The notes under the pieces: generated by a model | What the model was told of the DNA's origin: nothing | Seen by the model: the letters and a program-made list of their open reading frames with translations, nothing else | Databases searched by the model: none | Shown: positions 1-45,447 of the stretch, piece by piece | How positions within the stretch are numbered: position 1 is the stretch's first letter | Layout of the letters: each line of letters starts with the position of its first letter | Translations under genes and position numbers: made by a program | From: an uncultured Pelagibacteraceae bacterium | Lineage (GTDB): Bacteria; Pseudomonadota; Alphaproteobacteria; Pelagibacterales; AG-422-B15 | Assembly (NCBI GenBank): GCA_902524795.1 | Contig: CABZEU010000011.1 | Coordinates: 1 to 45,447 of the forward strand | Length of the DNA: 45,447 bases | Reading direction: 5' to 3'

Positions 1-672
1 GTCTTTACGGCCAATCATACTCACTTAGCAAATATCTCTAATGAACGAAAATGGTATGAATTTAAAGAAATTTTGAAATTAAAAACACCCCATACTTCAC
101 TTCATATGATGGAGAGTGTAGGAATATTGAAAACTCATTTTGAAGGAGCCTTACCGGATGAAAATTTTAAAAATTTAATCGAAATTGAATCAAGAATCGG
201 TGCCGCTCCCAATCCAATAATTAGGTTGAGTATACTTATCGGAAGTTCACTTGAAAAAACAAACCATTTTATCAATGCTTTTCCGCTTTCCAAGGCGGAC
301 TCAACAGAGTTACTGAAATTATCAAGCTTAAATAAAAAAATTGTTTCATATCTCTCAATGAAAGAAGTTCGTTACTTATTGTATAAGCTTGGCAAAACTG
401 AGTTTCAAAATCAGATAATCATAAATTGGTCCCGAGATACTCAAAATAAGAACGAAGTTAACTGGAGATCTTTATACGAAGTAGCAAATAATTGGACCAA
501 ACCCAATTTTGAAATTTCATCCAAAGATATTATTAACATGGGTATAGAACAAGGACCAATGGTTGGAAGAATAATGTCAGAAGTTGAAGATTGGTGGGCA
601 GAAAATGACTTTATCGATGATAAGTTTTCTCTAATAGAGCGCTTGAAAGCTATTGTTCAGGCTCAAAAATAA
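1..672 (+). CDS. CCA tRNA nucleotidyltransferase / poly(A) polymerase family, C-terminal part (5' truncated by window edge)
   Basis: Frame 1 is open from base 1 (VFTANHTHLANISNERKWYEF...) to TAA at 670-672. The C-terminal region (FEISSKDIINMGIEQGPMVGRIMSEVEDWWAENDF) resembles the C-terminus of alphaproteobacterial CCA-adding enzymes. Confidence 0.65.
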   Translation, partial: VFTANHTHLANISNERKWYEFKEILKLKTPHTSLHMMESVGILKTHFEGALPDENFKNLIEIESRIGAAPNPIIRLSILIGSSLEKTNHFINAFPLSKADSTELLKLSSLNKKIVSYLSMKEVRYLLYKLGKTEFQNQIIINWSRDTQNKNEVNWRSLYEVANNWTKPNFEISSKDIINMGIEQGPMVGRIMSEVEDWWAENDFIDDKFSLIERLKAIVQAQK

Positions 673-686
673 AAAATTTTTTATTT
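667..686. terminator. AT-only perfect 20-bp palindrome between the convergent cca and greA ends
   Basis: AAATAAAAAATTTTTTATTT at 667-686; position fits a bidirectional 3' end, but there is no loop and no GC stem. Confidence 0.25.
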
Positions 687-1160
687 GAATTCAATTTTTT
701 TAATATCGTAATTCTTTTCACCTTTTGGCGTTGTTACAGTAACAAAATCTCCTTTTTCTTTTCCAATGAGCGCTCTTGCAACAGGTGACTTATAGGACAA
801 TAAGCCTGACTCAATATCTGCTTCATCATCACCAACAATTTGGAATTTGGTTTTAGACTCATCATCTAGATCAGATAGTTCTACGGTTGCACCAAAAACA
901 ATTGTCTTCTGATTTTTTGGAATATTATCAAGATCTATTATTTCAGCATTTGCAAGTATCAGTTGAATTTCTTGAATACGTCCTTCAATATGCCCTTGCT
1001 CTTCCTTGGCTGCATGATACTCAGCATTTTCTTTTAAGTCACCATGCTCCCTTGCTTCAGCTATGGCCTGAATGACCTTTTGACGCTTATTGTTAATAAG
1101 ATCATTCAATTCATCTTGAAGTTTTTTTGCACCTTTTACCGTAATTGGTTCAGTTTCCAT
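681..1160 (-). CDS. greA: Transcription elongation factor GreA
   Basis: 159 aa; N-terminal coiled coil ([31 protein letters not shown]) and C-terminal [14 protein letters not shown]. Confidence 0.97.
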
Positions 1161-1166
1161 TTCAAT

Positions 1167-1970
1167 TTACTTCCACTTTGCGTTTGGTGGCATAGACATT
1201 AATATTGCATCAATATTACCGCCACTATTAAGTCCAAATTTAGTTCCACGGTCGTATAAAAGATTATATTCTACGTATCGGCCTCGTTTCAACAACTGAA
1301 TTTCTTTCTGTTTTTTTGTGAATTTTTCAAACATTTTTCTACGGACAACTTCTTTAATAATTTCTACGAAGGTTAATCCAATATCTTTAACAAAATCAAA
1401 ATCATTATTCCAATCATCCATTTTATAATCGAAGAAAATTCCACCGATACCTCTTATTTCTTTTCTATGCGGCATATAAAAGTACTCATCGCACCATTTT
1501 TTATATTTAGGATAATAACTCTTACCGTGCTTATCACATGTATTTTTAAGTCTGGAGTGAAAGTTCTTTTTTAGTATTTTATCTTCTAAGCATGGAGTCG
1601 CGTCAATTCCTCCCCCAAACCAACTTTTGCCGGTAATAATATGACGCGTATTAAAGTGCAGTGCTGGAACTTTTGGATTTACTGGATGAAGCACCACTGA
1701 AACACCTGATGACCAGAAATTATTATTTTTTTTAGTGCCAGGTATTTGCTTTGCAAAGTCTTTTGGAAATTTTCCAATAACATTTGAAAATGCAACGCCA
1801 CCTTTTTCAATTACATCGCCTTCAATAATTCTATACTCACCCTTTGACCATTTATTCTTCTTAAATTTAGCATTTGATCCATATTCTTTTTCAAGTTCAA
1901 GAACTGCATCACATATTAAATTTTGAAGTTCTATAAACCAGTCTTTACAAATCTTTTTATTATTCTTCAT
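1167..1970 (-). CDS. hemF: Oxygen-dependent coproporphyrinogen III oxidase
   Basis: 267 aa with HFNTRHI, WFGGGIDATPCL, GIGGIFFD and RGRYVEYNLLYDRGTKFGL motifs. Confidence 0.97.
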   Translation of the reverse strand: MKNNKKICKDWFIELQNLICDAVLELEKEYGSNAKFKKNKWSKGEYRIIEGDVIEKGGVAFSNVIGKFPKDFAKQIPGTKKNNNFWSSGVSVVLHPVNPKVPALHFNTRHIITGKSWFGGGIDATPCLEDKILKKNFHSRLKNTCDKHGKSYYPKYKKWCDEYFYMPHRKEIRGIGGIFFDYKMDDWNNDFDFVKDIGLTFVEIIKEVVRRKMFEKFTKKQKEIQLLKRGRYVEYNLLYDRGTKFGLNSGGNIDAILMSMPPNAKWK

Positions 1971-1971
1971 A

Positions 1972-2427
1972 CTAAATTGTTTTTAATTGCCTTATAGCTT
2001 CCGAGAGTACTATCGCAGATGATGTAGCTACATTGAGTGATCTCGCACCTGCTTTCATTCTTATCTTAATAACCTCATCTACTTCTTGATGAACGTATTC
2101 TGGCACGCCTGCACTTTCTCTCCCAACGATTAGATTGTCTGATTGATTAAAGTAATAATCATAATGAGACTTGCCCCCTTTTGTTGAAAGTAATATTTTT
2201 CTCCCATTCCTTTTTGTCATATAATCTTTCCAATCATCAAACTCACTTATCTTGACATTTTTTATATAATCCATTGCAACACGGTTTAGCGATTTTTCAG
2301 ACAAAACAAATGATGCGGGATGGATAATATCTATATTCACATCAAAACATGAGCAAATGCGAATCATAGCACCAGTATTTTGAGGAATATCAGGTTCAAA
2401 TATCGCTAAATTCAATTTTAAATTCAC
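1972..2427 (-). CDS. trmL: tRNA (cytidine(34)-2'-O)-methyltransferase, SpoU/TrmH family
   Basis: 151 aa; IFEPDIPQNTGAMIR N-terminus, VGRESAGVPEYVH and RSLNVATSSAIVLSEA motifs. Confidence 0.93.
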   Translation of the reverse strand: MNLKLNLAIFEPDIPQNTGAMIRICSCFDVNIDIIHPASFVLSEKSLNRVAMDYIKNVKISEFDDWKDYMTKRNGRKILLSTKGGKSHYDYYFNQSDNLIVGRESAGVPEYVHQEVDEVIKIRMKAGARSLNVATSSAIVLSEAIRQLKTI

Positions 2428-2550
2428 CCTTCTAGATTTTTAGAGAAATATGCGTCATCTTGACCCAATTTATCCATCAATTGCTTATTTAATTTCGCAT
2501 AAAAATGCTTATTTTAGAGTATATTAGCAAATAAATATTGGGAAGATAAT

Positions 2551-3060
2551 TTGTCAGACAAACCTGTTACAAGAAGAAACTTTTTGTACATTACGACTGG
2601 AACATTTACTGCCGCTGGAGCAGCTTCATTAGTATGGCCTTTTATAGATCAAATGAACCCAGATGCATCAGTAAAAGCACTTGCTTCTACGGAAGTTGAC
2701 TTAAGACCTATTGCGCCAGGCCAAAGTATTACGGTTTTGTGGAGAGGTAAGCCTGTTTTTATCAGAAGAAGAACACCTGAGGAGATATCAGAAGCTAAAG
2801 CTGTATCTCTAGATGAATTACCGGATCCTCAAGATGATTCAGCTAGGGCTAAAAACCCAGAGTGGCTGGTAATGGTTGGAATATGTACCCATTTGGGATG
2901 TATACCACTTGGTCAAAAGGGTGAATATAATGGTTGGTTCTGTCCATGTCATGGTTCACACTATGATACATCAGGAAGAATAAGAAAAGGTCCAGCCCCT
3001 ACCAATTTGGAAATTCCTGACTATGTATTTCTTAATGATAACACTATTAAAATTGGATAA
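2551..3060 (+). CDS. petA: Ubiquinol-cytochrome c reductase Rieske iron-sulfur subunit
   Basis: TTG start; Tat-like RRNFLY signal; CTHLGC and CPCHGSHYD cluster-binding motifs. Confidence 0.97.
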
Positions 3061-3065
3061 ATAAC

Positions 3066-4319
3066 ATGAGCGACAATTACGTACCAAAGTCAGCAGTTGG
3101 AAAATGGTTTAATGAAAGGTTACCTTTACTAGACCTAATTTATGGACACTTAATGCCATACCCAACTCCAAAAAATTTAAACTATTTTTGGACGTTCGGT
3201 GGAATTTTGACGTTTTGCTTGGTTACGCAAATTATAACCGGCTTAGTACTTGCTATGCACTATGTTGCTGATGCTGATTTAGCTTTTGCTAGTGTTGAAC
3301 ACATTATGCGTGATGTAAACTATGGTTGGTTATTAAGATATATTCATGCAAATGGTGCATCTCTATTTTTTATGGCTGTCTACATTCACATGGCAAGATC
3401 TATGTTTTATGGTTCTTATAAAGAACCACGAGAACTTATTTGGATTATAGGTGTATTTATATTCTTACTTATGATCGCCACTGCATTTATGGGATATGTT
3501 TTGCCTTGGGGTCAAATGAGTTTTTGGGGAGCTACTGTGATAACCAACCTATTTAGCGCAATACCGATTGTTGGAGAGTCTGTGACTAATTGGTTATGGG
3601 GAGGTTATGCTGTCGGCAGTCCGTTGTTGACAAGATTCTTTACCTTGCATTACTTAATGCCTTTTCTTATCTTCGCATTGGTAATTCTTCATGTTTGGGC
3701 TCTTCACGTACCAGGAAACAATAACCCTGAGGGGATCGATGTTGTTAAAGGATCACAAGATACAGTACCATTTCACCCACATTACGTAGTGAAAGATTTA
3801 TTTGCACTTGTTGTGTTTTTAATTATTTTTGCAGGGTTTGTATTTTTCGTGCCAAACCTTCTGGGACATACTGATAATTATATTCAAGCTAATCCACTTC
3901 AAACACCCGAGCATATTGTTCCTGAGTGGTATTTTTTACCTTTCTATGCAATCTTAAGGGCTGTACCAGACAAGCTTGGTGGAGTAATACTAATGGTATC
4001 AGCTATAGCTATTCTTGCTTTCTTGCCATGGCTGGATACTTCAAAAGTAAGGTCAGCAAAATACAGACCTCTCTACAAACAGTTTGTATGGCTCTTCTTT
4101 GCAAACACTATTTTTCTTGGCTACTTGGGAGCGCAAGTAGCAGATGGTATGTATTTAATCATGGGTAGAATTGCCACTGTATATTACTTTGCTCACTTTA
4201 TAATAATTTTGCCTTTGCTTGGGTATATTGAGAAAACCAAGCCGCTGCCTAAAAGCTTGAGCGAACCTGTTTTGTCAAAAGAGGAAAAAGAGATAATTGC
4301 CTCAGGAGCAACTACATAA
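3066..4319 (+). CDS. petB: Cytochrome b of the bc1 complex
   Basis: 417 aa multi-TM protein; [17 protein letters not shown] and [13 protein letters not shown] (PEWY) motifs. Confidence 0.98.
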
Positions 4320-4324
4320 GTTAA

Positions 4325-5098
4325 ATGCAATATTTATCAAAAATATTAATTTTAATTTTCCTACACATTGCCTTATTACAAATTTCTGCTCAAGCGGCGG
4401 AAATGAAAGAGCCTTTGCACCCAGAATGGTCATTCGAGGGGCCGTTGGGTAAGTTTGAAAGAGCTTCATTACAAAGAGGTTACCAAGTTTACACAGAAGT
4501 ATGTTCTGGCTGTCATTCAATGGAATTGTTGAGTTATAGAAACTTAATGGAAGACGGTGGCCCTGAGTTCTCTGAGGCGCAAGTGAAAGCTATGGCAGCT
4601 GCTTTTGAGGTAAAGGGCGCTCCAGATGAGTATGGCGATGTAGTTATGCGACCAGCTATCTTGTCAGATAAATTTGTCAGTCCCTATGAAAACGAACAAC
4701 AAGGAAGAGCAGCCAATGGTGGAGCATATCCTCCGGATCTATCTGTAATGGTTAAAGCACGACATGGTGGAGCAGATTATGTTTATTCATTACTGCTTGG
4801 ATATGAAGATGCCCCTGAGGGCATGGTTCTTGACGATGGTGTATACTACAATATTTACGCTAAGGGACAAAAAATTGCTATGCCACAATTGCTCTCAGCT
4901 GATGCTGTTGAGTATAGTGACGGTACGGAAGCAACTCCAGAACAAATGGCTAGAGATGTTACTATGTTTTTGACATGGACAGCAGAACCTAAATTGGAAG
5001 CGCGCAAGAGAATCGGCTTTAAAGTTATAACGTACCTATTAATACTTTCATTCTTGCTTTACTTTACGAATAAGCAAATTTGGAAAGATTCACACTAG
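4325..5098 (+). CDS. petC: Cytochrome c1
   Basis: Signal peptide, CSGCHS haem motif, C-terminal TM anchor; directly follows petB. Confidence 0.96.
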   Translation: MQYLSKILILIFLHIALLQISAQAAEMKEPLHPEWSFEGPLGKFERASLQRGYQVYTEVCSGCHSMELLSYRNLMEDGGPEFSEAQVKAMAAAFEVKGAPDEYGDVVMRPAILSDKFVSPYENEQQGRAANGGAYPPDLSVMVKARHGGADYVYSLLLGYEDAPEGMVLDDGVYYNIYAKGQKIAMPQLLSADAVEYSDGTEATPEQMARDVTMFLTWTAEPKLEARKRIGFKVITYLLILSFLLYFTNKQIWKDSH

Positions 5099-5248
5099 TA
5101 TAATTATAAAAATACATTTTATTTCAATAATTTAATTTTTTTCTTTACAGTAAGTTGTAAGCTTCGTTATCCACAAGCTGATTAAATCTGTCTCGTAAAC
5201 TATTTTTGATTAATATAAACTCTAAAGTCAACTAGATGGAGGATCTTA

Positions 5249-6538
5249 ATGTTAGAAAATATTTTTAAATTGAATGAAAATGGAACGAGCGTAAGAACAG
5301 AAATTCTTGCTGGGCTCGCTACATTTTTAACAATGGCTTATATCATTGTTGTTAATCCGGCAATATTATCAACTGATGGTACAGGCATGGATTTTGGTGG
5401 CGTATTTGTTGCGACCATTATCGCGGCAGTTGTTGGTTGTTTAGTTATGGGATTATGGGCTAATTGGCCAATAGCACTTGCACCAGGAATGGGACTAAAT
5501 GCATTTTTTGCTTTCGGCGTTGTATTCGGAATGGGCTACACCTACCAGCAAGCACTTGCTGCGGTATTCATTGCAGGAATTGCATTCCTCATATTGTCCA
5601 TAACACCTGCACGTCAGTGGATTATTAATAGTATTCCAAAAAGTATGAAGTTTGGAGTTGGCGCTGGTATTGGTTTATTTTTAGCAATCATTGGCTTAAA
5701 AAATGCAGGAGTTGTTGTCGATAACCCAGCAACTTTAGTGGGACTTGGAGATGTAAGTTCTATGCCTGTTATACTTGCTGCAGTTGGCTTTGCAATAATG
5801 GCCGTTCTTGATAAGAGAGGTGTACCGGGTTCAATCATTATTGGAATACTTGTGGTAAGTGTTGTTGCTTGGATGACAGGGGTCAGCGCAATTGACGGAG
5901 TAGTGGGATCTATACCTCCAGCTGTTCATGCATTTTCAATGGACTTTAGCCTTATTGCAACGGCTGGCTTTATTGGTGTAGCTTTTGCATTTCTTTTTGT
6001 AGATTTCTTTGATACTGCTGGAACGCTAACTTCAGTTGCTAACCTTACGGGAAAAGTTGACCAAGATGGAAATGTTGATGGTATTGGCAAAGCTGTCTTA
6101 GCAGACTCTGCGGCGACGACAGTTGGTGCTTTAGTGGGAACATCAAATACAACTTCTTACATTGAGTCAGGAGCTGGTATTAAAGAAGGTGGCAGAACAG
6201 GCCTTACAGCTGTAACCGTTGCAATTCTTTTTGCTATATGTTTATTTCTTGCTCCATTAGCTCAAAGTATACCATCTTTTGCAACTGCGCCTGCGCTTGT
6301 TTTTGTTGCAACTTTCTTCTTGAAGAATTTGCGCGATATAGAATGGGACGATGTGAGTGAATATGCTCCCGCAGTTTTAGCGGCTGTTTTAATGCCTCTA
6401 ACTTTCAGTATTGCTCATGGTATAGCTCTAGGTTTCATTGCCTATGTAGTGATAAAAGCTTTAAGTGGTAGACATGAAGATCTGAATGCAGGATCTATTG
6501 TAATCGGAGCATTATCCGTACTCTACTTCATCTTTTAA
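5249..6538 (+). CDS. NCS2/AzgA-type purine (guanine/hypoxanthine) permease
   Basis: 429 aa; AGLATFLTMAYIIVVNPAIL, APGMGLNAFFAF, FFDTAGTLTSVA and SNTTSYIESGAGIKEGGRTGLTAV motifs. Confidence 0.93.
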   Translation: MLENIFKLNENGTSVRTEILAGLATFLTMAYIIVVNPAILSTDGTGMDFGGVFVATIIAAVVGCLVMGLWANWPIALAPGMGLNAFFAFGVVFGMGYTYQQALAAVFIAGIAFLILSITPARQWIINSIPKSMKFGVGAGIGLFLAIIGLKNAGVVVDNPATLVGLGDVSSMPVILAAVGFAIMAVLDKRGVPGSIIIGILVVSVVAWMTGVSAIDGVVGSIPPAVHAFSMDFSLIATAGFIGVAFAFLFVDFFDTAGTLTSVANLTGKVDQDGNVDGIGKAVLADSAATTVGALVGTSNTTSYIESGAGIKEGGRTGLTAVTVAILFAICLFLAPLAQSIPSFATAPALVFVATFFLKNLRDIEWDDVSEYAPAVLAAVLMPLTFSIAHGIALGFIAYVVIKALSGRHEDLNAGSIVIGALSVLYFIF

Positions 6539-6544
6539 ACTTAC

Positions 6545-6991
6545 TTAATGATTGGCTTTGTCTTCCTCATCCCAGGGGAAGACAGGCCAAGTATCTTGAG
6601 TTATTTCTTCAACATACGTACTAGCTAACGGTAGCCCTCTAGGCTTAGCATAAATCACAGCTAAATGCATATTAGGCATATATTCTTTAAGAGCTTTTGC
6701 CGTTCCACCTTTATCTACAATATCATCAATTACGAGAACTATTTCATCTGTTTTTGGAGCTCGGTGAACAATAGCCTCTCCTGCCTCTCGATCAATATAA
6801 CTTTGTATGGAAACGATATCCACGTCTTGTATGCCTAGAGTGTAAGCAACAACTGCAGCGGGCACAAAGCCTCCTCTAGAAACAACAACCATTTTATCGA
6901 AGTTAATATTTTTACTTTTTATTAAGTGTCCAAGCTTTACAGCTTTCTCATGCATTTCCTCATAAGTCGGGAATACTAATTTATGTTCCAT
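6545..6991 (-). CDS. Xanthine/guanine-type phosphoribosyltransferase
   Basis: PRPP loop VLVIDDIVDKGGTAK, VVSRGGFVPAA, C-terminal QDTWPVFPWDEED; 148 aa. Confidence 0.88.
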   Translation of the reverse strand: MEHKLVFPTYEEMHEKAVKLGHLIKSKNINFDKMVVVSRGGFVPAAVVAYTLGIQDVDIVSIQSYIDREAGEAIVHRAPKTDEIVLVIDDIVDKGGTAKALKEYMPNMHLAVIYAKPRGLPLASTYVEEITQDTWPVFPWDEEDKANH

Positions 6992-6993
6992 AT

Positions 6994-8082
6994 CTAATTA
7001 TTAAATAAAAAATGCATTACGTCACCATCTTGTACAGTATATTCTTTACCTTCGCTACGCATCTTTCCTTGTTCTTTTGCTTTTATTTCACCCATGCATT
7101 CAATGTAATCATTATACGCAATAGTTTCAGCTCGAATAAAACCTTTTTCAAAATCAGTATGAATCCTTCCTGCAGCCTGCGGCGCTGTTGTCCCCGATTC
7201 TATGGTCCACGCTCTGGTTTCTTGCTCACCAGCAGTAAAATAAGTAATCAAATTTAGCGTTTTGTAGCCGCTACGGATAATTTTATTCAAACCCGACTCC
7301 TCTAATCCTAAGCTCTGTACATACTCCTTTTGATCTTCATCACTTAATGAGGAAATCTGGGACTCTATCTCTGCAGAAATAAGAATAATTTCATTGTTAA
7401 AATTATTTTTAATTTTTTCTATGAATTCATTCCCACCTATAATTGACTCTTCATTGACATTACACACATAGATTGTTGGTTTAAACGTAATTAAATTAAA
7501 CTCCGACGAATTTGATTTTATCTCAGCTAAATTTTCAATTGTAATTGCTGGCTCACCTTTCCCAAGATGGTTAAGTAACTTTTCCGCTGCTGAGATCTTT
7601 ATTTTTGCATCTTTATCACCTTTTTTAGCTTGTTTTTCGAGACCAGATTTTAATTTTTCTAGTAGTTCAATATCGGATAACACTAATTCAGTATTTATGG
7701 TTTCAATATCATCCAAGGGGTCAATTTTATTGCTTACGTGAGTTATATTTTCATCTTCAAAGCACCTAACCACGTGTATGATTGCGTCAACCTCTCTTAT
7801 ATGTGATAAGAATTTATTTCCTAATCCTTCACCCTTTGATGCACCTTTAACAAGTCCAGCTATATCAAAAAATGTCAGTGAGGTAGGTATAGTTTTTTTA
7901 GATTTTGCGATCTCAGTTAGAGTATTAACTCTTTCATCAGGAACTATTACGGTACCTTCATTTGGATCTATTGTGCAAAAGGGATAGTTGGCGGCTTCAG
8001 CTGAAATTTTTTTGGTAAGAGCATTAAATAAAGTTGATTTCCCAACATTAGGTAGTCCAACAATTCCGCATTTAAATCCCAT
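6994..8082 (-). CDS. ychF: Ribosome-associated P-loop ATPase YchF (Obg family)
   Basis: GIVGLPNVGKSTLFNAL, NYPFCTIDPNEG and FFDIAGLVKGASKGEGLGNKFL motifs. Confidence 0.98.
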   Translation of the reverse strand: MGFKCGIVGLPNVGKSTLFNALTKKISAEAANYPFCTIDPNEGTVIVPDERVNTLTEIAKSKKTIPTSLTFFDIAGLVKGASKGEGLGNKFLSHIREVDAIIHVVRCFEDENITHVSNKIDPLDDIETINTELVLSDIELLEKLKSGLEKQAKKGDKDAKIKISAAEKLLNHLGKGEPAITIENLAEIKSNSSEFNLITFKPTIYVCNVNEESIIGGNEFIEKIKNNFNNEIILISAEIESQISSLSDEDQKEYVQSLGLEESGLNKIIRSGYKTLNLITYFTAGEQETRAWTIESGTTAPQAAGRIHTDFEKGFIRAETIAYNDYIECMGEIKAKEQGKMRSEGKEYTVQDGDVMHFLFNN

Positions 8083-8083
8083 A

Positions 8084-8641
8084 TTATAATTTAATATTAT
8101 TTAAGAATTGAGATTTATTCTCTGATATCAGGAATTTTAAGTGAGATGAAATACTGATCTTTAATTGATCAACAATTTCTAACTCCTTTTTTTTAAAGTT
8201 TCCTAGAACATGCCTGTTAACCAATTCACGGCTTCCAGGGTGATCAATTCCAATCCTTACTCTATTATAATTTTTGCCTATACATGAGTCTATGGATTTT
8301 AATCCATTATGACCAGCGGGTGAGCCACCATTCTTGATTTTTACTTTTCCAAGAGAAATATCAAGGTCATCGTGGAAAACATAAACTGAATCTAGATGGA
8401 GTTTATAAAAATTAACGAGTTTTGCAATACTGCCACCACATTCATTCATGTAATCGCATGACTTAAATGTGAGTATTTTTTTTCTGCTGATGGAAAAAGT
8501 TTTTAAATCACCGTTGAATTTTTTTTCACTCTTAATAATTTCATTATTATCATTGATTTTATCAATAACAATGAATCCTATATTATGTCTATTTAAGGAA
8601 TGTTTTTCACCAGGGTTTCCTAAACCAATTAGAGCAATCAT
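8084..8641 (-). CDS. pth: Peptidyl-tRNA hydrolase
   Basis: IGLGNPGEKHSLNRHNIGF, FHDDLDISLGKVKIKNGGSPAGHNGLKSI motifs. Confidence 0.97.
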   Translation of the reverse strand: MIALIGLGNPGEKHSLNRHNIGFIVIDKINDNNEIIKSEKKFNGDLKTFSISRKKILTFKSCDYMNECGGSIAKLVNFYKLHLDSVYVFHDDLDISLGKVKIKNGGSPAGHNGLKSIDSCIGKNYNRVRIGIDHPGSRELVNRHVLGNFKKKELEIVDQLKISISSHLKFLISENKSQFLNNIKL

Positions 8642-8686
8642 ACGTTTAAGAATATAGAAATTATGTATTAGTTGAAAGGTAAAGTA

Positions 8687-9373
8687 TTAATCTTTAGCTT
8701 CTTCTTTTTTAGCATCATCAGTTGATGCTTCTTTAGCTTCATCAGTTGTTTCCGCTCCTTCTTCAGCTGCTTCTTCACCTTCTACAGGAGTTTCAGGTTC
8801 TTTGACAACAGTTGGCGCGGCAACTGATGCTACAGTAAAGTCACGATCACTAATTGTAGGAGTAATATCGCTTGATAAATTTGCAGCTGATATCCTGATG
8901 GTATCGCCAATATCTAAACCATCTAAATCAAATACAATTTCTTCAGGAATATTATTTGCTGGACAACTTAGTTGTACAGTTCTTCTGTTAACATTAAGAA
9001 CTCCACCACGCTTAAGGCCAGGAGATGACTCTTCATTGATAAATCGAGTTGGTATATCCAGCGTGATTTTTGAGTCTTCTGCCAATCTTAAAAAGTCCAC
9101 GTGAATTGGTTGATCTGAAAGTGGATCAAACTGAACATCTCTGGGGATTGCGAGATTTTTCTTACCAGCGATATTTAGAGAAATAATTCTTGTAAGGAAC
9201 CCGCCCGAGTTGATTTCTTTTTGGACAGAAATTTTATCAAGGGAAATATTAAGAGACTCTTCACCCAATCCATAGATAACAGAGGGAATTTTACCAGAAG
9301 CAATGACTTTTTTTACTGCTGATTTTCCAGACTCTGCTCTTATTTCAGCATCTAAATTTGTTTCTTTTGACAT
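8687..9373 (-). CDS. rplY: Ribosomal protein bL25 / general stress protein Ctc form
   Basis: 228 aa; N-terminal L25 domain, Ctc-type C-terminal domain, low-complexity acidic tail (EGEEAAEEGAETTDEAKEA...). Confidence 0.95.
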   Translation of the reverse strand: MSKETNLDAEIRAESGKSAVKKVIASGKIPSVIYGLGEESLNISLDKISVQKEINSGGFLTRIISLNIAGKKNLAIPRDVQFDPLSDQPIHVDFLRLAEDSKITLDIPTRFINEESSPGLKRGGVLNVNRRTVQLSCPANNIPEEIVFDLDGLDIGDTIRISAANLSSDITPTISDRDFTVASVAAPTVVKEPETPVEGEEAAEEGAETTDEAKEASTDDAKKEEAKD

Positions 9374-9424
9374 AATAATGTTGTGGTACTTAGATTAAAT
9401 TTACTTATATGGCAAGCATATTAA

Positions 9425-10360
9425 TCAAAAATCAAACAGGCTGGATACCGAGCTTTCTTCAGAAATTCTTTTTATCGCTTCACCTAACAGATTGGATACA
9501 TCAATAGAACGTATTTTATTGCCATTACTTAATAAATCTTGATTGTTAATAGAATTGGTAATTACCAACTCAGTTAATTTTGAATTATTTATTCTCTCGA
9601 GAGCTTTTCCGGTAAGTACGCCGTGTGTTACGTAGGATGTTATGCTATTAGCTCCAAGATCCATGATCCTGTTAGCTGCATTAGAAATCGTTCCAGCAGA
9701 GTCGATTATGTCGTCTAAAATAATACAGTCTTTTCCTTTAACATCTCCAATGATATTCATAACTTCGCTCTCACCGGGTTTAGATCGCCTTTTATCAACA
9801 ATGGCTATTGAAGCACCAATTTTATTAGCAATAGCTCTAGCCCTTACAACTCCCCCAATATCAGGTGAAACTGCAACTAAGTTTCCAATATCATATTTTT
9901 CTTTTATATCTTTTGAAAAAACTGGTCCTGCAAAAAGATTATCAGTAGGAATATCAAAGAAACCTTGTATCTGTTCAGCATGTAAATCTAATGTTAAAAC
10001 TCTATCAGCCCCAGCAGTTGTGATTAAGTTAGCAACTAATTTCGCAGATATAGGTGTTCTAGGGCCAGGCTTTCTATCTTGTCGTGCATAACCGTAATAA
10101 GGAATCACAGCTGTAATTCTTTTTGCAGACGCTCTTTTTAGAGCATCCATAATTACAAGTAGCTCCATAAGATTATCGTTAGCAGGGTGGGATAGAGATT
10201 CTATAACAAAAACATCCTCACCTCGTATATTTTCTTTAATTTCAACGTAAACTTCATCATCGGCAAACCTTTGTATGGAAGCGTTCGTTAAGTTCTCACC
10301 AAGATAATCAGAAACACTTTTAGAAAGAGGTAAATTACTATTTCCCGCAATAATTCTCAT
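9425..10360 (-). CDS. prs: Ribose-phosphate pyrophosphokinase
   Basis: [26 protein letters not shown] and [14 protein letters not shown] motifs. Confidence 0.98.
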
Positions 10361-11118
10361 GAATGATCTCCTTTTATAGTAATTGTTGAAATCATTCTAC
10401 CATAATCATCCTCTTTTTTATGAAGTGACCGTCTGTAGCTGAAACAAAGGTGTTCGTCATTGTAAGTATCAATGTTGACAGTGTCTATGTTTCCAACGCC
10501 TTGCTCTCCAAGTTTAAATGTAATGAATTTTTTTAGGGAAAACTGATATTTATCCTTATTGATTTCGATAAAAAATTGTCTATTTCTTGTCGACTTGTCT
10601 ACAAATATTTTGAAAAAGTCTGATTTCACGTCATATGAGCTTTGTCCAATACATGGCCCAATTGAACAATTTATATTGTTAATGTTTGCACCAATGAGCT
10701 TCATACTTGATAAAGTATTTTCAATAATACCGTTGAGTGCTCCTTTCCAACCTACATGACAAGCTCCAATAATTGATTTTTTTTGGTCAAAAAATAAGAT
10801 CGGAGCACAATCGGCTGTCAGAACTGACAATATTATATTCTGATGTTTTGTTACTATACCGTCACACTTATATTCTGTTTGCTGAAATTTAGGCTCAACT
10901 ATTTTGCATATGTTTGAATGTGTTTGATGCATTGTAATCAACTTAGACCTTGGAAGATTGAAATACTTATGAATTATCTTTAAATTATCCTCTACCAATA
11001 GAGGATTATCATTTGATCCTTTGCCACAATTTAGTGATGAATATTTTTTTTTACTAAAACCACCAATTCTTGAAAAAAAACAGTGATCAACGTCGCTTAA
11101 ATTTTTTGAAAAAAACAT
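10357..11118 (-). CDS. pgeF: Peptidoglycan editing factor PgeF / YfiH (laccase-domain) family
   Basis: [40 protein letters not shown] and CFSYRRSLH motifs. Confidence 0.94.
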
Positions 11119-12147
11119 TTAAATTTCGACTTCCAATACCTTGAAAAGGCTTCCCATATGTTCATCATTAATTAATCGATTTAACTGTATTTTTATTTCC
11201 TCAGCTTTAGCTGGGTTTTGTTCACACAATTGATTTGCTCTTTCCTCAATGCCGTTCAATTTCAAAAAAGCTGATTGAGTGACAAATTTATACTCTAAAA
11301 TCTTTTTATTTTTTAAGATACTTATCAAGCAATCAAAATTCACAAGGTAAGTAATGTCTTGTTTTCCAATATTATTTAATACATCAGTTTTTTTATGATT
11401 TTTAATTGACTGGATAGTGCTTTTTAAAGGATGTTTTATGTAGCCGTAGTCAATTAATAGAAGATGTCCTTTATTTTTTTCTAAAAAGTTGATGATTTGA
11501 TTAAATACTTCAATTGTTTGTGGAGAGTATTCAAAGATTTGATTATTTTTTAAATCAAATCTAGATTTTACATATATTTCACTTTCACTTCTTGCAATTT
11601 CAATATCAAATTCAAAGTCTCCATCTAATGATTTTTTTACGACTGTCTCGTAATATGTATTGTCTCTTTTTTTTAACTGTCTTAAGGGAAGCGCATCTAC
11701 AAATTCATTTGCGATAAAAAAAGAATATTGATCAGGATAATCACCAATTACTGAATGAACTTTACATTTTGGAAATTGTAATTTTAGATTTTCGATAAAA
11801 TTTTTATTAATTTCATTGAAGTGAAGTGAAATATTTATTTCAGGAGATAATTGTTTATTTAATACCCTTAAAATATCATTAATGAGAGTTCCCCTTCCAG
11901 GGCCTAATTCTATTAAATTAAAGTGTTTGATATTATTTTTATTTATAACCTGAAGAATCTTGATTGCTATTGCTTCGCCAAACATTTGCGATATCTCAGG
12001 AGCAGTTATAAAATCACCTTTTTTACCAATAATCTCTTCAGAGACATAATATCCATGATCTTTATCACCATGCACTAGTTTAATAAACTCATCTAAATAT
12101 ATGTATGGGTTTTCGTTAAGATATTTTAGCAACTTTTCTTTAATCAT
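11119..12147 (-). CDS. Class I SAM-dependent methyltransferase, MidA/NDUFAF7 family
   Basis: GDFITAPEISQMFGEAIA, LIELGPGRGTLINDILR and FIANEFVDALPLRQ motifs. Confidence 0.93.
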   Translation of the reverse strand: MIKEKLLKYLNENPYIYLDEFIKLVHGDKDHGYYVSEEIIGKKGDFITAPEISQMFGEAIAIKILQVINKNNIKHFNLIELGPGRGTLINDILRVLNKQLSPEINISLHFNEINKNFIENLKLQFPKCKVHSVIGDYPDQYSFFIANEFVDALPLRQLKKRDNTYYETVVKKSLDGDFEFDIEIARSESEIYVKSRFDLKNNQIFEYSPQTIEVFNQIINFLEKNKGHLLLIDYGYIKHPLKSTIQSIKNHKKTDVLNNIGKQDITYLVNFDCLISILKNKKILEYKFVTQSAFLKLNGIEERANQLCEQNPAKAEEIKIQLNRLINDEHMGSLFKVLEVEI

Positions 12148-12947
12148 TTTTTATTTGCTAAAAGTAAGATGGTCAATCCAGCTATTATCATTGGTATTGA
12201 AAGCAACATTCCCATGGTAAAAAAGTTAGCAATATATCCAACTTGTACATCGGGCTCACGAGTGAACTCTACAGAATATCTAAATACTCCATATAACAAG
12301 AGAAAGGCTCCAGAAACAAACCCGGGAGACTTAAGTTTATAATACCTAAAAATTAGAATATTTAAGATGATGAACAGCAATAGGCCTTCCAGGAATGCTT
12401 CATAGAGCTGACTGGGATGTCTAAATTGGTCGTCTGCATTTGGAAAGATCATGCCAAACAAGAAATTTGCTGGCCGTCCATAAAGTTCACCATTAATAAA
12501 ATTTGCTATTCGCCCAAAGAATATGCCAACAGGAGCAGAAACACATATTAAGTCACTAACTTCAAAAAAAGAGCACTTAAAGTTTCTTGAAACAAGCAAA
12601 GCTGCAATTATGATGCCTATCAATCCACCATGAAATGATAGTCCTCCTTGCCATAGGTAGAATATTTCTACAACGTTATCGCTATAGTATGCAAAATTAT
12701 AAAATAATACGTATCCAATTCTAGCTCCAATTATAAGACCTAAAATTGAATAGAATACTAAGTCATCAACTAATTTTTCATTTATATTAGCTTTAACGTC
12801 ATATATTTTTTTGTTAGAAGACAAGTATTTGATGTATCGCCAAGCAAATATAAAACCCACGATGTACGCTAATGAGTACCATCTAATTTCAAGTGGACCT
12901 AATGAGAAAAAAATTGGACTAATAGATGGAAAACTAAGATAAATCAC
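12144..12947 (-). CDS. lgt: Prolipoprotein diacylglyceryl transferase
   Basis: Multi-TM; IRWYSLAYIVGF, GGLSFHGGLIG, GRIANFINGELYGRP and HPSQLYEAFLEG motifs. Confidence 0.98.
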   Translation of the reverse strand: MIYLSFPSISPIFFSLGPLEIRWYSLAYIVGFIFAWRYIKYLSSNKKIYDVKANINEKLVDDLVFYSILGLIIGARIGYVLFYNFAYYSDNVVEIFYLWQGGLSFHGGLIGIIIAALLVSRNFKCSFFEVSDLICVSAPVGIFFGRIANFINGELYGRPANFLFGMIFPNADDQFRHPSQLYEAFLEGLLLFIILNILIFRYYKLKSPGFVSGAFLLLYGVFRYSVEFTREPDVQVGYIANFFTMGMLLSIPMIIAGLTILLLANKK

Positions 12948-13046
12948 GCTATTTTAAATTTGATATAAGAATAACCTAACACCATTTATGTATAGTAGAA
13001 ATAAAATATTAAATAAAGTTACAGACATCTGTATAAGTTTATATGA

Positions 13047-13074
13047 GATCTCTTTATCTTTTAAAGAAGAGATC
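13047..13074 (+). promoter_or_regulatory. Perfect 8-bp stem hairpin (GATCTCTT-N12-AAGAGATC) in the proC leader
   Basis: 13047-13054 GATCTCTT pairs with 13067-13074 AAGAGATC. The purine-rich 3' arm sits just before ATG 13081. Confidence 0.4.
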
Positions 13075-13080
13075 AAAACA

Positions 13081-13143
13081 ATGAATAAATTTAAAGAAGA
13101 TAGAAAAAATACATCAGCTCAAAAGTCAAATGATAAATCTTAA
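13081..13143 (+). CDS. Candidate 20-codon upstream ORF (MNKFKEDRKNTSAQKSNDKS) overlapping the proC start
   Basis: ATG 13081 to TAA 13141-13143, overlapping the proC ATG at 13130. No homology assessed. Confidence 0.3.
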   Translation: MNKFKEDRKNTSAQKSNDKS

Positions 13144-13960
13144 AAAACAAAAATTTCTTATTATTGGCGCTGGAAATATGGGCTACGCAGTGCTCAATTC
13201 ATTGATTGAAAATAAGATATCATCAAAAAATATCTTAATTATTGAAAAAAAAATCACACCAAAATTAAAAAAGTTAAAGTCAAAACATAATCTTAAAATT
13301 GTCAAAAATGTTCGGTTGATTAAATATAAATTTGTACCATCTATTTCATTAATTTCTGTAAAGCCAAATCAATTAAACGCTGCTGTCGACAGTTCTTTAG
13401 AAAAATTTTTGTCTAATTCTCTTATTGTGTCGATCGTAGCAGGAAAGAAGATTTCTGATTTAAAAAAAATATTTACTCTAAATAAAGGTATTGTGAGAGC
13501 TATGACAAATACCCCAGCATCAGTTAATATGGGTACAACTCTCATTTGTTTTGATAAAATAATTAAAAATGATCAAAAGAAAATAGTGAGGAATTTCCTA
13601 TCATTACTAGGGCAAATAAATGAAACTAAAAATGAAAAAGTTATTGATGATTTTACAGCAATCTTTGGTAGTGGCCCTGCCTATATATTTCTTTTCATTG
13701 AAACGCTTATTAAAATAGCTGATAAGTCTGGGTTCAAAAATTCAAAAAATATGGTTCTTCAAACTTTTCTTGGGTCTCTTTTGCTTCTTTTTAATGAAAA
13801 AGACAGTCTAACACATTTAAAAAAGAGTGTTACTAGTAAGGGAGGGACAACTGAAGCTGCGCTTAAAATATTAGAAAACAAAAATGGCCTTAGTACTCTA
13901 ATTTCTAAAGCCATAGATAAAGCAAAGAAAAGGTCCAGGGAGCTCAGTAAGGCTAATTAA
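13130..13960 (+). CDS. proC: Pyrroline-5-carboxylate reductase
   Basis: IGAGNMGYAVL, RAMTNTPASVNMG, FGSGPAYIFLFIE, SKGGTTEAALK motifs. Confidence 0.96.
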   Translation: MINLKKQKFLIIGAGNMGYAVLNSLIENKISSKNILIIEKKITPKLKKLKSKHNLKIVKNVRLIKYKFVPSISLISVKPNQLNAAVDSSLEKFLSNSLIVSIVAGKKISDLKKIFTLNKGIVRAMTNTPASVNMGTTLICFDKIIKNDQKKIVRNFLSLLGQINETKNEKVIDDFTAIFGSGPAYIFLFIETLIKIADKSGFKNSKNMVLQTFLGSLLLLFNEKDSLTHLKKSVTSKGGTTEAALKILENKNGLSTLISKAIDKAKKRSRELSKAN

Positions 13961-15249
13961 TTTTGTATTACTATAGCTACTTCCAAGCCACCTAAATAAC
14001 TATCATGCAAACTTATTTTTCCGTTTATTGAGCCTAGTAGTGATTTAGTAGTTGCCAGACCTAAACCTGAATTTGTCTTGTTTTGATTTCTACTTTTGTC
14101 AATCCTATAGAAGGGCTTGAATACATTTGCTTTTTCTTCGTCATCGATACCTGGGCCGTTGTCGTGAATATTGATTTTAATCATTTTACTATTCACCTCA
14201 GCTTTGACAATAATTTTACCTGCTTTATCAATCGCATTATTCAAAATATTTGTAATTGACCGTACAAATACATTTTCATTTACCGTTGCAGCCTCATCGT
14301 TGAGTATCTCTAGTTCAATTTTGTGGTTCCTAAAATGAACATCATTTTTAATTTTAATGATAGCTTCTATAGGGTTAATCACAGACCTATCTTTTGAATC
14401 ATCAGAGGCTGCGAAATCAAGGTATTCAATTAGCATTTCGTTCATATGATTAATTTCATCATTAATATCTTTTTTTATATCCTTATTATCTAGTGTTTCT
14501 ATTATTAGTTTCATTCTGGTCAATGGTGTCTTTAGATCATGACTTACCCCAGCAAGCATTAGAGAGCGTTGATCAATTTGTTTTAATATTCGATTCTTCA
14601 TTTTTATAAATTCTTTACCAGCCTGTCTAACTTCAAGAGCTCCTGAAATTTTAAAATTATCTAACTCTTGTCCTTTACCAAATTGCTCCGCTGCCTTTGC
14701 CAAATTACTAATTGGTTTTACTTGATTTTTAAGAAATAAATAAGAGATGAGAACTAATATAAGTGCGGATATAATCTGCCAACCGAGAAAAATATGATTT
14801 CGAGCGGTAGTTATTCTATCTTTTGGAAAAGTAAGCATTATAAATGAGGAATCAAATTGTATAATCACTTCAATTGTATCATTAAGCGTCTCTTTGATTG
14901 AAAAAGGATTTTCAATTCTTGTGGCTAGTTCTTGACTAAAACTATTAAGAATTTGCGAGTTATAATTTTCTGTTTCATCAAAAAATCCTACCTTGTCATA
15001 AGTATTTACATCAAATAAAAATATTTCTTGTACATCTTTTATATTAATTAAAGAACCTTGGCCTTCATCATATTGTCTAGCAACCATTTGTATTTCCATT
15101 GCAACTGACCTTGAAAGCCTATTGAGGGTACGCTCCCACAAACTATTATAGTAGTAGGATAAAATAATTAATTGAAACATAACTATGGGAAACAAAACTA
15201 TTAAAATTGTTCGGCCGAGTAAGCTTGTAGGAAGTAAATTTCTAAACAT
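13957..15249 (-). CDS. Sensor histidine kinase, EnvZ-like
   Basis: Two TM segments, HAMP region, H-box GVSHDLKTPLTRMKL, N/G boxes (NAIDKA, DNGPGID, GLGLATTKS). Confidence 0.93.
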   Translation of the reverse strand: MFRNLLPTSLLGRTILIVLFPIVMFQLIILSYYYNSLWERTLNRLSRSVAMEIQMVARQYDEGQGSLINIKDVQEIFLFDVNTYDKVGFFDETENYNSQILNSFSQELATRIENPFSIKETLNDTIEVIIQFDSSFIMLTFPKDRITTARNHIFLGWQIISALILVLISYLFLKNQVKPISNLAKAAEQFGKGQELDNFKISGALEVRQAGKEFIKMKNRILKQIDQRSLMLAGVSHDLKTPLTRMKLIIETLDNKDIKKDINDEINHMNEMLIEYLDFAASDDSKDRSVINPIEAIIKIKNDVHFRNHKIELEILNDEAATVNENVFVRSITNILNNAIDKAGKIIVKAEVNSKMIKINIHDNGPGIDDEEKANVFKPFYRIDKSRNQNKTNSGLGLATTKSLLGSINGKISLHDSYLGGLEVAIVIQN

Positions 15250-15252
15250 TAT

Positions 15253-15930
15253 CTAATCAATCCACAGTTCATATCCTGAACCTCTTTTTGTTCGCAAAAA
15301 TCTTGGTATTTTGGGATTCTTTTCAATTTTCTTTCTCAACCTATTAATACATACATCTAATGTACGTTCCTGCGAAAAATTTAACTCTGTTATTAATTGA
15401 TCTCTAGAAAATGACTTGCCTGGGTTAGCGGAGAGGAGTTGCAAAATTTTTAACTCATTTTGATTAAGCGATAAGTCTGCTGTTCTTCCTTTTATGGACC
15501 CACTTGATAAATCAATTACTATATTATCTAGTTGGATCTTACTTTTAATATTTTTAGTCGATGTTTTATTAATTATATTTCTTATTCTTAGTAGTAATTC
15601 CTTTGGTTCAAAAGGTTTACTTAAATAATCATCAGCACCAATTTCGAGTCCATGAACTCTATTCTCTGACTCATTCATAGCCGTTAGATGGATTATAGGC
15701 GTGAGAGATGACTGTCTTATATCCTTTGTGAGCTCGTAGCCATCTTGTCCTGGCATCATGATATCTACGATTAGTAGATCAAAAACTATGTACTTAAGTA
15801 ACTCTTTGGCCTCTTCTGCATTAGCAGCAATAGAAATAAGAAAGCCATGTTCTATTAAATATGATTTTAAAAGGTTTCTAATTTTGTCATCATCGTCAAC
15901 AATAAGTAAGTGTTGCAGATTTTTATTCAT
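15253..15930 (-). CDS. OmpR/PetR-type response regulator
   Basis: Receiver domain (LIVDDDDKIRN, DLLIVDIMMPGQDG, KPF) plus winged-helix C-terminus (RTLDVCINRLRKKIEKNPKIPRFLRTKRGSGYEL). Confidence 0.95.
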   Translation of the reverse strand: MNKNLQHLLIVDDDDKIRNLLKSYLIEHGFLISIAANAEEAKELLKYIVFDLLIVDIMMPGQDGYELTKDIRQSSLTPIIHLTAMNESENRVHGLEIGADDYLSKPFEPKELLLRIRNIINKTSTKNIKSKIQLDNIVIDLSSGSIKGRTADLSLNQNELKILQLLSANPGKSFSRDQLITELNFSQERTLDVCINRLRKKIEKNPKIPRFLRTKRGSGYELWID

Positions 15931-16435
15931 TATTTTTTTCTGTTAAACTGTTTACTACCATGTTAAATCCCTGAACAGCGTTAGCCCCAGATTTAACATA
16001 AGATTTTGAGAGTTTGTCTATTAAAGGTTTAATAACGTCATTTAATTTTTCTTTAGCAACATCGGTGAGATATAAATTCTTTTTTCTGCCATCATCAGAA
16101 TTAATTTTTTGAATAATAAATTTTTCTTTTAACAAAATTCTTAAAACTCTATTCAAACTTTGTTTTCTGATATCAAGAATATTTAACAGTTCATTAAATA
16201 TTATCCCAGGATTTAGGTTTATTATTAAAAGACACCTAATATCAGCTATGCCAAGCTCTTCATCGTCTAAATTATTAAATATTTCTTTTTCAAATATTCT
16301 ATTAGCCTCAAAAAAATTATTTAATGAAATTTTGATGCGGTCTTCACGAAGATAGAGCAGAGACGATGCTTTGCTATTGGATGTATTTAAGTCAGCCACT
16401 ATGACATAGTTACGATAAAAATATATATTAATCAA
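15923..16435 (-). CDS. MarR-family regulator, PetP-like
   Basis: Winged helix with wing region SDDGRKKNLYLTDVAKEKL; overlaps the OmpR-type gene by 8 bp, as in petP-petR arrangements. Confidence 0.82.
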   Translation of the reverse strand: MINIYFYRNYVIVADLNTSNSKASSLLYLREDRIKISLNNFFEANRIFEKEIFNNLDDEELGIADIRCLLIINLNPGIIFNELLNILDIRKQSLNRVLRILLKEKFIIQKINSDDGRKKNLYLTDVAKEKLNDVIKPLIDKLSKSYVKSGANAVQGFNMVVNSLTEKNNE

Positions 16436-16482
16436 GGAGTTTTTCTGTTATGTAATCTATTCTTAAACTAAATAAAATATTT

Positions 16483-17364
16483 ATGGAAATACCACCATTT
16501 GACAACAGAGATGGCTTTATATGGATGAATGGCAAATTTGTTCCTTGGAATGATGCCAAATGTCATGTCATTACACAAGGACTTCATTATGCAAGTTCTG
16601 TATTTGAAGGTGAGAGGGCTTATAAAGGAAAAATATTTAAATCTGAAGAACATACGAAAAGACTGTTTAAGTCAGCTGAAACGGTTGGTATAAAAATCCC
16701 CTATACTCAGGAAGAAATTAATCAGGCCAAAGATGAACTAATAAGTAAGATGGGTTATCAAGATTGTTATGTTCGTCCAATTGCCTGGCGTGGAAGTCAA
16801 CAGATGGGATTATCTACTTCTAATGCTGATATAAATGTTGCCATCGCAGTCTGGGATGATTGGGCATCATATTTCAAAATAGAAGATAGAAAAGCGGGTC
16901 TAAGATTGATCACATCACCCTGGAAACGACCAGCACCTGATACAGCTCCATGTGAAGCTAAAGCATCAGGTCCTTATGTTATTTGCACAATGTCAAAGGA
17001 ATATGCAGAGAGCAATGGTTACAATGACGCTCTTATGCTTGATTACAGAGGTTATATAGCGGAAGGAACCGGAGCGAACATATTCTTTATAAAAGATGAA
17101 ACAATACATACACCTATACCAGATTGTTTTCTAAATGGCATCACTAGGCAAACAGTTATTGAGATGGTGACAAAAAAAGGATTTTCAGTTGAGGAAAAAC
17201 ATATAATGCCGGATGAAATAACTATCTATGACGAGGCTTTTTTAACTGGGACGGCCGCTGAAATCACTCCTATACAATCAATTGATAGCATTAAATTTAA
17301 GACTGGCGATGAAAGTCAAAATTTTCAGTTCATGCAAGACTATCACGATCTAGTGAGATCATAG
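16483..17364 (+). CDS. ilvE: Branched-chain amino acid aminotransferase
   Basis: HYASSVFEGERAYKG, YVRPIAWRGS, EGTGANIFFIKD and GITRQTVIEM motifs. Confidence 0.96.
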   Translation: MEIPPFDNRDGFIWMNGKFVPWNDAKCHVITQGLHYASSVFEGERAYKGKIFKSEEHTKRLFKSAETVGIKIPYTQEEINQAKDELISKMGYQDCYVRPIAWRGSQQMGLSTSNADINVAIAVWDDWASYFKIEDRKAGLRLITSPWKRPAPDTAPCEAKASGPYVICTMSKEYAESNGYNDALMLDYRGYIAEGTGANIFFIKDETIHTPIPDCFLNGITRQTVIEMVTKKGFSVEEKHIMPDEITIYDEAFLTGTAAEITPIQSIDSIKFKTGDESQNFQFMQDYHDLVRS

Positions 17365-17910
17365 TCAAAAAATATTTCTATAGTATTGATATCCACTATA
17401 TACCGATGCGATCATGGCAATCCATAAAAGTGCTATACCAAAATTGTTAATTAATAATAAGCTGCTGTAAACATCAGCTAAGAGTATCAAAAATAAGCTG
17501 CCCATTTGAGCCGCAGTTTTATATTTACCTAAATTTGATACAGGTATTTCTTTTTTATTAACATCACTTGATGCATATTCTCTCAAGCCAGAAATAAGTA
17601 TTTCTCTAGCTATAATTAGATATGCAGGTATCAGATGTATTCCTAACAATATCCCATCTGAAATAAAAGTAACTAAGATAAGAACTACGAAGAGTTTATC
17701 AGCGATGGGATCAAGCATTTTTCCAAAATTTGAAGTGTTTTTTGTCTTTCTAGCAATTAAACCATCAAGATAATCGGTAATCGATATCACAATAAATAAA
17801 ACTATTGATAAGAAATTTATTAAATTTGAGTCAGAGAAAATTAATATTATAAGGACTGGAAGCAGTAATATTCTTGAAATTGTTAATATGTTTGGCAATT
17901 TGGACATCAA
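17365..17910 (-). CDS. pgsA: CDP-diacylglycerol-glycerol-3-phosphate 3-phosphatidyltransferase
   Basis: CDP-alcohol phosphotransferase motif DYLDGLIARKTKNTSNFGKMLDPIADK. Confidence 0.96.
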   Translation of the reverse strand: MMSKLPNILTISRILLLPVLIILIFSDSNLINFLSIVLFIVISITDYLDGLIARKTKNTSNFGKMLDPIADKLFVVLILVTFISDGILLGIHLIPAYLIIAREILISGLREYASSDVNKKEIPVSNLGKYKTAAQMGSLFLILLADVYSSLLLINNFGIALLWIAMIASVYSGYQYYRNIF

Positions 17911-19739
17911 TCATTAAAGTAAGCATATATTTTTTCTGATAGCAACCTGCTTATTCCCTTAACCTTCATAATATCTTGAGATGATGCAGTTTTAATATTT
18001 TTAACTGACCCAAAATGATTCAGTAGTAGCTTTTTTCTAACTCTTCCCAAACCTTCAATGGGTTCCAATTCTGATGTATGCATTTCTTTTTTTCTTTTGT
18101 CTCTATGAGCACCAATAGCATATCTATGTGATTCATCTCTGAGCCTTTGCATAAAGAAAAATGAAGGTGTATCTTTTTTTATATAATTTTTCTTATCATT
18201 GAAAATAATCTGATCTAGGCTCTCCTTTCTTCCTTCGCCCTTAAAAATTGACGCTAATTTAATTTCACTTAAATTTTTCTCTTCTAATATTTTTTTAGCC
18301 AAATCATAGTGGCCTTTGCCACCATCTATTATGAGAAGCTCAGGTAAATTTTGATATTTTTTTTGATTTTTTATTGCTTCAGAAGAAAACCTTCTCTCGA
18401 GAACATGCCGCATCATACCATAATCATCTCCAGGTTTAACCTTGTTTGAATCAATATTAAATTTTCTATAAGACTTTTTATCAAAACCTTCTTTTGAAAA
18501 TACAATCATGGCACCAACAGCATTTTTGCCAAATAAGTGACTGTTATCAAAAGCTTCTATTCGATTAATATCAAGGGCAATTCCTAGATCTTTCTTTAAG
18601 GCTTTTAAATTTTCTTTATCAGAGAACGACTGAGTAATATGATTTTTTAATGATAATTCGGAATTCCTTATCGCATAATTAATAATTTCTAATTTTTTAC
18701 CCTTTTTTGGGATTGAAAAATTTGTTTGATAAGAATAAATCGATTTAAGAGAATTTTTAATGAGCTTAGAATTATTAATGGGGGTATTTATGAGTACATT
18801 TTTTGGAGGTGAATACTTTGTATAAAAATCAACTATAAACCTCTCTAATATTTCATAAGTTTCGACTTCTTCTCCATGTTTTGGAAAGTATGATCTATTT
18901 CCCCAATTCTGACCTGATCTGTATATGAATACCTGCACGCAAGATTTGTTTCCTTTTCTTGAAATAGATATCACGTCAGTATTTTTAATGTCATGCAAGT
19001 TTATATTTTGTTGACTTTGTATTTGAGTTAAAGCTTCAATTTTATCTCTATAGCTTGCAGCTTTTTCATAATTCAAAATTTCACTTTCTCTTTCCATCTT
19101 TTTTGAGAGTTCTGCCTGTAGAGTGCTGTGATGGCCTGAAAGAAAATTCTCAGCATTTTTTACTGTTGAATTGTAGTCTTTCTTATTAATTGTATCATTC
19201 ACACATGGACCGCTGCAGCGTTCAATTTGATAAAGAAGACAAGGTTTTGACCTGTTTTCAAATATTGTATCGTCACATGAACGCAGTAAGAAAACTTTCT
19301 GTAATATTTTTAATGTATAATTAAGAGAGTTGATTGTTGCAAAAGGACCGAAATACTTTCCTTTAAATTTTTGCTTACCTCTATGTTTTGTAATTTGAGG
19401 ATATTCTTGTTCATGGTTAATAAAGATATAAGGAAAAGATTTGTCATCACGAAGAAGTATATTAAATGGTGGTTTTAGTTTCTTGATTAAATTTGCCTCT
19501 AAAAGTAATGCTTCCTTTTCAGTTTGTGTAATCACAACGTCAATAGTTGATATTTTACTAACCATTCTTTTTATGCGGTTTGATAAATTGTTACCATTCA
19601 GGTAACTTTTAAGACGATTTTGTATATTCTTGGCTTTTCCTACGTAGAGTATTTCATCTTTTTCATTCAGCATTTTATAGATACCTGCAGACGTAGGAGA
19701 TTGATCTATAATTTCTTTTAGATTTTCTATACTATTCAT
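17907..19739 (-). CDS. uvrC: Excinuclease ABC subunit C
   Basis: GIY-YIG domain (AGIYKMLNEKDEILYVGKAKNI), UVR region, RNase H-like EAFDNSHLFGKNAVGAMIVF, C-terminal HhH. Confidence 0.98.
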   Translation of the reverse strand: MNSIENLKEIIDQSPTSAGIYKMLNEKDEILYVGKAKNIQNRLKSYLNGNNLSNRIKRMVSKISTIDVVITQTEKEALLLEANLIKKLKPPFNILLRDDKSFPYIFINHEQEYPQITKHRGKQKFKGKYFGPFATINSLNYTLKILQKVFLLRSCDDTIFENRSKPCLLYQIERCSGPCVNDTINKKDYNSTVKNAENFLSGHHSTLQAELSKKMERESEILNYEKAASYRDKIEALTQIQSQQNINLHDIKNTDVISISRKGNKSCVQVFIYRSGQNWGNRSYFPKHGEEVETYEILERFIVDFYTKYSPPKNVLINTPINNSKLIKNSLKSIYSYQTNFSIPKKGKKLEIINYAIRNSELSLKNHITQSFSDKENLKALKKDLGIALDINRIEAFDNSHLFGKNAVGAMIVFSKEGFDKKSYRKFNIDSNKVKPGDDYGMMRHVLERRFSSEAIKNQKKYQNLPELLIIDGGKGHYDLAKKILEEKNLSEIKLASIFKGEGRKESLDQIIFNDKKNYIKKDTPSFFFMQRLRDESHRYAIGAHRDKRKKEMHTSELEPIEGLGRVRKKLLLNHFGSVKNIKTASSQDIMKVKGISRLLSEKIYAYFND

Positions 19740-19741
19740 TT

Positions 19742-20080
19742 TTAAGCGCGTGAGCGCTCAATTTCAATACCAGCACTCGCAGCCTCTTTTATTGCGTCCA
19801 ATTTTTCTAGCCTAATTTTCATTGTCTCAATTCTTTTATTTTTGAAACATTCCTGAATTATCTTTTCAGCCAATTTTTCAAGAAGAACTGTATGGCCAGC
19901 ACCTATAATTTTTTTTATTTTTTTTGATATTTGATTATAGCAAACAACACTTTGCAATCTGCTGTCGTTTATTGTCTTAGGATTTTTAACTTTAGCGATA
20001 ACATTTATTCGAAGTGGCTGCCGTTTTAACTTTTCATGTTTGTAGACACCAATGTTTGCATCAATCATAAAATCATTCAA
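19742..20080 (-). CDS. folB: Dihydroneopterin aldolase (N-terminus displaced by apparent frameshift; see findings)
   Basis: IGVYKHEKLKRQPLRINV and C-terminal IRLEKLDAIKEAASAGIEIER. The in-frame start is only a TTG; homologous-looking N-terminal residues lie in another frame up to ATG 20168. Confidence 0.82.
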   Translation of the reverse strand: MNDFMIDANIGVYKHEKLKRQPLRINVIAKVKNPKTINDSRLQSVVCYNQISKKIKKIIGAGHTVLLEKLAEKIIQECFKNKRIETMKIRLEKLDAIKEAASAGIEIERSRA

Positions 20081-20164
20081 AAAATATCAAATCATATCCT
20101 GACAATGGATCTACTAAATCAGTATTTGATTTTAAATCGCTAATTTTTAGCACATTTTTATGGT

Positions 20165-20890
20165 TCATGATAAATGCTCTCCCCCGTCAACGGCTATAAA
20201 TTGGCCTGTAATTGACTTTGATTCAAGCAGAAATTTAACTGATTTTGCTATTTCTTCTGGAGGTGAACCAATCTTTAAAATTGTATTTTTCAATGACTTA
20301 TCAAAGTGTTTCTTTGATTGATGAATATTTTTTAAAGTTGGTCCGGGACCAATTGAATTAACTCTTATATTTGGAGCAAAAGATTTAGCTAATATTGGTG
20401 TTGCTGCATGTAGTGCAGCCTTTGCAATTGAGTAAGAAAGAAATGAAGTGTCAGCGTTGACTACATTTTGATCTAAAATATTTATGATATGTCCATTGGA
20501 CTTTTTTGGTAAGTGCTTTTTAAATTCTTTGGATAGTATTAAAGGCGCATATAAATTTATATTCATATGATCGTACCACAAGCCATCACTGAGTGTTTCA
20601 ATATTATCATTTAAAAATAGTGAAGCATTGTTAACAAGAAAATCGACAGATCCAAAAATTCTTTTTGATTTTAAGATTATTTTTGAAACTTGACCTGGTT
20701 TATTTAAATCGCACTTAATTATTTCACATTGATTTCCAGATTTTATGAGACTATTTTTTAAATCTTTTGCCTCTTTAATCGAGTTATTATAATGAATTAT
20801 AAAATTGAGGTTATTATTCTTCAAACTTAATGCAATGGCCTTGCCAATTCTTTGTGCACCTCCTGTAATTAAAATGGTTTGTTTTTTCAT
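20165..20890 (-). CDS. Short-chain dehydrogenase/reductase, pteridine-reductase/FolM-like
   Basis: ITGGAQRIGKAIALSL, LVNNASLF, SYSIAKAALHAATPILAKSFAPNIRVNSIGPGPTL; next to folB. Confidence 0.82.
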   Translation of the reverse strand: MKKQTILITGGAQRIGKAIALSLKNNNLNFIIHYNNSIKEAKDLKNSLIKSGNQCEIIKCDLNKPGQVSKIILKSKRIFGSVDFLVNNASLFLNDNIETLSDGLWYDHMNINLYAPLILSKEFKKHLPKKSNGHIINILDQNVVNADTSFLSYSIAKAALHAATPILAKSFAPNIRVNSIGPGPTLKNIHQSKKHFDKSLKNTILKIGSPPEEIAKSVKFLLESKSITGQFIAVDGGEHLS

Positions 20891-21819
20891 GATAGTGAAT
20901 ATCCTATATATATTGCATACGAAGTAAGAAAACCCAAAGCAAATATTTTATTCAGTTTAAGTTTTAACATTGACATAACTGTTATTATTAATGTTACTAA
21001 TACTAAGGCATTAATATGGACAATCTCAATATTTTCTAATGGAAAATCCAGGTTTCTTGATTTAATAACTATTGCCCCTGGTAAGAAAACAAAAAGAATA
21101 TTCATTATATTGCTTCCAATAATATTACCAATGCCAATAGAGCCTTTTTTTCTTATATAAGAAATTACTACAGTTGCTAGTTCAGGAAGTGAAGTGCCAA
21201 TGGCTAAAATAGATATTCCTATTATTGTTTCCTCTAATCCAAAAGTTGTAAATATATTAAGTGAACTGTCTAAAAATATTTTTCCACCGATAAAGATGCC
21301 AATAAATGAAAATAAAAGAATTAAGTAAGTTCTATTGCCAAATTCTCTGAATTCTTCTTCCTCATTATCAGACTCGTAATTTTTAAGTAAATAAAAAAAA
21401 AGTATTACAAAGACTACTAATCCAATAATAATTGTTAAGCTTAGAGAGCTTGCAATATAGAACATTGTTGCAAAATAGGATGTCAGTATTAACAAAAAAA
21501 TATTATCTTTAAGTCCAATACTGCTTAAATCCATTTTAAAAAAAAGTGAGGCTGTGCCTAAAATAAGCAGAATATTTGCAATGTTTGAGCCAATAATGTT
21601 ACCAATTATCGCATCTGTCGCAGGGATTTCTCTAAAAGCTGCGAATAAGGTAATAACCAGTTCGGGAGCAGATGTACCGAATGCAACAATTGTTAGTCCT
21701 ATAAGAATAGGTGACAGTTGAAATTTTTTTGCAATTAAATCGGAGGAATTTATCATCACATCAGCGCTATATAGCAATAATACAAGTCCAATCAATAGTA
21801 TTAAAATATCGACAAACAT
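20887..21819 (-). CDS. CaCA-family Na+/Ca2+ antiporter (YrbG-like)
   Basis: 310 aa multi-TM with two GTSAPEL/GTSLPELATVV alpha repeats and GNIIGSNIANILLILG / GNIIGSNIMNILFV. Confidence 0.93.
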   Translation of the reverse strand: MFVDILILLIGLVLLLYSADVMINSSDLIAKKFQLSPILIGLTIVAFGTSAPELVITLFAAFREIPATDAIIGNIIGSNIANILLILGTASLFFKMDLSSIGLKDNIFLLILTSYFATMFYIASSLSLTIIIGLVVFVILFFYLLKNYESDNEEEEFREFGNRTYLILLFSFIGIFIGGKIFLDSSLNIFTTFGLEETIIGISILAIGTSLPELATVVISYIRKKGSIGIGNIIGSNIMNILFVFLPGAIVIKSRNLDFPLENIEIVHINALVLVTLIITVMSMLKLKLNKIFALGFLTSYAIYIGYSLS

Positions 21820-23874
21820 TTATGTGAAATACTTCCTTTTACTTCTTCTATTCTTCTTATATTGTCTAAGATTATTAGGTGGCAATTCTAATTGATTATT
21901 TTCAAGCCTTTTTATTTCATCTCTTAACTTAGCAGCTTCCTCAAAATTCAAGTCATCAGCTAGATCAATCATGTTCTTTTTAAGCCCTTTGATATGCTTT
22001 TGCAAATTATCTCCTACAAGATTCTTATTCTCACCGTCTAATTCAACGTTAACCCTATCGTTTTCATATATGCTCTCTAAAATATCACTAATATCTCTTT
22101 TAATAGTTTCAGGAGTGATATTATTTTCTATATTAAATTGTTTTTGAATCTCTCTTCTTCTATCAGTCTCTTTTATTGCTTTTTTAATACTCTCCGTCTC
22201 TTTATCAGCATAAAGAATCACCCGGCCATCGACATTTCGAGCTGCTCTTCCAATGGTTTGAACAAGTGATCTTTCAGATCTTAAGAATCCCTCTTTATCA
22301 GCATCAAGAATAGCCACTAACGCGCACTCAGGTATATCGAGTCCTTCTCTAAGCAAATTAATTCCAACCAGAACATCGAACATACCTTTTCTTAAATCTC
22401 TAATTATTTCAATTCTTTCTAAAGTATCGATGTCTGAGTGCATATACTTAACTTTAATTCCATTCTCGTGCATATACTCTGATAAATCTTCAGCCATCCG
22501 TTTGGTCAAAGTTGTAACCAAAACTCTATATTTCATATCAATGATTTTTTTACATTCGGAAATAAGATCTTCAACTTGTGTTTTAGCAGGCCGAATCTCA
22601 ATATCTGGGTCTATTAGTCCAGTTGGCCTAATGATTTGTTCAGTAAATACTCCTTGAGTTTTCTGCATTTCCCAAGGCCCTGGTGTAGCAGAAATAAAAA
22701 GACTTTGAGGTCTCATTGCTTCCCATTCTTCAAATTTTAATGGCCTATTATCAAGGCAAGATGGAAGTCTAAATCCATACTCGGAAAGTGTTGTTTTTCT
22801 GCTTCTGTCACCTTTATACATGCCTTCAAGCTGAGGTACTGTTACATGACTTTCGTCTACAAATAATAATGAATTTTCAGGTAAGTACTCAAATAATGTT
22901 GGTGGCGCTTCACCCGGTTTACGACCAGACAAATATCTCGAGTAATTTTCAATACCTGGACAACTTCCTGTTGCTTCAATCATTTCTAGATCAAAACGTG
23001 TTCTTTCCTCTATTCGTTGAGCTTCAATTAATTTATTTTCTTTTTTAAATTCTGGAACTCTGAGTTCTAAATCTTTTCGGATTTGTTTAATTGCAGTTTG
23101 CAATGTAGGTCTTGGAGTAACATAATGACTATTTGCATATATTTTTATCGTTTCTAGTTCATCTGTTTTTTTCCCTGTTAAGGGATCAAATTCACTTATT
23201 GTTTCGAGCTCATCACCAAAAAGTGATAGTTTCCATGCTCTGTCTTCATAATGAGAGGGGAATATTTCTATAAGGTCTCCTCTAACTCTGAAAGTGCCTC
23301 TGTGAAAATCTGTATCATTGCGAGTGTATTGAAGAGTAATAAGTTTTTGTATAATTTCATTACGTCCAATTTTTTGATTTTTTTCAAGCTTTATAATCAT
23401 GGACCGGTATGTTTCAACTGAGCCTATTCCATAAATACATGATACACTCGCAACAATAATAACATCCTTTCTTTCAAGCAATGACTGCGTTGCCGAGTGT
23501 CGCATTCGGTCAATTTGCTCATTAATTGACGCTTCTTTCTCAATATAAGTATTTGATCTCGGAACGTAAGCCTCTGGAATATAATAATCGTAATACGAGA
23601 CAAAATATTCAACTGCGTTATCTGGAAAAAAAGACTTCATCTCACCATAAAGCTGAGCAGCTAAAGTTTTATTGGGAGCAAGAATCAATGTTGGTCTTTG
23701 AACTCTTTCAATGATTTTGGCCATAGTGAATGTTTTTCCTGATCCTGTCACACCAAGTAAAACTTGCTCCATTTCATTGCCGTTAATGCTTTTCACAATT
23801 TCTTCGATGGCCTGAGGCTGGTCTCCTGCAGGGCTATATTCGGATGTGACTTTTAGTAGCTCAGTATTAGGCAT
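21820..23874 (-). CDS. uvrB: Excinuclease ABC subunit B
   Basis: [63 protein letters not shown]-terminal UVR domain. Confidence 0.99.
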
Positions 23875-23925
23875 TAATTATGTATTTTTTCAATTTTAGT
23901 TGAGTATACTTAATTTCTAATATAA

Positions 23926-25167
<1,242 letters not shown>

Positions 25168-25168
25168 T

Positions 25169-26101
25169 TTAAGATTTCTCTGCTAGAAACTTTTCCGCCT
25201 CAAGTGCAGCCATGCATCCCATCCCAGCTGCGGTCACAGCTTGACGGTAAGTTTTATCTTTTACATCACCAGCAGCGTAAACACCATTAACATTTGTTAG
25301 AGTTGAGTCAGGTTTTGTAATAATGTAGCCTTCATTATCCATCTCAACTTGATTTCTGAAGATTTGTGTAGCAGGATCGTGTCCTATTGCTATAAATACT
25401 CCGTCTAATTCAATATCTTGTACCTCATTAGTTTTTACATTTTTAACTTTAATACCTTTTACATTAAGAGGATCTTCATCACCTAGAATATCCTGCAGTT
25501 GATGGTCCCAAATACATTTAATTTTTTCATTATTAAAAAGTCTATCTTGAAGTATTTTTTCAGCTCTCAATTCATCTCTTCGGTGTATTAAATATACTGT
25601 CGATGCAAAATTAGTTAAATACAAGGCTTCTTCTACAGCTGAATTACCACCGCCAATAACAGCAACCTTTTTTTCTTTAAAGAAAAAGCCATCACATGTA
25701 GCGCAAGCAGAAACTCCATATCCTTGAAATTTTTTTTCAGACTCTAGACCTAACCACCTTGCTTGAGCACCTGTTGAAATGATTACTGAGTCGGCAGTAT
25801 AAGTCTTACCAGACTCACTTATGGCTTTAAAGGGGGTTGATTTAAAATCAACACTTTCAATAATATCACTAATAATTTTTGTTCCAACATTCTTTGCTTG
25901 GGCTTCCATTTGTTCCATAAGCCAAGGGCCTTGTATTACATCTCCGTAACCAGGATAATTCTCTACATCAGTTGTTATTGTTAATTGACCTCCTGGCTGA
26001 ATTCCCTGCACAAGGGTGGGTTCAAGCATAGCGCGCGCAGCATAGATAGCGGCTGTATATCCTGCAGGCCCTGAACCAATTATGAGAACTTTTGAATGCA
26101 T
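25169..26101 (-). CDS. trxB: Thioredoxin-disulfide reductase
   Basis: GSGPAGYTAAIYAARA, redox CATCDG, VIGGGNSAVEEA, VYAAGDVKDKTYRQAVTAAGMGCMAALEAE. Confidence 0.98.
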   Translation of the reverse strand: MHSKVLIIGSGPAGYTAAIYAARAMLEPTLVQGIQPGGQLTITTDVENYPGYGDVIQGPWLMEQMEAQAKNVGTKIISDIIESVDFKSTPFKAISESGKTYTADSVIISTGAQARWLGLESEKKFQGYGVSACATCDGFFFKEKKVAVIGGGNSAVEEALYLTNFASTVYLIHRRDELRAEKILQDRLFNNEKIKCIWDHQLQDILGDEDPLNVKGIKVKNVKTNEVQDIELDGVFIAIGHDPATQIFRNQVEMDNEGYIITKPDSTLTNVNGVYAAGDVKDKTYRQAVTAAGMGCMAALEAEKFLAEKS

Positions 26102-26177
26102 TTGGCTTTTAGTATAATCTATATATTATCAAACTAATTAAAAGAATATTTATATCCAGGTTCTAAATAATATCTAA

Positions 26178-27146
26178 ATGAACAATTTCAAGACTAATAA
26201 GTTAGCATGGTGTTTAACTGATGGCTCAGCCGGTATGATTAGTCAAGTCAGAGGTCTTGCAGAAGCACTTAATGTAAATTATGAACTGAAAGTGGTTAAA
26301 CTTAATTTTCCATGGAATAAGTTACCAGTTAATTTTTTACCATTGTCAAATATGATGTTTAAGAATTTAAGCGACTTCAATCTAAATTCAAAAGTCCCAG
26401 ATATATTGATTTCCTGTGGCAAAAGAAGCATCTATGCTTCACTGTTCATTAAAAAAAAATCTATAAAACGCGTATTCTCTATTCATATTCAAAATCCAAG
26501 AGTAAACACAAACAATTTTGACATTGTTGTTGCACCATCTCACGACAAAGTGGCTGGACACAATGTCATCACTACTGATCTTGCTATTAATCACATAACA
26601 CCAAAACTACTTGATAAGCATGCAGAAAAAATGAAGGACATCTTTGGGTCAATTCAAAAACCAATTTGCACGGTTTTTATTGGTGGTAAAAGCAGAAATT
26701 ACAAATTCGATCAATCAAATGTTATCGAATTAGCAAAGTCTCTAGACAAAGTGATGAATAATAATAATGTTCAAATGTTTATTGTTTTTTCAAGCAGAAC
26801 GGACAAATTTATAAAAGATTATTTAAAAAAGAAATACTCAAAAAAAAATATTGTTTGGGAAGGAAAAGAGAATCCTTACTTAGCTCTTATGCATTACTCG
26901 AAATACCTAATCTGTACTTCAGACTCAGTTTCAATCATATCTGAATCTGTATCGGCAAAAAAACCAGTTTTTATATACAAGTTACCAAGCTCAAAAAGAT
27001 ATAATCGAATTGAAAGCTTCTTATCAACTTTGGTCAAAAAAAACTATGTGAAAATATTAACAGATAAATTAGAAGATTATTCAAATTCTTATACGAATGA
27101 AACTATGGAAGTAGCCAGAACAATTAATGAGAGCTATATTAAATAA
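26178..27146 (+). CDS. Mitochondrial fission ELM1-like family protein (glycosyltransferase-like fold suspected)
   Basis: WCLTDGSAGMISQVRGLAEAL N-terminus, VFIGGKSRNYKF, CTSDSVSIISESVSAKKPVFIYKL. Confidence 0.82.
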   Translation: MNNFKTNKLAWCLTDGSAGMISQVRGLAEALNVNYELKVVKLNFPWNKLPVNFLPLSNMMFKNLSDFNLNSKVPDILISCGKRSIYASLFIKKKSIKRVFSIHIQNPRVNTNNFDIVVAPSHDKVAGHNVITTDLAINHITPKLLDKHAEKMKDIFGSIQKPICTVFIGGKSRNYKFDQSNVIELAKSLDKVMNNNNVQMFIVFSSRTDKFIKDYLKKKYSKKNIVWEGKENPYLALMHYSKYLICTSDSVSIISESVSAKKPVFIYKLPSSKRYNRIESFLSTLVKKNYVKILTDKLEDYSNSYTNETMEVARTINESYIK

Positions 27147-27148
27147 CA

Positions 27149-27775
27149 ATGTCATTAGTTAATGCACTTAGAAATAATTTAAACCATTTCAAAGAACCGT
27201 TTAGTCACTGGACATTGGAAAATCCTTTATCAGAAACTTCCATAGATGAGGTCTATAGCATAGAATTTCCAGAAGGTGATGTGATATTTGACGGTACTAG
27301 AGCAGGCGACAAAACTGGAAAAAATCTATTAAGTAAATTAAGGATTTTTATTACAAAAGAAAATTCTTCTGATTATCCTGAATTGTATAAGCTTGTAAAA
27401 GAAATGCAATCAAAGGAGTGTACTGATTTAATTTCAAAAATGATAAATAGAAATCTTGCAAATTCCTTTGTAAGGGTTGAAGTTATTGCTGATAAAAATG
27501 GTTTTTGGCTCGAACCTCACTGCGACATAAAAGAAAAATTAATGTCGTCAATATTATTTGTTAATAGATATGGAGAAAACGAAAATCTTGGAACGGATTT
27601 TTATACTCCTGATCTAAAAGTTGCAAAGACATTACCTTATAGAAATAATTTTGGTTATATTTTTACTTCAGAAAAAGACTCATGGCATGGATTAGAAAAA
27701 AAACATATCAAAAATGAAAGACGATGCTTACAATTAAATTATGTAACATTTGAAACAGAGTGGCCTGTATATTGA
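27149..27775 (+). CDS. Uncharacterised protein, probable 2OG-Fe(II) oxygenase-like fold
   Basis: 208 aa; HxD (PHCDIKEK) followed by distal H (SWHGLEKK) and R (ERRCLQLNYV), in the order expected for a 2OG-Fe(II) facial triad. Confidence 0.6.
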   Translation: MSLVNALRNNLNHFKEPFSHWTLENPLSETSIDEVYSIEFPEGDVIFDGTRAGDKTGKNLLSKLRIFITKENSSDYPELYKLVKEMQSKECTDLISKMINRNLANSFVRVEVIADKNGFWLEPHCDIKEKLMSSILFVNRYGENENLGTDFYTPDLKVAKTLPYRNNFGYIFTSEKDSWHGLEKKHIKNERRCLQLNYVTFETEWPVY

Positions 27776-28245
27776 TGGTAAAAAAAACGCTCGATAGTGT
27801 AGATTTAAAAATACTAAGGATACTTCAAGATGAGGGAAGAATATCCAATCTAGATCTTTCAAAAAAAATTAGTATGTCACCGCCTCCGACCCTTAGAAGA
27901 GTGCGTGACTTAGAAGATAATGGATATATTGATGGATTTAGAGCTAACCTTGATCCAACAAAATTAGGATATGACTTAACAGCATGGATTTTTGTTAGTC
28001 TAAAGAACCAGAATGAGGATAGCTTGAGCGCTTTTGAAAAACAGATATGGGGATGGGAAGCGATAAGAGAGTGTTTTATGCTTAACGGCGAAATTGACTT
28101 TATTTTGAAATGTGTTGTTAAAAATATGAATGAATTTAATGATTTTTTGACACAAAATATCACACCCAATGAAAATATCTCAAGTGTTAAAACAGCATTT
28201 GTAATAAAGAATACAAAAAAACTTGGAAATGTTCCCTTAGACTAG
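27775..28245 (+). CDS. Lrp/AsnC-family transcriptional regulator
   Basis: [58 protein letters not shown] 27775 overlaps the upstream TGA; the ORF-track start 27760 is GTG. Confidence 0.95.
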
Positions 28246-31200
28246 TGAAAGCTTGTAATTTGATTAACTTCAAAATCGTTGTTACGTAACTCCTTAATTG
28301 AATTTATTGCCGCTCTTGCCCCTGATATAGTGAGAAAGTAGGGTAGACTTTTCATTAATGCTGTTCTTCTTACACTAAAAGAGTCATTTATAGATTTTCT
28401 GCCTTCTGTTGTATTGATCAGTATATCTATTTTCTCATTTAATAAATCTTCTACAATGTGAGGTGAACCTTGAGATACTTTATTAACCTTACTCACCTTA
28501 ATACCTTGATCTATCAAATATGAAGCTGTGCCATGCGTAGCCTTGATTTTAAATCCAAGTTTCTGAAATGACCTAACAATAGGTACTATTTTTGGCTTAT
28601 CAGAATTCTTAACAGATACGAATAAATTACCTTTTTTTGGAAGAGGATTTGATGAAGCTAATTGGCATTTAACAAATGCTGCCTCAAAAGACTTATCAAT
28701 TGCCATGACTTCTCCAGTCGACTTCATTTCTGGACCTAATATTGTATCTACATTTGGAAATCTTTTAAAAGGAAAGACTGGTTCCTTAATCGAAATACAT
28801 TCTTTCTTACTTTCTCTAAAATCTCTTTTATTTAACTTCTTACCCATTGCAACATTTAGAGCAATCTTAACAACAGGATTTCCTGTCGCCTTTGCAACAA
28901 AAGGAACAGTTCTACTACTTCTAGGGTTAACTTCTAAAAGGAATATATTATTATTTTGTATAGCAAACTGAATATTTAAAAGCCCTTTTACTTTAAGGGC
29001 CATTGCAAGTTTTTTGGTTTGCTTCTCAATATCTTTTATAATTTTTTCTGATAATGAGTATGGAGGCAGTGTGCAGGTTGAATCACCTGAATGTATTCCT
29101 GCCTCCTCAATGTGTTCCATAATTCCTGCAATAATTACTTTTTTTCCATCAGATACGGCGTCTACATCAACCTCAATTGAGTCTTTTAAGTAATGATCTA
29201 TCAATACTGGACTATCGCCAGATACAATAACCGCTTCTTTAAAATATTTCTTGAGCTCATCTTTATTATGAACAATTTCCATTGCTCTCCCACCTAAGAC
29301 ATATGATGGCCGAATAACAGCAGGGAATCCAATTTTATTAATCACCTCGAAAGCTTGCTTTTCTGAAAAGGCTATGCCATTTGCGGGTTGTAAGAGATTT
29401 AAGTCTTCAGATATCTTTTTAAATTTCTCTCTATCTTCAGCAGCATCAATAGATTCCTTTGATGTTCCAAGAATTGGAATTTTCATTTTCTTTAAAAATG
29501 ATGCAAGTTTAAGGGGAGTTTGACCTCCAAACTGTACAATGATACCAAGCAATTTACCCTTCGTTTTTTCTTTTAATATTATATCGTAAACATTCTCTTC
29601 AGCGAGCGGCTCAAAATACAGCCTATCACTTGTATCAGGGTCTGTTGATACGGTTTCAGGATTACAATTTATCATAATTGTTTCATATTTAAGTTCTTTA
29701 AGTGCAAATGATGCGTGACAACAACAATAATCAAATTCAACTCCTTGACCTATTCTGTTTGGACCACTTCCTAATATTATTACTTTCTTCTTGTCTGATG
29801 GACTTGACTCACAGGTATCTACATTGGAATAATTTTTTGAATATGTTGAATACATATAAGGAGTCATTGATTTAAATTCAGCTGCACAAGTATCAATTCT
29901 TTTAAAATCTGGGAATATTTTATTTTTTTTCCTTAAGCCAAATACTCTTTCCTCGCTCAAACCGCATAGTTGAGATATTTTTTTATCTGAAAACCCTAAT
30001 GCTTTAATTTTTAAAATCTCCTCAGGTTTTTTTGGAATCCCTTTTGATTTAAGTTCAATCTCTTTATCTACAATTTTCTTAATTTGTTCAATAAACCATT
30101 TATCAACTTTTGAAGCATTATGAATGTCTTTGACTGAATTGCCAAAACGCAAAGCTTGCGCAATTAGTAAGAGACGATCTGCTAAGGGTTTTTTAAGTTC
30201 ACTGATTATATTTTTTTTATTTAGTTTTTTATTATTTATATTTGTTTTTACTTCATCAAGCCCATCTAATCCAACCTCAAGAGATCTCATTGCTTTTTGA
30301 AGGGATTCGGGAAATGATCTGCCTATAGCCATGACCTCACCTACGGATTTCATGGAACTAGAGAGAAGTGGTTGTGTAAATTGGAATTTTTCAAAGGTAA
30401 ATCTTGGAATCTTTGTTACTACATAATCAATTGTTGGCTCGAAGGAAGCAGGAGTTACCTTTGTAATTTCATTCCTTAATTCATCCAAAGTATATCCTAC
30501 CGCAAGCTTAGCAGCAATTTTTGCAATTGGAAATCCCGTAGCTTTAGATGCTAAGGCTGATGATCTTGATACCCTAGGGTTCATTTCAATAATAACTAGA
30601 CGACCATTTTTTGGATTTACAGCAAATTGAACATTAGAGCCACCAGTTTCAACACCAATTTCTCTCAAACAAGCTATGGAGGCATTCCTCATAATTTGAA
30701 ATTCTTTATCAGTTAAAGTTAGTGCAGGCGCAATAGTAATAGAGTCGCCCGTATGAATACCCATAGGGTCTATATTTTCAATTGAACATACAATAATACA
30801 ATTATCATTTCGATCTCTGACAACTTCCATTTCATACTCTTTCCAACCAGCAACAGACTCTTCAATTAAAATTTCACTAATAGGAGAACTGTAAAGACCT
30901 GAATTCGCTATTTCGTCAAATTGCTTTTCAGTGGTTGCAATGCCTCCTCCTGTACCTCCCAAAGTAAAAGAAGGCCTGATAATCACTGGAAGTCCAATTT
31001 TTTTTAAGGCTTTTTTTGCGTCTTTAAAATTTCGAGCTATTTCTGCTCGAGGACATTCAAGACCAATTTTTATCATTGCCTTGTAGAATCTTTCCCTCTC
31101 TTCAGCTTTTTTTATTGCTTTAAGATTTGCTCCTATAAGCTCAACATTGTACTTTTTAAGGGTGCCATTATTAGAAAGGGCTATAGCAATATTTAATGCT

Positions 31201-31490
31201 GTCTGTCCTCCCATAGTGGGCAACAATACATCAGGTTTTTCTTTTGCTATTATCTTAGTTACAATTTCAGGAGTGATTGGTTCAATATATACTGCATCAG
31301 CTGTATCAGGGTCAGTCATAATAGTGGCAGGATTAGAATTAATTAAAATTACTTTATACCCTTCTTCTCTTAATGCCTTGCAGGCCTGAGTACCTGAATA
31401 ATCAAATTCACATGCTTGGCCTATAATGATCGGTCCAGCGCCTACCACCAGTATTGATTTAATATCATTTCTTCTAGGCATTACTATCAA
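28242..31490 (-). CDS. carB: Carbamoyl-phosphate synthase large subunit
   Basis: 1082 aa; duplicated ATP-grasp halves, [42 protein letters not shown]. Probable start is ATG 31481 ([11 protein letters not shown]). Confidence 0.99.
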
Positions 31491-32625
31491 TCATCTCTTT
31501 AAATTTTTGAAAAAGATACTGGCTGTCGTGAGGTCCAGGACTCGCTTCTGGATGGTATTGAACTGCAAAAATTTTTTTATTTTTATGCTCTATACCCTCA
31601 ACACTTCCATCAAATAGAGATTTATGAGTAATCTTTACATTTTTAGGGATGGACTTTTCAGTAACTACAAAACCATGGTTTTGAGATGTTATCTCTACCT
31701 TATTATTTTGTAAATTTTGAACAGGGTGATTAGCGCCCCGATGGCCTTGAAACATTTTTTTTGTCTTAGCGCCAAGTGCAAGAGATATTAATTGATGCCC
31801 CAAACAGATCCCAAAGATTGGAATCTTTTGATTTATTAAATCTTTTATAGTTGGTATAGCATATTTACCCGTTGCTTTTGGATCACCAGGACCATTTGAT
31901 AAAAAAATTCCATTTGGCCTATATTCTAATATTTCACCTGATGTAGTATTTGCAGGAACAACAATTACATTCATATTTAATCCTAGCAGGCAGTTTAGGA
32001 TATTTTGTTTCATACCGTAATCGATAGCTACTATGTTTAATTTTGACTTTGATTTGCATTTAAATTTCTGAATTTTTTTGCGTGTTACTTCAATTGCAAG
32101 ATCAAGATTATTAAGTCCCTGCCATTTTTTTATTTCTGAAAGAAATTTTTTCTTTTGATCTTTATTTGCAAGTTTTTTAGCTATTCCTGCTTTTGGAGCA
32201 CCTTTCGATCTTATTCTATTGGTAATTGATCTTGTATCTATATTGCATAATCCAGGAATGCCTTTTTTTTTAAGCCATGCATCTAAATGCTGTATAGATC
32301 TAAAGTTAGATGGATCAGAAATATCACAATTAATTATTATACCTTTTGCAAAGGAAATTGATGACTCACTATCTTGAAAATTTGTACCAACATTTCCAAT
32401 ATGAGGAAATGTAAAATTAATTATTTGACCTGCATAAGATGGATCAGTAATAATCTCTTGGTAACCAGTCATTGACGTATTGAAGCAAAGTTCTCCAATA
32501 GAATTAATGTTTGATCCGATTTTTATCCCCTCGAAAGAAGTCCCGTCTTCTAGTACAAGCTTTCCTAAAATAGGTTTAGATCGAGCGGTTATGCGATCTT
32601 TTTTCAACCTATTCGTCTTTAGCAT
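31474..32625 (-). CDS. carA: Carbamoyl-phosphate synthase small subunit
   Basis: [36 protein letters not shown] and [18 protein letters not shown] motifs. Confidence 0.98.
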
Positions 32626-32754
32626 ATGTATGATTCTAGATTTATTGGAATTTAAGGCAAATGAATGCCCGATGCAATAGTAAGATAATAAAATATTATT
32701 TTAACTTTTATTGCTACTTAAGATTAGTTGATGTAGTTTTCTTATTCGTCTCAT

Positions 32755-33210
32755 ATGAAAGATATAATCACAAATGAATTGTCAAAGGCATTGAAAAATG
32801 GTGATAAAGAGAGAATCCATACATTAAGGTTAATTATAGCTGCAATAAAAGATAAAGAGATAGCCAGCCGTTCTTCTGGAGAAGACTCAGAGATAATAGA
32901 AGAGACTATTATACAACTTTTAAAAAAAATGGTTAAGCAACGAAATGATTCGATCGAAATGTTTGAAAATGCAAATCGAACTGAACTAGCAGAAAAAGAG
33001 AAATTAGAAATCACAATAATCAATGAATTCTTACCAAAGCAGCTAAGTGAAGAAGAAACAGCCACAATATGTGATAAGGCAATCAATGCTACGGAAGCGT
33101 CAAACCTTAAAGAAATCGGTAAGGTAATAAAATACCTAAAAGATAACAGCTCTTCTTCATTAGATATGTCGCTTGCAAGTAAATTAATTAGGGAAAAGCT
33201 CCAAAATTAG
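32755..33210 (+). CDS. GatB/YqeY domain protein
   Basis: 151 aa; LRLIIAAIKDKEI, MVKQRNDSIEMFENANRTELAEKEKLEITIINEFLPKQLSEEE. Confidence 0.95.
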   Translation: MKDIITNELSKALKNGDKERIHTLRLIIAAIKDKEIASRSSGEDSEIIEETIIQLLKKMVKQRNDSIEMFENANRTELAEKEKLEITIINEFLPKQLSEEETATICDKAINATEASNLKEIGKVIKYLKDNSSSSLDMSLASKLIREKLQN

Positions 33211-33260
33211 TTGTAATTTGCTAACTATTTTTTCCTGTAATTAGGTACTATACTTTATTG

Positions 33261-35066
33261 ATGCCCAGATACTCAAAAGAATTTATTTCTGAAATCAAGT
33301 CAAGACTCAGAGTATCTGAAGTTATTGGTAAATTTGTAAAGTTGACTCAGCGTGGAAATGAATTTGTTGGTTTAAGTCCATTTAAGAATGAGAAAACACC
33401 ATCATTTACAGTAAACGATGATAAAGAGTTTTTTCATTGTTTTAGTAGTGCTGAACATGGAGATATATTTTCATTTCTTATGAAACATAAGAATATGTCT
33501 TATCCTGACTCAATTGAATATCTCGCGAAGCAGGCAGGTCTAAACCTTGAATCTGGAATTATAAAAGATCCAAATTATGTAGAAAATAATTATACAAGCC
33601 TAAGAAGCATTATGATTGAAGCAAACAAATTTTATATGTCAATGCTAAAACAGAGTAACGAGATTAAGAAATATTTAGAGAAAAGACAAGTTAACCCTGA
33701 CATGTGGGAAAAATTCCAGTTGGGATTTGCTGGGTCTCAAAGCAATCAACTTTATCTTCATTTAAAGGAGATTGGAGCGAATTGTGAAGATGCTTTGTCA
33801 TTGGGACTTATAAAAAAATCAAAACATAAAGAAAATGAGTATTACGATTTTTTCAGAAACAGACTTATGTTCCCCATTAAGGATTATAAATCAAACTTAA
33901 TTGCATTCGGAGGAAGAGCTATAGATAACTCAAACATTAAGTATATAAATTCTTCTGATAGTCCAATTTTTAAAAAAAGTTTTAACTTATTTAATTTTAA
34001 TTTAGCAATTGAAGAGAATAGAAAAGTTGAAAATTTAATTATAGTTGAAGGTTACATGGATGTAATATCCCTATTTCAGAATAACTTTAAGACTACCGTT
34101 GCTCCTTTAGGTACTGCGCTCACCAGCTATCAACTGCAAAGAGCATGGAAAGTATGTCATAGTCCAATTATTATTTTTGACGGGGATGAAGCTGGTCAAA
34201 AAGCAGCCGAGCGCGCTGCAGTTTTAGCTTTAAGTAATATATCACCAGATTTATCAGCAAGGTTTTGTATATTGCCAAGTGATTATGACCCAGACGATTT
34301 TTTATTAAAAAATAGCCCCGAAGAATTTATGAAAGTTTTGAACAACTCATATTCTTTATCAGAATTTATATGGAAAGTAGAATTAGAAAAGGATGATATT
34401 TCAACACCAGAAAAAAAAGCCGGATTTGAAAAAAGGATTAAGTCAATGATAAGTAAAATTGAGAACCAAACAGTAAAAGATTATTATATTAAAGAATTTA
34501 ATGATAAAATTAATATTCTTAAAAGATCGAAGTTTCAAAAGAATACTCCATACTCACGCTATACTGATAATAGTGTTTCAAAAGAGATATATAATAGTGA
34601 TAGGGTTAATCAGTCTAGTCACGATTCAGTCGTAAGAGAAAAAATTATTTTAATGCATGTCATTGAGAACCCTCCACTTTTATTTAAGTATATTGAGGAA
34701 TTGGGAAGAATTAGCTTTAATGACCTTAAATTATCAAAATTGGTGTCAGAAATCATTGAATTTGGGTCAATAAATTCAGATAAAGATCTTGAAAATTTTG
34801 ACTTTCAGTCATATTTACTAGATAAGGGTCTCACAGAAGAAATTGCATTTATATACAAGTCTAATTTGCTTAAAACTTACAGATCAGTCATAAAAAGTGA
34901 TATTGAAATAGTTGAAAAAAGCTTTTTAGGACTTCTTGATCTGCATAATAAACTCCTTGAAAAGAAAGATCTGTCAGAGGCTTTCAAGGATTTAGAACAG
35001 AATATGGATCAGGAAAGTTATGAAAACTTTTTAAAAATAAAAAAAGAGAGTTTGACAAAAAATTGA
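33261..35066 (+). CDS. dnaG: DNA primase
   Basis: [38 protein letters not shown] (Zn-binding Cys largely replaced), [16 protein letters not shown]...[11 protein letters not shown]. Confidence 0.97.
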
Positions 35067-35067
35067 T

Positions 35068-37083
35068 ATGAAAAAGCGTGGCAGAAAAAAGAAGCAAGTA
35101 AAGCAATCACAAGAGATTCATACATCTCAACCAATCGATCAAGATGGACCTGTTTTAGACTTAGAAAAGTCCATCATAAAAAAGTTAATTAAGCAAGGCA
35201 AGAAAGATGGGTACTTAACAAATGAATTGATAAAAAAATCGTTTCCAGAAGATAAATTTTCCTCTGAGCAAATTGAGCAATATACAACTAAATTATCACA
35301 AGTTGGATTTGATATTATTGACTCAGATGACTCAGATAATGACGATGATAAAGATGAAGATACCCCCGGGATTAAAACAGGATCAGAAAAAACAGATGAC
35401 CCTGTTAAGTTGTACCTTAGAGAAATGGGAACAGTTGATCTTCTCTCGCGAGAAGGAGAAATAGCTATTGCCAAAAGGATTGAGGCTGGACAGGAAGCTA
35501 TGATCTCTGGACTATGTGAGAGCCCACTAACATTAAAAGCAATCCTTGATTGGAGAGACGATATCATAGATGAAAAAATTACACTCAGAGAAGTCATAGA
35601 TCTCGAATCCTTATTTGAAGAGTCTCCAAACAAAAAAGAACTTAGTAAAAAAATTAAAGAAGCAAAAAAAAGAAAGGAACAAGAAGAGAAGGAAGAAATT
35701 AGAAAGCGAAAAGAAGCTGAGAAAAAGTCAGCAACATATGGAGATGATTCTGAACCTATGATAGAAACTTCTGCAGACCAGTCAGTTGAAGAATACGAAG
35801 ACTCAGATGATGAGTTGAATGTTTCTATTGCTATAATGGAAGAGGAATTAAAGCCCATTATTTTAGAAACGTTTAAAAAATTAAATAAAAGTTTCAAAAA
35901 GCTACAAAAGCTTCAACAAGATAAAATTGCTTTTCAAGAAAAAGGTAAAGAATTTCCTGCAAGATCTGAAAAGAATTACCAATTATCTAAAATAGCTGTT
36001 GTTGAATTGATCAAGGGTCTTCAAATAAATACAAATAAAATAGAGGAATTGATTAATAAGCTCTACATAATCAATAAAGAAGTTGTGTCACTTGAAGGTA
36101 AGTTACTTCGTTTAGCTATGCAGCATAAAATCACGCGAGAAGAGTTCTTGGACAAGTATGTAGGTAATGAGAATAACCCATACTGGTTAAGAAAAATTAC
36201 AAGACTTTCGGGGTGGGAAAAATTTGTTAAGTTAGAAAAAAATAATATCAAGAATATTATGAATGAAGTTAGGGCATCAGCAAGTAATATAGGGCTAACA
36301 TTAAATGAATTTAAAAGAATTGTTAGCAATGTTCAGAAAGGTGAAAGAGAGTCCAGTATTGCAAAAAAGGAAATGATTGAAGCAAATCTTAGATTAGTAA
36401 TCTCGATTGCTAAAAAATATACAAACAGAGGTCTTCAGTTTCTTGATCTTATTCAGGAGGGAAATATAGGACTTATGAAAGCCGTTGATAAGTTTGAGTA
36501 TAGAAGAGGATATAAATTTTCAACTTATGCCACATGGTGGATAAGGCAAGCAATTACTCGCTCGATAGCTGATCAGGCGAGAACAATTAGAATACCTGTT
36601 CATATGATAGAAACGATTAATAAAATTGTTAGAACGCAGAGACTCCTATTGAATGACATAGGCCGGGAACCTACTCCAGAAGAAATCTCTATCAAATTAA
36701 ATATGCCTCTTGAAAAAGTAAGAAAGGTTTTAAAAATTGCAAAAGAACCAGTAAGTCTTGAAACTCCTGTGGGAGACGAAGAAGACAGTCATTTAGGTGA
36801 TTTTATACAGGACGACAATGCTGTCATCCCAATTGATGCGGCAATAAATTCTAACTTAAGACAAACAACTACTAAGATATTGTCCTCGCTTACTCCTAGA
36901 GAGGAACGCGTACTAAGAATGAGGTTTGGTATTGGGATGAATTCAGACCATACGTTAGAAGAAGTTGGTCAACAATTCTCTGTCACGAGAGAACGAATTA
37001 GACAGATTGAAGCTAAAGCTTTACGTAAATTAAAGCATCCTACAAGAGCTAAACTACTCAAAAGCTTTTTAGATAAAAACTAA
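35068..37083 (+). CDS. rpoD: RNA polymerase sigma-70 factor (housekeeping RpoD)
   Basis: 671 aa; regions 1.2, 2 ([50 protein letters not shown]), 3 and 4 ([30 protein letters not shown]). Confidence 0.99.
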
Positions 37084-37132
37084 TTTATTAATCTGTAAAT
37101 ACGTTTATTTTTTGTATATAACAAATTTAAAG

Positions 37133-37209
37133 GGGCCCATAGCTCAGTTGGTTAGAGCCCTCCGCTCATAACGGAGTTGTCCTAGGTTCGAGTCCTAGTG
37201 GGCCCACCA
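37133..37209 (+). tRNA. tRNA with CAU anticodon, probably tRNA-Ile2 (lysidine type); CCA encoded
   Basis: GGGCCCA acceptor pairs with TGGGCCC; anticodon arm CTCCG-CTCATAA-CGGAG; T-arm CTAGG-TTCGAGT-CCTAG; A discriminator then CCA. Overall similar to bacterial tRNA-Ile(CAU). Confidence 0.95.
37165..37206 (+). repeat. 42-bp direct repeat copy 1 (3' half of tRNA; att-like core)
   Basis: CTCATAACGGAGTTGTCCTAGGTTCGAGTCCTAGTGGGCCCA, identical to 37358-37399. Confidence 0.97.
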
Positions 37210-37266
37210 GATAATTCAATGACTTAGGTCATATATTCCCAACTTTTATCTTTCGAAATCAAACCC

Positions 37267-37287
37267 GTGCGGGATCTGTGCGGGATC
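37267..37287. repeat. Tandem 10-bp repeat GTGCGGGATC-T-GTGCGGGATC (11-bp period)
   Basis: Exact copies at 37267-37276 and 37278-37287, lying between the two tRNA half copies. Confidence 0.9.
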
Positions 37288-37357
37288 AGCTCTTAAAACT
37301 TAACAATTCCCATTTAATATTTATTGATTTACAATGATTCATTGGTATTGCACGACT

Positions 37358-37399
37358 CTCATAACGGAGTTGTCCTAGGTTCGAGTCCTAGTGGGCCCA
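37358..37399 (+). repeat. 42-bp direct repeat copy 2: tRNA 3'-half fragment (putative att remnant)
   Basis: Perfect copy from the anticodon loop to the discriminator base; no 5' half precedes it, and it is followed by T rather than CCA. Confidence 0.97.
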
Positions 37400-37513
37400 T
37401 CACTTGTTTAAATTCAAACTTATTAATCTATATCGTTTCTTAATTTGATTTTCATTTCTGAAGCCTTATTTAATGAATACAATGATTTTTAGAGACGCTA
37501 AATACTGTTAAAA

Positions 37514-38227
37514 ATGAAAAGTAAGTTATTGTATATTTACGTTATCTTTTTTTTATCTTTATCAAGCTTCATTTACGCCGATGAAAAAGCTGCAAATATT
37601 GAAATCGGTGAGGAATATTATGCGAAACTTTTGAATTCATGGGTAGAAATATTCCCTGACGGTAACAGAAATGCTGCAGGTCCAAAGTTTTTTAGTTTTG
37701 CACTCGAGCAAAGTTTAAATATAGAAGATTTTCTTGAGTATAATAAATTATATTGTGCAGTGTCAGGATCTGTACTTCAACCTGGTGAATCACCAGATTT
37801 TTTAAGTATTTATGAAGATCAGACTAATAATTTAATTTGTGGGGAATATTATAAGTGCTGTTGGCCATGCTCTTGTGACTTAATGAAATATGCTAAAACT
37901 AAGAAAGCAAATTTTATATTTGAAAATTCAGATTATGAATTAAATGTTCTAACAATAAAAGATCCATGTCAAAAAGAGAATTTTCCAATTCAAGTTAATA
38001 AAAATTATTTTTGCAAGAATGAAAAGCTTGATTCTAATCAAGTATTTACTATTGATGGAGATCTCGTTATTGGTTTACTACACAATGCGTCGGAATGTAC
38101 TAAAGAGCAAATAGCTACAATTGCTTCAAATGAAATGACAGGGGCAATGTGTGAAATTAGGAATAATCAATCGATCGAGGAAGTAGAGGGTGGCATGGGA
38201 GACATTTTTATTCAAATGGCAAATTAA
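37514..38227 (+). CDS. Secreted Cys-rich protein of unknown function
   Basis: 237 aa; signal peptide MKSKLLYIYVIFFLSLSSFIYADE; ten Cys including the cluster CGEYYKCCWPCSCD. Confidence 0.75.
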   Translation: MKSKLLYIYVIFFLSLSSFIYADEKAANIEIGEEYYAKLLNSWVEIFPDGNRNAAGPKFFSFALEQSLNIEDFLEYNKLYCAVSGSVLQPGESPDFLSIYEDQTNNLICGEYYKCCWPCSCDLMKYAKTKKANFIFENSDYELNVLTIKDPCQKENFPIQVNKNYFCKNEKLDSNQVFTIDGDLVIGLLHNASECTKEQIATIASNEMTGAMCEIRNNQSIEEVEGGMGDIFIQMAN

Positions 38228-38232
38228 CAAAT

Positions 38233-39678
38233 TTATTTTTGTCTAATTTCCAGAATATTATTTAATTTCAAGTCATTCATCTCAGTGATTGAGCCGTTCG
38301 TCCAAATAACCTCAACCTTACTTATAACTTCATTTTCTCTGATACCATAATGTGCTACAGGCTCCATTTGGCATAAATATCCTGAGCCTGCATCTATTGT
38401 TTTTGCATGAATTCTTTGATCAGAGTGAAGTTTAACAGTTGCACCACGTGCGGGTGCGCCATAAGTATTTAATGGTTTCACTCTTAGCCATCTATGATTT
38501 TGAGCAGTATTTGCTTTGAACATTGATAGAGTTTGCTCTGCTACTTCTCCGTGTGAAATAAGCAATTCCAGGACTCCATCGTTATCTATGTCAGCCACCG
38601 CTGCACCTGTACCTAAACCGTTTGGCTCTGACGCTTCACCAAGCTTTAATTCTATGAATTCTCCATTCTGATCTATTCGAAAAAGTTTATTTGCTTCTCC
38701 GATATTATTGAAGAAAACCTCGTCATAACCATCATTATCAAAATCAGCAGATATTACTGTTCTAACTCTAGTTGGTTCGTTAAAATTTGTTTTAGAAATG
38801 TCTATGAATTTATTTCCTGACCTTACAAAAGCCCTGTGATATCCCTCCCAGTTGCCGCTGATTATATCTAATTGCCCATCATATAAAATATCAGATAATG
38901 CAGTTCCTCTTCCATTCTGTAATTTATCATCTACACCGAACTGTTTGGCAACTTCAAGAAAGACGCCTTCCTTATTTTCGTATAAGAAATTTGCTCCACG
39001 TTCATTAGCTGCAAAAATATCACTGTTATTGGTAATAATGTTTCCTACAACTACTGCTCTACCTCCCGTAATTTTATCTATGTTTAAACTGGGTGCTTTA
39101 TCAACAATACGGTCTTCTTCTAGTTCATAGAAACGAGTGGGACCTCCATAATTAGCAACATATATTCCATATCTACCATTTCCCTTACGGTCAACGCATG
39201 CAACTGACCTACCAGCAGTGTAATTTAATTGTTCCTTATTTTTATTTAATGAGAAGAGATCTTGAAATTGATCATCTTTTTTATCAAGTAAACGATCTGT
39301 ATATAATTTTTCTCCACTATAAGAATCCGTATTTAAAAAGTATATTTCTTCATACCCGTCACGATCAATATCGCATGAAACAACGCCTATAGTCCTGCGG
39401 TCGACATCAGCAAAAATGTCCTTTTCAATGATGTTACTAACGAAACCATTTTTATAACTAAGCGCAATATTTTCTGTTCCAAAGCCCGTAACAATAAATT
39501 CATAATTTCCATCACTATTAATGTCATTTACAGAAATTCCATAACTTAAACGATCTTTGTTGTCATTAATAATACTTGAAATATTTTTAAAAAATTCAGC
39601 ATTTGCGTGACTAAAACTAAAAAAAAATACTATAAGATAAAAAGATAATTGAATTTTATTATTTTTATAACACCGCAT
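38233..39678 (-). CDS. Secreted FG-GAP/VCBS repeat protein with C-terminal ASPIC/UnbV domain
   Basis: Signal peptide; repeated D-x-D-x-D-G blocks (DINSDGNYE, DIDRDGYEE, DFDNDGYDE, DIDNDGVLE); C-terminal GAPARGATVKLHSDQRIHAKTIDAGSGYLCQMEPVAHYGI. Confidence 0.9.
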   Translation of the reverse strand: MRCYKNNKIQLSFYLIVFFFSFSHANAEFFKNISSIINDNKDRLSYGISVNDINSDGNYEFIVTGFGTENIALSYKNGFVSNIIEKDIFADVDRRTIGVVSCDIDRDGYEEIYFLNTDSYSGEKLYTDRLLDKKDDQFQDLFSLNKNKEQLNYTAGRSVACVDRKGNGRYGIYVANYGGPTRFYELEEDRIVDKAPSLNIDKITGGRAVVVGNIITNNSDIFAANERGANFLYENKEGVFLEVAKQFGVDDKLQNGRGTALSDILYDGQLDIISGNWEGYHRAFVRSGNKFIDISKTNFNEPTRVRTVISADFDNDGYDEVFFNNIGEANKLFRIDQNGEFIELKLGEASEPNGLGTGAAVADIDNDGVLELLISHGEVAEQTLSMFKANTAQNHRWLRVKPLNTYGAPARGATVKLHSDQRIHAKTIDAGSGYLCQMEPVAHYGIRENEVISKVEVIWTNGSITEMNDLKLNNILEIRQK

Positions 39679-39714
39679 TACAGCCTTCCATCAATAATTT
39701 AAATTATTCTCTAC

Positions 39715-40878
39715 TTAGCTTATTGTAAAATGCGAGACATTTATTCTTTTAGACAGAAAACCTGCTTTGCAGTACATAAGGTAAAAAGACCAGATTTTTT
39801 TAAACCTACCATTAAACCCTAGTTTAGAAATTTTTTCCCAATTTATTAAAAATTGTTCGTGCCATAAATCCAGTGTTCTTGCATAATCTTGAGCAAATGA
39901 TCTTTTTTTTATCATTGTTAAGTTGCAATTATTTGTAATCATTTCTAATTTTTTTTCACTTGCCATCATTCCTCCTGGGAAAATATAAGATTGAATAAAA
40001 TCAATATTGTTTTCATAAAAGTTAAAATATTTGTTATCGATAGTGATAGTTTGAATTAACGCTTTTTTATTTGGCTTTAGAAAACTCTTAATTTTTAAGA
40101 AATAGCTTTTCCAGAACTCCTTTCCAACAGCCTCAAACATTTCAATAGAAACTACGGCATCAAATTTCATATCAAATTCTCGATAATCTTTTTTTATCAC
40201 ATTTGTGTTACTTATATATTTTTTTAATCTTTTTTTTGAGAAATTATATTGTTCATCAGAAATAGTAATACCAGTAACATTATACCCCTTCGAAGCAGCA
40301 TACTCCATAAAACCACCCCATCCACAACCAATGTCAAGAATATGGTCTCCAAAATTAAGTTCAAGACTATCAATAATTTTTTGATATTTCATTTCTTGTG
40401 CCTCAGATAAACTGATTTTTTGATCATCAAATAAAGCTGCTGAATATGTCATTGTTCTGTCAAGCCACAAACTATAAAAATCGTTTCCAAGATCATAGTG
40501 AGCTTGAATATTATTTTTACTTCCTTTAACGGTATTTTTATTTAATGCATGTTTAAGATGATAAAACATTTTTAAATACTTTCTTCCACCTGCAATGGTC
40601 TTAATTTCATTAAGATTATGTGAAAAAAATATCATTAATTTTGATATATCTGGAGTTGATAAATAATTTTTAAAATAAGATTCTGCTAACCCAATGTCAC
40701 CTTTAGTTATGCATAGCCAAATTGCTTTCCATGAATGAATTTCTAATTCTGCATAGTCATCACCATATCCATATTTATAAAAGTGTTTATCTGGATAAGT
40801 AATCTTTATTGAACCAAAGCTAATCTTTTTAAATGAATTATTAATAATACTTTTAAGTATTTTATTCAGCATAACCAT
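39715..40878 (-). CDS. Cyclopropane-fatty-acyl-phospholipid synthase family SAM methyltransferase
   Basis: QAHYDLGNDFYSLWLDRTMTYSAALFDD, ILDIGCGWGGFMEYAASKGYNVTGITIS, SIEMFEAVGKEFW, YIFPGGMM. Confidence 0.93.
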   Translation of the reverse strand: MVMLNKILKSIINNSFKKISFGSIKITYPDKHFYKYGYGDDYAELEIHSWKAIWLCITKGDIGLAESYFKNYLSTPDISKLMIFFSHNLNEIKTIAGGRKYLKMFYHLKHALNKNTVKGSKNNIQAHYDLGNDFYSLWLDRTMTYSAALFDDQKISLSEAQEMKYQKIIDSLELNFGDHILDIGCGWGGFMEYAASKGYNVTGITISDEQYNFSKKRLKKYISNTNVIKKDYREFDMKFDAVVSIEMFEAVGKEFWKSYFLKIKSFLKPNKKALIQTITIDNKYFNFYENNIDFIQSYIFPGGMMASEKKLEMITNNCNLTMIKKRSFAQDYARTLDLWHEQFLINWEKISKLGFNGRFKKIWSFYLMYCKAGFLSKRINVSHFTIS

Positions 40879-41593
40879 TGCCTTTGTGAGGATAAACCCT
40901 GAGCTTTTTCATCCATAATTTGAGCGCTTGAAGATGTATTCTTGGAATTACCATCAATGAATTTAATGACAACTTGGCAAGATATATAAAAAAATTTATA
41001 GAATTAGTTTTTTTTATCTTACCTTTTAAATTTGTCATTATCTCTAAATTATTATTTTTATTAAATTGATTTATTTTTATTTCCAAATTAGGCAAGCTTT
41101 TTAACATAAATTTATATTTACCAATTTTTTCAGAAAAAGGAGATACATACATAATTTTCGATACATTATACCAATTGGTATTATTAATTACTTTTCCATT
41201 ATTATGAATATAATAAGTTTGTTTTTCTCTAAAAGTGTTTGTAACTTCAGCTATGTAAGCAATTATATTGTCTTCTATTTTTAAAAACCAAAAGCATACA
41301 GGATTGAAAGAATTTTTGAATGAATTAGGCGTTTTCAGTAAATCTATAGATGCACATTTTTTATTGATATCATGCTTTTTTATAAAGTTTTGAAACCAAT
41401 TAATAATATTTTGATTTATAAATTTGGAATTAAAATCATAAGAAAGTGTGAAACTAAGCTCGTTAAACGCGCCATTTTTAAAATTAAATACATCTTCGTT
41501 ATAAATGCTTGTATATTTATAAATAAACTTATGTTTTTTTGGAAATGATCGGTTGTGCAAGACAGTCCCATCAAATATGTAACTTTTAATCAT
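40862..41593 (-). CDS. DUF1365 family protein
   Basis: 243 aa between a FAD amine oxidase and a Cfa-like gene; NPVCFWFL, EVTNTFREKQTYYI and VSKIMYVSPF motifs. Confidence 0.88.
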   Translation of the reverse strand: MIKSYIFDGTVLHNRSFPKKHKFIYKYTSIYNEDVFNFKNGAFNELSFTLSYDFNSKFINQNIINWFQNFIKKHDINKKCASIDLLKTPNSFKNSFNPVCFWFLKIEDNIIAYIAEVTNTFREKQTYYIHNNGKVINNTNWYNVSKIMYVSPFSEKIGKYKFMLKSLPNLEIKINQFNKNNNLEIMTNLKGKIKKTNSINFFIYLAKLSLNSLMVIPRIHLQALKLWMKKLRVYPHKGNGYAE

Positions 41594-41645
41594 TAAAAAT
41601 ATTGTTTATTTTCGTACTAACTCTCGCACCCGATTCAAACCCGTC
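41586..41645 (-). other. In-frame coding-like extension of the FAD protein past its TAG stop (DGFESGARVSTKINNIFND*)
   Basis: Read in the same frame as 41646-42797; ends with TAA 41586-41588, overlapping the ATG (41591-41593) of DUF1365. Confidence 0.75.
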
Positions 41646-42797
41646 CTAATGAAATCCATATCCCAAATACGCCCCGGCATAAAAAATATTATTTTTTCCT
41701 TGTATCTTTTCTATTTCTATTTGTCCCTTTAAAGTATTTCTAGAAAAAATTATATGTTCATAGTTAATTCTTTTAAGTACATTTTTTATTTTTAGATCTG
41801 AAATATCTCCAACTGTAACAAATAAGTTATCTTTGGTGTCCAAGCTTTGAAGACTATTCATCCAGTATGTCAGATATTTCCTATTCTCAAAATCAAATGA
41901 ATTCCACGAGCTCCAATTTTCCCTCTTAAGTGGCATTAATTGTTCATCTTGATGAAGAATGACATTATTATTAGAATATTGAAAATTGTTCATGACAAAA
42001 TTTTCTTCTTTGTCTCGGTTAAGTAAAATTTTTTTTATTTGATTAATATTACAGGTAAAGACTACATAATCATATTCAGCATTAAATTTACTTGAAATTA
42101 ATTTGATTTTGTTTTGTTTTTTTTCAATTTTAATATTTTCTGAAAGATAAATGTTTTTTATATTTGAATTAAATATGAACTTTTCTATATATGCCTTACT
42201 TCCATTATCTAAAGTAAGCCACTGCGGGCGATTGATTAATTTCGTTAAACCGTGATTTTCAAAAAAATTTAATAAAGTAGATGCAGGAAATTCAGTAATT
42301 TTATTGTTTAGAGTTGACCAAATAGCTGATGCCATTGGAAAAATATATTGATCTGAAAATTGTTTTGAAAAATTATTTTCTTTTATCCATTCAATGATTG
42401 ATTTATTTGTATTTTTTTTATTTCTAGCACATTTATTGAATTTCAAAATATTTAGAAAAAAAATTAAGTTTGATAATGTAAAATAGTATTTAAGTTTAAA
42501 AAAGTTTTTTGAACTCCAAGAAGTATCATTATTGCTAAAACTATAAGACATATCAGATTCATTTATTTTGAGTTTAAATTTTTTAAATACCTTTAAAAGA
42601 TCTTTGTAGTTTCTGTCATTAAAAACTATAAAACCTGTATCAACATTTATATCTTTGTTTTTAATTTTAATGTTGTGAGTATGTGTATGACCTCCCATCC
42701 TGTCATTGCTGTCGTACATGTCAATTTCTATCTTTCTGTTTAGGTGATATGCTGTAGACAACGCAGATATTCCAGTACCTATTATAGCAATTTTCAT
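41646..42797 (-). CDS. FAD-dependent amine oxidase-like protein (COG2907-type), apparently truncated by TAG 41646-41648
   Basis: IAIIGTGISALSTAYHL, YDSNDRMGGHTHT, VDTGFIVFN; ends ...IFYAGAYLGYGFH*, mid-way through a conserved C-terminal motif (see findings). Confidence 0.9.
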   Translation of the reverse strand: MKIAIIGTGISALSTAYHLNRKIEIDMYDSNDRMGGHTHTHNIKIKNKDINVDTGFIVFNDRNYKDLLKVFKKFKLKINESDMSYSFSNNDTSWSSKNFFKLKYYFTLSNLIFFLNILKFNKCARNKKNTNKSIIEWIKENNFSKQFSDQYIFPMASAIWSTLNNKITEFPASTLLNFFENHGLTKLINRPQWLTLDNGSKAYIEKFIFNSNIKNIYLSENIKIEKKQNKIKLISSKFNAEYDYVVFTCNINQIKKILLNRDKEENFVMNNFQYSNNNVILHQDEQLMPLKRENWSSWNSFDFENRKYLTYWMNSLQSLDTKDNLFVTVGDISDLKIKNVLKRINYEHIIFSRNTLKGQIEIEKIQGKNNIFYAGAYLGYGFH

Positions 42798-42842
42798 ACT
42801 TCAAGTTATTGATTAAATTATAATTGATTTTAAGATGACATT

Positions 42843-43691
42843 ATGAGTATGACAATAAAAGTATCTGAACAAGCATGCGGTGCTTCAATTACTGGAATTG
42901 ATTTAACTAGAACACTATCAGATATCGAAATTAAGGAGATAAGGGCGTTATGGCTTGAACATCACGTACTAAGTTTTCCAGATCAAGCAATAAACGATGA
43001 CGAACTAGAGAGGTTCACACTTTATTTTGGAAATTTTGGCGACGATCCCTTTATCGCTCCTATTTCTGGGAGAAATAATATTATTGCGGTTAAGAGAACA
43101 GCCGATGAAAAGGTTCCAATTTTTGCTGATAATTGGCATACAGACTGGAGTTTTCAAGAAAACCCTCCAGCGGGTACTTGTCTTTATGGAAAAATTATTC
43201 CAACTCAAGGTGGTGATACCTTATTTGCCAATCAACATTTAGCATTGGAAAAAATGCCATCTTTGCTTAGAAAAAAACTTGAGGGAAAACAAGCAATACA
43301 TTCAGCCCTTGTACCTTATTCCCCTGGTGGTGGTTATGGAGATAAAGATAGAGAAATGGGAAGAAGTATGGATATACGAGCTTCTGATGAAGCATTTTCA
43401 AAACAATTACATCCTATAATTAAACAGCATCCTGAAACAAAACGAGAGGGAATTTATGGTACGATAGGTTACATCATCGGTATTGATGGGATGGATAATC
43501 AAGATGCACTAAAATTACTGATGGAGTTAAGTGCTTGGCAGTGCCAAGATGAGTTTATCTATAAGCACAAATGGAAAAAAGATATGTTAATTATGTGGGA
43601 TAATAGAAGTGTATTACATAGAGCAACAGGAGGCTATGAAGGTCAAGAAAGACTATTACATAGAACAACAGTTGCCGCATATGGAAAATAG
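42843..43691 (+). CDS. TauD/TfdA-family 2OG-Fe(II) dioxygenase
   Basis: NWHTDWSF (HxD), GGDTLFANQH, MWDNRSVLHRATGGYEGQERLLHRTTV (distal H and R). Confidence 0.95.
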   Translation: MSMTIKVSEQACGASITGIDLTRTLSDIEIKEIRALWLEHHVLSFPDQAINDDELERFTLYFGNFGDDPFIAPISGRNNIIAVKRTADEKVPIFADNWHTDWSFQENPPAGTCLYGKIIPTQGGDTLFANQHLALEKMPSLLRKKLEGKQAIHSALVPYSPGGGYGDKDREMGRSMDIRASDEAFSKQLHPIIKQHPETKREGIYGTIGYIIGIDGMDNQDALKLLMELSAWQCQDEFIYKHKWKKDMLIMWDNRSVLHRATGGYEGQERLLHRTTVAAYGK

Positions 43692-43695
43692 CAAA

Positions 43696-44376
43696 ATGAA
43701 AATTGATTTGATTTATTTTAAAATGCGTGCATTGGCAGAGGCTCCTCAGCTTCTTATGCATTATTTGAATATTAAATATAATTATATTATGTCATGGGAT
43801 TACTTCGGCAAAGAATGGCAAGAAGTTAAAGCTCAAATTCCCTTTAAACAACTTCCTATGATAGTGGTCAATGATAAACATGACATTTGTCAGAGTATAG
43901 CGATACTAAATTTTATAGAAAATATTGCAGGCCTAAAATTAAAAGAACCAATTCAGGATGCTAAAGCAAGCGCTATTTTACAGAGTGCACAGGAACTGTT
44001 TTTGCCACTTAATCCTACCGTGAATTTTGCTGTAGGTGATGATTTTATAAAAAAACGAGACAATATGATGCCTTTTCTTCAAACTAGGTTTGAAGAATTA
44101 GAAAAAATATTAAAATCAAATGAACATATATTTTTTATTGACAATGAACCACGAGCTTGTGATTTTGCAACTTTTCATCATCTTGATCTTTCTAGGGAGC
44201 TGGATGCAAATTTAATTAAGAAATATCCGAGATTAGAGCAATTTTTAGAGGATATTAATTCACTATCCCAAATCGAAAATTATCTTAACAGCAGACCTGA
44301 ACTGATTGATGTCGGTATTGAGCCAAAACTTGTGATTGATGGTACTGCACAACCAACGGGGACACAAAAAACTTAG
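43696..44376 (+). CDS. Glutathione S-transferase-like protein
   Basis: Probable start ATG 43696 (MKIDLIYFKMRALAEAPQLLMHYLNI), just after the tauD-like stop; the upstream part of the tracked ORF from 43609 overlaps tauD. Thioredoxin-like IPFKQLPMIVVND followed by CQSIAILNFI. Confidence 0.82.
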   Translation: MKIDLIYFKMRALAEAPQLLMHYLNIKYNYIMSWDYFGKEWQEVKAQIPFKQLPMIVVNDKHDICQSIAILNFIENIAGLKLKEPIQDAKASAILQSAQELFLPLNPTVNFAVGDDFIKKRDNMMPFLQTRFEELEKILKSNEHIFFIDNEPRACDFATFHHLDLSRELDANLIKKYPRLEQFLEDINSLSQIENYLNSRPELIDVGIEPKLVIDGTAQPTGTQKT

Positions 44377-44421
44377 TATACTAGTAAGTATTTAATTCAT
44401 TAGCTAAGATCATAGAATATT

Positions 44422-45420
44422 ATGATGACAAAAATACTCTATTCATTACTCGCTATCATAGGTATCCTTGTCGTATGGATTGGCATAGCTATATTCCCAT
44501 TTTTTTCAGTTGAAAAACTTCCAAAAGATTTTCCAAGCGTTTCAAATATACCAGAAGATGTAGATCTCTACCTGCAACAAAAAGAATCTGAAGTAAGTGA
44601 TATATTTCCTAATGCTGAAAAAAAAATTTATTGGAATAATAATACTAAAGACAAAACAAAATATTCGATTGTTTTTATTCACGGTTTCACGACTACTGGT
44701 TACCAATCAAAAGATTTTTTAGAGAAATTATCTAAAGAACTTGATGCAAATCTCTTTATTAGTCGACTTTCAGGTCACGGGGGTTCATATGAAGGTACAA
44801 AAGAAATGCAAATTGAAAAGATTATGCATGATGTTTCCGAGGCCATAATTATTGGTGAAAGAATTGGAGAAAATGTACTTTTAATTGGTCATTCACTTGG
44901 TGGAGCGCTTTCAATGCTAGCGGCTAATGACGAACTTCTTTCAAAAAAAATTGATACCTTAATTTTATTCGCTCCAGGAAATTCAGGTTTGTCACCTTTT
45001 GCATTCATAAACTCATTAATTGTGAGTTTAGTTGATAGAACAGGAAGCTTATGTTGGCTCATAGATTGCAATCCAAGATCTTTTATGAAGTTGCCAGAAA
45101 ACGAAAAATGGGAAAATTATTTTGCAACTGATTTTGATACAAACATTTTCTATCAGATAGCTCGTATACCATTTGCGACTGATAGTATTGCATATGATAC
45201 AATATCAACGTCTGCACTTGTCTTTTATGATGAAAATGACTTATTAGTGAATGCAAGTAAAATTAAAAGCAATTTTAAAAAATGGGCTGCAAAAAACAAA
45301 GTTATATCAATTGAAACTTCAGAAACTGATTGGGGAAGACATATGTTCCCATCAATAGCTAATAGTCATTTAGATGATTTTTTTATTCGTGAAGTAGTTA
45401 GTTGGTTAGGGTCTAATTAA
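44422..45420 (+). CDS. Membrane-anchored alpha/beta hydrolase
   Basis: N-terminal TM, FIHGFTTTGYQS, GHSLGGALSML nucleophile elbow, late Asp (FYDENDLLV) and His (GRHMFPS). Confidence 0.88.
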   Translation: MMTKILYSLLAIIGILVVWIGIAIFPFFSVEKLPKDFPSVSNIPEDVDLYLQQKESEVSDIFPNAEKKIYWNNNTKDKTKYSIVFIHGFTTTGYQSKDFLEKLSKELDANLFISRLSGHGGSYEGTKEMQIEKIMHDVSEAIIIGERIGENVLLIGHSLGGALSMLAANDELLSKKIDTLILFAPGNSGLSPFAFINSLIVSLVDRTGSLCWLIDCNPRSFMKLPENEKWENYFATDFDTNIFYQIARIPFATDSIAYDTISTSALVFYDENDLLVNASKIKSNFKKWAAKNKVISIETSETDWGRHMFPSIANSHLDDFFIREVVSWLGSN

Positions 45421-45447
45421 TATATTCATCATAAATCGTTTAGAGAC

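Follow-up and report, generated by a model that had tools for sequence, protein, structure and literature searches.

Cassettes targeted to tRNA genes are already known from other streamlined aquatic bacteria, as far as the available portions of the relevant reports describe them. In Candidatus Actinomarinales, cassettes are closed by a repeat of a tRNA fragment (PMC7771536), and in Ca. Methylopumilus tRNA-closed units of 330 bp to 42 kb make up additive islands (PMC10872708). Tycheposons, in the available part of the same account, span 4-200 kb and contain a tyrosine recombinase (PMC10872708). A further class of mobile units, termed 'hitchers', comprises non-autonomous units that depend on the recombinase of another element and includes CALIN and MITEs (PMC11389934).

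Here we analyse a window of 45,447 nucleotides from a SAR11 (Pelagibacterales) genome of 1.1 Mb in 35 contigs (G000), in which part of a tRNA gene is duplicated a short distance downstream of the gene itself. With a probability of about 0.8, we read this feature as a tRNA-targeted cassette that is devoid of both cargo and integrase, in a full explanation that would include mobilisation in trans and loss of the cargo through the cassette's own repeats. The proposed layout would consist of attL (the intact tRNA and a left end), a single arm-type repeat pair, and attR (a right end and the displaced tRNA 3' half).

Results

An intact tRNA gene with a CAU anticodon (Met or lysidine-type Ile) lies at 37133-37209 on the forward strand (ARAGORN; Rfam RF00005, 69.3 bits), downstream of rpoD (sigma-70; 35068-37083, forward strand, an ORF of 671 aa), which forms the conserved upstream flank of the site, the rpoD-tRNA junction being kept by almost every genome in the genus. 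The block running from the anticodon loop to the discriminator base of this tRNA (37165-37206) recurs at 37358-37399 with 151 bp between the copies, confirming the perfect 42-bp direct repeat reported in a preliminary description of this DNA; since the best match of the 42-mer elsewhere in the window, on either strand, reaches only 23/42, the repeat is not due to chance. The identity block holds the tRNA 3' end, with an intact tRNA at one end of the interval and a 3' fragment at the other. The second copy had been described as having no CCA, and an intact CCA is indeed absent, but the motif has been mutated by a single substitution (ATCA, against ACCA in copy 1) and is not simply missing. As the displaced copy still ends in CCA in most relatives, the identity block is really 45 bp long and has acquired one mutation in an unselected fragment. 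In the proposed layout the intact tRNA is the attL side and integration target, and 37358-37402 (forward strand), comprising copy 2 and its mutated CCA (TCA), is attR, or the displaced 3' end of the original tRNA; its downstream flank is that of the intact tRNA in two relatives (G031 and G014) with empty sites. The core block is found unchanged in dozens of SAR11 contigs, and in the genome collection the exact 42-mer occurs in 34 stretches, all of them SAR11 (Pelagibacteraceae or Pelagibacterales) and mostly from single-cell genomes named AG-....

The perfect conservation of 42 bp could also be expected if copy 2 were a functional RNA, such as a tRNA-like fragment or a processing signal, with no recombination behind it. 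This we consider extremely improbable, given that copy 2 and the spacer are both absent from G031 and G014, that the CCA is mutated here, that the displaced core copy has decayed to 35/42 in G007, and that, aside from the tRNA and an antisense match over it that falls below threshold, no Rfam family covers copy 2. A terminator-like site covering copy 2 was likewise not found, and both the RNA-function and terminator readings were rejected.

Among the genomes of the genus, 42 of 44 match the query, mostly as the rpoD-tRNA junction. G031 and G014 contain precise empty sites, as would be left by the absence of a tRNA-targeted integrative element: the counterpart of window positions 37000-37209 abuts that of 37358-37620 at a single tRNA, with nothing between. 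Because these real empty sites have no spacer of any kind, the earlier suggestion that the 151-bp spacer represents a minimal empty site is refuted; the companion suggestion of an att-like scar left by a collapsed element is supported by the precise empty sites, by full cassettes in relatives and by the anatomy of the ends. One or two 3' copies follow the tRNA at 12 of the 35 loci in which it is complete, a count that includes the window. Cassettes of 0.55-1.55 kb, singly or in tandem runs of two (or more), occur at the same tRNA in no fewer than 11 further species of the genus, and each is closed by a tRNA 3' copy. The interval between core copies measures 547-1547 bp in these relatives, compared with 151 bp in the window. 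Arrays reach a depth of two intervals where the full tRNA is present, and in G030, whose contig begins inside the array, three core copies stand in a row. Cassettes mostly carry one gene each, encoding FkbM and TylF methyltransferases, a 4HBT thioesterase, lipoprotein-like proteins and unknown proteins. The preliminary description had anticipated a cargo island in sister strains; cargo is present at this tRNA, but in small tandem cassettes of mostly one gene and not in a large island. It had also proposed to look for variable insertions, regarding an identical 151-bp spacer in every relative as contrary to its reading; such insertions are found, and the spacer is not shared by all relatives. 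Cassettes of the same design occur at a second target, tRNA-Lys(UUU), in G009 (two), G003 and G023, this tRNA being single-copy in most other genomes examined.

Several further observations concern the variability of these loci. The genes at L113:1998-3065, L135:1048-2418 and L135:2625-3797 (all on the minus strand) and the cassettes of G023, G009 and G003 share one cargo family, found at both tRNA sites, that combines a variable N-terminal half with a strongly conserved C-terminal half and a coiled-coil-like end (LKAQIAEINTQLKALNMLAMN). No Pfam or PDB relative of this family was found, and it looks like a surface protein with an exchangeable head. At the window's tRNA in G028 (contig C7, locus L046), a left end with repeats is followed by no recognisable second core within 4.5 kb, a putative eroded or longer insertion. 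The window itself contains an extra stretch at 37400-42843, with a 237-aa protein lacking a Pfam match and FG-GAP-like and cyclopropane-synthase-like genes; in several relatives the TauD-like gene found at window position 42843 directly follows the tRNA, so the whole stretch downstream of the tRNA is variable.

Most cassettes possess at each end a pair of 9-11-bp direct repeats with a period of 11, the left pair beginning about 48-50 or 57-61 bp past the left core and the right pair ending about 70 bp (in some cases about 100-106 bp) before the right core. The repeats are of several types (GTGCGGGATC, GTGCAGTCAT, CTGCAGGCCAT and GTCGTCATCTG) that vary between cassettes and agree across the two ends of any one cassette: for 16 cassettes, with near-duplicates and the window left out, the observed left/right agreement was 226 compared with 198.5 (sd 5.9) by permutation (p=5e-5). 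Clear matched pairs are lacking in G022, G037 and the first cassette of G034. A search of 398 Pelagibacterales genomes with the GTGCGGGATC arm motif returned 6 matches, all within these cassettes, and among 386 genomes drawn from the class the window's arm motif was found in the window only. By sequence and spacing, the pairs represent candidate arm-type sites on both sides of the core.

Comparisons with the adjoining rpoD gene show that these cassettes have moved between species, for cassette identity lies far above that of the flank: the FkbM cassettes of G022 and G037 are 98.4% identical beside rpoD genes at 78.9%, and the thioesterase cassettes of G038 and G020 are 96.9% identical beside rpoD genes at 81.4%. 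Alignment of the thioesterase cassette of G038 (L044) with those of G020 (L055) and G011 (L067) also revealed that the cargo, repeats and right end are about 97% alike, while the stretch from the core to the left repeat is of different sequence and differs in length by 11 bp; with the same cargo behind divergent stretches, left ends seem to be exchangeable. SAR11 recombines readily. Following rare insertions long ago, the cassettes might have spread mainly by ordinary homologous recombination between the conserved rpoD-tRNA and tRNA 3'-copy flanks, in which case the repeats would be relics. This would accommodate both the left 50 bp that can differ under the same cargo and the lack of a resident helper integrase, but we regard it as unlikely, since it sits poorly with cassettes 97-98% alike next to rpoD genes only 79-81% alike, with end repeats that co-vary within cassettes, and with ends of the same kind at the second target, tRNA-Lys.

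The window's spacer can be resolved into the same components. Profile R1, made from the left ends of 9 other cassettes and not from that of the window, recognises the left end of the spacer, from the CCA to TTTCGAAATCAAA (37207-37263, forward strand), with a score of 62.4 bits (E=1.6e-18) and has no further match in either the window or the G000 genome. There follows at 37267-37287 (forward strand) a paired direct repeat of period 11, GTGCGGGATCT-GTGCGGGATC, which from its spacing to both cores is a putative arm-type integrase site. It begins 60 bp past core 1 and ends 70 bp short of core 2, as left and right pairs canonically do in other cassettes, and is probably a hybrid of a left and a right pair. 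The remaining 37288-37357 (forward strand) constitutes the right end, whose in-register identity to other right ends exceeds that of all 5000 dinucleotide shuffles (p=2e-4, the floor) and is best at offset 0 for four of the five cassettes tried (G020, G038, G027 and G034). In register, the 91 bp before core 2 share 55/91 positions with the right ends of G020 and G011, and the 69 bp beyond the window's repeats share 40/69 with that of G027; blastn joined 37267-37402 to the G020 and G011 right ends at 77%. R2, the right-end profile of the main family, gives no score in the window, so it is in-register identity that carries this assignment, and the right end belongs to a diverged subfamily.

A left end, one repeat pair and a right end are together what a cassette would leave behind after deletion of its cargo from between the repeats, which is probably the origin of this spacer. 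The deletion most likely took place by in-register recombination between the left and right repeat pairs. A parent with cargo was not found for the window's cassette, so the unit may instead always have been a minimal, MITE-like element, with two att ends and one arm pair, that moves as 193 bp and never had cargo here. Every end feature is intact in form and spacing, and the arm pair is perfect and undecayed, as such an origin would predict; nevertheless, of the 20 cassette intervals known in the genus, only that of the window consists of ends alone, and the other strong R1 left-end matches lead into longer intervals; we consider a minimal origin quite improbable.

None of the cassettes contains a recombinase ORF among its cargo, and the window's unit is for this reason classed as a non-autonomous derivative rather than an autonomous element. 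A search of the genus with PF00589 returned almost only Xer-type (XerC/XerD) proteins; with resident integrases beyond these nearly absent, either an outside source or rare elements must provide the recombinase. Integrases with an Arm domain (PF13356) were found in 5 of 398 Pelagibacterales genomes, and G240, G102 and G393 contain integrase-bearing elements of 17.3, 7.7 and 8.9 kb, respectively, at tRNA-Thr. In each, a core copy running from the anticodon loop to CCA lies at both ends. A period-11 pair is placed between the tRNA and the Arm-DNA-bind_3 integrase, at a distance of 93-96 bp from the core, and its matching counterpart stands 79-80 or 110 bp ahead of the far core; the two pairs are alike inside any one element but not from one element to the next. 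The repeat of G102, TTTGTAGTCAATTTGTAGTCA, nearly equals the right pair of the G003 cassette (TTGTAGTCAATTTGCAGTCA). Pfam assigns Arm and catalytic domains to the G102 integrase, and DUF5906 to a second protein. Given this shared anatomy, arm-type integrase sites are the best reading of the cassette repeats, and the cassettes themselves are best seen as having the same att architecture minus the integrase. Since they encode no recombinase, the integrase is most likely supplied in trans, which would make the cassettes non-autonomous elements.

The preliminary description had pointed to an integrase whose attP contains the 42-mer; none was found in the genus, viral contigs or phage records. Viral contigs contained neither the exact 42-mer nor arm repeats of three kinds, and an integrase with GTGCGGGATC repeats was absent from the 398 Pelagibacterales genomes, the 386 genomes drawn from the class and the viral contigs. 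Phage records matching the core were merely tRNA-like sequences of unrelated phages. Two other recombinase loci were observed. A phage-like region of G007 (contig C1, L137) encodes an Arm-DNA-bind_3 integrase (4434-5681) with a period-11 pair, TGGTGTAAATATGGTGTAAAG, upstream at 4268-4290; the 11.5-kb stretch around it contains no tRNA gene, and relatives of this integrase were absent from viral contigs and distant (below 60% identity) in phage records. In G031 (contig C14, L138:3195-9190), an element containing two tyrosine recombinase-like ORFs and a Rep-like ORF lies on the 5' side of tRNA-Gly, with a 54-bp repeat (3226-3279 and 9137-9190) over the 5' half of that tRNA and not its 3' half.

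Discussion

SAR11 is among the most abundant bacterial groups, and its genomes are streamlined with few resident mobile elements, which makes the route by which it gains genes an open question. In the mechanism that we propose, a full cassette would insert site-specifically into the block from the anticodon loop to the 3' end of the CAU tRNA, rebuilding the tRNA and shifting the old 3' half downstream, and successive insertions would generate tandem arrays. Movement would be driven by an Arm-domain tyrosine integrase acting in trans from a phage, satellite or island whose own arm sites match those of the cassette, and in the window a subsequent in-register exchange between repeat pairs would have removed the cargo. 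The chances appear evenly balanced that SAR11 maintains a pool of mostly one-gene, integrase-free cassettes that dock at tRNA genes, with end repeats serving as an address for visiting phage or satellite integrases; such a pool would amount to integron-like gene exchange in the absence of a resident integrase, with the window representing a spent cassette. If this is true, SAR11 would have a concrete route of gene gain, in which visiting integrases move mostly single-gene cassettes by their addressable att ends, and the route could be tested both in culture and in metagenomic reads. The anatomy of the ends also offers a search key: a tRNA 3' copy, a period-11 pair at a fixed distance, and a matched pair at the far end.

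With the integrase-bearing islands at tRNA-Thr in the same order, the cassettes share the span of the core, period-11 pairs at both ends and matching of pairs within an element. The islands differ in their size (7.7-17.3 kb), their own Arm-DNA-bind_3 integrase, the DUF5906 protein of G102, the tRNA occupied and the distance of the left pair from the core (93-96 bp, compared with about 48-61 bp in cassettes). CALIN and MITEs resemble the SAR11 cassettes in being non-autonomous, with a recombinase encoded elsewhere, and in arrays of mostly single-gene cassettes. Their boundaries are attC sites or transposon inverted repeats, however, whereas those of the SAR11 cassettes are tRNA 3' halves with arm-type repeats. 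Assignment to integrons or CALIN was rejected on account of these boundaries and the almost exclusively Xer-type PF00589 proteins of the genus, and assignment to MITEs because no inverted repeats bracket the spacer beyond the palindromic tRNA 3' end itself. Tycheposons, too, carry cargo between tRNA boundaries in marine bacteria and have a link to tyrosine recombinases; against the range of 4-200 kb and the recombinase given for them in the available text, the SAR11 cassettes span 0.15-1.55 kb (151 bp in the window, 547-1547 bp in relatives) and have no recombinase, and they were not assigned to this class.

The additive flexible-island cassettes are likewise small units at a tRNA with a direct repeat of its 3' part in streamlined aquatic bacteria. 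The SAR11 loci conform to their definition as given in the accessible part of PMC7771536: the tRNA is conserved, the units beside it vary, and a partial repeat of the tRNA closes every unit. The available descriptions of the Actinomarinales and Methylopumilus islands (PMC7771536, PMC10872708) contain no account of matched arm-type pairs at fixed distances from the core, of an emptied unit, or of an integrase acting in trans. Relative to the open-access literature in this accessible form, what the SAR11 cassettes add is the anatomy of matched arm pairs, the likeness to integrase-bearing elements of the same order, a putative dependence on integrases in trans with none resident, and a unit that has probably been emptied of its cargo.
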